Below, in pieces: positions 1-64,000 of a DNA stretch of 64,000 bases; position 1 is the first letter of the stretch, and every line of letters starts with the position of its first letter. The stretch is from the NCBI RefSeq assembly GCF_008580665.1, contig NZ_BKDJ01000002.1:124001-188000 (forward strand). The letters are read 5' to 3'. Made by a program: the position numbers and the translations under genes. The stretch is from Zafaria cholistanensis. Lineage in GTDB: Bacteria; Actinomycetota; Actinomycetes; Actinomycetales; Micrococcaceae. The notes beneath the pieces were generated by a model, which saw only the letters and a list, made by a program, of their open reading frames with translations, ran no database searches and had not been told where the DNA came from.

Positions 1-899
1 CCGGACTGGGTACCCGGCTCCACGGTGACGGTCTGGCTGCCGTCGAAGGTGTCCAGGGAGATGTCGGTACCCAGTGCGGCGGCGGTCATGGGAACTTTCA
101 GCGTGGCATGCAGGTCGTTGCCGTCGCGCTCGAAGACCGGGTGCCGGCGCACCTCGATCTCGACGTAGAGGTCCCCGGCCGGGCCCCCGCCGGGGCCGGC
201 CTCGCCCTGGCCGGCCAGGTGGATGCGGGTGCCGGTGCCGACGCCGGCGGGCACCTTGAGCTGCTTGCTGACGCGCTGGCGCACGCGGCCCTGGCCCATG
301 CACTCGTTGCAGGGGCTTGGCAGGGTGGTTCCGTAGCCGCGGCAGGCGCTGCAGGTCTCCACGGACATCATCTGGCCCAGGAAGGAGCGCACCGGGCGCT
401 GCACCTGTCCACGCCCGTGGCAGATGGTGCATTCCACGGGGTGGGTGCCGGGCCGGCAGCAGCTGCCGTTGCAGGTGGGGCAGGTGACGGCGGTTTCCAT
501 CTCCAGCGGGTACACCACGCCCCGGACGGCGTCCTGCAGGTCGATGGTCGCGGTGATGAGCGCGTCGCGGCCCCGGCTGGTCCGGGACATGGGGCCCTGC
601 TGGCCTCCGCCGGCGCCGAAGAACTGCTCGAAGATGTCGCTGAAGCCGAAGCCGGCCCCGGCTCCGCCCGCGCCAAATCCGCCGGTGCCGTTCTCGTTGC
701 CCGTCGCGTCGTAGTTGCGCCGTTTCTCGGTGTCGGAGAGGACCTCATAGGCCCGCGTCACCAGCTTGAACTGCTCGGCCGCCTCCTCGCCGGGGTTCAC
801 GTCCGGGTGCAGCTTGCGGGCCAGCTTGCGGTAGGCCTTCTTGATTTCCTCGGTGCTCGCGTCCTGCGCGACGCCCAGGACGTCGTAGTGGGTGCTCAC
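1..899 (-). CDS. dnaJ: Chaperone protein DnaJ (3' end outside window)
   Basis: Hsp40 co-chaperone that stimulates DnaK ATPase and binds unfolded proteins in the cytoplasm. The gene runs off the left edge, leaving about 299 N-terminal residues. The GTG at 899 opens the usual J-domain start (STHYDVLGV). The HPD triad lies near residue 33, followed by a Gly/Phe-rich linker and a zinc-finger region with four Cys pairs. The first zinc repeat reads CPTCNGSC, with Cys where the consensus CxxCxGxG has Gly; I recall similar forms in related actinobacteria but cannot verify it. It follows hrcA by 50 nt, so it should share the CIRCE-controlled heat-shock transcript. The hrcA linkage suggests the DnaJ2-type paralogue rather than the dnaK-operon copy. 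Confidence 0.96.
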
Positions 900-949
900 A
901 GTCTTCGCTGTGTCCTTTCGTGAGGGTGAATTCTTGGCGCGGGGCCGGG

Positions 950-1963
950 TCAGCCGGCGAGGATCCGCGACAGGTACCGGGCGACGGCACGCACGGCCGC
1001 GATGCTGTTGGGGTAGTCCATGCGGGTCGGGCCCAGCACTCCGACCTTGGCGGTGGATCCGGGGACGTAGCCGGTGGCCACCACCGAGGTCTCCGCCAGG
1101 CTGCCGTGGGCGTGCTCGCTGCCGATGCTCACCGAGATCCCGTGCGCGTCCTGCTCCATCTCGGAGAACAGGCGCAGCAGCACCACCTGCTCCTCGAGGG
1201 CCTCCAGCACCGGGGTGATGGTGTGGGAGAAGTCTCCGGTGGCGCGGGCCAGGTTCGCGGTGCCGGCCATGATGATGCGCTCGGCGCCGCTGTTGCGGGC
1301 CAGCGCGCCGACCGCGGCGGCCAGCTGGGCGCCCGCCGGCGCGAGCCGGGGCGGCAGCTGGTCCGCGGCGCCCTGGCACAGGTCGCGGACGTCCTCCATG
1401 CGCCGGCCGGACAGGGCGGCCAGGAAGGCGGACTTAAGGTCGTGCAGGTCCTCGTCGGTGGTTTCCGGGGCCAGCGGAACGACCCGCTGCTCCACCTTGC
1501 CGGTGGTGGAAATGAGCACCACGAGCACCTGTCCGGCGCCGAGTCCGACGAGTTCGATGTGGCGGACCTTGGCGTCGCTGAACCGGGGCACCTGGATGAC
1601 GGCGACCTGGTGGGTCAGCTGGGCGAGCAGGCGCACCGTGCGGTCCAGGACCACGTCCATGTCGTCCGAGCCCTCCAGCAGCGACTGGATGGCGCGGCGT
1701 TCGGCCGGCGAAAGCGGCTTGACGTCCTCGATGCGGTCCACGAAGCGGCGGTAGCCCTTCTCGGTGGGAATGCGCCCGGCCGAGGTGTGCGGGGCGACGA
1801 TCAGCCCCTCCTCCTCGAGCGAGGCCATGTCGTTGCGGATGGTCGCCGCCGAGACCCCGAGGCGGTGGCGCTCCACGAGCGCCTTGGAGCCCACGGGCTC
1901 GCGCGAGTGTACGTAGTCCTCGACGATGGCCCTTAAGACCTCAAGCCGCCGCGGTTCGGACAT
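950..1963 (-). CDS. hrcA: Heat-inducible transcription repressor HrcA
   Basis: Repressor of class I heat-shock genes that binds CIRCE operators; its activity in other bacteria depends on GroEL. The 337-residue protein has an N-terminal winged helix ([16 protein letters not shown]) followed by the conserved [12 protein letters not shown] segment and a C-terminal GAF-like dimerisation region. I chose the ATG at 1963 because GGAGGG lies 6 nt upstream and the protein then begins in register with the family ([16 protein letters not shown]). In-frame codons continue upstream to 2017, but they would run into the operator. It is the first gene of hrcA-dnaJ and should be autoregulated through the CIRCE element just upstream. 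Confidence 0.97.
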
Positions 1964-1997
1964 GGTCCCACCCTCCGTGCTCTCTTTCGCCGAGGCC

Positions 1998-2024
1998 TTA
2001 GCACTCGACACGTTCAAGTGCTAA
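1998..2024. promoter_or_regulatory. CIRCE operator of hrcA-dnaJ
   Basis: The sequence matches the HrcA operator TTAGCACTC-N9-GAGTGCTAA with one mismatch: TTAGCACTC at 1998-2006, a 9-nt spacer, and AAGTGCTAA at 2016-2024. It sits 35 nt upstream of the hrcA start and confirms autoregulation. It also lies about 110 nt upstream of the divergent gene starting at 2134, so HrcA could influence that promoter too; this second point is inference. Confidence 0.95.
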
Positions 2025-2133
2025 GTCTAATACCTTCCGCGCGTTGTTAGCATGGGGGCCGCGCGCACGCCGGTGGCGGGCGGGACGGCGGGCGGAGTGC
2101 CCCCGGCCAGGGATCGGAAGGCAAGGGCGGGAC

Positions 2134-3015
2134 ATGGGCACGTACGACTGGGGGGCGCAGGAGATCGGGGCACCCAAGCGGCGCGAGCTGCGCAAGGTTC
2201 CCGCCGCCGTCGGACTGCTGCTCGAGGACGTCCAGACCGGATGGGTGGGCGAAGTGGTCCGGGTGGAGAAGGCCGGCGGGATGCGCGTGGTCGCCCTGGA
2301 GGACCGCCACGGCAGGACCAAATCGTTCCGGACCGGCTTCGGCTTCCTGCTGGAAGGCGAGCCGGTCGAACTCGTGGACCCCGCCGTCGCCCAGGCGTCA
2401 GCCCCGCCCGCGCAGGCCGCCCCGGCCCGCAGCGCCTCCGGTTCGGTGGTGGTGCGGAACCTCAAGGCGCGCACCGCCCGGGCCAGCCGCATCTGGGTGG
2501 AGGGCAAGCACGACGCGGAACTGGTGGAGAAGGTCTGGGGCCACGACCTGCGCGTGGAGGGCATCGTCGTCGAGCCCCTGCATGGCGTCGACGACCTCGC
2601 CGCCGCCGTCCGCGACTTTTCCCCCGGCCCGGGCCGCCGGCTCGGCATCCTGGTGGACCACCTGGTCGCCGGGTCGAAGGAGGAGCGCATCGCCGCCGCC
2701 GCGATGGCCGTGCCCGGGGCCCGCGGCAACGTCCTGGTGGTGGGGCACCCCTACGTGGACGTGTGGCAGGCGATCCGCCCCTCCGTGCTCGGGATCCCGG
2801 CCTGGCCGGTGGTCCCGCGCGGCACGGACTGGAAGACCGGCATCCTGCGCGGGCTGGGATGGCCGTCGCAGACCCCGGCCGACGTGGCGCTGGGGTGGAA
2901 GCGGCTGCTGGGGAACGTGCGCACCTACGCGGACCTGGAGGCGTCGCTGCTGGGCCGCGTGGAGGAAGTCATCGATTTCCTGACGGCAGAGGAGAGCCGC
3001 CGGGACGGCAGCTAG
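2134..3015 (+). CDS. DUF3097 family protein, unknown function
   Basis: A 293-residue conserved actinobacterial protein of the DUF3097 family. I recognise the family but no function is established. The ATG at 2134 is preceded by a purine-rich GGGCGGGA and gives the family start (GTYDWGAQE). The N-terminal third resembles a small beta domain (GLLLEDVQTGWVGEVVRVEK). The centre contains WVEGKHDAELVEKVWG (about residues 123-138) and then LGILVDHLV. These resemble the Glu and Asp motifs of Toprim nuclease/primase folds; that reading is mine and is not demonstrated. It is divergent from hrcA across the CIRCE element. Confidence 0.85.
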   Translation: MGTYDWGAQEIGAPKRRELRKVPAAVGLLLEDVQTGWVGEVVRVEKAGGMRVVALEDRHGRTKSFRTGFGFLLEGEPVELVDPAVAQASAPPAQAAPARSASGSVVVRNLKARTARASRIWVEGKHDAELVEKVWGHDLRVEGIVVEPLHGVDDLAAAVRDFSPGPGRRLGILVDHLVAGSKEERIAAAAMAVPGARGNVLVVGHPYVDVWQAIRPSVLGIPAWPVVPRGTDWKTGILRGLGWPSQTPADVALGWKRLLGNVRTYADLEASLLGRVEEVIDFLTAEESRRDGS

Positions 3016-3020
3016 CGCCT

Positions 3021-3210
3021 GCCAGGCTCCCCCAGGCTCCCCCAGGCTCCCGGCTCCCGCCGGCTCGCTGCGCTCGCCGCGGGTCCCTCGCCCGGTAGCG
3101 TCTACCCGGCTCCCGCCGGCTTGCTGCGCTCGCCGCGGGTCCCTCGCCCGGTAGCGTCTACCCGGCTCCCGCCGGCTTGCTGCGCTCGCCGCGGGTCCCT
3201 CGCCCGGTAG
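3021..3210. repeat. Short direct repeats and 56-bp tandem repeats before the DUF4870 gene
   Basis: Three 10-mers ending in CAGGCTCC occupy 3021-3050. A 56-bp unit then starts at 3051, 3107 and 3163: two full copies, and a third of 48 bp identical up to CCCGGTAG at 3210. Where the earlier copies continue CGTCTACC, the third switches into TAGACT, the likely -10 box of the next gene. The array thus looks like a tandemly duplicated promoter-upstream segment. A related sequence lies upstream of rarA near 47802-47870. Confidence 0.9.
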
Positions 3211-3213
3211 ACT
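3208..3213 (+). promoter_or_regulatory. Probable -10 box (TAGACT) for the DUF4870 gene
   Basis: TAGACT fits the actinobacterial TANNNT -10 pattern and would start transcription near 3220, giving a leader of about 30 nt with a good GGAGG site. No convincing -35 is visible, because that position falls inside the tandem repeat. Confidence 0.5.
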
Positions 3214-3250
3214 TGGCGGACAAGCAGGAAAACTAGTGGAGGATGCAAGC

Positions 3251-3667
3251 GTGACCAACGGGCACCCAGACAAGACCCGCGACGGGGCGGAGGCTGCCGG
3301 CCGGTTCGAGGGTTCCTCGCCGGCGCCGCTGCCGCTGACCCCCTCCGAGGACCGCCAGTGGGCCATGATTTCCCACTTCGGCTGCATCCTGGGCTTCCTC
3401 CCCGCGGCCATCATCTACTACGTCTACCGCGACCGCGGCCCGTTCACCGCGCAGGAGTCCAAGGAGGCGCTGAATTTCGCCCTCCCGCTGACGGTGCTGG
3501 CAATGCTGGCCAACCTGCTGGCACTGATCCCCTTCATCGGAGGATTCTTCGCGATCCTGGCCGTGGGAATCTGGCTGTACCTGACCGTCAGCGGCGTGGT
3601 GGCCGGCATCGAGACCAACAAGGGACGCCCCTACCGGTACCTGCTGAACTTCCGCATGGTCAAGTAG
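3251..3667 (+). CDS. DUF4870 domain membrane protein
   Basis: A small predicted membrane protein (138 residues) of the DUF4870/Tic20-like type; no function is established. After a polar N-terminus of about 40 residues come PSEDRQWAMISHFG and three hydrophobic stretches: residues 49-63 (GFLPAAIIYYVY), 80-100 and 102-125 (GGFFAILAVGIWLYLTVSGV). The GTG at 3251 is preferred over the in-frame GTG at 3236, because the GGAGG at 3238-3242 then sits 8 nt upstream. It ends close to the convergent hemW, with short GTAGGCRCAGTCAA-like repeats between them. Confidence 0.85.
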   Translation: MTNGHPDKTRDGAEAAGRFEGSSPAPLPLTPSEDRQWAMISHFGCILGFLPAAIIYYVYRDRGPFTAQESKEALNFALPLTVLAMLANLLALIPFIGGFFAILAVGIWLYLTVSGVVAGIETNKGRPYRYLLNFRMVK

Positions 3668-3734
3668 GCACTTCCGCCTGGCAAGGTAGGCGCAGTCAAG
3701 TAGGCACAGTCAAGCAGGCGGCCCCTCCGGAGGC

Positions 3735-4964
3735 CTAGAAGTCCAGCAGCCGGCGCACCACGGCGTCGGCGAGCAGGCGGCCCTGCAGGGTCAGCACCAC
3801 CCGGCCGGCGAAGGCGGCCGCCGGTTCCACCAGTCCGTCGGCGATGAGCCCGGCGATGGCCCTGCGCCCTTCCGGGCGAAGGCGCGCCGCGGGAAGGCCC
3901 TCGACGATGCGGGTGAGCAGCATCGCCTCCTCCAGGTAGCGCGCTTCGGCGTCGGGCGTTTCGCGGCCCGCCGCCGGGGAGGCTCCGGAGTCGACGCGCT
4001 GCTGGTAGGCGGCCGGGTGCTTGACGTTCCACCAGCGCACTCCGCCCACGTGTGAATGCGCGCCCGGTCCGGCGCCCCACCAGTCGCCGCCGGACCAGTA
4101 GGCCAGGTTGTGGCGGCAGCGGGTTGCCTCGTCCCGGCTCCAGTTGGAGACCTCGTACCAGCCGAAGCCGGCAGCGGTGAGCAGCTCCTCCGCGAGGAGG
4201 TACTTGTCCGCATGGTCATCATCGTCGATGTCCGGGACCTCCCCCCGGCGGATGCGCGCGGCCAGCCGGGTTCCTTCCTCGATGATCAGCGCGTAGGCGC
4301 TGATGTGGTCCGGTCCGTAGGACAGCGCCTCCTCCAGGCTGCGCCGCCAGTCCTCCAGCGACTCCCCGGGAGTGCCGTAGATCAGGTCCACGCTCACCTC
4401 CAGGCCCGCCTCGCGGGCCCAGCTGACGGCCTGCCCCACGCGCTCGGGGCGGTGCGTCCGGTCCAGGACCTTGAGCACGTGCGGGACAGCCGACTGCATG
4501 CCGAAGGAGACGCGGGTGAACCCGGCCTCGGCCAGGGTGCGCAGCGATTCGGGCGTCACGGAATCCGGGTTGGCCTCGGTGGTGACCTCGGCGCCGGGCT
4601 CCAGGCCCCACGCGTCCCGGACGGCCCCCAGCACGGCCGCAAGGTCCGCGGCCGGCAGCAGAGTGGGCGTTCCGCCCCCGAAGAACACCGTCCCCGCGCG
4701 GCGCGCCGGAAGCCCCGAGGCCTCCAGCACGGCCGCGCCGAACCCGATTTCGCGGCAGACCGCCGCGGCGTAGGTGTCCTGGCTGGATCCGTGCCCGAGC
4801 TCCTGCGCGGTGTAGGTGTTGAAGTCGCAGTACCCGCAGCGCACCGCGCAGAACGGGATGTGGACATAGACGGAGAACGGCCGCTCCCCCGCACCGTCAA
4901 GCACGGTGGGGGGGAGCGTCCCGTCCGCCGGGGCGGGATCGCCCAGGGGCAGCGCGCCGGCCAT
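3735..4964 (-). CDS. hemW: Radical SAM heme chaperone HemW
   Basis: A radical-SAM protein related to oxygen-independent coproporphyrinogen oxidase HemN; characterised HemW proteins bind heme and deliver it to apoproteins. The 409-residue sequence has the CxxxCxxC cluster motif CAVRCGYC (about residue 42), the GGGTPTLL SAM segment, and RHNLAYW, the HNxxYW signature that separates HemW from true HemN. The ATG at 4964 lies 5 nt after the lepA stop with an AAGAAG-type site overlapping lepA, so the two are probably translated together. Longer in-frame extensions would run into lepA. Confidence 0.93.
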   Translation of the reverse strand: MAGALPLGDPAPADGTLPPTVLDGAGERPFSVYVHIPFCAVRCGYCDFNTYTAQELGHGSSQDTYAAAVCREIGFGAAVLEASGLPARRAGTVFFGGGTPTLLPAADLAAVLGAVRDAWGLEPGAEVTTEANPDSVTPESLRTLAEAGFTRVSFGMQSAVPHVLKVLDRTHRPERVGQAVSWAREAGLEVSVDLIYGTPGESLEDWRRSLEEALSYGPDHISAYALIIEEGTRLAARIRRGEVPDIDDDDHADKYLLAEELLTAAGFGWYEVSNWSRDEATRCRHNLAYWSGGDWWGAGPGAHSHVGGVRWWNVKHPAAYQQRVDSGASPAAGRETPDAEARYLEEAMLLTRIVEGLPAARLRPEGRRAIAGLIADGLVEPAAAFAGRVVLTLQGRLLADAVVRRLLDF

Positions 4965-4969
4965 GGTTC

Positions 4970-6820
4970 CTACTTCTTCTTGTCCTTGGAATCGTCGGAT
5001 GACAGCGCGGCGATGAACGCCTCCTGGGGGACCTCGACGCGGCCCACCATCTTCATGCGCTTCTTGCCTTCCTTCTGCTTCTCCAGGAGCTTGCGCTTGC
5101 GGGAGATGTCGCCGCCATAGCACTTGGCCAGCACGTCCTTGCGGATGGCGCGGATGCTTTCGCGGGCGATGATGCGCGAGCCGATCGCGGCCTGGATGGG
5201 CACCTCGAACTGCTGGCGCGGGATAAGTTCGCGCAGCTTTTGGGTCATCATGACGCCGTAGGAGTACGCCTTGTCCTTGTGGGTGATGGCGCTGAACGCG
5301 TCCACCTGCTCGCCCTGGAGCAGGATGTCCACCTTCACCAGGTCGGAGACCTGCTCGCCGTCGGCCTTCCAGTCCAGCGAGGCGTAGCCGCGGGTCTTGG
5401 ACTTGAGGACATCGAAGAAGTCAAAGACGATTTCCGCCAGCGGAAGCCAGTAGCGCAGCTCCACCCGGTCCTCGGAGAGGTAGTCCATGCCGCGCATGTG
5501 CCCCCGCCGGGACTGGCACAGCTCCATGATGGCGCCAACGAACTCGTTCGGGGCCAGGATCGTGGCGGCCACCATGGGCTCGTGGACCTCGAGGATCTTT
5601 CCGCCCGGGAACTCGCTGGGGTTGGTGACCGTGATCATCTTCTTGTCCTCGGTCTTGACCTCGTACACCACGTTCGGCGCGGTGGAGATCAGGTCCAGGT
5701 TGAACTCGCGCTCCAGGCGCTCGCGGACGATCTCCAGGTGCAGCAGCCCCAGGAAGCCCACGCGGAAGCCGAAGCCCAGCGCCACGGAGGTTTCCGGCTC
5801 GTAGACCAGGGCCGCGTCGTTCAGCTGCAGCTTGTCCAGCGCATCGCGCAGCGCCGGGTAGTCGGAGCCGTCGATCGGGTACAGGCCGGAGAACACCATG
5901 GGCTTGGGGTCCTGGTAGCCGCCCAGCGACTCCGCCGCGGGCTTGGCCAGGTTGGTGACGGTGTCGCCGACCTTGGACTGGCGCACGTCCTTCACGCCGG
6001 TGATCAGGTAGCCCACCTCGCCCACGCCCAGGCCCTGGGTCGGGGTCGGCTCCGGGGAGCTGACCCCGATCTCCAGCAGTTCGTGGCTGGCCTTGGTGGA
6101 CATCATCTGGATGCGCTCGCGCGGGGACAGCTTGCCATCGACCACGCGGACGTAGGTGACCACGCCGCGGTAGGTGTCGTAGACGGAGTCGAAGATCATC
6201 GCGCGGGCCGGCGCGTCCGCGTTGCCCACCGGAGCGGGAAGGTCGCGCACAATCTTGTCCAGCAGCGCCTCGACGCCCTCGCCGGTCTTGCCGGAGACCC
6301 GCAGCACGTCCGCCGGGTCCCCGCCGATCAGGTTGGCCAGCTCCAGGGCGTACTTCTCCGGCTGGGCGGCCGGCAGGTCGATCTTGTTCAGCACGGGAAT
6401 GATGGTGAGGTCGTTCTCCATCGCCAGGTACAGGTTGGCCAGCGTCTGGGCCTCGATGCCCTGGGCCGCATCGACCAGCAGGACCGCGCCCTCGCAGGCG
6501 GCCAGCGAACGGGAGACCTCGTAGGTGAAGTCGACGTGGCCCGGGGTGTCGATCATGTTCAGGGCGTAGGCGGTGCCCTCGACCTCCCACGGCATGCGCA
6601 CGGCCTGGCTCTTGATGGTGATGCCGCGCTCGCGCTCGATGTCCATGCGGTCCAGGTACTGGGCCTTCATGTCCCGGGCGGCAACGACGCCGGTCTTTTG
6701 CAGCATCCGGTCGGCCAGGGTCGACTTTCCGTGGTCGATGTGGGCGATGATGCAGAAGTTCCTGATGATCGCCGGATCGGTGGCGGCGGGCACCGGTGCG
6801 GTGCGGGCCATGGGTGACAC
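4970..6820 (-). CDS. lepA: Translation factor LepA (EF-4)
   Basis: A ribosome-dependent GTPase related to EF-G that acts on elongating or initiating ribosomes. The 616-residue protein has the classic G motifs [23 protein letters not shown] and NKID. These are followed by the beta-barrel, EF-G III/V-like domains and the basic C-terminal tail ([18 protein letters not shown]). I chose GTG at 6820 because GAGG lies 8 nt upstream, and the protein then starts [20 protein letters not shown], as I recall for Micrococcaceae; the ATG at 6811 is an alternative. It is first in a lepA-hemW pair. Confidence 0.97.
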
Positions 6821-6967
6821 GTGGGTGACCTCACTCTTGCTGACGGACGGGGTAGGGACGAACGGCACAGACGAACGCGGATGAACCGCAAGCACTCATT
6901 GTCCCATGCCGGGGCGGGCCCCGTCTGCCGCGACCCGCTCGCTGGGGTTTCTCCGGGGAAGTAGCGG

Positions 6968-6973
6968 TAGCCT
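6968..6973 (+). promoter_or_regulatory. Possible -10 box (TAGCCT) of the pemK-like gene
   Basis: TAGCCT ends 7 nt before the ATG at 6981 and no Shine-Dalgarno sequence fits between them. This is consistent with a leaderless transcript. No clear -35 is visible. Confidence 0.4.
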
Positions 6974-6980
6974 GTTGCGC

Positions 6981-7688
6981 ATGAAATCCGGAGGCCCCCT
7001 CGTCCGCACGCTCCTCGATGCGCTCGCGCGCCTGTTTGGCGCCGGTCCGGCCCGGGGACCCGGGACAACGCAGGGAAGGGGCGCAGCTGCGGGAAGCGGC
7101 ACGGCGCCCGCCGGCGGACCGCGCCCGGCCTCTGCCGCCGCCCGCGGTAAGGGCCGCGGCAACTCCCCCGCCGGCGACGGCAGGCCCGGTGGCGGCAGGC
7201 CCGGCCCGGTGCCCTCCCCCCGGCGGCCCGCCCGCGCCGCCGGCGCGAAGCCCGGGCCGCAGCCCGGCTCCGGGGCCGGGCTGGGTGGGTCCGCCAGCTG
7301 GGAGCAGGGAGGGTACCCGGGTGACTTCACCGGGAAGGTCCGTGCCCGCTACGCGCCGACCCCGGACGGGCGGCCCGATCCGGGCGAGGTCGTGTGGGCG
7401 TGGGTGCCCTACGAGGAGGACCATGGGCAGGGCAAGGACCGGCCGGTGCTGCTGGTCGGGCATGACGGGGACTACCTGCTGGCGCTGATGCTCACCTCCA
7501 GGGACCGCAACAACGGGACCCGCCGCGACGGGGACTACCTGGACGTGGGCTCCGGCCCGTGGGACCGGCAGGGCCGGCCGAGCGAGGTCAAGCTGGACCG
7601 TGTGGTGCGGCTGCTGCCCGGAGCCGTGCGCCGCGAAGGGGCGGTGCTGGACCGGGAACGGTTCGAGGCGGTCGCCCGGCGCCTCTAA
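6981..7688 (+). CDS. PemK/MazF-family toxin-like protein with long low-complexity N-terminus
   Basis: A 235-residue protein. About the first 110 residues are low-complexity Gly/Pro/Ala/Arg-rich sequence after a short amphipathic start (LVRTLLDALARLFG). The C-terminal 120 residues match the PemK/MazF fold: PDPGEVVWAWVPYEE, then DRPVLLVGHDGDYLLALMLTSRD, and a C-terminal EVKLDRVVRLLP segment. MazF-family members are endoribonuclease toxins. No antitoxin gene lies beside this one: lepA is upstream on the other strand and rpsT downstream. It may therefore be an orphan or a domesticated RNase. Start chosen at the ATG just after a TAGCCT box. Confidence 0.8.
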   Translation: MKSGGPLVRTLLDALARLFGAGPARGPGTTQGRGAAAGSGTAPAGGPRPASAAARGKGRGNSPAGDGRPGGGRPGPVPSPRRPARAAGAKPGPQPGSGAGLGGSASWEQGGYPGDFTGKVRARYAPTPDGRPDPGEVVWAWVPYEEDHGQGKDRPVLLVGHDGDYLLALMLTSRDRNNGTRRDGDYLDVGSGPWDRQGRPSEVKLDRVVRLLPGAVRREGAVLDRERFEAVARRL

Positions 7689-7787
7689 GCCAGCGCCTCT
7701 AAGCCAGCGCCTCCAGGCCGGTGCGGCACCGGGCAGCGGACCCGGCGCGCCGGCTGCGCAAAGTCGCCTTCCCTCGGGACGACCTGC

Positions 7788-7927
7788 TAGTATCTAATGC
7801 TGTGTGCCCGCGCAGGTCGAACGGGCACCTTCTTCTAGGGTCGCCATAGGTATCCCCACGCCGCTCAGTCGATGGCCCGGAAGTAACCCTCTAGACCCAT
7901 TCCGCGAAAAGCAAGAGAGTTTAACTA
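7788..7927 (+). promoter_or_regulatory. Putative promoter and long leader of rpsT
   Basis: TAGTAT at 7788-7793 is the best -10 candidate; no convincing -35 is visible. This would give a 5' leader of roughly 125 nt before the GTG at 7928. Leaders of this length on ribosomal-protein genes often carry autoregulatory RNA structure, but I cannot fold this one convincingly. An AGAGAG purine run lies just before the start. Confidence 0.4.
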
Positions 7928-8188
7928 GTGGCTAACATCAAGTCCCAGAAGAAGCGCATTCTCACCAACGAGAAGGCCCGCCAGCGCAACGCTGCCATCA
8001 AGTCCGAGCTGAAGACGGTCATCCGCTCCGTCAACTCCGCTGTCGCCGCCGCCGACAAGGATGCCGCGGCCGCCGCGCTGTCCACCGCCGGCAAGAAGCT
8101 GGACAAGGCCGTCAGCAAGGGCGTCATCCACAAGAACCAGGCCGCCAACCGCAAGTCCGCGATCTCCAAGAAGGTCAGCGCGCTCTAA
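7928..8188 (+). CDS. rpsT: 30S ribosomal protein S20
   Basis: Primary 16S rRNA-binding protein of the small subunit, 86 residues and family-typical. It begins [20 protein letters not shown], is rich in Lys/Ala helix, and ends [11 protein letters not shown]. The GTG start gives the exact family N-terminus. It is monocistronic, with a strong hairpin terminator immediately after. It is convergent with holA on the other strand. Confidence 0.98.
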
Positions 8189-8202
8189 GCGTTGGATGCA
8201 CG

Positions 8203-8245
8203 GCGAGGGCCGCTCCGGGGTTTCCCCGGGGCGGCCCTCGCTTTT
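8203..8245 (+). terminator. Rho-independent terminator of rpsT
   Basis: An 18-bp stem (8203-8220 with 8224-8241, one G-U wobble) with a very short TTT loop is followed by TTTTG. It lies 15 nt after the rpsT stop. The same hairpin could also end holA transcripts coming from the right. Confidence 0.9.
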
Positions 8246-8273
8246 GTGTCCGGCCTTGGTGTGCGGAGCGGCG

Positions 8274-9311
8274 TCAGCGACGGGCCGCGAGGGCTATTCC
8301 CGTCACGGCGCGCTCGACTGCGTATTCGGGGTCGCGGGAGGCACCCTTGACCATGGCGTCGGCCTCGGCGACCAGGCGCAGGCACTTCACCAGCTCGTCC
8401 TGGGTCCAGTACTGGGCCTGCTCCTGCGCCTGCTGGACCTGCCAGGGGGCCATGCCCAGTTCCTTCGCCAGCTGGCCGGAAGATTTGCGCTGGCCCGCAA
8501 CCTTCGCCACCTGGCGAAGCTTCATGGCCAGGGCGGCAACGATCGGCACCGGGTCGGTGCCGGTGGCCAGTGCATGGCGCAGGGTGCTCAGCGCGGTTTC
8601 GGCACGGCCGGAAAGCGCGGCGTCGGCGACCTTGAACCCGGTGGCTTCCACACGTCCGCCGTAGTAGCGGTCGACGGTGTCCTGGTCGATCTCCCCGCTG
8701 GTGTCCGTGGCCAGCTGGGAGCACGCGGCGGCGAGCTCGGCGAGGTCGGATCCGACGGCGGCGACCAGCGCCCGGGCAGCCTCGGGAAGGATTTTGCGGC
8801 GGGAGGCGCGGAACTCCTGTGCGACGAAGTCGAGCTTTTCGGAATCCTTCTTCAGGGGCTGGCAGTCCACCAGGGTGGCTCCGGCCTCGCGCAGCCGCTC
8901 CAGCAGTTTCTTGCCGCGGTTGCCGCCGGAGTGGTGCAGCAGCACCACGACGTCCCCGGCCGGGGCGGCGGCGTACGCCAGGGCGTCCTCGAGGAAGTCC
9001 TCGTTCATGGCAGCCAGGGAGCGTACCTCAATGACCTTCGCCTCCCCGAACAGCGAGGGGCTGGCCGCCATCAGCAGTTCGCCGCGCTGGTAGGTGGCGG
9101 CGTCGAAGCGGGTGACCTCCACCGCGTCCTCGCGCTCCTTGACCTTGCCGCGAACGAGTTCGAACACGCGGCCGGCGACATACTCCTCGGGGCCCTGCAG
9201 AAGCACCAGCGGGGCCGGCTCGACGCTCCGCCAGCCAGTGGGGGAACCGGGCCTGCCCGCCGACGCCTTGCCCGTGCCGGACCTGCCTGCCGCCGTCCTG
9301 CCTGCCGCCAT
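8274..9311 (-). CDS. holA: DNA polymerase III, delta subunit
   Basis: Clamp-loader subunit that opens the beta sliding clamp. The 345-residue length is typical. An Ala/Gly-rich start of about 30 residues precedes the conserved PLVLLQGPEEYVAGR segment (degenerate nucleotide-binding region). Further along are the family segments EVRSLAAMNEDFLEDAL and VPIVAALAMKLRQVAKV. The ATG at 9311 has a strong AAAGGCGGAGG site. It follows comEC by 76 nt, the usual comEA-comEC-holA order in actinobacteria, and is convergent with rpsT. Confidence 0.93.
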   Translation of the reverse strand: MAAGRTAAGRSGTGKASAGRPGSPTGWRSVEPAPLVLLQGPEEYVAGRVFELVRGKVKEREDAVEVTRFDAATYQRGELLMAASPSLFGEAKVIEVRSLAAMNEDFLEDALAYAAAPAGDVVVLLHHSGGNRGKKLLERLREAGATLVDCQPLKKDSEKLDFVAQEFRASRRKILPEAARALVAAVGSDLAELAAACSQLATDTSGEIDQDTVDRYYGGRVEATGFKVADAALSGRAETALSTLRHALATGTDPVPIVAALAMKLRQVAKVAGQRKSSGQLAKELGMAPWQVQQAQEQAQYWTQDELVKCLRLVAEADAMVKGASRDPEYAVERAVTGIALAARR

Positions 9312-9387
9312 TGTCCTCCGCCTTTCACCAACATTGCTGCTCCTGAATCCTACCGCCACGTACCGGCACCGGGCCGAAGCGCCGCCG

Positions 9388-11886
9388 CTACCCTCCCGCG
9401 CCCTCCAGGCGGGCGGACACGAGGGTGCTCCCTTCCCGCCTGAGCAGCACGGCCCCTGCGGTGTCCGTGCGGAAGACCGCAGTCCCCGCAGCCTGGAGTG
9501 CGGCCAGGATTTCGGGGGCCGGGTGGCCGTAGCTGTTCCCGGCGCCAACGCCGACCAGGGCGGCCCGCGGGCCCGCGGCGCCGATGACCGCGGTGCCCCC
9601 GTTGCGGGCCCCGTGGTGGCTGACCTTGAGGATGTCCGCACGCAGGTCCACGCCGGTGCGCAGCAGCACATCCATTGCCTCCTCCTCGATGTCCCCGGTG
9701 GCCAGCAGTGTCAGGGTGCGTCCCGACGCCGTCCCGCCGGCGCCGATCCGGTACTTCACCACCAGCGAGGCGTCGTTCTCCGTCGCGGCCGGGGCGCCCG
9801 CCAGCGGCCACAGCACCTCCCACTCCACCGGCCCGGCGGATCCGCGCTCTCCCGCGAAGGCCCTGCGCGCCGGGGCTGTTGCGGGCAACCGCCCCGAAAG
9901 TCCCGCTGCTCCTGCGCCAGGCCGCTGCCCCGGCTCTCTGTCCTGCGCCCGGGCCGCCGTGGAGTAGAGCACCTCACGCACCTCACGCCCGGAGAAGACC
10001 CCCTCCAGTCCGCCAATGTGGTCGGCATGCAGGTGCGTAAGCACCAGGACGTCGACCACCTCCACGCCCAGGACGTCCAGGCAGGTCCGCACGGGTGCGG
10101 GGTCCGGGCCCGTGTCGATGACGACCGCGCGTTCCGGGCCGGTGCGCAGGGCCAGGGCATCTCCCTGCCCCACGTCGCAGAGGGCGATTTCCCAGGGCGG
10201 GGGATTGCGCCCCACCAGGGCGGTGGCCGGCAGCAGGATGCCTGCGGGGACGGCCACGGCGAAAGCTGCCAGCAGCGCTCCGGCGCGCCGTGCCGGCACC
10301 CCACCTGGGAGCCGGACCATCCACGCGGCGGCGACCAGCGCCGCGGCCACCAGGAGCGCTGCCACAGTACCGGCCGGACCCGGGACCCAGGACAGGTGTG
10401 CATGCGGCAGCGTGGCGAACCAGCGGCCCACCCCGCCCACCAGCGCCGCCGGCACTCCCGCCACCCACACCAGCGCCGCAACCAGGACTGAGGCACCGGG
10501 AAGGAAGGCGAGTCCCAGCGCGGCCGTCCCGGCGATGGTGGCCGGGGGCACCAGGGGCGCGACCGCCAGGTTCGCCGGCACGGCGTAGGCGGCCACGTCC
10601 GTAGTGAAGGTCAGCAGCACCGGCAGGCAAAACGCCTGGGCGGCCACCGTGATGGCCGTGCCGTTGGCCAGCCAGCCGGGGAGAACGCGATGCAGCACCA
10701 CCGCCAGCGGGCGCCCCAGCAGGGCGATTCCTGCGGTCGCGGCGACGGAGAGCCGGAAGGCCGCCTCGCCCGCATACCAGGGATCCCACGCCAGCAGTCC
10801 CACCACGCAGGCGCATAAGGCGGCGAAGGCCTGCCGGCCGCGTCCGGCGTACACGGCGACGGCTGATACCGTCCCCATCGCCGCCGCCCGCACGACGCTC
10901 GGTTCCGGGCGTACCACCGCCACAAATCCGGCCAGCGCCGCCAGGCACAGCAGCAGCGTGGCGGTCCGGCCCAGCCGGCAGGCGCGGCCGGCCCCCAGAA
11001 CGGTTCCCAGCACCAGCGCGCAGTTGGCCCCGCTTACCGCCGTCAGATGGGACAACCCGGCCGTGGCCATCGCGTCCCCCAGTCCGGCGTCCTGCCCGCG
11101 GCGGTCCCCCATGACCATGCCGGGCAGCAGCGCCGGCCCGTCCCCCGGCAGCGCCCGGGCCGCCTCCACGAAGTCCTCCCGTGCCCGGTCCACGGCTCCC
11201 GCCGCGGCGGGCACCACGGTCGGGGGGCTGCGCAAACCCACCCACGCCACCTCCCGGCGCCCGGGGGCCATCGGGGAGAGTCGACCCAGCGCCTCCAGCG
11301 TGTCCCCCTCCCCCACTGCATCCGCGCCCCAGGAGGCCGGCCAGGAGACCGCGACCCTGGAGGATGTGGACATCCAGGCCCCGGAGACGGCCACGGCCTG
11401 GAGGCGTGCCTCGGCGACCCATTCCCCGCCGCGGCTTTCCGCTGCCATGGCGCCGGAGGCTGGGGGGGCGGGGCGGGCCCGGGGTGCCATGGTCAGGACC
11501 ACCCTGACCCGGGCCGTTTCGCGTGCCTCCACCAAGGCGGCCAACCGCGGTTCCGCCCCTGCGGCGCCCTGGCCGCCGGCCCCCTGCACGGCAGCGGCCG
11601 CAGCCACCACCGTCGCCCCGGCCGCCGCCAGCGCAACGGGCGCCCATCCGCGGTGGAACCAGGCCGCCAGGCCCCTGCCGCTGCGCAGGTTCCAGGCCAT
11701 CAGTGCCAGCAGGAAGGACCCGGCCACGGCCACCAGCGCCGCCTGTGCGGGGGCAATGCGCACCACCGCCGCTGCGGAGCACCACGCCCCGGCCGCGGCC
11801 CACACCCCGCGCAGGTCCACGATGCCCGGCTCCGCCTCCACCCGGACCGGTTCCTGTTTCCGCCCCCTGCCGGGAACCTGCCTCAT
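9388..11886 (-). CDS. comEC: ComEC/Rec2-family DNA-uptake channel protein
   Basis: Integral membrane protein that in competent bacteria moves single-stranded DNA across the membrane. It has 832 residues. Three hydrophobic N-terminal segments precede an OB-like extracellular region. The competence core starts near SHLTAVSGANCALVLG, followed by about eight membrane segments. The C-terminal metallo-beta-lactamase-like domain (from about residue 585) contains CDVGQGDAL and the metal motif THLHADHIGG, so it looks intact. The ATG at 11886 overlaps the comEA stop (ATGA), indicating coupling. Longer in-frame reading further upstream is only antisense of comEA and degV. No other competence genes are seen in the window. 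Confidence 0.94.
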   Translation of the reverse strand: MRQVPGRGRKQEPVRVEAEPGIVDLRGVWAAAGAWCSAAAVVRIAPAQAALVAVAGSFLLALMAWNLRSGRGLAAWFHRGWAPVALAAAGATVVAAAAAVQGAGGQGAAGAEPRLAALVEARETARVRVVLTMAPRARPAPPASGAMAAESRGGEWVAEARLQAVAVSGAWMSTSSRVAVSWPASWGADAVGEGDTLEALGRLSPMAPGRREVAWVGLRSPPTVVPAAAGAVDRAREDFVEAARALPGDGPALLPGMVMGDRRGQDAGLGDAMATAGLSHLTAVSGANCALVLGTVLGAGRACRLGRTATLLLCLAALAGFVAVVRPEPSVVRAAAMGTVSAVAVYAGRGRQAFAALCACVVGLLAWDPWYAGEAAFRLSVAATAGIALLGRPLAVVLHRVLPGWLANGTAITVAAQAFCLPVLLTFTTDVAAYAVPANLAVAPLVPPATIAGTAALGLAFLPGASVLVAALVWVAGVPAALVGGVGRWFATLPHAHLSWVPGPAGTVAALLVAAALVAAAWMVRLPGGVPARRAGALLAAFAVAVPAGILLPATALVGRNPPPWEIALCDVGQGDALALRTGPERAVVIDTGPDPAPVRTCLDVLGVEVVDVLVLTHLHADHIGGLEGVFSGREVREVLYSTAARAQDREPGQRPGAGAAGLSGRLPATAPARRAFAGERGSAGPVEWEVLWPLAGAPAATENDASLVVKYRIGAGGTASGRTLTLLATGDIEEEAMDVLLRTGVDLRADILKVSHHGARNGGTAVIGAAGPRAALVGVGAGNSYGHPAPEILAALQAAGTAVFRTDTAGAVLLRREGSTLVSARLEGAGG

Positions 11887-12746
11887 AAGAAGGACACCCT
11901 GCCCTCCAGCCGGGACAAAACGGCCGGCCCGATCCCACTGACCGCGTCCAGTTCGGCGAGGGATCCGAATGGCCCGTTGTCCTGCCGGAAGGCGATGATC
12001 CGCTCCGCCAGCGCCGGTCCGATTCCCGGCAGCCGCTGGAGTTCCCCGGAGGTGGCCGTGTTGAGGTTGACGGTGCCCGCCGCCTCCTGCCCTCCTGGCG
12101 GGGCGGTTCCTGCGCCGCTGCCGCCGCCAGGGCTGCTGCCGCCAGGCGGGACGGGTTCGCCCCGCTCCGGGATGTACAACTGCTGCCCGTCCGTGAGGGG
12201 CGCGGCCAGGTTCACCGCCCCGGCGTTCGCCTTGCCGGTCAGCCCGCCGGCGGCATCGGCCGCCTCGTGGGCGCGGGTTCCGGAGGGAAGCCTGTAGACC
12301 CCAGGCCGCTTGACCGCCCCGGCCACGTGGACGACCACGTCCACCGCCGATGTGCCGCCCTGCGGGTCCGGTCCATTCGGCGCTTGGCCGCCGTCCGGCC
12401 CGGCGATTCCGCCGTGGCCCAAAGTTCCGTCCTGGCGGGGGCTCCCGTGCTGCAGGGCCTGCCCGCCCGGGACGGCCCCTTCCGTGGGTGGGACTTCCCC
12501 TCCCGGCTGTGCCGGGCCATCCTGGGCGGCACGGGCTTGTCCCTGGACGGCGCCTTCGAGCTCGATCCGTCCCAGTTCTTCCCCCGCCCGGGCCGGGGGA
12601 TGGAAAAGGAGGCTGGCGCTGATCCAGGCCAGCGCGGCGAACAGGACGCACAGAGTAGCGGCCCTGCCGGCGCCCAGGCGGACCCTGCTGCGGGGGGCGT
12701 CCAGAGCGGCGGCGCGGGTGCGAAGCTCCCATCGGTGGCGGACCAT
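11883..12746 (-). CDS. comEA: ComEA-type DNA-binding protein
   Basis: Membrane-anchored double-stranded-DNA receptor of the uptake machinery, 287 residues. A basic N-terminus is followed by one membrane helix (about residues 29-48). A Gly/Pro/Gln-rich extracellular linker leads to an SLBB domain (about 133-195: VVVHVAGAVKRPGVYRLPSG), a second Gly-rich linker, and a C-terminal double helix-hairpin-helix (VNLNTATSGELQRLPGIGPA, then ISGIGP-like SGIGPAVLSRL). The stop overlaps the comEC start. The ATG at 12746 lies 6 nt after a TACGGT box with no ribosome-binding site, so the mRNA is probably leaderless. Confidence 0.93.
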   Translation of the reverse strand: MVRHRWELRTRAAALDAPRSRVRLGAGRAATLCVLFAALAWISASLLFHPPARAGEELGRIELEGAVQGQARAAQDGPAQPGGEVPPTEGAVPGGQALQHGSPRQDGTLGHGGIAGPDGGQAPNGPDPQGGTSAVDVVVHVAGAVKRPGVYRLPSGTRAHEAADAAGGLTGKANAGAVNLAAPLTDGQQLYIPERGEPVPPGGSSPGGGSGAGTAPPGGQEAAGTVNLNTATSGELQRLPGIGPALAERIIAFRQDNGPFGSLAELDAVSGIGPAVLSRLEGRVSFL

Positions 12747-12752
12747 CCACCC

Positions 12753-12758
12753 ACCGTA
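12753..12758 (-). promoter_or_regulatory. Probable -10 box (TACGGT) of comEA-comEC, leaderless
   Basis: TACGGT is separated from the comEA ATG by exactly 6 nt (GGGTGG), putting the expected transcription start at the ATG. No -35 resembling TTGACA is seen. Confidence 0.5.
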
Positions 12759-12917
12759 GGGTCGGGCGCGGGCCCGGCAGGGACGGTCGCAGCGGGAGGT
12801 GGAAAGGCTCCCCGTGCCCGGATCCTGTGGAGGGCCAATGGAGGGGTCGGGCGGGCAAGGGCCCGGAAGGAGAGGCGTCCGGGAGGATGCGTCCGGCCTG
12901 GCTCCCAGTCCTGGCGC

Positions 12918-14036
12918 CTAGTCCTGCCGCTCGGCCGGTGCCCCGCCCTGTGTCTTGCCCTGTGCCTTGCCCTGTGCCCCACCCTGTGCCTTGCCCGGCA
13001 GTGCCTCCGGCGCCGGGGTGCGCCCCGAAGAGGCGTCCATCCGGTCGGCACCCAGCGGGTTGGGGTGCAGCGGGGCGATGGCCACCGCCAGGATACCGGC
13101 CCCGGTATGGGCGGCCAGCACGGCCGGCAGCGCCTCGCACAGCACGGGGGTCGCCGAGGCCCCGGACAACTCGTGGACCAGTTCCCGGGCCTGGTCCTCG
13201 TTGCCGAAGTACTGCACCGCGATCCTCGCCCCGCCCGGGGCCGCGGCGGCAGCCTGCCGGCCCAGGACCACCAGCCGCGCCAGGGCCCGGGGCAGGGTCC
13301 GGACCTTTTCGGCGACCGAGATCTGCCCGCCCGCCACGGTCAGCAGGGGCTTCACGGCCAGCCAGGTGCCCAAAACGCTCGCCGTGGCCCCGATCCGGCC
13401 GCCCTTGCGCAACTGCTCCAGGCTGGGAACGGCGAAGAAAATGGTGTTTCCCCGGGCCCGGCCCGCGACCGCGGCAACCTCTTCCCCGGTGGCACCGGCC
13501 GCGGCGGCCGCAACCGCGTCCATCACGGCAAAACCCTGGGCAAGACCCACCGTGGAGGTGTCCACCACGCGCACCGGGACCGGACTTTCCGCGGCGGCCA
13601 GCCGGGCCGCTTCAACCGTCCCGGACAGCGCGGCGGAAAGGTGGATGGAGACGATCTCGCGCGCACCGGCCGCCGCCAGCTCCCGGTAGGAGCGCAGGAA
13701 CAGCCCCGGGGCCGGACGGGACGTCTGCACGCGCCGGCCCAGGGCCAGGGCCAGGGCCAGCTCGGTCTCGACGTCGTCCAGGCCCTCAGTGTAGATCTGC
13801 CCGTCGATCATCACCGGCATGGCCACCACCCGCAGCGCCTCCGAGTGCTCCGCGCACCACTCGTGCGGGACCGCGGCAGCGGAGTCGGTAACCACCGCCA
13901 CGCGGGGGGCCGGCGTGCGCTCGCCCCGGCGCGGCACCCTGGCCCCGGACTCGCGGAGGCGTCCCGCCAGGCGCTCCAGCCAGCCCGGCGGGCGGATCGC
14001 CTTGCCGGGCTGGCTGGGACCTTCGGGAAGCTCCAC
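12918..14036 (-). CDS. DegV family fatty-acid-binding protein
   Basis: DegV proteins bind fatty acids; many supply fatty-acid kinase, but the partner here is unknown. The 372-residue protein opens with a basic segment of about 45 residues, then VAVVTDSAAAVP, the ligand-site VQTSRPAP region, IVSIHLSAALSGTVEAA and VPSLEQLRKGGRIG, all family hallmarks. The C-terminus carries a Gly-Lys/Gln tandem repeat (GKAQGGAQGKAQGKTQGGAP) from four 12-bp DNA units, probably disordered. GTG at 14036 lies 12 nt after the leuS stop with GGCGGAAAA in the gap, so it is likely co-transcribed with leuS. Confidence 0.9.
   Translation of the reverse strand: MELPEGPSQPGKAIRPPGWLERLAGRLRESGARVPRRGERTPAPRVAVVTDSAAAVPHEWCAEHSEALRVVAMPVMIDGQIYTEGLDDVETELALALALGRRVQTSRPAPGLFLRSYRELAAAGAREIVSIHLSAALSGTVEAARLAAAESPVPVRVVDTSTVGLAQGFAVMDAVAAAAAGATGEEVAAVAGRARGNTIFFAVPSLEQLRKGGRIGATASVLGTWLAVKPLLTVAGGQISVAEKVRTLPRALARLVVLGRQAAAAAPGGARIAVQYFGNEDQARELVHELSGASATPVLCEALPAVLAAHTGAGILAVAIAPLHPNPLGADRMDASSGRTPAPEALPGKAQGGAQGKAQGKTQGGAPAERQD
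12946..12993 (-). repeat. Four 12-bp tandem repeats in the 3' end of degV
   Basis: Units start at 12946, 12958, 12970 and 12982, based on CCCTGTGCCTTG with small variation. They encode the GKAQ/GKTQ/GGAQ tetrapeptides. The unit length is a multiple of three, so copy-number change would keep frame. Confidence 0.9.
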
Positions 14037-14048
14037 GGGCTTTTCCGC

Positions 14049-16547
<2,499 letters not shown>

Positions 16548-16571
16548 TGTGTGCTTCGCCTTCTCCTTGTG

Positions 16572-16595
16572 CGGCCGTCCCGATCGGGGCGGCCG
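16572..16595 (-). other. Hairpin immediately upstream of the leuS ribosome-binding site
   Basis: A 10-bp stem (16572-16581 with 16586-16595, one wobble) with GATC loop lies 3 nt before the AAGGAG at 16563-16568. No U-tract follows on the leuS strand, so it is not a typical terminator. It could affect access to the leuS start or stabilise the transcript. Confidence 0.6.
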
Positions 16596-16650
16596 TTCCG
16601 TGTCCTGCCTGCCGTGCCCCGGGGACCTGTCCTGCCCGGAACATGCAAAA

Positions 16651-16695
16651 GCCCCTTGGCATGCAAGGGGCGGCCACGCGTTTCGAACGCGCGGC
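16651..16695 (-). terminator. leuS attenuator: anti-pause hairpin plus terminator
   Basis: On the leuS strand, a 10-bp hairpin (16695-16686 with 16682-16673, loop CGA) begins at the last base of the leader stop codon. One base later comes an 8-bp GC-rich terminator stem (16671-16664 with 16658-16651, loop 5 nt) followed by TTTTG. The arrangement is leader peptide, hairpin, terminator, then leuS. I could not find a convincing antiterminator pairing, so the exact mechanism is open. Confidence 0.75.
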
Positions 16696-16721
16696 TAGCG
16701 TAGAAGCAGGGTCGTCTCCAT
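16695..16721 (-). CDS. leuS leader peptide (METTLLLR)
   Basis: An 8-codon ORF, ATG GAG ACG ACC CTG CTT CTA CGC TAG. It carries three consecutive Leu codons, each different; CTT and CTA are rare in this GC-rich genome. It lies directly before the attenuator hairpins and about 150 nt before leuS. The ATG is 6 nt after a TAGACT box with no room for a ribosome-binding site, so it should be translated from a leaderless mRNA. Ribosome stalling at the Leu codons when charged tRNA-Leu is low would be the sensing step; this is inference from classical amino-acid attenuation. Confidence 0.75.
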   Translation of the reverse strand: METTLLLR

Positions 16722-16727
16722 GCGGCC

Positions 16728-16733
16728 AGTCTA
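16728..16733 (-). promoter_or_regulatory. Probable -10 box (TAGACT) of the leuS leader
   Basis: TAGACT is separated by 6 nt (GGCCGC) from the leader-peptide ATG, putting the transcription start at or next to the A of the ATG. No good -35 is seen. Confidence 0.6.
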
Positions 16734-16812
16734 CAACAGCGCCCGCGCTCGCCGGGGAAGGCCCGGATACCCGGGGGCGGGTGACAGGGGGCGGGTATAC
16801 GGGGCGGCGCCG

Positions 16813-18336
16813 CTACGCGTCGTCGAGCCAGCCGAAGGTGCGCCGCACGGCCGAATCCCACCGGCGCAGCAGCGCCGCGCGGCGGCCCGCGTCCAGGTCG
16901 GGAACGAACCGGCGCTCCTCGTGCCAGGTTCGTCCCAGCTCCTCCAGGGAGGACCAGTGCCCCACGGCGAGGCCGGCGGCGAAGGCCGCACCCAGCGCGG
17001 TGGTCTCCGTGACGGCCGGGCGCACGACGTCGATGCCGAGCAGGTCGGCCTGGAACTGCATCAGCGCATCGTTCACCGCCATGCCGCCGTCCACGCGCAG
17101 CTCGGTCAGCGGGCGGGAACAGTCCGCGGCGGCCGCGGCGACGACCTCGGCGACCTGGAAGGCGGTGGCCTCCAGCGCGGCCCGGGCCAGGTGCGCCCGG
17201 GTGGCGTAGCGGGTCAGCCCGAAGACGGCGCCGCGGGCCTCCGGGCGCCAGTGCGGAGCGAACAGTCCGGAGAAGGCGGGCACGAAGTACACCCCGGCAT
17301 TGTCCTCCACCGACGCGGCCAGCTGCTCCACCTCGGCGGAGGTGGAGATGATGCCCAGGTTGTCCCGCAGCCACTGCACCAGCGACCCGGCCTCCGCAAT
17401 CGATCCCTCCAGGGCGTACACCGGGTCCTGCCCGGCCAGCCGGTAGGCCACGGTGGTGAGCAGCCCGTTGGCGGAGAACACCGGTTCGGTTCCGGTGACC
17501 ATGTCCATGAAGCAGCCCGTGCCGTAGGTGTTCTTGGCCGCACCGGGGGCGAACACGGTCTGCCCGAAGGTGGCCGCCTGCTGGTCGCCCAGGATCCCGG
17601 CCACCGGAACCCCGGCCAGCACCTCCCCCACCAGCGGCTCCGAGGCGGCGACCGTGCCGTAGACCTCCGCGGAGGCCGCGATGCGCGGCAGCATGGCCGC
17701 GGGGATGCCGAACGCCTCCAGCAGGGCCGGGGACCATTCCAGGGTGCGCAGGTCCATCAGCAGCGTGCGCGAGGCATTGGTGGCGTCGGTGGCGTGCACG
17801 CCCCCGGCCGGCCCGCCGGTGAGGTTCCACAGCATCCAGGAATCCGTGGTGCCAAAGGCCAGGTGGCCGGCCTCCGCGTCGGCCCGGGCGCCGGGCACGT
17901 GGTCCAGGATCCAGGCGATCTTGGTGGCGGAAAAGTAGGTCGCCAGCGGCAGCCCCGTCACTGCCTGGAAGCGGCCGGTGCCGCCGTCGGCCGCCAGCGC
18001 ATCCACGGCCGCCCGGGTGCGGGTGTCCTGCCATACGATCGCCCGGTGCACGGGTTCGCCGGTGCGGCGGTCCCACACCACGGTGGTTTCGCGCTGGTTG
18101 GTGAGCCCGACGGCCGCGATGTCCGCGCCGCCCAGCCCCGCCGCGGCGAGGGCCTCGGCCACGACCAGGCGCACGTTGTCGCGGATTTCGACGACGTCGT
18201 GCTCCACCCAGCCCGGGTGCGGGAAATACTGGCGGTGCTCGCGCTGGGCCGTCGCCACGATCAGCCCGGAACCGTCGACGACGACGGCCCGGGAGGAGGT
18301 GGTCCCCTGGTCGATGGCGAGTACGTAGCGGCGCAT
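16813..18336 (-). CDS. glpK: Glycerol kinase
   Basis: Phosphorylates glycerol to glycerol-3-phosphate in the cytoplasm; FGGY family, 507 residues. It starts [15 protein letters not shown] (phosphate-1 loop), with INQRET-like [38 protein letters not shown] and the C-terminal [20 protein letters not shown] region. All are standard for GlpK. The usual neighbours glpF and glpD are not adjacent. The ATG at 18336 has only a G-run in front but an excellent promoter that puts the transcript start at the ATG, so it is probably leaderless. Confidence 0.96.
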
Positions 18337-18342
18337 CCCCCG

Positions 18343-18371
18343 AAGCTATCGGCCCCCCACCGGGCCGTCAA
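18343..18371 (-). promoter_or_regulatory. glpK promoter (TTGACG-N17-TAGCTT), leaderless
   Basis: The -35 TTGACG is at 18371-18366, then a 17-nt spacer and the -10 TAGCTT at 18348-18343. Only 6 nt separate the -10 from the glpK ATG. It is one of the two best complete promoters in the window. Confidence 0.8.
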
Positions 18372-18439
18372 CGCGGCCCCCCAATGCCCCTGTCCCGGTT
18401 CCCGCAGCCCGCCTCGGCCGCCGCGGGAGCCCCGCCCGC

Positions 18440-18445
18440 TAGGGT
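18440..18445 (+). promoter_or_regulatory. Probable -10 box (TAGGGT) of the alpha/beta hydrolase gene
   Basis: TAGGGT is 6 nt (GGATGC) before the ATG at 18452, the same geometry as the leuS leader, glpK, comEA and rarA. It lies divergent from the glpK promoter within a 115-bp intergenic region. No -35 match was seen. Confidence 0.5.
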
Positions 18446-18451
18446 GGATGC

Positions 18452-19333
18452 ATGAGCTTTGACCTGCCGCTGGCCGGCACCCGCCCCGCCACCGTCTCCG
18501 ACCACGCGGTCGAGGGCGCGCGGGTGCGCTGCTGGACCTACCCGGCCGCGGGACGGCCGAAGTCCACGATCCTGATGGTCCACGGCTTCCGCGGGGACCG
18601 GCACGGCCTGGCCCGGATCGTGGATGCCCTGCCCGGGCACACCCTTGTGGTCCCGGACCTGCCCGGGTTCGGGGAGTCGTCCCCCTTCCCCGCGCTGCCC
18701 CACTCGACCGCCTCCTACGGACTGGTGCTCGGTGCGCTGCGCCGGGACCTGGACCTGCCCGGGGACACGGTGCTGCTGGGGCATTCCTTTGGCTCCATCG
18801 TGGCCTCCCACTACCTGGCCGCCCACCCCGGGGACTTCGCCCGGCTGGTGCTGGTGAACCCGATCAGCGAGCCCGCGCTGGAAGGACCCAAGGCGGTCCT
18901 GTCCAAGCTCGCCGCCGGTTACTACGCACTGGCCCGGGCCCTGCCCGAACGCCCCGGGCTGGCCGTGCTGCGCAGCAGGCTGGTGGCGGACGCGATGAGC
19001 GCGGTCATGTCCAAGACCAGGGATCCCGGCGTGCGTGCCTACGTCTTCGACCAGCACCGGCGCTACTTTGGCGGCTTCAGCAACCGCCGCATGCTCGCGG
19101 AGGCCTTCAACGCTTCGATCGGCGGCCACGTGGGCCAGGTCGCCCCGGCAATCGGCGCGCCGACGCTGCTGATCGCCGGGGAGCTGGACGAGATTGGTTC
19201 GGTGGCCTCGCAGGAATCCCTGGCGGCCCTGTTCCCGGATGCGACGCTGCGGGTCATCCCCGGCGTGGGGCACCTGGTCCACTATGAAACTCCCGCCGAG
19301 GCCGCGGCCCTGGTCGAGGATTTCCTGGCCTAG
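18452..19333 (+). CDS. Alpha/beta hydrolase
   Basis: A 293-residue alpha/beta-hydrolase-fold enzyme; the substrate cannot be predicted. The oxyanion segment is VHGFRGDRHGL, the nucleophile elbow GHSFGS places Ser near residue 112, the acid is likely Asp in AGELDEIG, and the His is in GVGHLVHYE near the C-terminus. No signal peptide is present, so it should be cytoplasmic. It stands alone between divergent glpK and convergent priA, with a probably leaderless start. Confidence 0.9.
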   Translation: MSFDLPLAGTRPATVSDHAVEGARVRCWTYPAAGRPKSTILMVHGFRGDRHGLARIVDALPGHTLVVPDLPGFGESSPFPALPHSTASYGLVLGALRRDLDLPGDTVLLGHSFGSIVASHYLAAHPGDFARLVLVNPISEPALEGPKAVLSKLAAGYYALARALPERPGLAVLRSRLVADAMSAVMSKTRDPGVRAYVFDQHRRYFGGFSNRRMLAEAFNASIGGHVGQVAPAIGAPTLLIAGELDEIGSVASQESLAALFPDATLRVIPGVGHLVHYETPAEAAALVEDFLA

Positions 19334-19392
19334 CCGGCCGTCCTTCGCCGGGCCGGGGCCGGTGGTCGGGAGCCAACGGTCGGCGGTCGGGC

Positions 19393-21531
19393 CTACAGGA
19401 CGTCGTCGGGGTCGATCCGGACGTGGACCACCGGTTCGCGGGCCGCGCTGGAGACCGCCTTGCGCCGCCGCAGCTCGGCGGTGACGGAGGCCCCGTCCGC
19501 GTAGCCGAAGAACAGCAGCCAACGGTGCCCGTCCTCCTCAAGTACCGGCCCGTTCACGCGCACCCCCTCGGGCAGGGCGAGGCCCCCGACGAACCGGTCC
19601 GCGGCTTCAGCGGGTCCGGTAACGACGGCGGTGCGCACCGCGGGGGGAAGTCCGAGCTCGCGCCGCAGGGCCAGTTCCCGCTCCGCATACGCGGCCGGGT
19701 CCCACCGCACCAGGGCGCGCAGCGGGTCCGAGTCCTGCGCGGCGGCCACCACGGTGCCGCCCTCGCGCGAGGGCCGGGCCAGCGCCGCCGCCGACATCCA
19801 CCGGTGCAGCACCTCCTCCCCCGTGCGCAGGCCATCGCGGGCCAGCATGCGGTCTCCGTCCAGCAGCAGCACGGCCGCGTATCCGCCCTCGGCCACCGGT
19901 TCGGCGCCGGGAGTAGCCACCACCAGGGCCGGGCGGGCGGGAACGCTGTCCCGGGGGCTGGCCCCGGTGGCGCTGACCACCGGAACCTGGGGGAAGGCCC
20001 GGCCGAGCTCCTCGGCGGTGCGGTCCGCCCCAATGGTGCTGGCACGCAACCGGGTGCCGCCGCAGGCCGGGCACGACCAACCCGGGGCGTGCCCGCCACA
20101 CCACCGGCAGTCAGGGGCGGAGTGCGCGTCGCGGTATCCCAGCGGGCCGGTGCACCGGAGGCAGCGGGCAGGTTCGCCGCAGCGCTGGCAGCGCAGTGCC
20201 GGGACGAACCCGGTGCGCGCGACCTGGACCAGCACCGGGCCCCGCTCCAGGGCGTCCCGGGCGGCCTGCCACGCCACCCGCGGCAGCCGGGCCGCGTGCA
20301 GCAGCGGGTCGCGCTCCTGCTCGAAGGAGTCGGAACTGGCCACCACCCGCGGAGCAGCCGCGCGCAGCACGGACCGCGGCGGAGCCAGTTCGGAGGCCCA
20401 CCCGGCCAGGACCAGCCGCTGGGCCTCGGCGCTGCGGCCATGGGCGAGCAGCAGCAGCCCGGCACCGGCCTGGCTGGCCCGCAGCAGCAGGGCCTCGCGG
20501 GCATGGTGGTAGGGGGCACGCGGTTCGGCGTGGCTGGAATCGTGGTCCTCCCAGACCACGAACAGGCCCGGGTCGTGCACGGGCGCGAACGCCGCGTTGC
20601 GGGTGCCCACGGCCAGGCGCACGGTGCCGCGGGAGACACGCAGGAAACTGCGGTAGCGCGGGGTGGCGCCGTCGTCGGCGGACAGCCGGGCGTAGCTGCC
20701 CTCGCCGAAGGCATCGTCCAGGACCGTGCACAGGCGGCTGAGGTCCCGGGCATCGGGAACCACCACGACGGCGCCGCGCCCCGAGCGCAGGCACGCCCCT
20801 ACCGCCTCTGCCACCAGGGCGGGCCAGCCGCCGGGCTGGTTGGGCAGCACGGTGGCCACCGCCCGTGGGGATGCCCCGGCGGCGAGGGCCGCGGCAAAGG
20901 CTGCGCCGCCGTCGTATTCCGGCAGCAGCAGCGGCCCGGGGCCGGGCACCACCGGCACCGGGTCTCCGGGCGGTTCCCGCTCGACCCGGGCCATGCGCGG
21001 GGGAACGGCGCTGCGCAGGACATCGGAGACGGTGCCGGCGTAGCGGGCGGCCACCGCCTCGCACAGGGACAGCACGTCCGGACGCAGGACGCGTTCGGCC
21101 GAAACGATGGTGCGCAGCGGCTGCAGGCGCACCCCGGGCTCGGACCCGCTGCGGCGCTCCACGATGAAGCCGGGCAGTTCCTGCCCGCCGAACCTGACCT
21201 TGACCCGCACCCCGGGCAGGGCGGTGGCCGCCAGTTCCCGCGGGACGAGGTAGTCGAAGGGCCGGTCCAGGTGCGGGACCGGAGTCTCCAGCACGACGCG
21301 GGCCACCGGATCCACCTCCGCGGCATCAGCCGGGAACCCGGTGGACCCGGCCCCGCCCGCACCGGGCAGCTCCAGGCCGGGCAGCTCCAGGCCGGGCAGC
21401 TTTAGGTCTGGCAAGTCCGGCTCGGGCGGTTCCAGGCCGGGCAGGACAGGGCCCGACAGGACAGGGCCGGACAGGACAGGGCCGGGCTGTCCGTCCTGCC
21501 CCGGGATCAGGGCCTGCCGGTTGGAGTCCAC
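19393..21531 (-). CDS. priA: Actinobacterial-type primosomal protein N' (PriA), helicase motifs degenerate
   Basis: Replication-restart protein of the PriA family, 712 residues. A variable N-terminus with eight pentapeptide repeats (about residues 17-56) leads to the DNA-binding domain (VARVVLETPVPHLDRPFDYLVP). The helicase region lacks a recognisable Walker A GxGKT (SGRGAVVVVPDARDLSRL stands there), as known for actinobacterial homologues, so helicase activity is unlikely. Eight zinc-binding Cys lie at about residues 446-490 (CQRCGEPARCLRC, CRWCGG, CPACGG). GTG at 21531 has GGGGAGAGG upstream. It lies downstream of metK. Confidence 0.9.
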   Translation of the reverse strand: MDSNRQALIPGQDGQPGPVLSGPVLSGPVLPGLEPPEPDLPDLKLPGLELPGLELPGAGGAGSTGFPADAAEVDPVARVVLETPVPHLDRPFDYLVPRELAATALPGVRVKVRFGGQELPGFIVERRSGSEPGVRLQPLRTIVSAERVLRPDVLSLCEAVAARYAGTVSDVLRSAVPPRMARVEREPPGDPVPVVPGPGPLLLPEYDGGAAFAAALAAGASPRAVATVLPNQPGGWPALVAEAVGACLRSGRGAVVVVPDARDLSRLCTVLDDAFGEGSYARLSADDGATPRYRSFLRVSRGTVRLAVGTRNAAFAPVHDPGLFVVWEDHDSSHAEPRAPYHHAREALLLRASQAGAGLLLLAHGRSAEAQRLVLAGWASELAPPRSVLRAAAPRVVASSDSFEQERDPLLHAARLPRVAWQAARDALERGPVLVQVARTGFVPALRCQRCGEPARCLRCTGPLGYRDAHSAPDCRWCGGHAPGWSCPACGGTRLRASTIGADRTAEELGRAFPQVPVVSATGASPRDSVPARPALVVATPGAEPVAEGGYAAVLLLDGDRMLARDGLRTGEEVLHRWMSAAALARPSREGGTVVAAAQDSDPLRALVRWDPAAYAERELALRRELGLPPAVRTAVVTGPAEAADRFVGGLALPEGVRVNGPVLEEDGHRWLLFFGYADGASVTAELRRRKAVSSAAREPVVHVRIDPDDVL
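21364..21483 (-). repeat. Eight 15-bp tandem repeats in the 5' end of priA
   Basis: Fifteen-bp units run from 21364 to 21483: five based on GGGCAGCTCCAGGCC and three based on GGACAGGACAGGGCC. They encode degenerate pentapeptides of the GLELP, DLKLP and GPVLS types. In-frame unit length and near-identity suggest recent slippage expansion in a disordered tail. Confidence 0.9.
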
Positions 21532-21703
21532 TGCGTCCTCTCCCCTGCACCTGCCATGAAAACCGCGCCTGTCGTGGAAACCGCCCCCTGCCTCAAGCCC
21601 TCCCTAAGCCTTGCCCCAACAGCGTTTCTCCGGGAACCGGTTCTCGGGGGAAGCCGGCCCCGGGAAGCGGGCCCGAGGGAAACGGGCCCGAGGGAAGCGG
21701 GCC

Positions 21704-22909
21704 TCAGAAGTTGACGAAGCTGCGCAGCGCCTCGACGCGGTTGGTCAGCTCCCAGGTGAACTCGGGCTCCTCGCGGCCAAAGTGCCCGTGCGCGGCGGTG
21801 CGCTGGTAGATGGGGCGCTTGAGGTTCAGGTCCTCGATGATGCCCAGCGGGCGCAGGTCGAAGACCTCCTCGATGGCCCGGGAGATCAGCCGCGGGTCCA
21901 CCGTCTCGGTGCCGAAGGTCTCCACGTACAGGCCCACGGGACGGGCCACGCCAATCGCGTAGGCGACCTGCACCTCGGCGCGGCGGGCCAGGCCCGCGGC
22001 GACGACGTTCTTGGCGACCCAGCGCATCGCGTACGCCGCGGAGCGGTCCACCTTCGAGGGATCCTTGCCGGAGAAGGCGCCGCCTCCGTGCCGGGCGAAT
22101 CCGCCGTAGGTGTCGACGATGATCTTGCGGCCGGTCAGCCCGGCGTCGCCGACGGGACCGCCGATGACGAACGGGCCGGAGGGGTTGAGGATCACCCGGG
22201 TGGCGGAGGTGTCCAGGTCCGTGGTGGCCAGCACCGGCTTGACGACCTCCTCCCAGAGGGCGTCCTTCAGGTCGGCCAGGGAGAGCCCCTCGGCGTGCTG
22301 GGAGGACACCACGACGGTGTTCACGGACACCGGCTTGTCACCGTCGTATCCCACGGTCACCTGGGTCTTGCCGTCGGGGCGCAGCAGCGGCTCGATGCCG
22401 GTCTTGCGGGCTTCGGTCAGGCGCTCGGACAGGCGGTGGGCCAGGTGGATCGGCGTGGGCATGAACACGTCGGTCTCGTCGGAGGCGTAGCCGAACATCA
22501 GGCCCTGGTCGCCGGCGCCCTGCAGGTCGCGCGCGTCGGTTTGGATGCCCTCGCGGGCCTCCAGGGAGTTGAAGACGCCGTCGGCGATGTCCTGGGACTG
22601 CTGGCCGATGGAGATCGACACGCCGCAGCGGGCGCCGTCGAAGCCGTTGGCGGAGGAGTCGTAGCCGATGCCCAGGATGGTGTCGCGGACAATTTGCGGG
22701 ATTTCGACGTACGCGTCGGTGGTGACTTCGCCGGCCACGTGCACCAGGCCGGTAGTGGTGAGGGTCTCCACCGCCACGCGCGAGTCGGGGTCCTTAGCCA
22801 ACAGGGCGTCGAGGATGGCGTCGCTGATCTGGTCGCAGATCTTGTCCGGGTGGCCCTCGGTCACCGATTCGGAGGTGAACAGGCGCAGGGAAGAGTTCTC
22901 AGAAGTCAC
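21704..22909 (-). CDS. metK: S-adenosylmethionine synthetase
   Basis: Makes SAM from methionine and ATP; 401 residues. The motifs are complete: [29 protein letters not shown] (signature 1) and [19 protein letters not shown] (signature 2). GTG at 22909 lies about 9 nt after the coaBC stop, so it is read from the mihF-gmk-rpoZ-coaBC transcript. No SAM riboswitch is visible in the short gap. The 170 nt after it, before priA, contain GGGAAGCGGGCCCGAG-like direct repeats. Confidence 0.98.
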
Positions 22910-22918
22910 CGGGACAGT

Positions 22919-24169
22919 TTACCGGCTCAGCGCCTCGGCGATCACCGCGACGACACCCGAGGCAACCTCGTCCTTGGTGCCGGAAAACGTGCGCGGGGCC
23001 GAGCCGTCCGCGGCCAGCACGGTCACGTCGTTGCTGTCGGCGCCGAAGACCAGGTCTTCCCCCACCTGGTTGACCACCAGCAGTTCGCAGCCCTTGGAGG
23101 CCAGCTTGCGCGCCGCGTGTTCCAGCACGCCGGCGGTGGCGTCGCCGGTCTCCGCGGCGAAGCCGACGATCAGCCGCGGCATCCGGGTTCCGGGGCCCCC
23201 GGCGGTGCGCCGGGCGACGGCCTCGGCCAGGATGTCCGGATTGCGGACCAGCGTGATGACCGGGTCCTGGCCGTCCTCGCGCTTCTTGATCTTCGCGTCC
23301 GCATAGGTGGCGGGGCGGAAGTCGGCGACGGCCGCGGCCATTACCAGTGCGTCGGCGCCCTCGGCGGCGGCCAGTACGGCATCGCGCAGCTGGAGCGCGG
23401 TGGAGGCGGTGCTCACCTCGACGCCGGCGGGGACGGGGGTTTCCAGGTGGGCGGCCACGAAGCGCACGGCGGCTCCGGCGGCCAGGGCGGCCCGGGCGAT
23501 CGCCGCGCCCTGCTTGCCGGAGGACCTGTTGCCCAGGTAGCGCACCGGGTCCAGCGGCTCGCGGGTGCCGCCGGCGCTGACCACGACGGTGCGTCCGGCC
23601 AGCGGGCGGGCCGTCATGGCCGGCGGGAAGTCCTCCCGGAGGAGCGGGGCCAGCGCGGCGAACAGGTCCGCGGGTTCGGGAAGGCGGCCGGGACCGGAGT
23701 CCTTCCCGGTGAGGCGGCCTACGGCCGGGTCGATCACCAGCGCGCCGCGGGCCCGCAGCGTGGCGACGTTGGCCTGCGTGGCGGGATGCTCCCACATCTC
23801 GGTGTGCATCGCCGGGGCGAAGGCCACCGGGGCGCGGGAGGCGAGCAGGGTGTTGGTGAGCAGGTCGTTGGCCAGCCCGGCGGCGGCGCGGGCGAGCACG
23901 TCGGCGGTCGCCGGCGCCACCACCACAAGGTCCGCCTCCTGGCCCAGGCGCACGTGGTTGACGGTGTCGACGGCGTCGAAGACATCGGCGGTGACGGGGC
24001 GCCCGGACAGGGCCTCCCATGTCGCCCTGCCGACGAAGTCCAGCGCCGCGCGCGTGGGCACGACGTCGACGTGGTGGCCCGCCTCCTTAAACAGCCGCAG
24101 CAGCGACGCGACCTTGAAGGCCGCGATGCCGCCGCCGACACCAAGGACAATGCGCCGCTGCTGCGCCAT
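22919..24169 (-). CDS. coaBC: Bifunctional phosphopantothenoylcysteine decarboxylase / phosphopantothenate-cysteine ligase
   Basis: Two consecutive steps of coenzyme A synthesis in one 416-residue protein. The N-terminal flavodoxin-like CoaC domain has GVGGGIAAFK, catalytic His in VNHVRLGQ and the APATAD segment. The PxMNxxMW motif is PAMHTEMW, with His for Asn, a form I recall in mycobacteria. The C-terminal CoaB domain (from about residue 187) has VVVSAGGTREPLDPVRYLGN, NRSSGKQG, AAAVADFRP and the KIKK loop. It lies between rpoZ and metK in one operon. Confidence 0.96.
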   Translation of the reverse strand: MAQQRRIVLGVGGGIAAFKVASLLRLFKEAGHHVDVVPTRAALDFVGRATWEALSGRPVTADVFDAVDTVNHVRLGQEADLVVVAPATADVLARAAAGLANDLLTNTLLASRAPVAFAPAMHTEMWEHPATQANVATLRARGALVIDPAVGRLTGKDSGPGRLPEPADLFAALAPLLREDFPPAMTARPLAGRTVVVSAGGTREPLDPVRYLGNRSSGKQGAAIARAALAAGAAVRFVAAHLETPVPAGVEVSTASTALQLRDAVLAAAEGADALVMAAAVADFRPATYADAKIKKREDGQDPVITLVRNPDILAEAVARRTAGGPGTRMPRLIVGFAAETGDATAGVLEHAARKLASKGCELLVVNQVGEDLVFGADSNDVTVLAADGSAPRTFSGTKDEVASGVVAVIAEALSR

Positions 24170-24178
24170 CAGGGGGTG

Positions 24179-24442
24179 CTACTCCGCGGGTTCGGTGATC
24201 GGGGTGACCTGGAGCAGGCCAGCGTTGATCTCGCGCAGGGCAATCGAAAGGGGCTTCTCGTTCAGCTTGGTGTCAACGAGCGGTCCCACGTACTCGAACA
24301 GGCCCTCGTGCAGCTGGGCGTAGTAGGCGTTGATCTGGCGCGCGCGCTTGGCGGAGTTGATCACCAGGGCGTACTTGGAGTCGGTGGTCTTCAGCAGATC
24401 GTCGATCGGCGGGTTGATGATGCCCTCAAGGTTCGTGGACAC
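24179..24442 (-). CDS. rpoZ: RNA polymerase omega subunit
   Basis: Assembly and stability subunit of RNA polymerase, 87 residues. The family core is present: [20 protein letters not shown], then [11 protein letters not shown] and a C-terminal [16 protein letters not shown] start at 24442 with GGAGG 6 nt upstream. It lies between gmk and coaBC, the usual actinobacterial order. Confidence 0.95.
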
Positions 24443-24509
24443 GAAGCCTCCAAAATATTCTGTGAGTGGGTCGATGGTGCCGGCCGGTCCCGGGCTCCGG
24501 CGCGCGGTT

Positions 24510-25088
24510 TCAGTGCGCGTGCGGCTCCAGGCCCATCAGGGAAACCAGTTCGTCCGCGGCACGCCGGATGTCGTCGTTCACGATGGTGACGTCGAATTCC
24601 GGTTCCGCGGCGAGTTCCAGTTTAGCGGTTTCCAGGCGCCGCTGTTGCTCCTCGGCGCTTTCGGTGCCGCGGCCGACCAGCCGGCGCACCAATTCGTCCC
24701 ACGAGGGGGGCGCCAGGAACACGAATTTGGCCTCGGGCATGGACTTTTTCACCTGGCGGGCGCCCTGGAGGTCGATTTCGAGCAGGACGTGCTTTCCTGC
24801 GGCGGCGGCCTCCTCCACCTTGGAGCGGATGGTGCCGTAGCTGTTGCGCCCGTGGACGACGGCCCACTCCAGCATCTGGCCCTCCTCGACCAGTTGCGCG
24901 AAGGCCTCGGGGCCGACGAAGTAGTAGTGCACCCCGTCCTTCTCGCCGGGGCGGGGGTCGCGCGTGGTGGCCGAGACCGAGAGCCACACCTCCGGGTAGT
25001 TGTCCCGGATATAGGTTGAAATCGTTCCCTTGCCGACCGCGGTGGGGCCGGCAAGGACGGTCACGGTGGGGTGGCTCTTGGCCGTCAT
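24510..25088 (-). CDS. gmk: Guanylate kinase
   Basis: Phosphorylates GMP to GDP; 192 residues. The P-loop is [11 protein letters not shown] near residue 16, the GMP-binding segment contains [21 protein letters not shown], and [11 protein letters not shown] plus [12 protein letters not shown] follow. The ATG at 25088 lies about 21 nt after the mihF stop. It is part of mihF-gmk-rpoZ-coaBC-metK. Confidence 0.97.
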
Positions 25089-25109
25089 CTTGTCCTTCGG
25101 GTGGATCTT

Positions 25110-25442
25110 TCAGTGTTTCGCGGGCGGTGTGGCCGTGAAATGCTCCACCAGCGCCTGCTGCTGCTTGCGGCCGAGGCCGCGCAGCCTGCGGCTCGGGGAG
25201 ATCCCAAGCCGTTCCATCAGTGCCGCGGCACGGATCTGCCCGACGCCGGGAACGGCCTCGAGCAGGTCCGCGACGCGGAGGCGGCCGACGGCATCGTCGT
25301 CCGGGACCAGCTCGAGCAGTTCCGTGATGCCGAGGCGTCCGGAACCGAACGCCTCCTTCACCTCGGCCCTGCGGGTGCGGGCCTGAAGGGCCTTGGCCCG
25401 GGCCTTGGCCCGGTCCTCGTCTGACAGCGACTTCAAAACCAT
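25110..25442 (-). CDS. mihF: Actinobacterial integration host factor (mIHF)
   Basis: Nucleoid-associated DNA-binding protein unrelated to enterobacterial IHF; essential in mycobacteria. The 110-residue protein has a basic Ala/Lys/Arg-rich N-terminal helix and a helix-two-turn-helix core with RLRVADLLEAVPGVGQIRAA, then LMERLGISPSRRLRGLGRKQ. The ATG at 25442 is preceded by GGGGAG. It leads the operon from a recognisable promoter. Confidence 0.93.
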   Translation of the reverse strand: MVLKSLSDEDRAKARAKALQARTRRAEVKEAFGSGRLGITELLELVPDDDAVGRLRVADLLEAVPGVGQIRAAALMERLGISPSRRLRGLGRKQQQALVEHFTATPPAKH

Positions 25443-25497
25443 CCTCGCACTCCCCGTTGACTAGCGCATCGATGTTCAGGCGGGTACGCCTGCACCG

Positions 25498-25526
25498 AAC
25501 CTAGCGAACCGGGACCAGCCGCGCAA
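25498..25526 (-). promoter_or_regulatory. mihF operon promoter (TTGCGC-N17-TAGGTT)
   Basis: The -35 TTGCGC is at 25526-25521, with a 17-nt spacer and the -10 TAGGTT at 25503-25498. This gives a leader of about 48 nt to the mihF ATG. It sits just after the pyrF terminator hairpin. Confidence 0.65.
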
Positions 25527-25537
25527 TGGTGGCCTGC

Positions 25538-25575
25538 CCCCTGTTCCGGCCGCGGGCGGGCGGCCGGAACAGGGG
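25538..25575. terminator. Perfect 16-bp inverted repeat after pyrF (probable terminator)
   Basis: Arms 25538-25553 and 25560-25575 are perfectly complementary with a 6-nt loop, ending 4 nt from the pyrF stop. No U-tract follows on the pyrF strand, which is common for actinobacterial terminators. It separates the pyr operon from the mihF promoter. Confidence 0.8.
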
Positions 25576-25579
25576 CGGG

Positions 25580-26450
25580 TCAGAGGAGCGAGTCGCGGGT
25601 GCGCAGCGCGGCCTGGAGCAGGGCCGCGCGGTCCGGTCCCGTCCGCAGGATCTCGCGGCTGCTGGTGCCCAGGATCTGCGGCCAGCAGTCGGCGAATGCG
25701 GCCTTCATGTCCGCTCCGGTTGCGCCCTGCGCGCCCAGGCCGGGGGCGAGGATCGGGGCCCGGGTGGAGCCCAGTTCGATCCCCAGCCGCACCAGGTCCG
25801 GGCCGACAGTCGCCCCGATGACCAGGCCGGTGCTGCCCAGGGCTTCGACGGGGGCGTTCTCGCGGGCCACGGCGGCCACGATCCGGCGGGCGACCGAGTC
25901 GGTCCCGCCGACGTGCTGCACCGAGGCGCCCTCCGGGTTGGAGGTCAGTCCGAGCACGAACACACCGCGTCCGGTGGACGCGGCCAGGTCCAGGGCCGGA
26001 CGCAGCGACTCGTAGCCCAGGTACGGGCTCAGGGTCACCGCGTCGGCGGCCAGCGCCGAGCCCTCCCCCAGCCAGGCATCGGCGTAGGCGGCCATGGTGG
26101 AGCCGATGTCTCCCCGCTTGGCGTCCGCGATGCTGAGCAGGTCCGCTTGGGCGCAGGCGGCCAGCGTCTCCTCAAGCACGGCGATGCCGCGCGAGCCGTG
26201 CCGCTCGTAGAGGGCAACCTGCGGCTTGACCGCGGCGACCTGCCTGGCAACGGCCTCGACGACGGTGAGCGAGAAGGCGCGCAGCCCCTCGGCGTCGTCG
26301 GCCAGGCCCCAGCCGGCCAGCAGGCCCGGGTGCGGGTCGATCCCCACGCACAGCGGGCCGCGGGCCGCCATGGCCGCGGCCAGGCGCTGCCCGAACGGAC
26401 GCCGGGCGGCGGTGGCCGCCTGCCGCCCGGCGTCGCGGGCCTCGGCCGAC

Positions 26451-26458
<8 letters not shown>
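25580..26458 (-). CDS. pyrF: Orotidine 5'-phosphate decarboxylase (class 2)
   Basis: Last step of UMP synthesis. The 292-residue protein has the long mycobacterial-type form, with [23 protein letters not shown] and the catalytic [10 protein letters not shown] (Asp-Lys-Asp). Its start overlaps the carB end by 8 nt, marking it as the last gene of the pyr operon. A strong inverted repeat follows. Confidence 0.97.
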
Positions 26459-29746
<3,288 letters not shown>

Positions 29747-29747
<1 letters not shown>

Positions 29748-30937
29748 TACTTCTCTCCCTTGGGGTCGGCGGCGGCGCCGGTCTTGGCCTGGGCCATGAC
29801 GTCGATGAAGCGGTCAAAGAGGTAGGCGGAGTCGTGCGGACCCGCGGCTGCCTCCGGGTGGTACTGGACGGAGAAGGCCGGGATGTCCAGGCAGCGCAGC
29901 CCCTCGACGACCTGGTCGTTGAGGCTCACGTGGGACACCTCGACGCGTCCGAAGCGGGCCTCCGGGGCGGTGGTCGCGCCCTCCAGCGGGGCGTCGACGG
30001 CGAAGCCGTGGTTCTGGCTGGTGATCTCCACCTTGCCGGTGGTGCGGTCCATGACGGGCTGGTTGATGCCGCGATGGCCGTAGCGCAGCTTGTAGGTCCC
30101 GAAGCCGAGGGCGCGGCCGAGGATCTGGTTGCCGAAGCAGATGCCGAAGAACGGCAGCCTGCGGTCCAGGACCTCGCGCAGCAGGCCCACCTGGGTGTCG
30201 GCGGTGGCCGGGTCGCCGGGGCCGTTGGAGACGAACACGCCGTCCGGGTTCACGGCCAGGATGTCCTCGAAGGTGGAGGTGGCGGGCAGCACGTGCACGC
30301 GCACGCCGCGCCCGGCGAAGTGCTTCGGGGTCATGGACTTGATGCCCAGGTCCAGTGCGGCGACGGTGTAGAGGGGCTCGCCCGTCCATCCGAAGTCCGC
30401 CGGCTCCACGGTGTAGGCCTCATCGATGCTGACCTCCTCGGCCAGGCGGGCTCCCTTCATGGGCGCCTGTGCCTTGACGGCCTCCAGCAGCTCGGCCTCG
30501 GGGCGGGCGGCGTCGGCGCCGGAGAAGATGCCGGCCTTCATGGCCCCGCGCTCGCGCAGGTGGCGGGTGATGGCGCGGGTGTCCACGCCCTGGATCCCGA
30601 CGACGCCCTGCTCGGCAAGTTCCTCGTCGAGGGAGCGCTCGGAGCGCCAGTTGGAGGGGCGGCGGGCCGCGTCGCGGACAATGTAGCCGGCGACCCAGAT
30701 GCGCCGGGACTCTGCGTCCTCGCGGTTCACGCCGGTGTTGCCGATGTGCGGGGCCGTCTGGACGACGAGCTGGCGGGCGTAGGAGGGGTCGGTGATCGTC
30801 TCCTGGTAGCCGGTCATGCCGGTGGCGAACACGGCCTCGCCCAGGGCGGTGCCGGTTGCCCCGTAGCCGCGGCCGCGGAAGACGCGTCCGTCCTCGAGCA
30901 CCAGGACGGCTGGCTCGGTGGTGGTCTGTACGGTCAC
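29747..30937 (-). CDS. carA: Carbamoyl-phosphate synthase small subunit
   Basis: Glutamine amidotransferase subunit that feeds ammonia to CarB; 396 residues. The N-terminal CPSase domain starts [17 protein letters not shown]. The class I amidotransferase triad is visible: Cys in [10 protein letters not shown] (about residue 263) and His/Glu in [14 protein letters not shown] at 30937 overlaps the stop of the upstream membrane gene (GTGA) and has GAAGGA upstream. Starting further upstream would intrude on that gene. Confidence 0.97.
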
Positions 30938-31479
30938 TGGTTTTCCTTCTTTGCTGCGGTGTGGTCTGCCGGGTGGTTCGTGGTTCCGGACGGTGCCGGG
31001 AGGATGCGGTTCAGGGCCGCGACCAGCGCGGGCCGGTCGCCGTGGCGCCTGGGCCGGAAGCCGGTGTCGACCCCTTGGCCGCCCAGCCTCCAACCGATGA
31101 CCAGCAGGCCGTCCTTTTCGACGAACTTGCCGGCCATGCCGGATTCGAGGCGGACGCCGGTGAGGTCGGCCGCCGGGATGAACAGGTCGGGGGCGCCGGA
31201 GCGGCGCAGCACGGCGCCTTGTTCGACGATCTCCAGGACTGCGCCGGTGCGCAGCCCCAGCGAGTGGGTGGCGATGCGGTCAAGCCAGTCTCCCGCCGTC
31301 GTGGTGCAGATGTACTGGCCGTCGGCGACGGCCAGCGGTGCGCCCAGGGTGGCGGGGACTTCGGGCGGGGAGGCGACGCCGGCCTGGCGGCGCAGGCGGT
31401 TCCGCCATCCCAGCCCCATCAGGGCCAGGAGGAGGACGGTCACCGTCACGGTGGCCAGGAGTGCGGGAAGGTACTGCAC
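30934..31479 (-). CDS. Membrane PH-like protein of the pyrimidine operon, unknown function
   Basis: A 181-residue protein with one N-terminal membrane helix (residues 3-22, [21 protein letters not shown]) and a cytoplasmic beta-rich domain containing [15 protein letters not shown] and [15 protein letters not shown]. This resembles the bacterial PH-like proteins found between pyrC and carA in actinobacteria; Rv1382 in M. tuberculosis holds the same position. No function is established. GTG at 31479 is 2 nt after pyrC, and the stop overlaps carA. This strict embedding suggests a role linked to pyrimidine synthesis, but nothing in the sequence says which. Confidence 0.85.
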
Positions 31480-31481
31480 GC

Positions 31482-32825
31482 CTACGCCCCGCCATCCAGC
31501 GGCAGCGGGGTGTTCAGGGCGCCGCCGAGCACGGTGGGGTGGCCGCGGAAGAACGTGGCGACCACCGCGCCGGGCAGTTCCAGGCCGCGGAACGGTGAGT
31601 TCCGGCCCTTGGTGGCCATCTTGGCCGGGTCCACCGTCCAGCGCGCTGCCGGGTCCACCAGCACCAGGTTGGCCGGCTCGCCGGCGGCCAGCGGGCGTCC
31701 CTGGTCCCCGAGCCGGCCGATGGCGGCCGGGACGGTGGAGGTGATGCGGGCGAAATCGGCCCAGGTGATCATGCCGGTTTCGATCATGGCGTGCTGGACC
31801 ACCGAGAGCGCCGTTTCCAGCCCGGTCATGCCCATGGCGGCCTGCGCCCACTCGCATTCCTTGGATTCGCTCGGGTGCGGGGCGTGGTCGGTGCCGATGA
31901 CGTCGATCGTGCCGTCGGCCAGCGCCGCGCGCAGCGCCATGACGTCCTCCTCGCGGCGCAAGGGGGGGTTGACCTTGTAGACCGGGTCGTAGCTGCGGAC
32001 CAGTTCGTCGGTCAGCAGCAGGTGGTGGGGGGTGACCTCCGCGGTGACCTGGATCCCGCGCTCCTTGGCCCAGCGGATGATCTCGACGCTGCCCTTGGTG
32101 GAGACGTGGCACACGTGCAGGCGCGATCCCACGTGCTGGGCCAGCAGCACGTCGCGGGCAATGATGGACTCCTCCGCCACGGCGGGCCAGCCGGCCAGGC
32201 CGAGCACCGCGGAGACCTCGCCCTCGTTCATCTGGGCGCCCTCGGTGAGGCGGGGCTCCTGCGCATGCTGGGCGATGACGCCGTCGAACGCCTTGACGTA
32301 CTCGAGCGCGCGGCGCATCAGCACCGGGTCGGACACGCAGATGCCGTCGTCGGAGAAGACGCGCACCCGGGCCCGGGAATCGGCCATGGCGCCGAGCTCG
32401 GACAGGCGTTCCCCGCCCAGGCCCACGGTCACGGCGCCGACCGGGCGCACGTCGACCCAGCCGCTGCGCCGGCCCAGGCTCCAGACCTGCTCGACGACGC
32501 CCGCGGTGTCGGCCACGGGGTTGGAGTTGGCCATGGCGTGCACGGCCGTGAAGCCGCCCAGGGCGGCGGCGCGGGTGCCGGTCTCCACCGTCTCGGCGTC
32601 CTCGCGTCCGGGTTCGCGCAGGTGGGTGTGCAGGTCGACCATGCCGGGCAGCGCGACCAGGCCGGCGGCCTCGATCACGGTGGCGGAGGCCGCGCGCGCG
32701 TCGGTGGCGGCGGCGGGTCCGACGGCGGCAATGCGGCCGTCGCTGACCAGGAGGTCGGCGGTGGTTTCCGCGAGCAGGGAGGCGCCGCGAATCAGGTAGT
32801 CGCCGGTGGCGTGGGTGGGGTTCAT
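31482..32825 (-). CDS. pyrC: Dihydroorotase
   Basis: Zinc amidohydrolase that cyclises carbamoyl-aspartate. The 447-residue protein is type I, with the metal motif GMVDLHTHLREPG near residue 63 and Lys/His ligands in the central region (LHVCHVSTKGS, EVTPHHLLLT). The catalytic Asp segment is DVIGTDHAPHP. The ATG at 32825 lies 2 nt after the pyrB stop. Pairing with pyrB and the following membrane gene is standard for actinobacteria. Confidence 0.97.
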   Translation of the reverse strand: MNPTHATGDYLIRGASLLAETTADLLVSDGRIAAVGPAAATDARAASATVIEAAGLVALPGMVDLHTHLREPGREDAETVETGTRAAALGGFTAVHAMANSNPVADTAGVVEQVWSLGRRSGWVDVRPVGAVTVGLGGERLSELGAMADSRARVRVFSDDGICVSDPVLMRRALEYVKAFDGVIAQHAQEPRLTEGAQMNEGEVSAVLGLAGWPAVAEESIIARDVLLAQHVGSRLHVCHVSTKGSVEIIRWAKERGIQVTAEVTPHHLLLTDELVRSYDPVYKVNPPLRREEDVMALRAALADGTIDVIGTDHAPHPSESKECEWAQAAMGMTGLETALSVVQHAMIETGMITWADFARITSTVPAAIGRLGDQGRPLAAGEPANLVLVDPAARWTVDPAKMATKGRNSPFRGLELPGAVVATFFRGHPTVLGGALNTPLPLDGGA

Positions 32826-32827
32826 GG

Positions 32828-33817
32828 TCAGCCTTGGGTCTCGTTCGCGGTGCGCTGCTGGTCGCCGGACAGGAGGAGGTAGAGGACGGCCATGCGCACG
32901 GCAACGCCGTTGCTGACCTGATCGAGGACGGCCGAGCGGGACGAGTCCGCGGCGCCCGAGGAGATCTCCAGCCCCCGGTTCATCGGGCCCGGGTGCAGGA
33001 TGAGCGTTTCGGCCAGCCCGTGGGCGTCCAGCGCGGCCAGCCGGGCGTCGTCGAAGCCCCAGCGGCGCGAGTATTCGCGGGCGTTGGGGAAGAACGCCGC
33101 GTTCATGCGCTCGGCCTGGACGCGGAGCATCATCACCGCGTCGGGCCCGGCGGCGAGGGCGTCGTCGAGGTCGTAGTTGATGGTGCAGGGCCAGCTGCCG
33201 GCCGCGACCGGGAGCAGGGTCGGCGGGGCCACCATGGTGACCTCGGCGCCGAGGGTGCGCAGCAGCCACAGGTTGGAGCGGGCCACGCGGGAGTGCAGGA
33301 TGTCCCCGACGATCGCGACCTTCAGCCCGGCCAGGTCGGTGCCCAGCGAGCCGGTGCCCCTGGCCCTGGCCCAGTGGCGGCGCAGCGTGAACGCGTCCAG
33401 CAGGGCCTGCGTGGGGTGCTCGTGGGTGCCGTCGCCGGCGTTGACCACGGGGGCGTCGATCCAGTCGGTGGCGGCCAGCCGGGCCGGGGCGCCGGAGGCC
33501 CAGTGGCGGATGACGACGGCGTCGGCGCCGATGGCCTGCAGCGTCTGCGCCGTGTCCTTGAGGGATTCGCCCTTGGAGACGGAGGAGCCTTTGGCCGCGA
33601 AGTTGATGACGTCGGCGGAAAGCCGCTTGGCCGCTGCCTCGAAGGAGATGCGCGTGCGGGTGGAGTCCTCGAAGAAGAGGTTCACCACGGTGCGCCCGCG
33701 CAGCGCGGGAAGCTTTTTGACCTCGCGCGTGCCCACCGCCGCCATCTCCTCGGCGATGTCCAGGATGCGGATCGCGTCATCGCGGGACAGGTCGAGGGTG
33801 GAAAGTAGGTGCTTCAT
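32828..33817 (-). CDS. pyrB: Aspartate carbamoyltransferase catalytic subunit
   Basis: Condenses carbamoyl phosphate with aspartate. The 329-residue protein has the carbamoyl-phosphate site [13 protein letters not shown] (STRTR) near residue 50, [14 protein letters not shown], and [11 protein letters not shown]. No pyrI regulatory-subunit gene is nearby. The start overlaps the pyrR stop (ATGA), so it is translationally coupled to the regulator. Confidence 0.98.
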
Positions 33818-34419
33818 GCCTGCCCTTCAATGGCTACTTCGTTCAGCGGCAGGCCGTTGGCGGTGTCGACCTCGCCGAGCCGCACGCGGACCTTCTCGCT
33901 GGTCGCGGTGGGCAGGTTCTTGCCGACGTGGTCGGCGCGGATGGGCAGCTCGCGGTGGCCGCGGTCGACGAGGACGGCCAGGCGGACAATGCGCGGGCGG
34001 CCGAGGTCGGCGATGGCGTCCAGGGCCGCGCGGATGGTGCGCCCGGAGTAGAGGACGTCGTCCACCAGCACCACTACCTTGCCGTCGATGCCGCCGGCTG
34101 GCAGGTTCGTCGGGGAGGGGGTGCGGGCGGTGCTGTGGCGCAGGTCGTCGCGGTACATCGTGATGTCGAGCTGGCCGACAATCGCCGCGGGGTCGGTGCC
34201 CGGCTCGGCGGACGCGATGCGTTGGGCGATGCGCTGGGCCAGGGGGAAGCCGCGGCGCGGGATGCCCAGCAGGACCAGGTCCTGGACGCCCTTATTGGCT
34301 TCGATGATTTCGTGCGCGATGCGCGTCAGCGCGCGATCGATGTCGTCCCCGGACAAAACGGTCCGGGCGCTCTTGGGCTGTGATCCACTGGTCCGCTGCA
34401 TCGCGTTGCCGGTGTCCAT
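33814..34419 (-). CDS. pyrR: Bifunctional pyrimidine regulator PyrR / uracil phosphoribosyltransferase
   Basis: RNA-binding regulator that, with UMP, represses the pyr operon, and also has UPRTase activity. The 201-residue protein has the PRPP-binding motif [18 protein letters not shown] and the [12 protein letters not shown] segment. It has a short N-terminal extension; translation could also begin at the Met 6 codons further in. The chosen ATG has AAGGAGG 5 nt upstream, within the PyrR-binding hairpin. It is the first gene of pyrRBC-X-carAB-pyrF. Confidence 0.97.
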
Positions 34420-34424
34420 GGCCG

Positions 34425-34450
34425 CCTCCTTCCCCGCCTCACAGGACGGA
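34425..34450 (-). promoter_or_regulatory. PyrR-binding RNA element overlapping the pyrR ribosome-binding site
   Basis: The leader reads GUCCUGUGAGGC (34447-34436), matching the PyrR-binding core UCCNGNGAGG known from Bacillus and mycobacterial leaders. Flanking UUCC and GGAA can pair around it. The AAGGAGG of pyrR (34431-34425) is built into the 3' side. Binding should hide the ribosome-binding site, giving translational repression as reported for mycobacterial pyrR. There is no attenuator terminator here, which supports translational rather than transcriptional control. Confidence 0.8.
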
Positions 34451-34474
34451 ATTTAAAGGTTGACTGCTCCCTCA

Positions 34475-34480
34475 AAACTA
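34475..34480 (-). promoter_or_regulatory. Probable -10 box (TAGTTT) of the pyr operon
   Basis: TAGTTT in an AT-rich patch 56 nt upstream of the pyrR ATG places the start near 34468, so the mRNA leader would contain the PyrR element. The -35 is not obvious. Confidence 0.5.
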
Positions 34481-34547
34481 CCACAGCGCCGCATGCCACC
34501 CGGCGGGGCCCGGTGAGCGTTACCTCACAGGCGCCCCGTCCGGGCGC

Positions 34548-34588
34548 GCCGAAGGCCCGGCCCCCGCAGCGGGGGCCGGGCCTTCGGC
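34548..34588. terminator. Terminator after nusB
   Basis: A 20-bp perfect inverted repeat (34548-34567 and 34569-34588) lies 8 nt after the nusB stop and ends the efp-nusB transcript before the pyr promoter. There is no U-tract. Confidence 0.85.
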
Positions 34589-34595
34589 GGGCTCA

Positions 34596-35009
34596 TCAGG
34601 CCAGCAGCGTGGGCTTCAGCTGCTGCAGGCGGCCCAGGAGCCCGTTGACGTACTCGGGCGAATCGTCCGTGGAGAGGACCTTCGCCAGCGCGACGGCCTC
34701 GGACACGGCCACGCCGTCGGGGACGTCGTCGTTGAAGAGCAGTTCCCAGGCGCCGATGCGCAGCACGGTGCGGTCCACCGACGGCATCCGCTCCAGGGTC
34801 CACCCCCGGGCGTAGGTGCCAAGGATCTCGTCGATCCGGTCCAGGTGGGACATCACGCCCTCGACCACGACCACCGTGTAGTCGTTGATGGTCTGGTCGG
34901 TCGCCTCGCGGCGCAGGCGCAGGACCTCAAGCGGGGAAACATCCCGCTGCTCGGCTTCGAACAGGATGTCCAGGGCCCGGCGGCGGGCCTTGGTGCGGGC
35001 ACTGCTCAC
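34596..35009 (-). CDS. nusB: Transcription antitermination factor NusB
   Basis: Binds boxA RNA with NusE in rRNA antitermination complexes; 137 residues. All-helical family segments are present: ARRRALDILFEAEQRD, DRTVLRIGAWELLFNDDVP and VALAKVLSTDDSPEYVNGLL. Its GTG start shares one base with the efp stop (TAGTG), so the two are coupled. A strong hairpin follows. Confidence 0.97.
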   Translation of the reverse strand: MSSARTKARRRALDILFEAEQRDVSPLEVLRLRREATDQTINDYTVVVVEGVMSHLDRIDEILGTYARGWTLERMPSVDRTVLRIGAWELLFNDDVPDGVAVSEAVALAKVLSTDDSPEYVNGLLGRLQQLKPTLLA

Positions 35010-35569
35010 TAGTTGACACGACCCAGGTAGTCGCCGGTGCGGGTGTCGACCTTGACCTTGGTGTTCTGCTCGACGAACAGCGGCACCTGGATCTCGTAGC
35101 CGGTCTCCAGCGTGGCCGGCTTGGTGCCGGCGGAGGAGCGGTCGCCCTGCAGCCCGGGCTCGGTGTAGGTGATTTCCAGCACCACCGACGGCGGCAGTTC
35201 GATGTACAGCGGGGCACCTTCGTACATCGCGATGACGGCGGTCTGGTTCTCCAGCATGAAGTTCCTGGCGTCGCCGACGACCTCGGCCGGAACGGTGATC
35301 TGGTCGTAGTCGCTGGTGTCCATGAAGACGTAGTCGGCGCCGTCCTGGTACAGGTACTGGTAGTCGCGGCGGTCGACCGTTGCGGTCTCGATCTTCAGGC
35401 CGGCGTTGAACGTCTTGTCCACGACCTTGCCGGACATCACGTTGCGCATCTTGGTGCGGACGAAGGCGCCGCCCTTACCCGGCTTGACGTGCTGGAACTC
35501 GATGATGTTCCACAGCTGGCCCTCCAGCTTGAGGATCGTTCCGTTCTTGATGTCGTTGGTCGTCGCCAC
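35009..35569 (-). CDS. efp: Elongation factor P
   Basis: Relieves ribosome stalling at polyproline; 186 residues, three OB-like domains. The tip loop reads [17 protein letters not shown]; the target Lys is present, while its modification cannot be read from sequence. GTG at 35569 has GGGAGAG upstream and gives the family N-terminus ([12 protein letters not shown]). An in-frame extension to 35647 is unlikely. A TAGACT box about 90 nt upstream should drive efp-nusB. Confidence 0.98.
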
Positions 35570-35658
35570 GTGCACTCTCCCTTTATTCGCCGCGCTCCGC
35601 CGGTGGGCGGAACCTTGCGCCGGGTGGGGCGCAGGCGTGTTTGCCAAAAATCCAGAGT

Positions 35659-37800
<2,142 letters not shown>

Positions 37801-37801
<1 letters not shown>

Positions 37802-39009
37802 CAGGAGCGGACCGAGCCCAGCGCCGCAGGGATGCTCTCGAGGTAGGAGTTCAGGTTGCGCCGGACCTCGGCGACGGAGTCCCCGCCGAACTTCTCCAGC
37901 ACGGCCTGGGCCAGCACGAGCGCCACCATGGCCTCGGCGACCACCCCGGCCGCCGGAACCGCGCAGACGTCCGAACGCTGGTGGTGGGCCTTGGCGTCCT
38001 CCCCGCTGGCCACGTCGATGGTGCGCAGGGCGCGCGGAACGGTGGCGATCGGCTTCATGGCCGCGCGGATGCGCAGCACGTCGCCGATGCTCATGCCGCC
38101 CTCGATGCCGCCGGCGCGGTTGGAGACGCGTTCGATCACGCCGTCCCCGGCGCGGACGATCTCGTCGTGGGCGGCCGAGCCGCGCCGGGTGGCGGTCAGG
38201 AAGCCGTCCCCGACCTCGACGCCCTTGATCGCCTGGATGCCCATCAGGGCGGCGGCCAGGCGCGCGTCGAGGCGGCGGTCCCAGTGCACGTAGGAGCCCA
38301 GCCCCGGCGGAAGGTTGTAGGCGAGGACCTCGACGACGCCGCCAAGGGTCTCGCCTTCCTTGTGGGCGGCGTCGACCTCGGCGACCATCGCCTGCGTGGT
38401 TTCGGCGTCGAAGCAGCGCAGCGGGTCGCTGTCGAGGGCAACGACGTCGGCCGGCCCGGGCAGCGCCGAGCCTTCCGGGGCGGCGACGGTCCCGACGGCA
38501 ACGGTGTGGCTGACCAGGCGGATGCCCAAGGCTCCCAGGAACTTGGCGGCAACGGTGCCCAGGGCCACGCGGGCTGCCGTTTCGCGGGCGCTGGCGCGCT
38601 CCAGGACCGGGCGGGCGTCGTCGAAACCGTACTTCTGCATTCCGGTGAAGTCGGCGTGGCCGGGGCGCGGCCGGGTGAGCGGGGCGTTGCGGGCCAGGTC
38701 CGCAAGCAGCTCCGGGTCCACCGGGTCCGCGCTCATGACCTGCTCCCACTTGGGCCATTCCGTATTTCCGACCTCAATGGCGACGGGGCCGCCCTGGGTC
38801 AGGCCATGGCGGACGCCGCCGAGGAACCGCACCTCGTCCTGCTCGAACTTCATGCGGGCCCCGCGCCCGTAGCCCAGCCTGCGGCGGGCCAGCGCATCGC
38901 GCACGTCCTGCGAGCTCAGTTCGACGCCCGCGGGCATTCCCTCGACGATTCCAACCAGTGCGGGCCCATGTGATTCGCCCGCAGTCAACCAACGCAACAT
39001 GCCCTCCAT
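37801..39009 (-). CDS. aroC: Chorismate synthase
   Basis: Converts EPSP to chorismate with reduced FMN; 402 residues. It starts near [16 protein letters not shown], with [18 protein letters not shown] and the C-terminal [13 protein letters not shown] signature. There are two possible starts: ATG 39009, and ATG 39000 which gives the usual MLRWLT N-terminus. GGAGG lies only 2 nt before the 39000 ATG, too close to serve it, so I kept 39009. It is 17 nt from aroE. Confidence 0.97.
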
Positions 39010-39026
39010 ACTGCCACGGACCGGCG

Positions 39027-39902
39027 CTAGGAGGCGGGACGGGACAGGTCCACTGCGTCACACATCACGTTTGTGACACGCTCCCAGTCAGCGTCCCCGG
39101 CGCCGCTGAACAGGCGCACCTGCTCCACGGCCTGGTGCACCAGCATGGACAGGCCGCTGACAACCCGCCCGCCGGCGGCCTCCCACGCGGCGGCCAGGAC
39201 GCTGGGCCAGGGGTCGTAGGCGACGTCCAGCAGCGGGGTGCGCGCGGGTACGGTGTCCACGCGCAGGGCCCCGACCATGCCGTCCGCGGCGTGCGGGGGC
39301 AGCGTGGACACCACGGCCCCGTACTCCCCCAGCCGGGCCCCGGCCTCCTCCGCGGACACGGCCCGGGCCTCGAGGCCCAGGTCCGCCGCCAGGGCCAGGA
39401 CCCCGGCCGCGCGGGCCGGGGTCCGCACCACATAGTCCAGCGACGCGGCGCCGAGTTGCGCCAGGGCCTCCGTGGCGGCCGCCGCCGTGCCGCCGGCACC
39501 GAGGACCGCGGCCCGGGAGAGGCGGGTGGTTCCGGCGTCACGCAGCGCGCGCACGATCCCGGCCACATCGGTGTTCTCCCCGTGCAGGCGCACCTGCCCG
39601 GTCCCGTCCCGCGAAACCACGACGGTGTTCAGCACGCCCAACCGGGCCACCCGGTCGGAGACGGTGTCCATGAGCGGGACCATCACGTGCTTGAGCGGCA
39701 TGGTGAAGGAGCCCCCGCGCCAGCCCGGTTCGCTGCGCAGCATCGCCGCAATCCGCGGCGCCTCCTCCTCGCCGCCCTCGACGGCCGTGTAGCCAATGTC
39801 GAGGCCCAGCAGGGCGTAGGCGGCGCGGTGCAGGACGGGCGAGCGGCTGTGGCCGATCGGACGCCCGAAAACCGCCGCCCGTCCCTGCGCCGGTGCGGTC
39901 AC
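39027..39902 (-). CDS. aroE: Shikimate dehydrogenase
   Basis: Reduces 3-dehydroshikimate with NADPH; 291 residues. [21 protein letters not shown] holds the substrate Ser residues, [15 protein letters not shown] contains the catalytic Lys, NTDVAGIV the Asp, and [15 protein letters not shown] the nucleotide-binding Gly-rich loop. GTG at 39902 overlaps the mltG stop (GTGA). The pathway genes here are aroE, aroC, aroK and aroB; aroA, aroG and aroQ must lie elsewhere. Confidence 0.96.
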
Positions 39903-41581
39903 TTGCAGACGTCCGTGTTGGCCGCGCACCACCGGCGGAACTGCTCCTGGTTGACCAGGTGTTCGGCGTAGGTGCGGGCGAACTTGGTTTCGCCGGTCGT
40001 CGAATCCACGGTGACCCAGTAGTAGTAGTCGTTCTCCTGCGGGGAGATGGCCGCCTCAATGGCGGTGTTTGCCGGAGAGCCGATGGGTGTCGGCGGCAGG
40101 CCCTTGTGCACGTAGGTGTTGTACGGGTTGCCGGCGTCGGCCTTCTCCTCGGCGGTCATCTGCAGCGAGTACCGGTCCAGCCCGTAGATCACCGTCGAGT
40201 CCACCTGGAGCAGGCCGTTGGTCTCCGTGTTGTCCGGGGACAGGCGGTTCTCCAGTGCGCCGGCGACGGTGGCGTAGTCGGCGGGCAGGGCCTCGGCCTG
40301 CAGGATGCTGGCAATCTTCAGGATGCGGTACTGCTCCTGCGGGTCGGTGACGCCCTGCCCGGTCAGCTCCTTCAGCGTGGCGTCGACCATCAGTTGCAGA
40401 ATCCCCTGCGCGTCGGTCTCCAGCGGGAACCTGTATTCGCCCGGGTGCAGGTAGCCCTCAAGGGTGGGGATCGAGTCGTCCAGGCCGAACAGCTCGGGCT
40501 GGGTGTTGAGCTTCTCCAGTTCGGCGGCGGGGATGCCGGTGGCGGCACTGATCTCCGTGAACACGGCGCCGGTGCGCACGTTCTGCTTGATCGCCACGTA
40601 GTGGACCTTGGCGTTGTCGCCGCCGACCAGCACGGTGGCGGCGTCGATCGCGCGCATCTGGTGCTTGAGCTGGTACTCCCCGGGGTGGATTTCCCTGCTC
40701 TCGGCCTCCACCTGGCCCAAAGCCTCGAGGAAGAGGTCCTCGCTGGCGACGATGTCCTGTTCGGCCAGGCGCCGCCCGATCTGGATCGGCCCCCAGCCGC
40801 CCTCGACGGTGAAGGTGACCTCTCCGGTGCCCGGGCCCGGGTAGTCCACGGCCGGGGCGGGGATGATCTGCTTGATGAAGGTGGCCATGCCGACGACCCC
40901 GAGCACGAAGATGCCCAGGACCACCAGCATGACGATGTTGCGCCGGCGGCGCCGCTGGCGGCGCACGCTGGGGGCGCTGCGGTGGCCGGGGAGGAACACG
41001 TGCTCGCGGCCGTGGCCGTCGTCGTAGCCCTCGTCCAGGACGTGTCCGGGGGCGGGGCCGTCCCCGGCAGGCTGGCTGCGGCCCGCGTGGCCGAGCCGGA
41101 CGGCGTGGTTCCGGTGCTCGTGGTTCCGGTGCTCGTGGTGGCCCGCGTCGTGAGGGCCGTCGAAGGACGGCCCGGCCGCGGGGTCGGGGGGGCCCTCCGG
41201 TTCGGAAGAGACGGCCACGGGCCCGGGGTGCCGTTCCAGCGTCTGCAGGGGGCCGGTCGCCGTCTCCTGCTCGCGGGCCTGCCGTGCCCGGCGGCGCGGC
41301 GAGGCCGCGGCGGCAGGCATGGCCGCGGTGGGGGCGGCCGGCACCGGGGCCAGGGAGACCCCGGCCGACGGCGGTGCGGGCGTCAGGCCCTGTCCGGAGA
41401 CGTCAAGGTCCCTCCCCGCAGCCCCGTCCGGGGCGGCGCCATAGGGTGCGGCCTCATCGGGCGCGGCATCGTAAGGGGCGGTCGGCTCAAGCCGGCGCCG
41501 TCCGGTGGACAGCCTGCGGAAGGGCGGGCCCGACTGCTCGGATGCCGCACCGGCGCTGCTCAGGGGGTACCTCTCGGTCAC
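39899..41581 (-). CDS. mltG: Endolytic murein transglycosylase MltG
   Basis: Membrane-anchored lytic transglycosylase thought to end nascent glycan strands. Its 560 residues include an unusually long disordered cytoplasmic N-terminus (about 210 residues, with Ala/Pro repeats and an HHEHRNHEHRNH tract). One membrane helix follows at about 213-235, then LysM-like and YceG domains. The active-site region reads IASILQAEALPADYATVAGALENRL; of the two Glu in the common SIVExE motif only the second is kept. GTG at 41581 has AAGGA upstream. It lies 16 nt after ruvX. Confidence 0.93.
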   Translation of the reverse strand: MTERYPLSSAGAASEQSGPPFRRLSTGRRRLEPTAPYDAAPDEAAPYGAAPDGAAGRDLDVSGQGLTPAPPSAGVSLAPVPAAPTAAMPAAAASPRRRARQAREQETATGPLQTLERHPGPVAVSSEPEGPPDPAAGPSFDGPHDAGHHEHRNHEHRNHAVRLGHAGRSQPAGDGPAPGHVLDEGYDDGHGREHVFLPGHRSAPSVRRQRRRRRNIVMLVVLGIFVLGVVGMATFIKQIIPAPAVDYPGPGTGEVTFTVEGGWGPIQIGRRLAEQDIVASEDLFLEALGQVEAESREIHPGEYQLKHQMRAIDAATVLVGGDNAKVHYVAIKQNVRTGAVFTEISAATGIPAAELEKLNTQPELFGLDDSIPTLEGYLHPGEYRFPLETDAQGILQLMVDATLKELTGQGVTDPQEQYRILKIASILQAEALPADYATVAGALENRLSPDNTETNGLLQVDSTVIYGLDRYSLQMTAEEKADAGNPYNTYVHKGLPPTPIGSPANTAIEAAISPQENDYYYWVTVDSTTGETKFARTYAEHLVNQEQFRRWCAANTDVCK

Positions 41582-41597
41582 GGGAGCCGTCCTTCAG

Positions 41598-42113
41598 TCA
41601 TCGTCCGTCATGCGGGCGCAAGCCATCATCCACGGGAATTCCCACGTCCCGTTGAAGTGATTTTTGCATATCAAGGGCCTGCTGCAGGATATCGGCGGCC
41701 GCCACCTGGTCCACGACCTGGCGGTGCCTGCGCCCGTCCAGTCCCGCCTCGCGCAGCGCCCGGTGGGCGCTGACCGTGGTCAGCCGCTCGTCGATCAGGC
41801 GCACCGCGGCGCCGGATCCTGCCGTCCGCAGCTCCACGGCCAGCGCCTCGGCGTAGGCGCGGGCCATCCGGGTGGACTCGGTGTCCCCCCCGCCCAGGGA
41901 CCGGGGAAGTCCCACGAACACCTGTACCGCGTCCCGCTCCGCGGCGAGGAAGGCCAGCGCCCGCAGGTCGCTGCCCTTCTTCTCGTCCCTGCGCAGGGTC
42001 TTCAGGGGGGTCGCCAGCATCCCGTCGGGGTCGCAGGCCGCGACCCCGACGCGGGCCAGGCCCACGTCGACGCCGAGCTTGACCCCCCGCGGGAAGCCCG
42101 CCTCCGCCGTCAG
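41598..42113 (-). CDS. ruvX: Holliday junction resolvase-like RuvX (YqgF), CTG start
   Basis: RNase H-fold nuclease implicated in 16S rRNA 5' processing and Holliday junction resolution; 171 residues. The catalytic Asp lies in KLGVDVGLARVGVA, with RLIDERLTTVSA and a C-terminal VDQVAAADILQQ helix. The first in-frame ATG/GTG is GTG 42065, which would delete the first strand and the catalytic Asp. No in-frame ATG, GTG or TTG exists upstream for about 90 nt. CTG at 42113 has GGAG 5 nt upstream and overlaps the alaS stop as CTGA, mirroring neighbouring ATGA/GTGA junctions. I therefore annotate CTG. Confidence 0.88.
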   Translation of the reverse strand: MTAEAGFPRGVKLGVDVGLARVGVAACDPDGMLATPLKTLRRDEKKGSDLRALAFLAAERDAVQVFVGLPRSLGGGDTESTRMARAYAEALAVELRTAGSGAAVRLIDERLTTVSAHRALREAGLDGRRHRQVVDQVAAADILQQALDMQKSLQRDVGIPVDDGLRPHDGR

Positions 42114-44791
42114 GACCGCTCCGCGATCTGGCGGACGACGGCGGCCAGCGCGTCGGCGATCTTCGCCGCGTCCTGCCCGCCGCCCTGGGCAACGTCGTCC
42201 TTGCCGCCGCCGCCGCCGCCGAGGATCCCGGCGGCAGTGCGCACCAGGGCACCCGCCTTGACGCCGGCGCCGCGGGCCGCCTCGTTGGTGGCGACCAGCA
42301 CGAGCGGGCGTCCGTTGGCCACACCGGCGAGGGCCACCGTGGCGGCCTCCGACCCGAGGCGGCCGCGCAGGTCCAGCGCCAGGCCGCGCAGGTCGTCCGC
42401 GGAGGCAACCGCGCCGGCGTCGTGCGCCAGGACGCGCACCCCGGCGACGTCGAGGGACTGGGTCAGCAGGCGCCCTGCCTCGGCGGCCAGCTGCTCCTTG
42501 CGCAGCCTTTCGAGTTCCTTTTCGGCGGCCCTGAGCTTGGCCACGGTCGCGGAGACGCGCTCGGCCAGCTGGTTGGAGGGCACCCGGAACATCTCGGACA
42601 GCTCGGAGACCAGGGCGCGCTCGGCGGCCCCGTGGCGGAACGCCTCCATGCCGACCAGGGCCTCGACGCGGCGGTTGCCCGATCCGACCGACTGCTCGCC
42701 CAGGAGGGTCAGCTGGCCGATCTGGGCGGTGGAGGCCACGTGCGTGCCGCCGCAGAACTCGCGGGACCAGGCGCCGTCCATCTCGACCACCCGCACGGTG
42801 TTGCCGTACTTCTCGCCGAACAGGCTCGTTGCGCCCAGGGCCTTGGCCTCGGCCAGCGGCATGACGCGGGTGAGGACCTCGTGGTTGTTGCGGATCGCGA
42901 GGTTCGCGACCTCTTCGACCTCGCTGCGGGCTGCGGCGCTCATGCCTTCGCTCCAGGTGAAGTCGAAGCGCAGGTAGCCGGCCTTGTTGAAGGAACCGGA
43001 CTGCAGCGCCTCCGGACCCAGGATCTGGTGCAGGGCGGCGTGGATGATGTGCGTGGCGGAGTGGGCCTGCTCCCCGGAGTGGCGCCGCTGCCGGTCCACC
43101 TCGGCCAGGACGCGAGCGTCGGAGGGCAGTTCGCCTTCACGCACGATCGCGCGGTGCACGTTCAGGCCCCTGATCGGCGCCTGCACGTCGAGGACCTCGA
43201 CGACGAAGCCGTCGCCGGTGATCAGGCCGACGTCGCCGGCCTGGCCGCCCGCCTCCGCGTAGAAGGGGGTCTCGTTCAGGACCAGCTCGATCTCCTCGCC
43301 CTGGGTGGCGAAGGGAACCAGCTCGCCGCTGCGGACGATGCCGCGGACGGCGGACTCGGTGGAAAGTTCGTCGTACCCGGTGAAGACGACGTCGCCGGCC
43401 GAATGCAGCTGGGTGAAGACCGTCAGGTCGGCGTGGCCGGCCTTCTTCTGGCGGGCGTCCTTCTGGGCGCGTTCGCGCTGTTCGGTCATCAGCTTGCGGA
43501 AGGTCGGCTCGTCGACGGCCAGGCCGGCCTCGGCGGCCATCTCCAGGGTCAGGTCGATCGGGAAGCCGTAGGTGTCGTGCAGCGTGAACGCCTCCTCGCC
43601 CGAGAGCTGGGTGCCGGCCGCCTTGGAGGCCACGACGGCCTCCTCCAGGCGCGCGGTGCCGCTGGCGATGGTGCGCAGGAACGCCTTCTCCTCGGCGTAG
43701 GCGATGCGGGAAATGCGCGCGAAATCGGTCTCCACCTCCGGGTAGACACCCTTCATCGCGTCGCGGGAGGCCGGAAGCAGCTCGGGCAGCACGGCGGTCT
43801 CGACGCCCAGCAGGCGCATGGCGCGCACCGCGCGGCGGATCAGGCGGCGCAGCACGTAGCCGCGGCCCTCGTTGGAGGGCACCACGCCGTCGGAGATCAG
43901 CATCAGGGCGGAACGGACGTGGTCGGCGACCACGCGCATGCGCACGTCGTCGGCGTGGTGGGGATCGGCGGGGTCCTCGGTGGAGGTGTACTCCTTGCCG
44001 GAGAGCTCGGCGGCCTTGTCCAGCACCGGACGGACCTGGTCCGTCTCGTACATGTTCTCGACGCCCTGCAGGATCATCGCCAGGCGCTCGAGGCCCAGGC
44101 CGGTGTCGATGTTTTTCTTCGGCAGCTCGCCGAGGATCTCGAAGTCTTCCTTGCCGATCCCCTCGCCGCGCTGGTACTGCATGAAGACCAGGTTCCAGAT
44201 CTCCACGTAGCGGGTGTCGTCGGCCTCGGGCCCGCCCTCGATGCCGTAGGCGGGGCCCCGGTCGTAGAAGATCTCGGAGCAGGGGCCGGCGGGACCGGGC
44301 TGGCCGGTGGACCAGTAGTTGTCCTTCTTGCCGAATTTCTGGATGCGCTCGGCGGGAACGCCGATCTTGTCGCGCCAGATCGCCAGGGCCTCGTCGTCCT
44401 CGTGGTAGACGGTGACCCACAGCCGCTCCTGCGGCAGGCCGAAGCCGCCCTGCTCCACGGGGGTGGTCAGCAGCTCCCACGCGTAGGAGATGGCCCCTTC
44501 CTTGAAGTAGTCACCGAAGGAGAAGTTGCCGCACATCTGGAAGAAGGTGCCGTGGCGGACGGTCTTGCCGACCTCGTCGATGTCGCCGGTGCGGATGCAC
44601 TTCTGCACGCTGGTGGCACGGGTGTAGGGCGGCTCTTCGCGGGCGGTGAGGTACGGGATGAATGGAACCATGCCGGCCACCGTGAACAGCAGGGAGGGGT
44701 CGCTGGAGACCAGCGAGGCGCTCGGCACGGCGGTGTGTCCCTTGGCGACGAAGAAGTCGATCCACCGGCGGGCGATGTCCTGCGATTTCAT
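42110..44791 (-). CDS. alaS: Alanyl-tRNA synthetase
   Basis: Class II synthetase, 893 residues, full length. The N-terminal catalytic domain begins SQDIARRWIDFFVAKGHT, with HGTFFQMCGNFSFGDYFKEG. The editing domain has the metal ligands THIIHAALH (about residue 582) and CGGTHVAST (about 680). A coiled linker and Gly-rich C-Ala domain (GGGGGGKDDVAQGGG) close the protein. ATG at 44791 with AAAGGAC upstream. It follows two small genes in one cluster and is coupled to ruvX. Confidence 0.98.
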   Translation of the reverse strand: MKSQDIARRWIDFFVAKGHTAVPSASLVSSDPSLLFTVAGMVPFIPYLTAREEPPYTRATSVQKCIRTGDIDEVGKTVRHGTFFQMCGNFSFGDYFKEGAISYAWELLTTPVEQGGFGLPQERLWVTVYHEDDEALAIWRDKIGVPAERIQKFGKKDNYWSTGQPGPAGPCSEIFYDRGPAYGIEGGPEADDTRYVEIWNLVFMQYQRGEGIGKEDFEILGELPKKNIDTGLGLERLAMILQGVENMYETDQVRPVLDKAAELSGKEYTSTEDPADPHHADDVRMRVVADHVRSALMLISDGVVPSNEGRGYVLRRLIRRAVRAMRLLGVETAVLPELLPASRDAMKGVYPEVETDFARISRIAYAEEKAFLRTIASGTARLEEAVVASKAAGTQLSGEEAFTLHDTYGFPIDLTLEMAAEAGLAVDEPTFRKLMTEQRERAQKDARQKKAGHADLTVFTQLHSAGDVVFTGYDELSTESAVRGIVRSGELVPFATQGEEIELVLNETPFYAEAGGQAGDVGLITGDGFVVEVLDVQAPIRGLNVHRAIVREGELPSDARVLAEVDRQRRHSGEQAHSATHIIHAALHQILGPEALQSGSFNKAGYLRFDFTWSEGMSAAARSEVEEVANLAIRNNHEVLTRVMPLAEAKALGATSLFGEKYGNTVRVVEMDGAWSREFCGGTHVASTAQIGQLTLLGEQSVGSGNRRVEALVGMEAFRHGAAERALVSELSEMFRVPSNQLAERVSATVAKLRAAEKELERLRKEQLAAEAGRLLTQSLDVAGVRVLAHDAGAVASADDLRGLALDLRGRLGSEAATVALAGVANGRPLVLVATNEAARGAGVKAGALVRTAAGILGGGGGGKDDVAQGGGQDAAKIADALAAVVRQIAERS

Positions 44792-44839
44792 TGTGTCCTT
44801 TGGTCCCTTCGTGGTTCGGGGTAGGTCGTGGGTCCGGGC

Positions 44840-45085
44840 CTAGCGGCGGCGGGTGCCCGGGGTGGCGTCGGCGTCGGCGATCCCGAGGGCGGAGCGCAGT
44901 TCGGTTTCCCGGCTGGCCATGCCCTCCCGGAACGCGCCGGCGACATCATGGAATCCGTCGGCCAGGCGGGCGACGGTGCGGTTGAGGCCCTCGGCCGAAG
45001 CGGCGTCCCGGACCCGGATGATTTTGCGTGCGGCCAGGGCACCGATGCCAACACCGATGCCCACCCAGAGGATGCGATTGAACAT
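44840..45085 (-). CDS. Small membrane protein upstream of alaS (DUF6167-like)
   Basis: An 81-residue protein with an N-terminal hydrophobic helix (FNRILWVGIGVGIGALAARK) and a charged helical tail ending in basic residues. It resembles the DUF6167 proteins that sit between DUF948 and alaS in actinobacteria; function unknown. ATG at 45085 with GGGAGAA upstream. It lies 10 nt after the DUF948 gene. Confidence 0.8.
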   Translation of the reverse strand: MFNRILWVGIGVGIGALAARKIIRVRDAASAEGLNRTVARLADGFHDVAGAFREGMASRETELRSALGIADADATPGTRRR

Positions 45086-45095
45086 GTGGTTCTCC

Positions 45096-45467
45096 CTAGC
45101 GGCTGCGTCGGCCCTTGCCGGACGGCCGGACCGCCAGGGCGGAGCGGACGCCGTGCGAGAACGCGGCAACCTTGATCAGCGGCGAGCCCAGCGTGGCAGC
45201 GGCCAGCGAGGAGAGGGCAGTGACGTTGGCGGAGGCGTCGGAAACGTTGCTGGTGATCCCGTCGACCTTGCGCAGCTGCTCGTTGGTGGTGGACACGGTG
45301 GTGGTGACCTCCTCCAGGAGCGGGCTGGTGCCTTCCGAGATCTGGCGCACGGCAAGGCGGAGTTCGTCAAAGACCTTGCCCAGCTTCCAGACGGGAACGG
45401 CCAGCAATGCCACCAGCACCGCAAAGACGCCCGCGGCGATCAGCCCGGCGATATCGGACCCTGTCAT
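45096..45467 (-). CDS. DUF948 domain membrane protein
   Basis: A 123-residue protein. One N-terminal membrane helix (residues 5-26, IAGLIAAGVFAVLVALLAVPVW) is followed by a long amphipathic helix (KVFDELRLAVRQISEG to STTNEQLRKVDGITSNV) typical of DUF948 general-stress-like proteins, and a basic tail. Function unknown. GGAGGAG lies about 9 nt before the ATG. It is the first gene of the alaS cluster. Confidence 0.85.
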   Translation of the reverse strand: MTGSDIAGLIAAGVFAVLVALLAVPVWKLGKVFDELRLAVRQISEGTSPLLEEVTTTVSTTNEQLRKVDGITSNVSDASANVTALSSLAAATLGSPLIKVAAFSHGVRSALAVRPSGKGRRSR

Positions 45468-45497
45468 ATCAACTGCTCCTCCGGTTCGGCACTACCA

Positions 45498-45517
45498 ACG
45501 GTAGACAACACTACCGT
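45498..45517. repeat. 7-bp inverted repeat upstream of the DUF948-alaS cluster
   Basis: ACGGTAG (45498-45504) and CTACCGT (45511-45517) flank ACAACA. It covers the region where a TAGTGT -10 box (45513-45508) would lie, so it could be an operator for alaS-cluster transcription. No regulator is identified. Confidence 0.5.
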
Positions 45518-45530
45518 CCGGTGGCGGATG

Positions 45531-45566
45531 CCACTGAGCCCGCGGCGCGGGCCGCGGGCTCAGTGG
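45531..45566. terminator. Terminator of rpsD
   Basis: A perfect 15-bp stem (45531-45545 with 45552-45566) with a 6-nt loop lies 40 nt after the rpsD stop and just upstream of the alaS-cluster promoter region. Confidence 0.85.
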
Positions 45567-45605
45567 TGTGCATGGCGCACTTCCGCTTACGCGAAGGTGG
45601 TGCGC

Positions 45606-46232
45606 TTAGCGTGCGTAGTACTCGACGACGAGGTTCTCTTCGCAGGTCACCGGAACCTCGGCGCGCTTCGGGCGGCGCACCAGGGTGGCCTGCAGCGAGT
45701 CCAGCTTGACGTCCAGGTAGCCCGGGACGGCCGGCAGGACGTCGCGGTGGGCGCCGGCTGCGGCGATCTGGAACGGACCCATCTTCTCGGAACGCTCGTG
45801 CACGTGGATCAGCTGGCCCGGGGTGACGCGGAAGGACGGGCGGTCCACGCGGGCACCGTTGACCAGGATGTGGCGGTGCACAACCAGCTGGCGGGCCTGG
45901 GCGATGGTGCGGGCAAAGCCGGCACGCAGGACCAGGGCGTCCAGGCGCATCTCCAGCAGCTCGACCAGGTTCTCACCGGTCAGGCCGGCGGTGCGGCGGG
46001 CTTCCTCGAAGACGCGGGTCATCTGCGCCTCGCGGATGCCGTACTGGGCGCGCAGGCGCTGCTTTTCGCGCAGACGCACCGCGTAGTCGGAGTCCTGCTT
46101 CTTACGGGCACGGCCGTGCTGGCCGGGGCCGTACGGGCGGCGCTCCATGTACTTCTCAGCCTTGGGAGTCAGGGCGATGCCGAGGGCACGCGAGATGCGG
46201 ACCTTGCGGCGGGCACGGGTGTTGTTAGCCAC
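45606..46232 (-). CDS. rpsD: 30S ribosomal protein S4
   Basis: 16S rRNA-binding assembly protein; 208 residues. It has the N-terminal RRKVRISRALGIAL and the S4 RNA-binding domain (RLDALVLRAGFARTIAQARQ). The N-terminal zinc-finger cysteines of other S4 forms are absent, so this is the zinc-free type. GTG at 46232. It is monocistronic here, away from the alpha operon, with a long leader. Confidence 0.98.
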   Translation of the reverse strand: MANNTRARRKVRISRALGIALTPKAEKYMERRPYGPGQHGRARKKQDSDYAVRLREKQRLRAQYGIREAQMTRVFEEARRTAGLTGENLVELLEMRLDALVLRAGFARTIAQARQLVVHRHILVNGARVDRPSFRVTPGQLIHVHERSEKMGPFQIAAAGAHRDVLPAVPGYLDVKLDSLQATLVRRPKRAEVPVTCEENLVVEYYAR

Positions 46233-46393
46233 GGGTGTCCTTTTCTGTACGGCGGCTTGAATTGCTCTGGCCTCCAGGAGGGAGAGTGAGGGGAAGCCGC
46301 TCCCCTGCTACTACAGCGCGTCCCCGGGCACCCGCGAGGGCGTTGCGCTTGCGCAGCAAAGGAGGACGGCTTGCCAGCCAAAGATCCATCCTA
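46233..46393 (-). promoter_or_regulatory. Putative promoter (TAGGAT) and long leader of rpsD
   Basis: TAGGAT at 46393-46388 is the best -10 and gives a leader of about 150 nt. The leader contains several short GC-rich hairpins (for example CCTCC-A-GGAGG near 46270-46280). S4 often represses its own mRNA through leader structure, so autoregulation is plausible, but no known fold was matched. Confidence 0.4.
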
Positions 46394-46409
46394 GCACCCG
46401 GGCAGGCCG

Positions 46410-47795
46410 CTAGCCGCCGCGAACGATCCGGCGCACCCGCTCCAGCCGTTCCGCGATGGCACGTTCGGCCCCGTTGGCCGTGGGCTCGTAGTAGTTCCGG
46501 CCCACCAGGTCGTCCGGGGGGTACTGCTGGCGGGCGATGCCGTGGGGCTGGTCGTGGGCGTAGACGTAGCCCTTGCCATGTCCCAACTGTCCGGCCCCCG
46601 GATAGTGGGCATCGCGCAGGTGGGCCGGGATGCCCTGTCCGCGGCCGGCGCGCACGTCGGCGATGGCGGCGTTGATCCCGTTGTAGGCGGCGTTGGACTT
46701 GGGGGCGGCCGCCAGGTGGACGACGGCCTGGCCCAGGATGATGCGGGCCTCGGGCATGCCGACCAGCTGGACCGCCTGGGCAGCAGCGACGGCCGTCTGC
46801 AGCGCAGTCGGATCGGCCATGCCGATGTCCTCGGAGGCGCTGATCATCAACCGCCGGGCGATGAAGCGCGGGTCCTCCCCCGCCTCGAGCATCCGGGCAA
46901 GGTAGTGGAGGGAAGCGTCCACGTCGGAGCCGCGGATGGACTTGATGAAGGCACTGGCCACGTCGTAGTGCTGGTCCCCGGCGCGGTCGTAGCGCTGCAC
47001 CGCGGCATCCATGGCCCGCTCGGCGTGCACTGCCTCGATGCGGACGGTTTCGGCGCCGTGCTCGGCGGCCTCGCCCCAGGCGACGCCGGCCGCGGCCTCC
47101 AGCGCCGTCAGGGAACGCCGCGCATCCCCGCCGGACAGCCGCACCAGGTGCTCCAGCGCCTCGCCGGCCAGCTCCACGGTGCCGCCGAGGCCACGTTCGT
47201 CGGCAACGGCACGGAGCAGCAGTTGCCGGATGTCCCCCTCCTCCAACGGTTTGAGCGTGAGCATCAGCGAACGCGACAGCAGCGGGGAGACAACCGAGAA
47301 GGAGGGATTCTCGGTTGTGGCGGCCACCAGCACGACCCACCGGTTTTCGACGCCGGGCAGCAGCGCGTCCTGCTGGGCCTTGTTGAAGCGGTGGATCTCG
47401 TCCAGGAACAGCACCGTGGTGCGGCCATGGAGGTCTCGGTCCGTGAGCGCCTGGTCCATCACCCGGCGCACGTCCTTCACTCCCGCGGTGATCGCGCTGA
47501 GTTCAACGAACTTCCGTCCCGAGCCGCGGGCAATCACGTGCGCCAGCGTCGTCTTGCCCGTGCCCGGGGGGCCCCACAGAATGATGCTGGCCGGTCCCGC
47601 CGGCCCCGATCCGTCGGCTCCCGCCAGCTGCCGCAGCGGCGACCCGGGCTTGAGGAGGTGCGCCTGCCCGACCAGTTCGTCCAGCGTGCGGGGGCGCATG
47701 CGCACGGCCAGCGGCGCCCGGGGCCGCCCCGGCATGTCCCCGGTCGGCCCGGTCCCGAAGTCGTCCTCGTCCGCCGCGCTGAACAAATCATTCAC
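46410..47795 (-). CDS. rarA: Replication-associated recombination protein RarA (MgsA)
   Basis: AAA+ ATPase acting at stalled forks; 461 residues. N-terminal [11 protein letters not shown] and [17 protein letters not shown] precede Walker [13 protein letters not shown] (about residue 75), Walker [16 protein letters not shown], and the C-terminal tetramerisation region with [13 protein letters not shown] and [11 protein letters not shown] at 47795 is 6 nt after a TAGACT box with no ribosome-binding site, so it is probably leaderless. Transcribed toward rpsD. Confidence 0.96.
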
Positions 47796-47801
47796 GGCCC
47801 C

Positions 47802-47870
47802 AGTCTAGGAGCCGAGGGACCCGTGCCGAGCGAAGCGAGGTGCGGGAGGGTCCTGGACGCTAGGAGCCGC
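47802..47870 (-). promoter_or_regulatory. rarA promoter (TAGACT) with upstream duplicated element
   Basis: TAGACT at 47807-47802 is followed by 6 nt (GGGGCC) and the rarA GTG. The 38 nt before it match about 75% with the repeat that abuts TAGACT at 3208, including the identical run CGGGTCCCTCG. A second, shorter relic (CGGCTCCTAGCGTCC) lies just upstream, near 47855-47870. Confidence 0.6.
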
Positions 47871-47907
47871 GGGACGGATTCTCCCCCGTTTCCGCCTGCC
47901 GCGGGCC

Positions 47908-48252
47908 TTACTGCTCGTGGGGCCGGGAAACGGTGGACTGGAAACTGTCCCAGAGCATGCGCAGGGTACGCAGCCGCTCGCGGCCGGAAGCGGTGAGTGC
48001 ATAGACCTTCCGGCCCGGTGCGCCCCGGCCCTCCTTCCAGGCGCCGCGGATGTAGCCGGCCTCCTCGAGCTTGCCCAGCGCCGGATACAGGGTTGCCCCT
48101 TTCAGCGGAGAAAACCCCCGCTCTTCCAGCTTCTTCGCCAAGGCGTATCCGTGGTTCGATCCGTTTTCCAGTCCGGCCAGCAGGCACATGGGCAGCAGGG
48201 CGCGCTGCCAGGTGCCCGGATAGCGCGGGAATCCCCCGGTCTCAGCGGGCAT
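47908..48252 (-). CDS. PadR family transcriptional regulator
   Basis: A 114-residue winged-helix protein of the PadR family. ALLPMCLLAGLENGSNHGYALAKKLEERGF and LKGATLYPALGKLEEAGYI form the wHTH, followed by GRKVYALTASGRERL and a short C-terminal dimerisation helix. PadR proteins usually repress a neighbouring transporter or detoxification gene and themselves. No such target gene is next to it; a 1.3-kb gene-free region lies upstream. ATG at 48252 has GGGGAGG 5 nt upstream. Confidence 0.93.
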   Translation of the reverse strand: MPAETGGFPRYPGTWQRALLPMCLLAGLENGSNHGYALAKKLEERGFSPLKGATLYPALGKLEEAGYIRGAWKEGRGAPGRKVYALTASGRERLRTLRMLWDSFQSTVSRPHEQ

Positions 48253-48322
48253 GGCGGCCTCCCCGCCCCCCGGGTGTCTCTGGATTTGTTGAACCTTGCG
48301 TGATGTATGACTGGGACTGCAT
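48242..48322 (-). CDS. Possible 26-codon upstream ORF overlapping the padR start
   Basis: ATG at 48322 has GGGAGG 5 nt upstream and runs 26 codons to a TGA at 48244-48242, 8 nt inside padR in another frame. It begins MQSQSYITQG and resembles no known protein. It may couple translation to padR or be chance. Confidence 0.3.
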   Translation of the reverse strand: MQSQSYITQGSTNPETPGGRGGRHAR

Positions 48323-48344
48323 GCGGACCTCCCGGGTGGTAAGT

Positions 48345-48375
48345 CGGAAACCGATCTAGATTATTAACAGATCCT
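48345..48375. promoter_or_regulatory. AT-rich CCGATCTAG element upstream of padR (copy 1)
   Basis: GAAACCGATCTAGATTATTAACAGATCC lies 93-123 nt upstream of padR. It contains an inverted repeat GATCT-N11-AGATC and TTAATAAT on the padR strand that could act as promoter. It is a likely padR promoter/operator by position; the two related copies further upstream support a shared binding site. Confidence 0.5.
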
Positions 48376-48833
48376 ACGGCACGGCGGCCAAAAAATCACC
48401 GCTGCCGCACCCTGATCCCTGCCGCCTGATTCCTGCTGCCGCAAAAGTCCGGGCGCCCCGGGGCGGCGCTGCCCTCGGCCATCGCGCCGCCCCGGCTCCC
48501 CGTACCGGACCGGGAAGCGGGCCGGCCGGAGCCAACCCCCTCCCCCGGCACGCTTCCCCGCCCCCGGCGCACCTCCCCCACTGCACCCGCTTACCCGCTT
48601 ACCTGCGCCTGCTGACCTGGACCCGCTTCATGACACTTCGCGGCGCCTTCCCTGCGGCACTTTTTCTTCAGGCTTTCTTTACAAGGCATCCCCCTTAGCC
48701 CTCCTCAGCGCGCCGCCACCTCCCGCCCCGGTCCCGCCCGACGGTCTTTTCCCGCCCGCGGCACAAGCCCCGCTCTTCTTTGCATTTTTGGAGGCTTGGC
48801 TTGCAGATGGGCTGCAACGGTTGGGGCGGCTAG

Positions 48834-48883
48834 TCCAAAATCCGATCTAGAATATATATAGGAATAAAGGGGAGTGGATTCCC
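48834..48883. repeat. 50-bp AT-rich repeat, copy 2
   Basis: Begins TCCAAAATCCGATCTAG followed by AATATATATAGG and a GGGGAGTGGATTCC tail. About 39 of 50 positions match the copy at 49348-49397, 514 bp away. The CCGATCTAG core also matches the element upstream of padR. Confidence 0.85.
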
Positions 48884-49347
48884 AACTCCGCCGACCACCC
48901 CCTGTACCGTGCAGCCACCCCTTGCCCTCCCCTGGCCACGGCGGAGGGGCTGTTCCGCCAAAGCGCAGTCCTGGCCCGATGCGTGCCCCACTCCGCCCCC
49001 ACAGTCCTGCCCTGCCCCATCCCGTTCTGTCCTGTCCCGTCCTGCCTCATTCACTGGCCGGCGCTGGCCGGCGCTGGCCGATTCTGTCCGGTTCGGGCCG
49101 CCGATCCGCCGCACCACTCCCCCCGGGAACGGTTCCGCGCGGCAGGTTCCGCCACAGTCCCTTCCAGCCGCAGTCCTCTCCCCTGCGCCGCTCCCCTGAC
49201 GCTCTCCCCTGAGGGGGCATATCCCGCCGAAAGGAACGCCATGGCGGCTCGCCCGGCGCAGCCCTTCCCCGGTGGCCCCGTTCCTCGGGGCTGTTTTTTG
49301 GAAAGGTGGGGGTTTCCCTCAAGGCATGACCCGCTCTGGGGCACTAT

Positions 49348-49397
49348 TCAAAAATCCGATCTAGCATATATAAATGGATAGAGGGAAGCGGATACCG
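49348..49397. repeat. 50-bp AT-rich repeat, copy 3
   Basis: Begins TCAAAAATCCGATCTAG followed by CATATATAAATGG and a GGGAAGCGGATACC tail. It is in the same orientation as copy 2. Both copies follow a TTTTTGGA tract some 45-65 nt upstream. Confidence 0.85.
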
Positions 49398-49600
49398 GTC
49401 CCCACCAGCCACATCCTGACAGCAGTGCGGTACTGCCCCATCCCCAGCAGCCCCGTTCACAGCACACTGTCCACCCCGCGCCACCCGCCCAGCGCAACCC
49501 AGCCCGCGCTACTCCGGCCACGCGGCTCCACCCGCGCAGGCCGCGCAGGGCTGAGGGCCGAAAGGCTCCACGACGGACGCCGTTGGCGGAACACGGCAAA

Positions 49601-49648
49601 GGCGGGGCGGGTCCCACGCAACGTGTGCTGCGTAGGACCCGCCCCGCC
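49601..49648. terminator. Terminator of aspS
   Basis: A 20-bp stem with one C-A mismatch (49601-49620 with 49629-49648) and 8-nt loop lies about 70 nt after the aspS stop. Confidence 0.85.
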
Positions 49649-49717
49649 GTCGTTCCGGACCGTAACGGTCCGTGCCGTGCGCCGCTGCCGGCGCCCGGCG
49701 CCGCCTGCCCGCCGGTG

Positions 49718-51517
49718 CTACTTGGCTTCGGCGGCTTCCTTCTTGGCCTCGGCCTTCTTCGGCTCAGGCTTGGCGTCCACCCCGGCCTCCTTGCGCTGCT
49801 GCGGGGTGATGGGAGCCGGAGCGGCGGTCAGCGGGTCGAAGCCGCCGCCGGTCTTGGGGAAGGCGATCACTTCGCGGATGGAATCCTCGCCGGCCAGCAG
49901 GGCCACCACGCGGTCCCAACCGAAGGCGATGCCGCCGTGCGGCGGGGCGCCGTACTTGAAGCCCTCCAACAGGAAGCCGAACTTCTCGTTCGCGGCCTCC
50001 TCGTCGATGCCCATCACCTTGAACACGCGCTCCTGGATGTCCGCGCGGTGGATGCGGATGGATCCGCCACCGATTTCGTTGCCGTTGCAGACGATGTCGT
50101 ACGCGTAGGCGAGGGCGTTTTCCGGGTCGGTGTCGAACGTGTCGATGAACTCCGGCTTCGGGGAAGTGAAGGCGTGGTGCACGGCGGTCCACTTGCCGGC
50201 GCCGACGGCCACGTCCCCGGAAGCGACGGCAGCCTCGGCGGCCTCGAACAGCGGTGCGTCGACGATCCACACGAACGCCCAGTCGCCGTCCTTGATCAGG
50301 CCGGTGCGGTGGCCGATCTCCACGCGGGCCGCGCCGAGCAGCGCGCGAGCCTCATGCCGGGAGCCGGCGGCGAAGAAGATGCAGTCGCCGGGGTTGGCCC
50401 CAACCGTGGAGGCGAGGTTCTCACGCTCGAAGTCGGTCAGGTTCTTGGCCACCGGGCCGGTCAGCTCGCCGGACTCCTGGACCAACACGTAGGCCAGGCC
50501 CTTGGCCCCGCGCTGCTTGGCCCACTCCTGCCAGGCGTCGAGGGTGCGGCGGGCCTGCGAGGCTCCGCCGGGCATGACCACGGCGCCGACGTACGGGGCC
50601 TGGAACACGCGGAAGGTGGTGTCCTTGAAGAAGTCGGTAAGCTCGGTCAGTTCCAGGCCGAAGCGTAGGTCCGGCTTGTCGGAGCCGTACTTGTGCATGG
50701 CCTCGGCGTAGGTCATGCGGCGGATCGGGGTCGGGATCTCGACGTCGATCAGCTGCCACAGCGCCTTCACGATGGACTCGCCCAGGGCAATGACGTCGTC
50801 CTGTTCGACGAACGAGGCCTCGATGTCCAGCTGGGTGAACTCCGGCTGGCGGTCGGCACGGAAGTCCTCGTCGCGGTAGCAGCGGGCAATCTGGTAGTAC
50901 TTCTCGAACCCGCCCACCTGCAGCAGCTGCTTGAACAGCTGCGGGGACTGGGGCAGCGCGTACCACGAGCCCGGGGCCAGGCGCGCCGGAACCAGGAAGT
51001 CGCGGGCACCTTCCGGGGTGGAGCGGGTCAGGGTCGGGGTTTCGATCTCAACGAACCCGTCCTTGTGCAGCAGCTCGCGGGCGACGCGGTTGGCTTCCGA
51101 GCGCAGGCGGATGTTGGCGTTGGGCGCCGGGCGGCGCAGGTCCAGGTACCGGTGGCGCAGGCGCGCCTCCTCGCCGACCTCGACGTGCTCGTCGATCTGG
51201 AACGGCAGCGGGGCGGCAGTGTTGAGCACGACGACGGCCTCGGCGATGACCTCCACCTCGCCGGTGGCCAGCGCCGGGTTTTCGTTGCCCTCCGGACGGC
51301 GTTCGACAGTGCCGGTCACCTGCAGGACGAACTCGTTGCGCAGGTGGTGGAAGTCGGCTTCGTCGCGGACCACGATCTGGGAAACGCCGGAAGCGTCGCG
51401 CAGGTCCACGAAGGCGACGCCTCCGTGGTCGCGGCGGCGGGCCACCCAGCCGGCCAGGGTCACGGTCTGTCCAATGTGCTCGGCCCTGAGGGATCCCAAG
51501 TCATGAGTGCGCAGCAC
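49718..51517 (-). CDS. aspS: Aspartyl-tRNA synthetase
   Basis: Class IIb synthetase, 599 residues, bacterial type. The N-terminal OB-fold anticodon domain ([22 protein letters not shown]), motif 2 ([23 protein letters not shown]), the bacterial GAD insertion (about 290-420) and motif 3 ([17 protein letters not shown]) are present. A Lys/Glu/Ala-rich tail of about 25 residues ends it. GTG at 51517 has AAAGGA upstream. Whether it also charges tRNA-Asn cannot be decided here. A TAAACT box at 51601-51596 may be its -10. Confidence 0.97.
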
Positions 51518-51738
51518 TACGGTCCTTTCGGAGGGGAAACGCCCACGGCAACACAAGGCGGCAACGGGGCGGTGTGGTTTGATCAATCCCGATCGAGTTT
51601 ACCGCCACCGGCGCCCGATGGTTGCCCGCCGGCCGCCGGAGCCGCCGCCTGATGCTTCCTCATGCGGGCCCCGCCACCACGCCGCCGCCACCGCACCCGG
51701 GACAGTCCATTCCGCCCAGAAAGCCGACGAGGCCCCGC

Positions 51739-53109
51739 ATGCCCACACCTCCCGCCCGTCCCATGCCGCTGCGGCGCTCCCTGGGCGTCGTCGACGCCAC
51801 CACCCTGGGGGTCGGCTCGATGGTCGGGGCCGGGGTTTTCGTGGTCTTCTCCCCCGTTGCCGCCCGCGCCGGGGGGCTGCTGTGGGCCGCCCTCCTGGCC
51901 GCCGGCGGCATCGCCGTGGCCAACGCACTGGCCGTCGCTGCCCTGGCCGCCGCGCATCCGCACAGCGGCGGAGCCTACCTGTATGGGCGACTGCGGCTGG
52001 GCAGGTGGCCCGGCTTCCTGGCCGGTTGGGGGTTCGTCACGGGCAAGACGGCCTCCTGTGCCGCCATGGCCCACGCCTTCGCCACCTACGCGGCCCCCGG
52101 GGCCGCCGTGCCGCTGGCCATCGGTGCGGTGGCAGCCGTGACGGCCGTGAACCTGCTCGGCATCACCCGCACCGCCGGGGCGGCCCGGCTGCTGGCCGCC
52201 CCGGTGGTGGGGCTCCTGGCGTTCGTCGTGGCGGCATCGTTCGCTTCCCCCGGGCATCCTGCGCCGCTGCCGGCCTCCGCGCAGCCAACGGCCTGGGCCG
52301 TGCTGCAGGCCGCCGGACTGCTGTTTTTCGCGTTCGCCGGCTATGCGCGCATCGCCACCCTGGGCGAGGAGGTCAAGGATCCCGAGCGCACCATCCCGGC
52401 GGCGATTGCCCTGGCGCTGGGGTTCACGCTGGTCCTCTATGGGCTGCTGGCTGCCGCGCTGGTCCATCTGCTGGGCGTGGACGGCCTGGCCGCGGCCACC
52501 GCCCCGGTGCGCGAGGCCGTGATCCTGCTGGGCGCCCCCGCCTGGCTGGCCGCCGCCGGGGCGGCCCTGGCCAGCCTGGGGGCCCTGATGGCGCTGCTGG
52601 CCGGCATCTCCCGCACGGCGCTCGCGATGGCCCGCGAAGGCGATCTCCCCGCCCGCTTCGCCGCCGTTTCGCCGAAGCGTTCGGTGCCGTGGCTGGCCGA
52701 GGTTTCCGTGGCCGCGGTGGTCGTGGTCCTGCTGCTGTCCACCGACCCGACCACGATCATCGGCTTCTCCAGCTTCGGCGTGCTGGTCTACTACGCGGTC
52801 GCCAACGCCGCCGCGCTCACCCTGCCGCGGCGGAACGGCAAACTCGGGACCGGCAAGCTCCCGGCCGGCGGCCGGCGGCCGGACATCCCGACGCCGGAAC
52901 CTGCGCAGCCGGGACCTGCGCAGCCGGAGCCTTCCCGGCCTCCGCGGCCGTGGTACTGCCCGCGGTGGCTGAACGCCGCAGGCCTGGCCGGATGCCTGCT
53001 GCTGGCGTTCACGCTGCCCGGGGCCAGCGTGGCCACGATGCTGGCGGTGTTCGCCGCGGGAGTGGCCGTGCGCGCGGTGGCCCTCGCCGTGCGGCGGCGG
53101 GCCGGCTAG
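51739..53109 (+). CDS. APC-family amino acid permease
   Basis: A 456-residue integral membrane transporter of the amino acid-polyamine-organocation superfamily; substrate not predictable. RRSLGVVDATTLGVGSMVGAGVFV is the TM1 signature with GSMVGAG, and about 12 hydrophobic segments follow. EEVKDPERTIPAAI is the conserved loop after TM6. A Pro-rich cytoplasmic insert lies before the last two helices. ATG at 51739 has GAGG 7 nt upstream; an in-frame start at 51622 would add a Pro-rich extension overlapping the aspS promoter. Its stop shares CTAG with the convergent hisS stop. Confidence 0.9.
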   Translation: MPTPPARPMPLRRSLGVVDATTLGVGSMVGAGVFVVFSPVAARAGGLLWAALLAAGGIAVANALAVAALAAAHPHSGGAYLYGRLRLGRWPGFLAGWGFVTGKTASCAAMAHAFATYAAPGAAVPLAIGAVAAVTAVNLLGITRTAGAARLLAAPVVGLLAFVVAASFASPGHPAPLPASAQPTAWAVLQAAGLLFFAFAGYARIATLGEEVKDPERTIPAAIALALGFTLVLYGLLAAALVHLLGVDGLAAATAPVREAVILLGAPAWLAAAGAALASLGALMALLAGISRTALAMAREGDLPARFAAVSPKRSVPWLAEVSVAAVVVVLLLSTDPTTIIGFSSFGVLVYYAVANAAALTLPRRNGKLGTGKLPAGGRRPDIPTPEPAQPGPAQPEPSRPPRPWYCPRWLNAAGLAGCLLLAFTLPGASVATMLAVFAAGVAVRAVALAVRRRAG

Positions 53110-54467
53110 GCCGTGACGGCCGCCGGGGACGCGGCCGGGAGGATCCGCACGTGCAGGTCTTCGGCCGGCGGGGTCCAGGTCGCCGGATCCGCGGGGACCT
53201 GCTCGCCGGAGCGGATGTCCTTGACCTCGTGGGAGCCCTCGGCGGAGGTGAACCAGACGAAGGGGATGCCGCGGCGGTCCGCGTACTTGATCTGCTTGCC
53301 GAACTTCTCCGCCTTCGCGGCGACCTCGACGGCGATGCCGCGGGCGCGCAGGGCGGCGGCGATGTCCTGCGCCTCCGGCCAGGAGTCGTCGTGGGCCAGG
53401 GTGACCAGCACGGCAGTGGGGACGGAGCGGGTCGCGGCGGCGGTTTCCTCGGCCAGCATGCGGGACACCAGCCGGGTGACGCCGATGGAGAGGCCGACTC
53501 CGGGGAACGTGCGGCTGCCCTTGGAGGCGAGGGACTCGTAGCGGCCGCCCGAGCAGATCGATCCGAGCTGTTCGTGCCCGACCAGCACGGTCTCGTAGAC
53601 GGTGCCGGTGTAGTAGTCCAGGCCACGGGCGATCGAGAGGTCCGCAACCACCTGTCCGGGGGCCCGCGTGGAGGCGGCCCCGATCACCTGGGCCAGTTCG
53701 TCCAGGCCCTGGTCCAGGAGCGGGTGCTCGACGCCGAGGGCGCGGACCTGCTCGACGAACGAGGTGTCGGTGGTGCGGATGCCGGCCAGCGCCAGTGCCG
53801 CGGCGGCCTGGCCGGCGGTGGCGCCAAGTTCGGTCCTGAGCAGCTCGGCGACCTTCTCCGGACCGATCTTCTCCAGCTTGTCGATGCTGCGCAGCACCCC
53901 GGCCGTGTCCTCCAGGCCCAGGCCCAGGTAGAAGCCCTCGGCCAGCTTGCGGTTGTTCACGCGCAGGCGGAACTCGCCGATCGGCAGCGCGGAGAGCGCC
54001 TCCGCGATGACCAGCGCCAGCTCGACGTCGTAGCGGAACGGCAATTCGCCGTCGCCCACGACGTCGATGTCCGCCTGCGTGAATTCGCGGAAGCGTCCGT
54101 CCTGGGGGCGTTCGCCGCGCCACACCTTCTGGATCTGGTAGCGGCGGAACGGGAACGCGAGGTGGCCCGAATTCTCCACCACGTAGCGGGCGAACGGGAC
54201 GGTGAGGTCGAAGTGCAGGGCCAGCGCGTTCGGGTCCTGCCTGCCGGCCTCGCCCTCCTCGGCCTGCAGGCGGCTGAGCCCGTAAACCTCCTTGTCGATC
54301 TCGCCCTTGCGCAGCAGCTGGCCGACGGTCTCGACGGCCCGCGTTTCGATGTTGCTGAAGCCATGGAGCTCGAAGGTCTTCCGCAGGGTGTCCAGGACGT
54401 GCAGTTCCACGAGTCGTTCGGCGGGCAGCCACTCGGGGAAGCCGGACAGGGAGGCCTTGCGTGCCAT
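53106..54467 (-). CDS. hisS: Histidyl-tRNA synthetase
   Basis: Class II synthetase, 453 residues. It has the actinobacterial form with GFPEWLPAERLVE, motif 2 (RYQIQKVWRGERPQDGRFREF), the His-specific ARGLDYYTGTVYE, SGGRYESL, and motif 3 near GVGLSIGVTRLV. The C-terminal anticodon-binding domain ends in AAVTA. ATG at 54467 has AAGGAG upstream. A TAGACT box 91 nt upstream is the probable promoter, abutted by tandem repeats. Confidence 0.97.
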   Translation of the reverse strand: MARKASLSGFPEWLPAERLVELHVLDTLRKTFELHGFSNIETRAVETVGQLLRKGEIDKEVYGLSRLQAEEGEAGRQDPNALALHFDLTVPFARYVVENSGHLAFPFRRYQIQKVWRGERPQDGRFREFTQADIDVVGDGELPFRYDVELALVIAEALSALPIGEFRLRVNNRKLAEGFYLGLGLEDTAGVLRSIDKLEKIGPEKVAELLRTELGATAGQAAAALALAGIRTTDTSFVEQVRALGVEHPLLDQGLDELAQVIGAASTRAPGQVVADLSIARGLDYYTGTVYETVLVGHEQLGSICSGGRYESLASKGSRTFPGVGLSIGVTRLVSRMLAEETAAATRSVPTAVLVTLAHDDSWPEAQDIAAALRARGIAVEVAAKAEKFGKQIKYADRRGIPFVWFTSAEGSHEVKDIRSGEQVPADPATWTPPAEDLHVRILPAASPAAVTA

Positions 54468-54557
54468 GGGTCGAATACTCCTTAAACGGTTCGCGTGGGC
54501 CGCGGGACGGGCGGGCCCGCCTTTCCCGGCAGGTCCCGCCAGTGCGGCGCGCCTCCC

Positions 54558-54646
54558 AGTCTAGGGGCAGTACGGCAACGGCAGCGCAGGACAGCAACGA
54601 ACGCAGTACAGCAAACGCAGTACAGCAACGGCAGCGCAGTACGGCC
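54558..54646 (-). promoter_or_regulatory. hisS promoter (TAGACT) with five abutting short repeats
   Basis: On the hisS strand TAGACT occupies 54563-54558. Directly behind it are five copies of a GCAGTACRGCAA-type motif (+ strand starts 54567, 54586, 54603, 54617, 54636; spacings 19, 17, 14, 19). The repeats occupy the -35 and upstream region. The rest of the 373-bp intergenic region to the next gene holds only C/G-rich sequence. Confidence 0.65.
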
Positions 54647-54772
54647 GCTCCGGAAACGGGGCGCCCGCCCCCAGTGCCCGTAGCCGCACGGAAGGGGCCG
54701 GGGCGCAGGGGCCGGCCAGGGCGCGGGGGCGCTTCGCCGCGGAGCAAACTACCTGCGGACCGGGCGACTCGG

Positions 54773-54778
54773 TAGAGT
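54773..54778 (+). promoter_or_regulatory. Probable -10 box (TAGAGT) of the DUF349 gene
   Basis: TAGAGT lies 62 nt before the GTG at 54841. A GTG at 54784 sits 5 nt after it and could be a leaderless alternative start, but it would give an N-terminus unlike the family. Confidence 0.45.
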
Positions 54779-54840
54779 GGCCGGTGATACTTGCGTCCCG
54801 GAACGGTTCCGGGGCCGATCCGAGCGAAAGAGTTCCAGCG

Positions 54841-56313
54841 GTGACCACCAGTCAGCAATCCGACGACAACGTCCAGCCCGCCACCACCGACGAGGCCGCC
54901 CCGGCGGCCCCCACGGCGGTTCCTGCGCCGTCCCCAGCCCCAACCCCCGCGGCGCCCTCCCCCGCTGCAGTGGCCGGAGGTGCCCCGTCCCCGGCCGCCG
55001 TCGCCCGCCCGGCGAAGAAGGCTGCCGCCCCGGTGGCGGCTCCGCCGGCCTACAGCACGCCGCTGGAGGAGGCCGCGAAGTTCGGCCGCGTCACCGAGGA
55101 TGGCCACGTGTTCGTCCTGGTCGGGGGCGAGGAGCACCCGGTGGGCCAGTACCCGGACGCGACCGCCGAGGAGGCGCTGGCGTACTTCGTGCGCAAGCAC
55201 GACGACGTCGTCAGCCAGGTCATGCTGCTTGAACAGCGGGTCGCGGCCAAGGCGCCGAGCGCGGACATGGGCAAGACCGTGGACCACCTGGCCCAGGCCG
55301 TCGCCGAAAAGGGCATGGTCGGCGACCTTGCCGCCCTGCAGGCCCGCCTCGAGGCCCTGCGGGCCGGGGTCGCCGAGCTGCAGAAGGCCGAGCAGGCCGC
55401 CACCGAGACCCGCCGTGCCGAGGAGCTGGCCGCGCGCGAGGCGATCGTCGCCGAAGCCGAAGAACTTGCCGGCAGGGACCCCTCGACGGTCCAGTGGAAG
55501 CAGGGCAGCACCCGCATGAACGAGCTGTTCGAGCAGTGGAAGGCCGCGCAGAAGAACGGTCCGCGCCTGGGCCGGGCCACCGAGGATGCGCTGTGGAAGC
55601 GCTTCCGCGGCGCCCGCACCACCTTCGACCGTCACCGCCGTGCGTTCTTCTCCCAGCTGGATGCCGACAACGCCGAGGCCAAGGCCGCCAAGGAGGCCCT
55701 GATCGCGCGCGCCGAGGAACTCTCCCACTCCACCGACTGGGCCAACACGGCGGCCGAGTACCGGCGCCTGATGGACGAGTGGAAGGCTTCCAAGCGCGCC
55801 TCCCGCAAGGACGACGACGCCCTCTGGTCCCGCTTCCGCGCCGCCCAGGACGTCTTCTTCAACGCCCGCCAGAACGCCAATGCCGCTTTGGACCAGGAGT
55901 TCGAGGCGAACCTGGCCGTCAAGGAGCAGCTGCTCGCCGAGGCGCAGGCGCTGCTGCCGATCACCGACCTGGCCGCCGCCAAGAAGTCCCTGGACTCCAT
56001 CCGCGACCGCTGGGAGGCGGCCGGCAAGGTCCCGCGGGCCGCCATGCAGCGCACCGAAGCCGGACTGCGCCAGGTCGAGGACGCCGTGCGCAACGCCGAG
56101 GACGAGCAGTGGCGCCGGTCCAACCCGGAGACCAAGGCCCGCACCAACAGCATGCTGACCCAGCTGGAGGAGACCATCGCGTCCCTGGAAGAGGACCTTG
56201 AGGTGGCCCGCGGCAAGGGCAACGAAGGCAAGATCCGGGCCGCCGAGGAGGCCCTGGAGGCCCGCCGCGCCTGGCTTGAGACGCTGCGCAAGTCCGCCGC
56301 GGACTTCCAGTAG
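54841..56313 (+). CDS. DUF349 domain-containing protein
   Basis: A 490-residue largely helical protein. An Ala/Pro-rich disordered N-terminus (about 75 residues) is followed by a small beta segment (FGRVTEDGHVFVLVGGEEHPVGQYPDA) and several DUF349 repeats. These are marked by WKAAQKNGPRLGRATEDALWKRFRGAR, WKASKRASRKDDDALWSRFRAAQD and WEAAGKVPRAAMQRTE. The C-terminus is coiled coil. Function is not established. GTG at 54841 was chosen from the family-like start TTSQQSDD with AAAGAG upstream. Confidence 0.9.
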   Translation: MTTSQQSDDNVQPATTDEAAPAAPTAVPAPSPAPTPAAPSPAAVAGGAPSPAAVARPAKKAAAPVAAPPAYSTPLEEAAKFGRVTEDGHVFVLVGGEEHPVGQYPDATAEEALAYFVRKHDDVVSQVMLLEQRVAAKAPSADMGKTVDHLAQAVAEKGMVGDLAALQARLEALRAGVAELQKAEQAATETRRAEELAAREAIVAEAEELAGRDPSTVQWKQGSTRMNELFEQWKAAQKNGPRLGRATEDALWKRFRGARTTFDRHRRAFFSQLDADNAEAKAAKEALIARAEELSHSTDWANTAAEYRRLMDEWKASKRASRKDDDALWSRFRAAQDVFFNARQNANAALDQEFEANLAVKEQLLAEAQALLPITDLAAAKKSLDSIRDRWEAAGKVPRAAMQRTEAGLRQVEDAVRNAEDEQWRRSNPETKARTNSMLTQLEETIASLEEDLEVARGKGNEGKIRAAEEALEARRAWLETLRKSAADFQ

Positions 56314-56320
56314 CCGCACC

Positions 56321-56397
56321 GCGGGGCGGACCAGCCAACGGTCCGCCCCGCACCAGGGGGCGGCCGCCGATATCCACAATCGGCGGCCGCCCCCTGG
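56321..56397 (+). terminator. Two consecutive terminator-like hairpins after the DUF349 gene
   Basis: The first stem is 12 bp (56321-56332 with 56340-56351, 7-nt loop) and the second a perfect 18 bp (56353-56370 with 56380-56397, 9-nt loop). Both lie between the DUF349 stop and the next gene's start. No U-tract. Confidence 0.85.
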
Positions 56398-56429
56398 CGC
56401 GTCCGGGTGCCCTTTGCGAGGGTGGACCC

Positions 56430-57215
56430 ATGCCCGCAGCCAGCCCAGCCTTCCACCCGCTTCCCCACCCCGGCGACCCGTACTCCGGCGACCCGTGCTC
56501 CGGCGACCAGTGCCCGGGCATCCGGTGCCCCGGCCACCCGCCGGCGCTCTTCCTGCCCGGGCAGGTCTTCGCCGCCGCGGAGCTGGCGGCCATGGCGTTG
56601 GAGGGCATCGTGCGGGAGGTGCTGCCGCGGGCCTACGCCCCGACCCGGACGCCGGAGGGCCCACACCTGCGGGCCGCCGCCGCGGGGCTGCTGGCCGGTA
56701 CGCGGCTGCGCAACGGCGCGGTGGGACGGCTGAGCGCCGCGTGGATCCACGGATGCGGTCCGGCCCCCGGGCGGCTGGAGGTGCTGGTTCCCCGTTTCCA
56801 CCGCTTGCCCGCGCGCGCCGACCCGCTGCCGGTGCACCTGAGCGAGGCGAAGCTGGACGCGGAGGACATCGTGCGGATCGGCGGGGTACCGGTCACTTCG
56901 GCGCCGCGGACCGCGGTGGACGTCGCACTCTCGGCCGCCGAGCCGGAGGCGCTGGCGGTGCTCTCCCGCCTGCTGGGTTCGCCCCGGCTGGGCTGCACGG
57001 GCCCGGCCGTGCTGGACCTGCTGGAGCGCCAGGCCCGCCGGCCCGGCAAGGCACGGGCCCGCGAACGGATCGAGCGGGTGCTGGGCGCGGACGCCGGATC
57101 CGGCAGCACCCCGTCAGGCCGCGTCCCGTCAGACCGCACTGCGCCGGACCGTACTGCGCCGGACCGCACCCCGCCTGTCCGAATCCTGTCCGTCGGGACG
57201 GGGGCGGGCCGCTAG
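56430..57215 (+). CDS. AbiEi-like (type IV antitoxin-like) orphan protein
   Basis: A 261-residue protein resembling actinobacterial AbiEi-family antitoxin-like proteins. [21 protein letters not shown] is followed by [33 protein letters not shown] and a helical C-terminal part. AbiEi proteins are antitoxins or autoregulators of AbiEii nucleotidyltransferases, but no toxin gene is adjacent. Both ends are expanded by 15-bp tandem DNA repeats (SGDPY-type at the N-terminus, APDRT-type at the C-terminus). ATG at 56430 with GAGGG upstream. Its stop shares CTAG with the convergent relA stop. The family call is by resemblance and moderate. Confidence 0.65.
56470..56544 (+). repeat. Degenerate 15-bp repeats at the 5' end of the AbiEi-like gene
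   Basis: Five units beginning at 56470, 56485, 56500, 56515 and 56530, based on CCGGCGACCCGTGCT. They encode SGDPC-like pentapeptides and drift toward the 3' side. Confidence 0.85.
57119..57178 (+). repeat. Four 15-bp repeats at the 3' end of the AbiEi-like gene
   Basis: Units start at 57119, 57134, 57149 and 57164, based on CCGCACTGCGCCGGA, and encode DRTAP-type pentapeptides near the C-terminus. Confidence 0.85.
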
Positions 57216-59515
57216 ATGCGGCGCTGGCCCGCCGTCGTGCGGTACACGTCGTAGACGCCGTCAATGCGGCGCACGGCGTTCAGCACATGGTGCAGGTACT
57301 TCGTGTCGCCCATCTCAAAGGAGAACCTGGACATGGCCACCCGGTCGCGGGTGGTGTTCACGCTTGCCGAGAGGATGTTGACGTGGTTCTCGGACAGCAC
57401 CCGGGTGACATCGGAGAGCAGGGACTTGCGGTCCAGGGCCTCCACCTGGATCTCCACCAGGAAGACGCTGGACTTGGTGGGCGCCCACTGGACGTCGACG
57501 ATCCGGTCCGGCTCCGACAGCAGCTCCTGCAGGTTCACGCAGTCGGTGCGGTGCACGGAGACACCCGAGCCCCGGGTCACGAACCCCTTGATGGGGTCCG
57601 GCGGAACCGGGGTGCAGCAGCGGGCCAGCTTGGCCAGCACGTCGCCGGCGCCCTGGACGACGACGCCCGAATCGGAGGCCTTGTGCCGCTGCGGGACGTT
57701 CACGATCGAGGTCTCGTCGAACGCGGTGTCCTCGACGTGGGCCGGCCCCACCAGCGCGGTGAGGTGCTCGATGACGTTCTGCGCGGACGTGTGCCCGTCG
57801 CCGACCGCCGCGTAGAGCGCGGTGATGTCGGTGTGCCGCAGCTCGTGCGCGACCGCCGTGAGGGTGTCGTGCGTCATCAGCTTCTGCAGCGGCAGGTTGT
57901 TCTTCCGCAGCGCCTTGGTGAGCAGGTCCTTGCCCTTGTCGATCGCCTCCTCGCGGCGTTCACGGGTGAACCACTGGCGGATTTTGTTGCGGGCCCGGGC
58001 GCTCTTGACGAATCCCTGCCAGTCCTGGCTGGGGCCGGCGCCCTCGGCCTTGGAGGTGAAGATCTCCACCCAGTCGCCGTGGTTGAGCTCGCTGTTCAGC
58101 GGAACCAGCTTGCCGTTGACGCGGGCGCCGATGGTGCGGTGCCCCACCTCGGTGTGCACTGCGTAGGCGAAGTCCACCGGGGTGGACCCGGCCGGCAGGG
58201 CCATGACCTCGCCCTTGGGGGTGAACACGAACACCTCGGCCGCGTTGATCTCGAACCGCAGGGAGTCCAGGAACTCGCCCGGGTCGCGGGTCTCCTGCTG
58301 CCAGTCGAGCAGGCTGCGCAGCCAGCCCATGTCCGTCCCGTCGGGGGCGTCCTCGCCCTTGGCCGCGGGATTCTTGTACTTCCAGTGCGCGGCAACGCCA
58401 TACTCGGCCCGGCGGTGCATGTCGTGGGTGCGGATCTGGATCTCCACGGGCTTGCCGCCGGGGCCGATGACCGTGGTGTGCAGGGACTGGTACATGTTGA
58501 ACTTGGGCATCGCGATGTAGTCCTTGAACCGGCCCGGCAGCGGGTTCCAGCGCGCGTGCAGCGCTCCCAGGGTCGCGTAGCAGTCGCGGACGGAGTCCAC
58601 GAGCACGCGCACTCCCATCAGGTCGTGGATGTCGTTGAACTCCTTCCCGCGCACGATCATCTTCTGGTAGATCGAGTAGTAGTGCTTGGGCCGGCCGGTG
58701 ATGGTCGCCTTGATCCGCGCCTGGTGCAGGTCCTCGCCGATTTGGGACCGGACGGTGGAAAGGTACTTCTCGCGCTCGGGGGTGCGGTCCCCCACCATGC
58801 GCACGATCTCCTCGTACACCTTCGGATGCAGCGCGGCGAAGGAAAGGTCCTCCAGTTCCCACTTGATGGTGTTCATGCCCAGCCGGTGGGCCAGCGGGGC
58901 GAAAATCTCCAGCGTTTCGCGGGCCTTCTTGGCGCTGGACTCCGGGGAGACGTAGCGCCAGGTGCGGGCGTTGTGCAGCCGGTCCGCGAGCTTGATCAGC
59001 AGCACCCTGATGTCCTTGGACATCGCCACGACCATCTTCCGCACGGTCTCCGCCTGGGCGGCCTCGCCGAACTGGACCTTGTCCAGCTTGGTGACCCCGT
59101 CCACCAGCATGGCGACCTCGGGGCCAAACTCGCGGCGCAGGTCCTCCAGGGAGTAGGAGGTGTCCTCGACGGTGTCGTGCAGCAGCGCGGCGGCCAGGGT
59201 GGTCCCGGTCATGCCCATTTCGGCCAGGATGGTGGCAACGGCCACCGGGTGGGTGATGTACGGGTCCCCGCTCTTGCGCTTCTGCCCCTCGTGGTAGCGC
59301 TCGGCCACCGCGTAGGCGCGGGTGATCAGCTCCAGGTCCTCGCGCGGGCTGTTGGCGCGCACGGTGCGCAGCAGGGGCTCGAGGATGGGAGGCTGCCCGG
59401 ACGGGTTGCGCCCGGCCAGCCTGGCCAGGCGCGACATGGCACGCTCCCTGCGGCCGGGCACCGGACGGCCCGAAGGCTGCGGCCCCGGAGCGGCGTGGAC
59501 GGGCTGTTCAGCCAT
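57212..59515 (-). CDS. relA: Bifunctional (p)ppGpp synthetase/hydrolase Rel
   Basis: Master enzyme of the stringent response, 767 residues. The HD hydrolase domain (about 50-200) has [10 protein letters not shown] and [14 protein letters not shown]. The synthetase domain (about 235-350) has [13 protein letters not shown] and [18 protein letters not shown] (about 400-460, [24 protein letters not shown]), a helical/zinc-finger region ([11 protein letters not shown]) and a C-terminal ACT domain follow. Both active sites look intact, as in the single long Rel of actinobacteria. ATG at 59515 is chosen for its AAAGGAG 6 nt upstream. A TAGATT/TATACC patch near 59612-59624 is the likely promoter. Confidence 0.97.
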
Positions 59516-59611
59516 GGCTGCTCCTTTCACTGCGGACCGTGTGGGCGGATCCTTCGGCCTGGCAACCGCCTGCGGGGACCCGGTGGGGACATCCCCGGCT
59601 GACAGGCGGTG

Positions 59612-59624
59612 AATCTAGGGTATA
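59612..59624 (-). promoter_or_regulatory. Probable -10 region of relA
   Basis: The relA strand reads TATACCCTAGATT. Either TATACC (59624-59619) or TAGATT (59617-59612) could serve as the -10, giving a leader of about 90 nt. No good -35. Confidence 0.45.
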
Positions 59625-59644
59625 GCAACAGCGCCGCGACGACG

Positions 59645-59681
59645 GCGGGGGCGCCGGCGGGTCATCCGCCGGCGCCCCCGC
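59645..59681. terminator. Terminator of the yajC-secD-secF operon
   Basis: A perfect 16-bp stem (59645-59660 with 59666-59681) with a 5-nt loop lies 15 nt after the secF stop and upstream of the relA promoter. Confidence 0.88.
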
Positions 59682-59696
59682 TGCGGGCCCGGTGCG

Positions 59697-60692
59697 CTAT
59701 GCGGCGGTCGGCGCCGGGGCTGCCTGCTGTTCGCGCACGCGCTGGGTGTGGCGCGCGATCTCGGGCTCCTGCTCGCGCAGCAGCGCGTACAGGGGAGCCT
59801 GGAAGAAGATCGTGGACAGGGTGCCGACGACGATGCCGACGAACAGCGCCAGCGACAGGTCGCGCAGGGTGCCGGCGCCCAGCAGGAACGCGCCGATGAA
59901 CAGGATCGAGGCGACCGGAAGGACCGCCACCACGGAGGTGTTGATCGAGCGCACCAGGGTCTGGTTGATGGCCAGGTTCACCTGCTGTCCGAAGGTGCGC
60001 CGGGTCTGGCCGAACAGGTTCGCGGTGTTTTCGCGGATCTTGTCGAACACCACGACCGTGTCGTAGAGCGAGTAGCTCAGGATGGTCAGGAAGCCGATGA
60101 TCGCCGAGGGCGTGACCTCGAACCCTGAGAGCGAGTAGATGCCGGCAGTGACGACGAGCACCGCCAGCAGGCCGGCGATCGCCGCCAGCGACATCTTCCA
60201 GGTCCGGAAGTACGCGGCCATCAGCAGCGCGACCAGCACGACGAACACGACCAGGCCGATCAGCGCCTGCTTGGAGACCTCCTGTCCCCACGTCGGGCCG
60301 ATGAACGTGGAAGTGACCTCGTCCTTGGTGACCCCGTACGCCGTGGCCAGCGCCTCGGCGACCTGCAGCGTCTGGTCGTCGCTGAGCTTGTCGGTCTGCA
60401 CGCGCATGGTGTTCGGCGCAATGTTGGTCACGCGCGGGTGGTGCTCCGGTGCCGCGGAGAGCACGGCCGCCTCACCGGGGCCGACGGAGGTGTCGGCCAC
60501 GGAGGAGACGGTGAACTCGGAGCCGCCGCGGAACTCGATGCCGAGGTTGAAGCCGCCCTTGGCTACCGGGACGACCAGCGACAGGAGCACCAGCAGGCCC
60601 GTGATGGAGAACCAGAGCGTGCGCCGGTTGATGAACTGGTAGGAACGCTTGCCGGTGTAGAGCTCATTGCCCCAGGTGGCGAGATTAGGCAT
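59697..60692 (-). CDS. secF: Protein translocase subunit SecF
   Basis: Membrane component that with SecD uses the proton gradient to aid preprotein export. The 331-residue protein has six predicted membrane segments. FNLGIEFRGGSEF is the conserved periplasmic entry loop near residue 48, and YSLYDTVVVFDKIREN is the SecF signature in the fourth-helix region. A short charged tail ends it. Its start overlaps the secD end by 8 nt. Confidence 0.97.
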   Translation of the reverse strand: MPNLATWGNELYTGKRSYQFINRRTLWFSITGLLVLLSLVVPVAKGGFNLGIEFRGGSEFTVSSVADTSVGPGEAAVLSAAPEHHPRVTNIAPNTMRVQTDKLSDDQTLQVAEALATAYGVTKDEVTSTFIGPTWGQEVSKQALIGLVVFVVLVALLMAAYFRTWKMSLAAIAGLLAVLVVTAGIYSLSGFEVTPSAIIGFLTILSYSLYDTVVVFDKIRENTANLFGQTRRTFGQQVNLAINQTLVRSINTSVVAVLPVASILFIGAFLLGAGTLRDLSLALFVGIVVGTLSTIFFQAPLYALLREQEPEIARHTQRVREQQAAPAPTAA

Positions 60693-62394
60693 TGTCGGTC
60701 TCCTTCACGGACGCGGCGGCCTGTTCCGCCTTGCGGCGCTCGGCGATGGTCTGCCGGCGGACGGCCTCGCTGGTGGCCGCGGCGTTGCGCTTGGTGCGCG
60801 CCGCGCCGGCGTCCGCGCTGTAGCGGCGCACCTGGCCGGCGCCGCGGTAGAGCGGTTCCACGCCCATCAGCGAGGGGTCCAGGCCGGAAAGGCGGTGGCC
60901 TTCGCCGAAGAACCTGGTGCGGGCCAGCAGCTGCAGCACCGGGTGGGTGAACAGGAACACGACGATCAGGTCGGCCACCGCTGTCAGGCCCAGGGTGAAC
61001 GCGAAGCCGCGGACGTTGCCGACGGCGGCGATGTACAGCACGACGGCGGCCAGCAGGTTCACGGCCTTCGAGGCCAGGATGGTGCGCTTGGCGCGCTTCC
61101 AGCCGGTCTCGACGGCGGAGGGCAGGCTGCGGCCGTCACGCAGTTCGTCGCGGACGCGCTCGAAGTAGACGATGAACGAGTCCGCGGTCAGGCCGATCGC
61201 CACGATCAGGCCCGCGACGCCGGCCAGCGAGAGCCGATAGTTTTGGGCCCAGCCGAGCAGGGCGATCGCCGCATAGGTGAGCACCCCGGCCACGACGAGC
61301 GAGGCCACGGTGACCAGGCCCAGCATGCGGTACTGGAAGAAGGAGTAGACCGCGACCAGCCCCAGGCCGATCAGGCCCGCGATGATGCCCATGCGCAGCT
61401 GGTCGGCGCCGAGGGTGGCGGAGATCTGCTGCTCGGACTGGATCTCGAAGCTGATCGGCAGGGCGCCGTACTTCAGCTGCTCGGCCAGCGCACGGGCGCT
61501 CTCCTCGGTGAAGGAGCCGGTAATCTGGGCGCGGCCGTCGGCGATGACGTTGTTCGTGGTCGGAGCGGAGACGACCTGGCCGTCCAGGACGATCGCGAAC
61601 TGGTTCTGCGCGCCGGTCTGCTGGACCAGGCGGGTGGTGACGTCCGCGAAGCGCGCCGCGCCCTCGCCGTTGAAGACCAGGTTCACGGCCCACTGCCCGG
61701 TGGAGAAGCCCGTGGAGCCCTGCGTCATGCCGAAGGAGGCGTCCGCGATGTCGGTGCCGGGCACCTCGACCGGACCCAGGATGTACTTCGCCATGGTCCC
61801 CGGCTCGCAGGCAATCAGGGGCTTGGCCGGGTCGCCGGAGGTGGTTTCGCCGCTGAACAGCTCCGTGGAGCAGTCGTAGGCCTCGAAGGCCTGCCACAGG
61901 TCGGCGTCGATCCAGTTGGTGTCGGAGGCGTTTGCCGGCTCGGCGGTCGGTTTCGGGAGGTCCTTCTTCGGGGTGCGCTCCTCCTCCGGGGTGGCCTGCC
62001 AGGCGCCGGAGACGATCACCGGGCGGAACTCCATGTTGGCCGAGGCCTGGATGAGCTCGCGCGTCTTGGCGTCGGGGACGCCGGGCATCGACACCACGAC
62101 CTTGCTGCCGGACTGGGTGCTGATCTCCGCCTCGGACACGCCGGAGCCGTCGACGCGCTGGCGGATGATCTCCACGGCTTGGTCCAGCTGCTCCTGCGTG
62201 GCCGCGTCCCCGCCCTGGACCTTGGGGGCCAGGATCATCTGGGTGCCGCCCTCAAGGTCGAGCGCAAGCTTCGGGGACCAGGTTGTCTTGCCGGTGGCCA
62301 CACCGGTGGCGAGGATCGCACCGCAAAGGATGAAGATCACGCCGAGCCACAGCAGCGCACGCCGGGCGTGCCTGATCGGGCCAGTTGTTGACAT
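60685..62394 (-). CDS. secD: Protein translocase subunit SecD
   Basis: Partner of SecF, 569 residues. One N-terminal membrane helix (about 12-32) precedes LALDLEGGTQMIL, the P1 head domain with an insert rich in Glu/Lys/Pro, then the five-helix membrane block beginning near GADQLRMGIIAG. The latter carries GLTADSFIVYFERVRDEL, the conserved SecD proton-channel region. A basic tail is typical of actinobacteria. It lies 93 nt after yajC; the gap contains a 10-bp hairpin. Confidence 0.97.
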   Translation of the reverse strand: MSTTGPIRHARRALLWLGVIFILCGAILATGVATGKTTWSPKLALDLEGGTQMILAPKVQGGDAATQEQLDQAVEIIRQRVDGSGVSEAEISTQSGSKVVVSMPGVPDAKTRELIQASANMEFRPVIVSGAWQATPEEERTPKKDLPKPTAEPANASDTNWIDADLWQAFEAYDCSTELFSGETTSGDPAKPLIACEPGTMAKYILGPVEVPGTDIADASFGMTQGSTGFSTGQWAVNLVFNGEGAARFADVTTRLVQQTGAQNQFAIVLDGQVVSAPTTNNVIADGRAQITGSFTEESARALAEQLKYGALPISFEIQSEQQISATLGADQLRMGIIAGLIGLGLVAVYSFFQYRMLGLVTVASLVVAGVLTYAAIALLGWAQNYRLSLAGVAGLIVAIGLTADSFIVYFERVRDELRDGRSLPSAVETGWKRAKRTILASKAVNLLAAVVLYIAAVGNVRGFAFTLGLTAVADLIVVFLFTHPVLQLLARTRFFGEGHRLSGLDPSLMGVEPLYRGAGQVRRYSADAGAARTKRNAAATSEAVRRQTIAERRKAEQAAASVKETDNA

Positions 62395-62450
62395 CGTGGG
62401 ACTTTCTTCTCGGGGCGTCCCATGCCGGGCATCGGGACGGTGGCAGGGGT

Positions 62451-62481
62451 CCGCGCGGCACCCCGCAGGGATGCCGCGCGG
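62451..62481. other. Hairpin in the yajC-secD intergenic region
   Basis: A 10-bp stem (62451-62460 with 62472-62481) and 11-nt loop lies 6 nt after the yajC stop and has no U-tract. It could be a partial terminator or an mRNA processing/stability element that adjusts yajC versus secDF levels. Confidence 0.5.
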
Positions 62482-62487
62482 CGGGGC

Positions 62488-62895
62488 CTACTCCTTGGTG
62501 GTGTCGGTGCCGTCCAGGCGGCGGGTGTCCTCCGGGGCCTCCTGGGCGTACCCTTCCGCGGCCGGGGCCTGGCCGGATGCGGCGCTTTCCTGGGGAACGA
62601 CCTTGGCGACGGCCTGCGAATGGACGGTGGCGGTGTTGCCCGGGGACAGCTCGAGAACGATCTTGTTGTTCTCGTCGTCGATGGATACGACCGTGCCGAA
62701 CAGGCCGAACTGGGTCATCACCTCCGCGCCCGGGGCCAGCTCGGCCTTGAGCTGCTCCTGGGCCTTCTGGGCCTTCTTGCGCCCGCGGAACATCATGAAG
62801 ATGAGGAACGCGAAGGCCGCGAGCAGGATGAGCGTCATCGGGTCGAACCCGGAGCTCGCCGCGGGGGTCGTCTGGGCCAGTACTGTCGTGGTCAC
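62488..62895 (-). CDS. yajC: Preprotein translocase subunit YajC
   Basis: Small single-pass membrane partner of SecDF, 135 residues. One hydrophobic segment (about residues 19-37, PMTLILLAAFAFLIFMMF) precedes RGRKKAQKAQEQLKAELAPG and the EVMTQFGLFGTVVSIDDENN domain. A disordered acidic tail follows. GTG at 62895. First gene of yajC-secD-secF, 216 nt after ruvB. Confidence 0.95.
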   Translation of the reverse strand: MTTTVLAQTTPAASSGFDPMTLILLAAFAFLIFMMFRGRKKAQKAQEQLKAELAPGAEVMTQFGLFGTVVSIDDENNKIVLELSPGNTATVHSQAVAKVVPQESAASGQAPAAEGYAQEAPEDTRRLDGTDTTKE

Positions 62896-62970
62896 TGAGG
62901 GCTACCTGTTTCCTGTGTGCGATGGATCGCCCGGCTTCGCATGCAGTCGCGGCCGGGCAGGCAAGTTCCC

Positions 62971-62976
62971 AGTGTA
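62971..62976 (-). promoter_or_regulatory. Probable -10 box (TACACT) of yajC-secDF
   Basis: Within CCTATACACTGGG, TACACT gives a leader of about 70 nt to the yajC start. No clear -35. Confidence 0.4.
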
Positions 62977-63094
62977 TAGGCCGATGCTGAACACAGGCTT
63001 GGACCCGGCGACGTGGGCCTTAACGTTTCTCCCCGTCAGCGGCCCAGTCAGCGGGGCACACCCGGCCCGTTCGGCCCGGCCGGCAGACACGGCC

Positions 63095-63111
63095 CGTCCG
63101 CCCCGCGGACG
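63095..63111. other. Hairpin directly after the ruvB stop
   Basis: CGTCCGC and GCGGACG flank a 3-nt loop, abutting the stop codon of ruvB. It is a short possible terminator without U-tract. Confidence 0.5.
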
Positions 63112-64000
63112 CTAGTCCTGGTCGTCGCCGTCGTCCGGACCAAACCCCAGGGTGCCCTGGCCCGCAGCCAGCACGGCGTTGGCGGGCATGGCCAGCCCCA
63201 TGTGGGCCCAGGCGGCTGCGGTGGCGATGCGGCCGCGCGGGGTGCGGCCCAGTAGGCCTTCGCGGACCAGGTAGGGCTCGGCGACGGTCTCCACCGTCTC
63301 GGTCTCCTCCCCGACCGCGATGGCCAGCGTGGACAGCCCCACCGGTCCGCCGCCGAACTTGGTGCACAGCGCATGCAGCACGTTGCGGTCCAGCCGGTCC
63401 AGGCCGCGCGCGTCGACCTCGTACATGTCCAGCGCCTCGGAGGCGCCGCGGGCGTCGATCTGCTCGATCCCGTGCACCAGGGCCCAGTCGCGCACCCGGC
63501 GCAGGAGCCGGTTGGCGATGCGCGGGGTGCCGCGGGAGCGTCCGGCGACCTCGGCGAAGCCGGCGGAGTTGACCTTCATGTCCATGAGCATGGCCGAGCG
63601 GCGCAGCACCAGTTCCAGTTCCGCGGTCGCGTAGAACTCCAGGTGGCCGGTGAACCCGAAGCGGTCGCGCAGCGGGCCCGGCAGCAGGCCGGCGCGGGTG
63701 GTCGCCCCGACCAGGGTGAAGGGGGGCAACTCCAGCGGGATCGCGGTGGCGCCGGCGCCCTTGCCGACGACGATGTCGACGCGGAAGTCCTCCATCGCCA
63801 TGTAGAGCATCTCCTCGGCGGGGCGGCTCATCCGGTGGATCTCGTCCAGGAAGAGGACTTCGCCCTCGCTCAGCGAGGACAGGATGGCGGCGAGGTCGCC
63901 GGCGTGCTGGATGGCGGGCCCGGAGCTGATGCGCAGCGGGGCATTCATCTCGGCGGCGATGATCATGGCCAGGGTGGTCTTGCCCAGCCCGGGCGGGCCG
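63112..64000 (-). CDS. ruvB: Holliday junction branch-migration helicase RuvB (5' end outside window)
   Basis: AAA+ motor that drives branch migration with RuvA. The gene runs off the right edge within the Walker A region ([13 protein letters not shown] is encoded at the last bases), leaving about 295 C-terminal residues. Walker B is [18 protein letters not shown], sensor 1 GATTRAGLL, and the arginine-bearing [15 protein letters not shown]. The C-terminal winged helix includes [20 protein letters not shown]. It precedes yajC as in most actinobacteria. Confidence 0.97.

Follow-up and report, generated by a model that had tools for sequence, protein, structure and literature searches.

Two abutting hairpins and a leucine-rich leader peptide as a candidate attenuator of leuS in Zafaria cholistanensis and other Actinomycetia

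The leuS leader of Zafaria cholistanensis

Zafaria cholistanensis is a soil bacterium. The window that we analyzed is a 64,000-nt stretch of its genome (assembly GCF_008580665.1, contig NZ_BKDJ01000002.1, positions 124,001 to 188,000). On the minus strand of the window lies a gene that is certainly leuS, and a short leader region adjoins it upstream on the same strand (Table 1). The open reading frame of the leader reads ATG GAG ACG ACC CTG CTT CTA CGC TAG, and the G of its TAG stop codon is also the first base of a hairpin, hereafter hp1. About 100 nt separate the TTTT of the terminator that follows hp1 from the GTG of leuS, and no other TANNNT box was seen between the terminator and the gene. 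Directly upstream of the leader promoter, on the same strand, is the gene of the glycerol kinase GlpK (window 16813-18336).

An initial annotation of this DNA had pointed out the TAGACT box, the 6 nt that follow it, the peptide METTLLLR, a hairpin at its stop codon, an 8-bp stem with TTTT and a third hairpin, and the sequence on the minus strand confirms each of them. Two of the Leu codons had been called rare, as they are: CTT and CTA account for 2.2% and 0.4%, respectively, of the Leu codons in five genes of the window. Concerning the hairpins, the comparison with relatives described below upheld hp1 and the terminator, which are conserved, but not the third hairpin. By eye, the latter is absent from the leaders of the nearest relatives; it is apparently not conserved and probably lies outside the switch.

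Table 1. Features of the leuS leader region (window coordinates)
Feature	Coordinates	Strand	Remarks
-10 promoter box TAGACT	16733-16728	minus	next 6 nt (GGCCGC) would make the first base of the leader ATG the +1 position
Leader peptide ORF, METTLLLR and stop	16721-16695	minus	ATG at 16721; leaderless by box spacing; control codons CTG CTT CTA
Last Leu codon of the leader	16703-16701	minus	CTA
Hairpin 1 (hp1), GCCGCGCGUU-CGA-AACGCGUGGC	16695-16673	minus	10 bp, including one G-U
Spacer between hp1 and terminator	16672	minus	single base, C
Intrinsic terminator stem, GCCCCUUG-CAUGC-CAAGGGGC	16671-16651	minus	8-bp GC stem
TTTT of the terminator	16650-16647	minus	directly after the 8-bp stem
Third hairpin	16595-16572	minus	precedes the leuS ribosome-binding site
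leuS ribosome-binding site, AGGAGAAGG	16567-16559	minus	read from the sequence
leuS, leucine--tRNA ligase	14049..16547	minus	832 aa; GTG start at 16547; TIGR00396, 953 bits

The terminator sequence has no second copy in the window or in the whole genome. When run on the same genome, a covariance model of the leader matched the leuS locus only (E 2e-18), the next match being at chance level (E 4). We therefore rejected the presence of additional copies of the element. None of the Rfam covariance models, including that of the T-box riboswitch, matched at its gathering score, and the matches up to E 10 were at chance level, so that membership in one of these families was also rejected. We discarded as well a pairing between the Leu codons and the leuS ribosome-binding site, in the style of the LEU element, because the short match seen in the window is, by eye, lost in relatives. 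The fold energy of the 183-nt leader is just mildly below that of shuffled sequences (z -1.7). This is expected at such a G+C content, and the evidence that the element is real has therefore to come from relatives.

Conservation of the peptide and of both hairpins

We collected leuS from relatives by searching 59 genomes, in which 30 loci were kept, and by adding 80 named records. Leaders were then sought as a TANNNT box followed, after 4-9 nt, by a short open reading frame with Leu codons. They turned up across most of the Arthrobacter group and likewise in Nocardioides, Actinomadura, Planobispora and members of the Propionibacteriaceae. Although gaps of 4-9 nt were permitted, the start codon of the leaders found lies 6 or 7 nt from the -10 box. 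This is the spacing expected when transcription begins at the start codon, and it points to a leaderless start of the peptide, as had been proposed for Zafaria from the sequence of this single locus.

Overall, the peptide alone led to 69 leuS loci with conserved leaders. Downstream of the peptide, their typical text is CCGC...GCGGC, 0-2 nt, GCCCCT...AGGGGC and TTTT. Since the search had selected Leu codons and not hairpins, it is independent of the hairpins seen in these loci. When 26 of the leaders were aligned, standard pairs occupied 95.8% of the cells and seven of the nine pairs of hp1 were altered on both sides. There are 33 double-change cells versus 8.4 in shuffles, with the signal lost when the partner is slid, and these loci are kin, so that the counts do not represent independent events. 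Among relatives, the comparison, for which the initial annotation had called, thus recovers the leader peptide and its leaderless spacing, hp1, the terminator and the geometry that connects them. The suggestion that leuS is subject to attenuation by a leader peptide is accordingly still the best reading of the locus, the Leu codons and both stems being kept and hp1 showing compensatory changes. As the intrinsic terminator is conserved, the involvement of Rho is unnecessary.

The modest z of the overall fold is what one would see if hairpins and peptide had come together by accident in a GC-rich intergenic region. This explanation is refuted by the conservation across families with compensatory changes, and we give it practically no weight. 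Judged from the alignments, the arrangement of the leader is not a product of chance. In many leaders the bases after TTTT (window 16646-16641) are also kept, as GTGTGT or GCATGT, which exceeds the need of a U-tract.

Spread of the element in the class Actinomycetia

We built a covariance model (R1) from the 26 aligned leaders, mostly of Micrococcaceae, and found matches in 161 of 395 genomes drawn from the class Actinomycetia, corresponding to 68 of 138 genera; members found in this way are biased toward the structure of the model, and the largest group came from the peptide search. All 29 inspected loci among the top-scoring matches are upstream of leuS. R1 also recovers Streptomyces-like loci with the peptide MRAVRLLLSEPR, which is that of leuL2 in S. 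lividans. Because a model built mostly from Micrococcaceae finds these loci, they are likely to carry a homologous RNA.

The leuS leader belongs to a known kind, namely the leuL2-type leuS attenuators of Actinobacteria. Classical attenuators of leuS in S. coelicolor and S. avermitilis were predicted in 2005 by Seliverstov and colleagues (PMC1262725), and RNA-seq of S. lividans TK24 mapped leuL2 upstream of leuS as leaderless, with a hairpin and a U stretch behind it (PMC8079986). The control of leuS by a leaderless peptide is therefore more familiar than the initial annotation had assumed. The Streptomyces leaders share with that of Zafaria the gene, the Leu-rich peptide (mapped as leaderless in S. 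lividans and predicted to be so in Zafaria), the hairpin and the U stretch, and the loci of the class with the leuL2 peptide have an equal offset between Leu codon and hp1 and a spacer of 0-2 nt. They differ in the stop codon: that of Zafaria stands at the foot of hp1, two codons beyond the last Leu, and that of Streptomyces lies inside the hp1 arm, five codons beyond it. A leuS control described for Streptomyces thus extends over a large part of the class. The literature that we consulted does not seem to describe the class-wide spread, the fixed distance from Leu codon to hp1, the abutment of the two hairpins or the lack of a shared-base antiterminator.

The element is not universal. Micrococcaceae in which the present searches did not find it include Kocuria, Rothia, Micrococcus and Auritidibacter. 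Leaders of the Glutamicibacter type (L015, L037, L051, L052, L054) have a single Leu codon left, the last one, as in MNPKRNLA; their hp1 and terminator are entirely different in sequence, yet still abut. In another Glutamicibacter leader (L064, MKPQ) even this Leu codon is lost. L021 and L026, which have no Leu leader, still seem to possess a promoter upstream of leuS, together with a GC hairpin or a stretch resembling a terminator.

Codon choice and distances within the leader

As their last Leu codon, 90 of 105 leaders have CTT and 10 have CTA, the codon of Zafaria, while CTT represents 3.5% of the Leu codons in leuS genes. The two codons that precede it encode Leu in 86-88% of the cases. 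Since the codons were aligned on the last Leu, full conservation at that position holds by construction, which is not the case for the choice of the codon and its distance from hp1. The first base of this codon lies 7-8 nt from the start of hp1 in 94 of 106 leuS leaders, and the spacer between hp1 and the terminator measures 0-2 nt in 103 of 106, as called by an automatic procedure that missed a few hairpins and terminators visible by eye (for example, in L005 and L018). The stop codon begins at most 5 nt upstream of hp1 or within its 5' arm in 102 of 103 leaders. One tRNA can, in general, read both CTT and CTC. CTT is favoured over CTC at the last Leu position, where it may set the strength of stalling.

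These constraints bear on the possibility that the peptide merely sets a basal level of expression, or of reinitiation, with no response to leucine. Mutations of candidate codons in the ilvB leader of S. coelicolor had no effect, according to a citation in PMC1262725, and a fixed partial attenuator of this sort would account for that. It would not lead one to expect that, in 90 of 105 leuS leaders, a codon as rare as CTT stands at the last Leu position and at a fixed distance from hp1, and we regard it as improbable.

A strong hairpin abuts 82 of the 83 leader terminators. Of 42 further terminator-like sites in this DNA, 7 have such a hairpin, including two that are themselves leaders (L095, L035), and the frequency of 7 in 42 equals the background level seen 12-14 nt upstream.

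We calculated how much of the basal hp1 helix would be masked by a ribosome at the last Leu codon and at the stop codon. With the edge of the ribosome at +11 from the P site, a ribosome on that Leu codon masks 2% of the helix and one that has reached the stop masks 84%; the corresponding values are 27% and 94% with the edge at +13, and 53% and 99% with the edge at +15. Hence the outcome at the Leu codon depends on the edge, and the largest value opens the way to the main rival of the reading that we prefer. In this alternative, hp1 and the GC stem terminate transcription together. When leucine is limiting, the ribosome would stall at the last Leu codon, cover the base of hp1 and so allow read-through; otherwise it would leave and both hairpins would form. 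The two hairpins are compatible and can stack, and clusters of hairpins have been proposed as a cause of intrinsic termination (PMC8355165). Moreover, if the edge is at +15, four or more basal pairs of hp1 are masked from the last Leu codon in 95 of 103 leaders, and it is this position that has the most constrained codon. The stem of the terminator is nonetheless strong by itself and has its own TTTT. A joint terminator also leaves unexplained why the two preceding Leu codons, which do not touch hp1, are there, and why all leaders but one place the stop codon at the hp1 5' arm or inside it, where a terminating ribosome would delay hp1. A ribosome edge of +15 suits this alternative, the placement of the stop codon does not, and we consider it unlikely.

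Search for an antiterminator with shared bases

The initial annotation had doubted that the leader contains a classical antiterminator. We folded the transcript from the edge of the ribosome to the first base of the terminator 3' arm and scored the engagement of the terminator 5' arm. In the trp leader of E. coli, used as a positive control, the pairing of the 5' arm reaches 0.62 when the ribosome sits on the Trp codons, compared with 0.01-0.23 when it is at the stop. Across 104 leuS leaders and edges from +11 to +16, the mean pairing is lower for a ribosome on the last Leu codon (0.19-0.33) than for one at the stop (0.36-0.38), and the Streptomyces-like leaders show no rise at the Leu codon either. 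The equilibrium fold of the finished leader would be insensitive for this purpose, because it keeps the terminator in trp too and misses the trp antiterminator. We therefore rejected an antiterminator that excludes the terminator through shared bases, and the doubt proved well founded. Exclusion of the terminator by abutment is possible.

A classical attenuator might still have an antiterminator of this type that simple folding misses. Such a structure is reported for the leuS leaders of S. coelicolor and S. avermitilis, which are called classical in PMC1262725, and the present analysis found none by base sharing. By eye, hp1 can be extended toward the GCC of the terminator in a few members (L012, L063), and an ilvB leader (L180) shares one base. 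In the leuS leaders as a whole the pairing of the 5' arm goes the wrong way round, in a test that does detect the antiterminator of trp, and we judge this explanation to be quite unlikely. A 4-bp pairing between the hp1 3' arm and the terminator loop (CGGC with GUCG) was also set aside, as it is weak, occurs in some Arthrobacter and is, by eye, missing in many members.

A proposed model of attenuation by abutting hairpins

In Zafaria and many relatives, the leader very probably allows more leucine--tRNA ligase to be produced when charged tRNA-Leu is short. With a probability of roughly 0.55, we favour the view that the leader is a leucine-responsive, ribosome-mediated transcription attenuator of leuS in which hp1 excludes the terminator by abutment. 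The A of the leader ATG would be the first base transcribed, and METTLLLR would be translated from the very 5' end. When charged tRNA-Leu is ample, the ribosome would reach the TAG and cover the 5' arm of hp1, which could not form; the terminator would then fold and transcription would stop. When charged tRNA-Leu is scarce, the ribosome would pause on the Leu codons. The first base of hp1, which follows the last Leu codon at a distance of 8 nt and is at +12 relative to the P site, would then lie just outside the ribosome, so that hp1 could form. Being one base from the terminator, hp1 would block the full closing of the stem in the exit channel of RNA polymerase, and leuS would be transcribed.

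We propose hp1 as the deciding element on the grounds of its position, which is that of an antiterminator: it would be free during a pause at the Leu codons and destroyed by a ribosome at the stop. As hp1 shares no bases with the terminator, exclusion by contact is proposed. Both hairpins form in equilibrium folds, and the blocking step is consequently an argument from geometry. From what is generally known of the polymerase exit channel, the last pairs of a terminator need their 5' base inside the channel, and a duplex 0-2 nt away would leave no room for it. We infer that leuS responds to leucine, in which direction the switch works, and that hp1 blocks through abutment and not through base pairs in common.

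The model agrees with the conserved leaders, the covariation of hp1, the bias toward CTT, the fixed distances, the placement of the stop codon, the abutment and the recurrence of the same plan in front of ilvB and citramalate synthase genes. Against it count the edge of +15, with which a ribosome no further than the last Leu codon would already hide half of the basal helix of hp1, the Micrococcaceae genera that lack the element, and L064 with its peptide devoid of Leu. The related ilvB and leuA leaders of S. coelicolor, in addition, did not act as classical attenuators when mutated, as cited in PMC1262725.

The proposed direction of the switch matches that of two related systems. In M. tuberculosis ilvB1, stalling permits the antiterminator and a ribosome at the stop codon prevents it, and the Leu/Val/Ile codons are needed, as shown by mutation (PMC13236596); unlike leuS, that leader controls the synthesis of branched-chain amino acids and is 166 nt long. 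C. glutamicum ilvBNC likewise has a near-leaderless peptide, CUU as the Leu control codon and adjacent bases of antiterminator and terminator, but has three hairpins, and its antiterminator and terminator compete for one GCC trinucleotide common to both (PMC11857589). The trp leader of E. coli resembles leuS in that the position of the ribosome decides on the terminator, and differs in having a shared-base antiterminator, which was detected by the test that finds none in the leuS leaders. The leuS element has a set of fixed features: one rare Leu codon, its set distance to hp1 and two touching hairpins devoid of a shared-base antiterminator. If exclusion by abutment is true, a neighbouring hairpin, and not an alternative pairing, can switch terminators, and searches for competing pairs would miss such cases.

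Related leaders upstream of ilvB and citramalate synthase genes

Some genomes contain a second match to R1. We examined 11 of these matches: seven lie upstream of ilvB (L145, L146, L148, L149, L151, L152, L154; peptides such as MRQDLLLVRTGRAG), and the other four are found before a citramalate-synthase-like gene (L143, L144, L147, L150; Leu/Val/Ile codons in peptides such as MLRVTCLVISRRV). One target of each type was checked against NCBIfam with 200-residue pieces, the remaining ones being assigned by eye, and the best matches were the acetolactate synthase large subunit in the ilvB case and citramalate synthase (TIGR00977) for L143. The pattern search found no ilvB leader of this type in the Zafaria genome itself.

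In both groups, hp1 touches the terminator, and the stop codon is located within the hp1 5' arm or right at it. Somewhat tentatively, leuS, ilvB and citramalate synthase leaders may share an attenuator design common in Actinomycetia, in which a hairpin 0-2 nt upstream bars the terminator from closing in the exit channel with no bases in common, unless it is removed by a ribosome that has arrived at the stop codon. The upstream region of L180 contains an ilvB leader that shares the design with the stop codon in hp1 and the abutting terminator.
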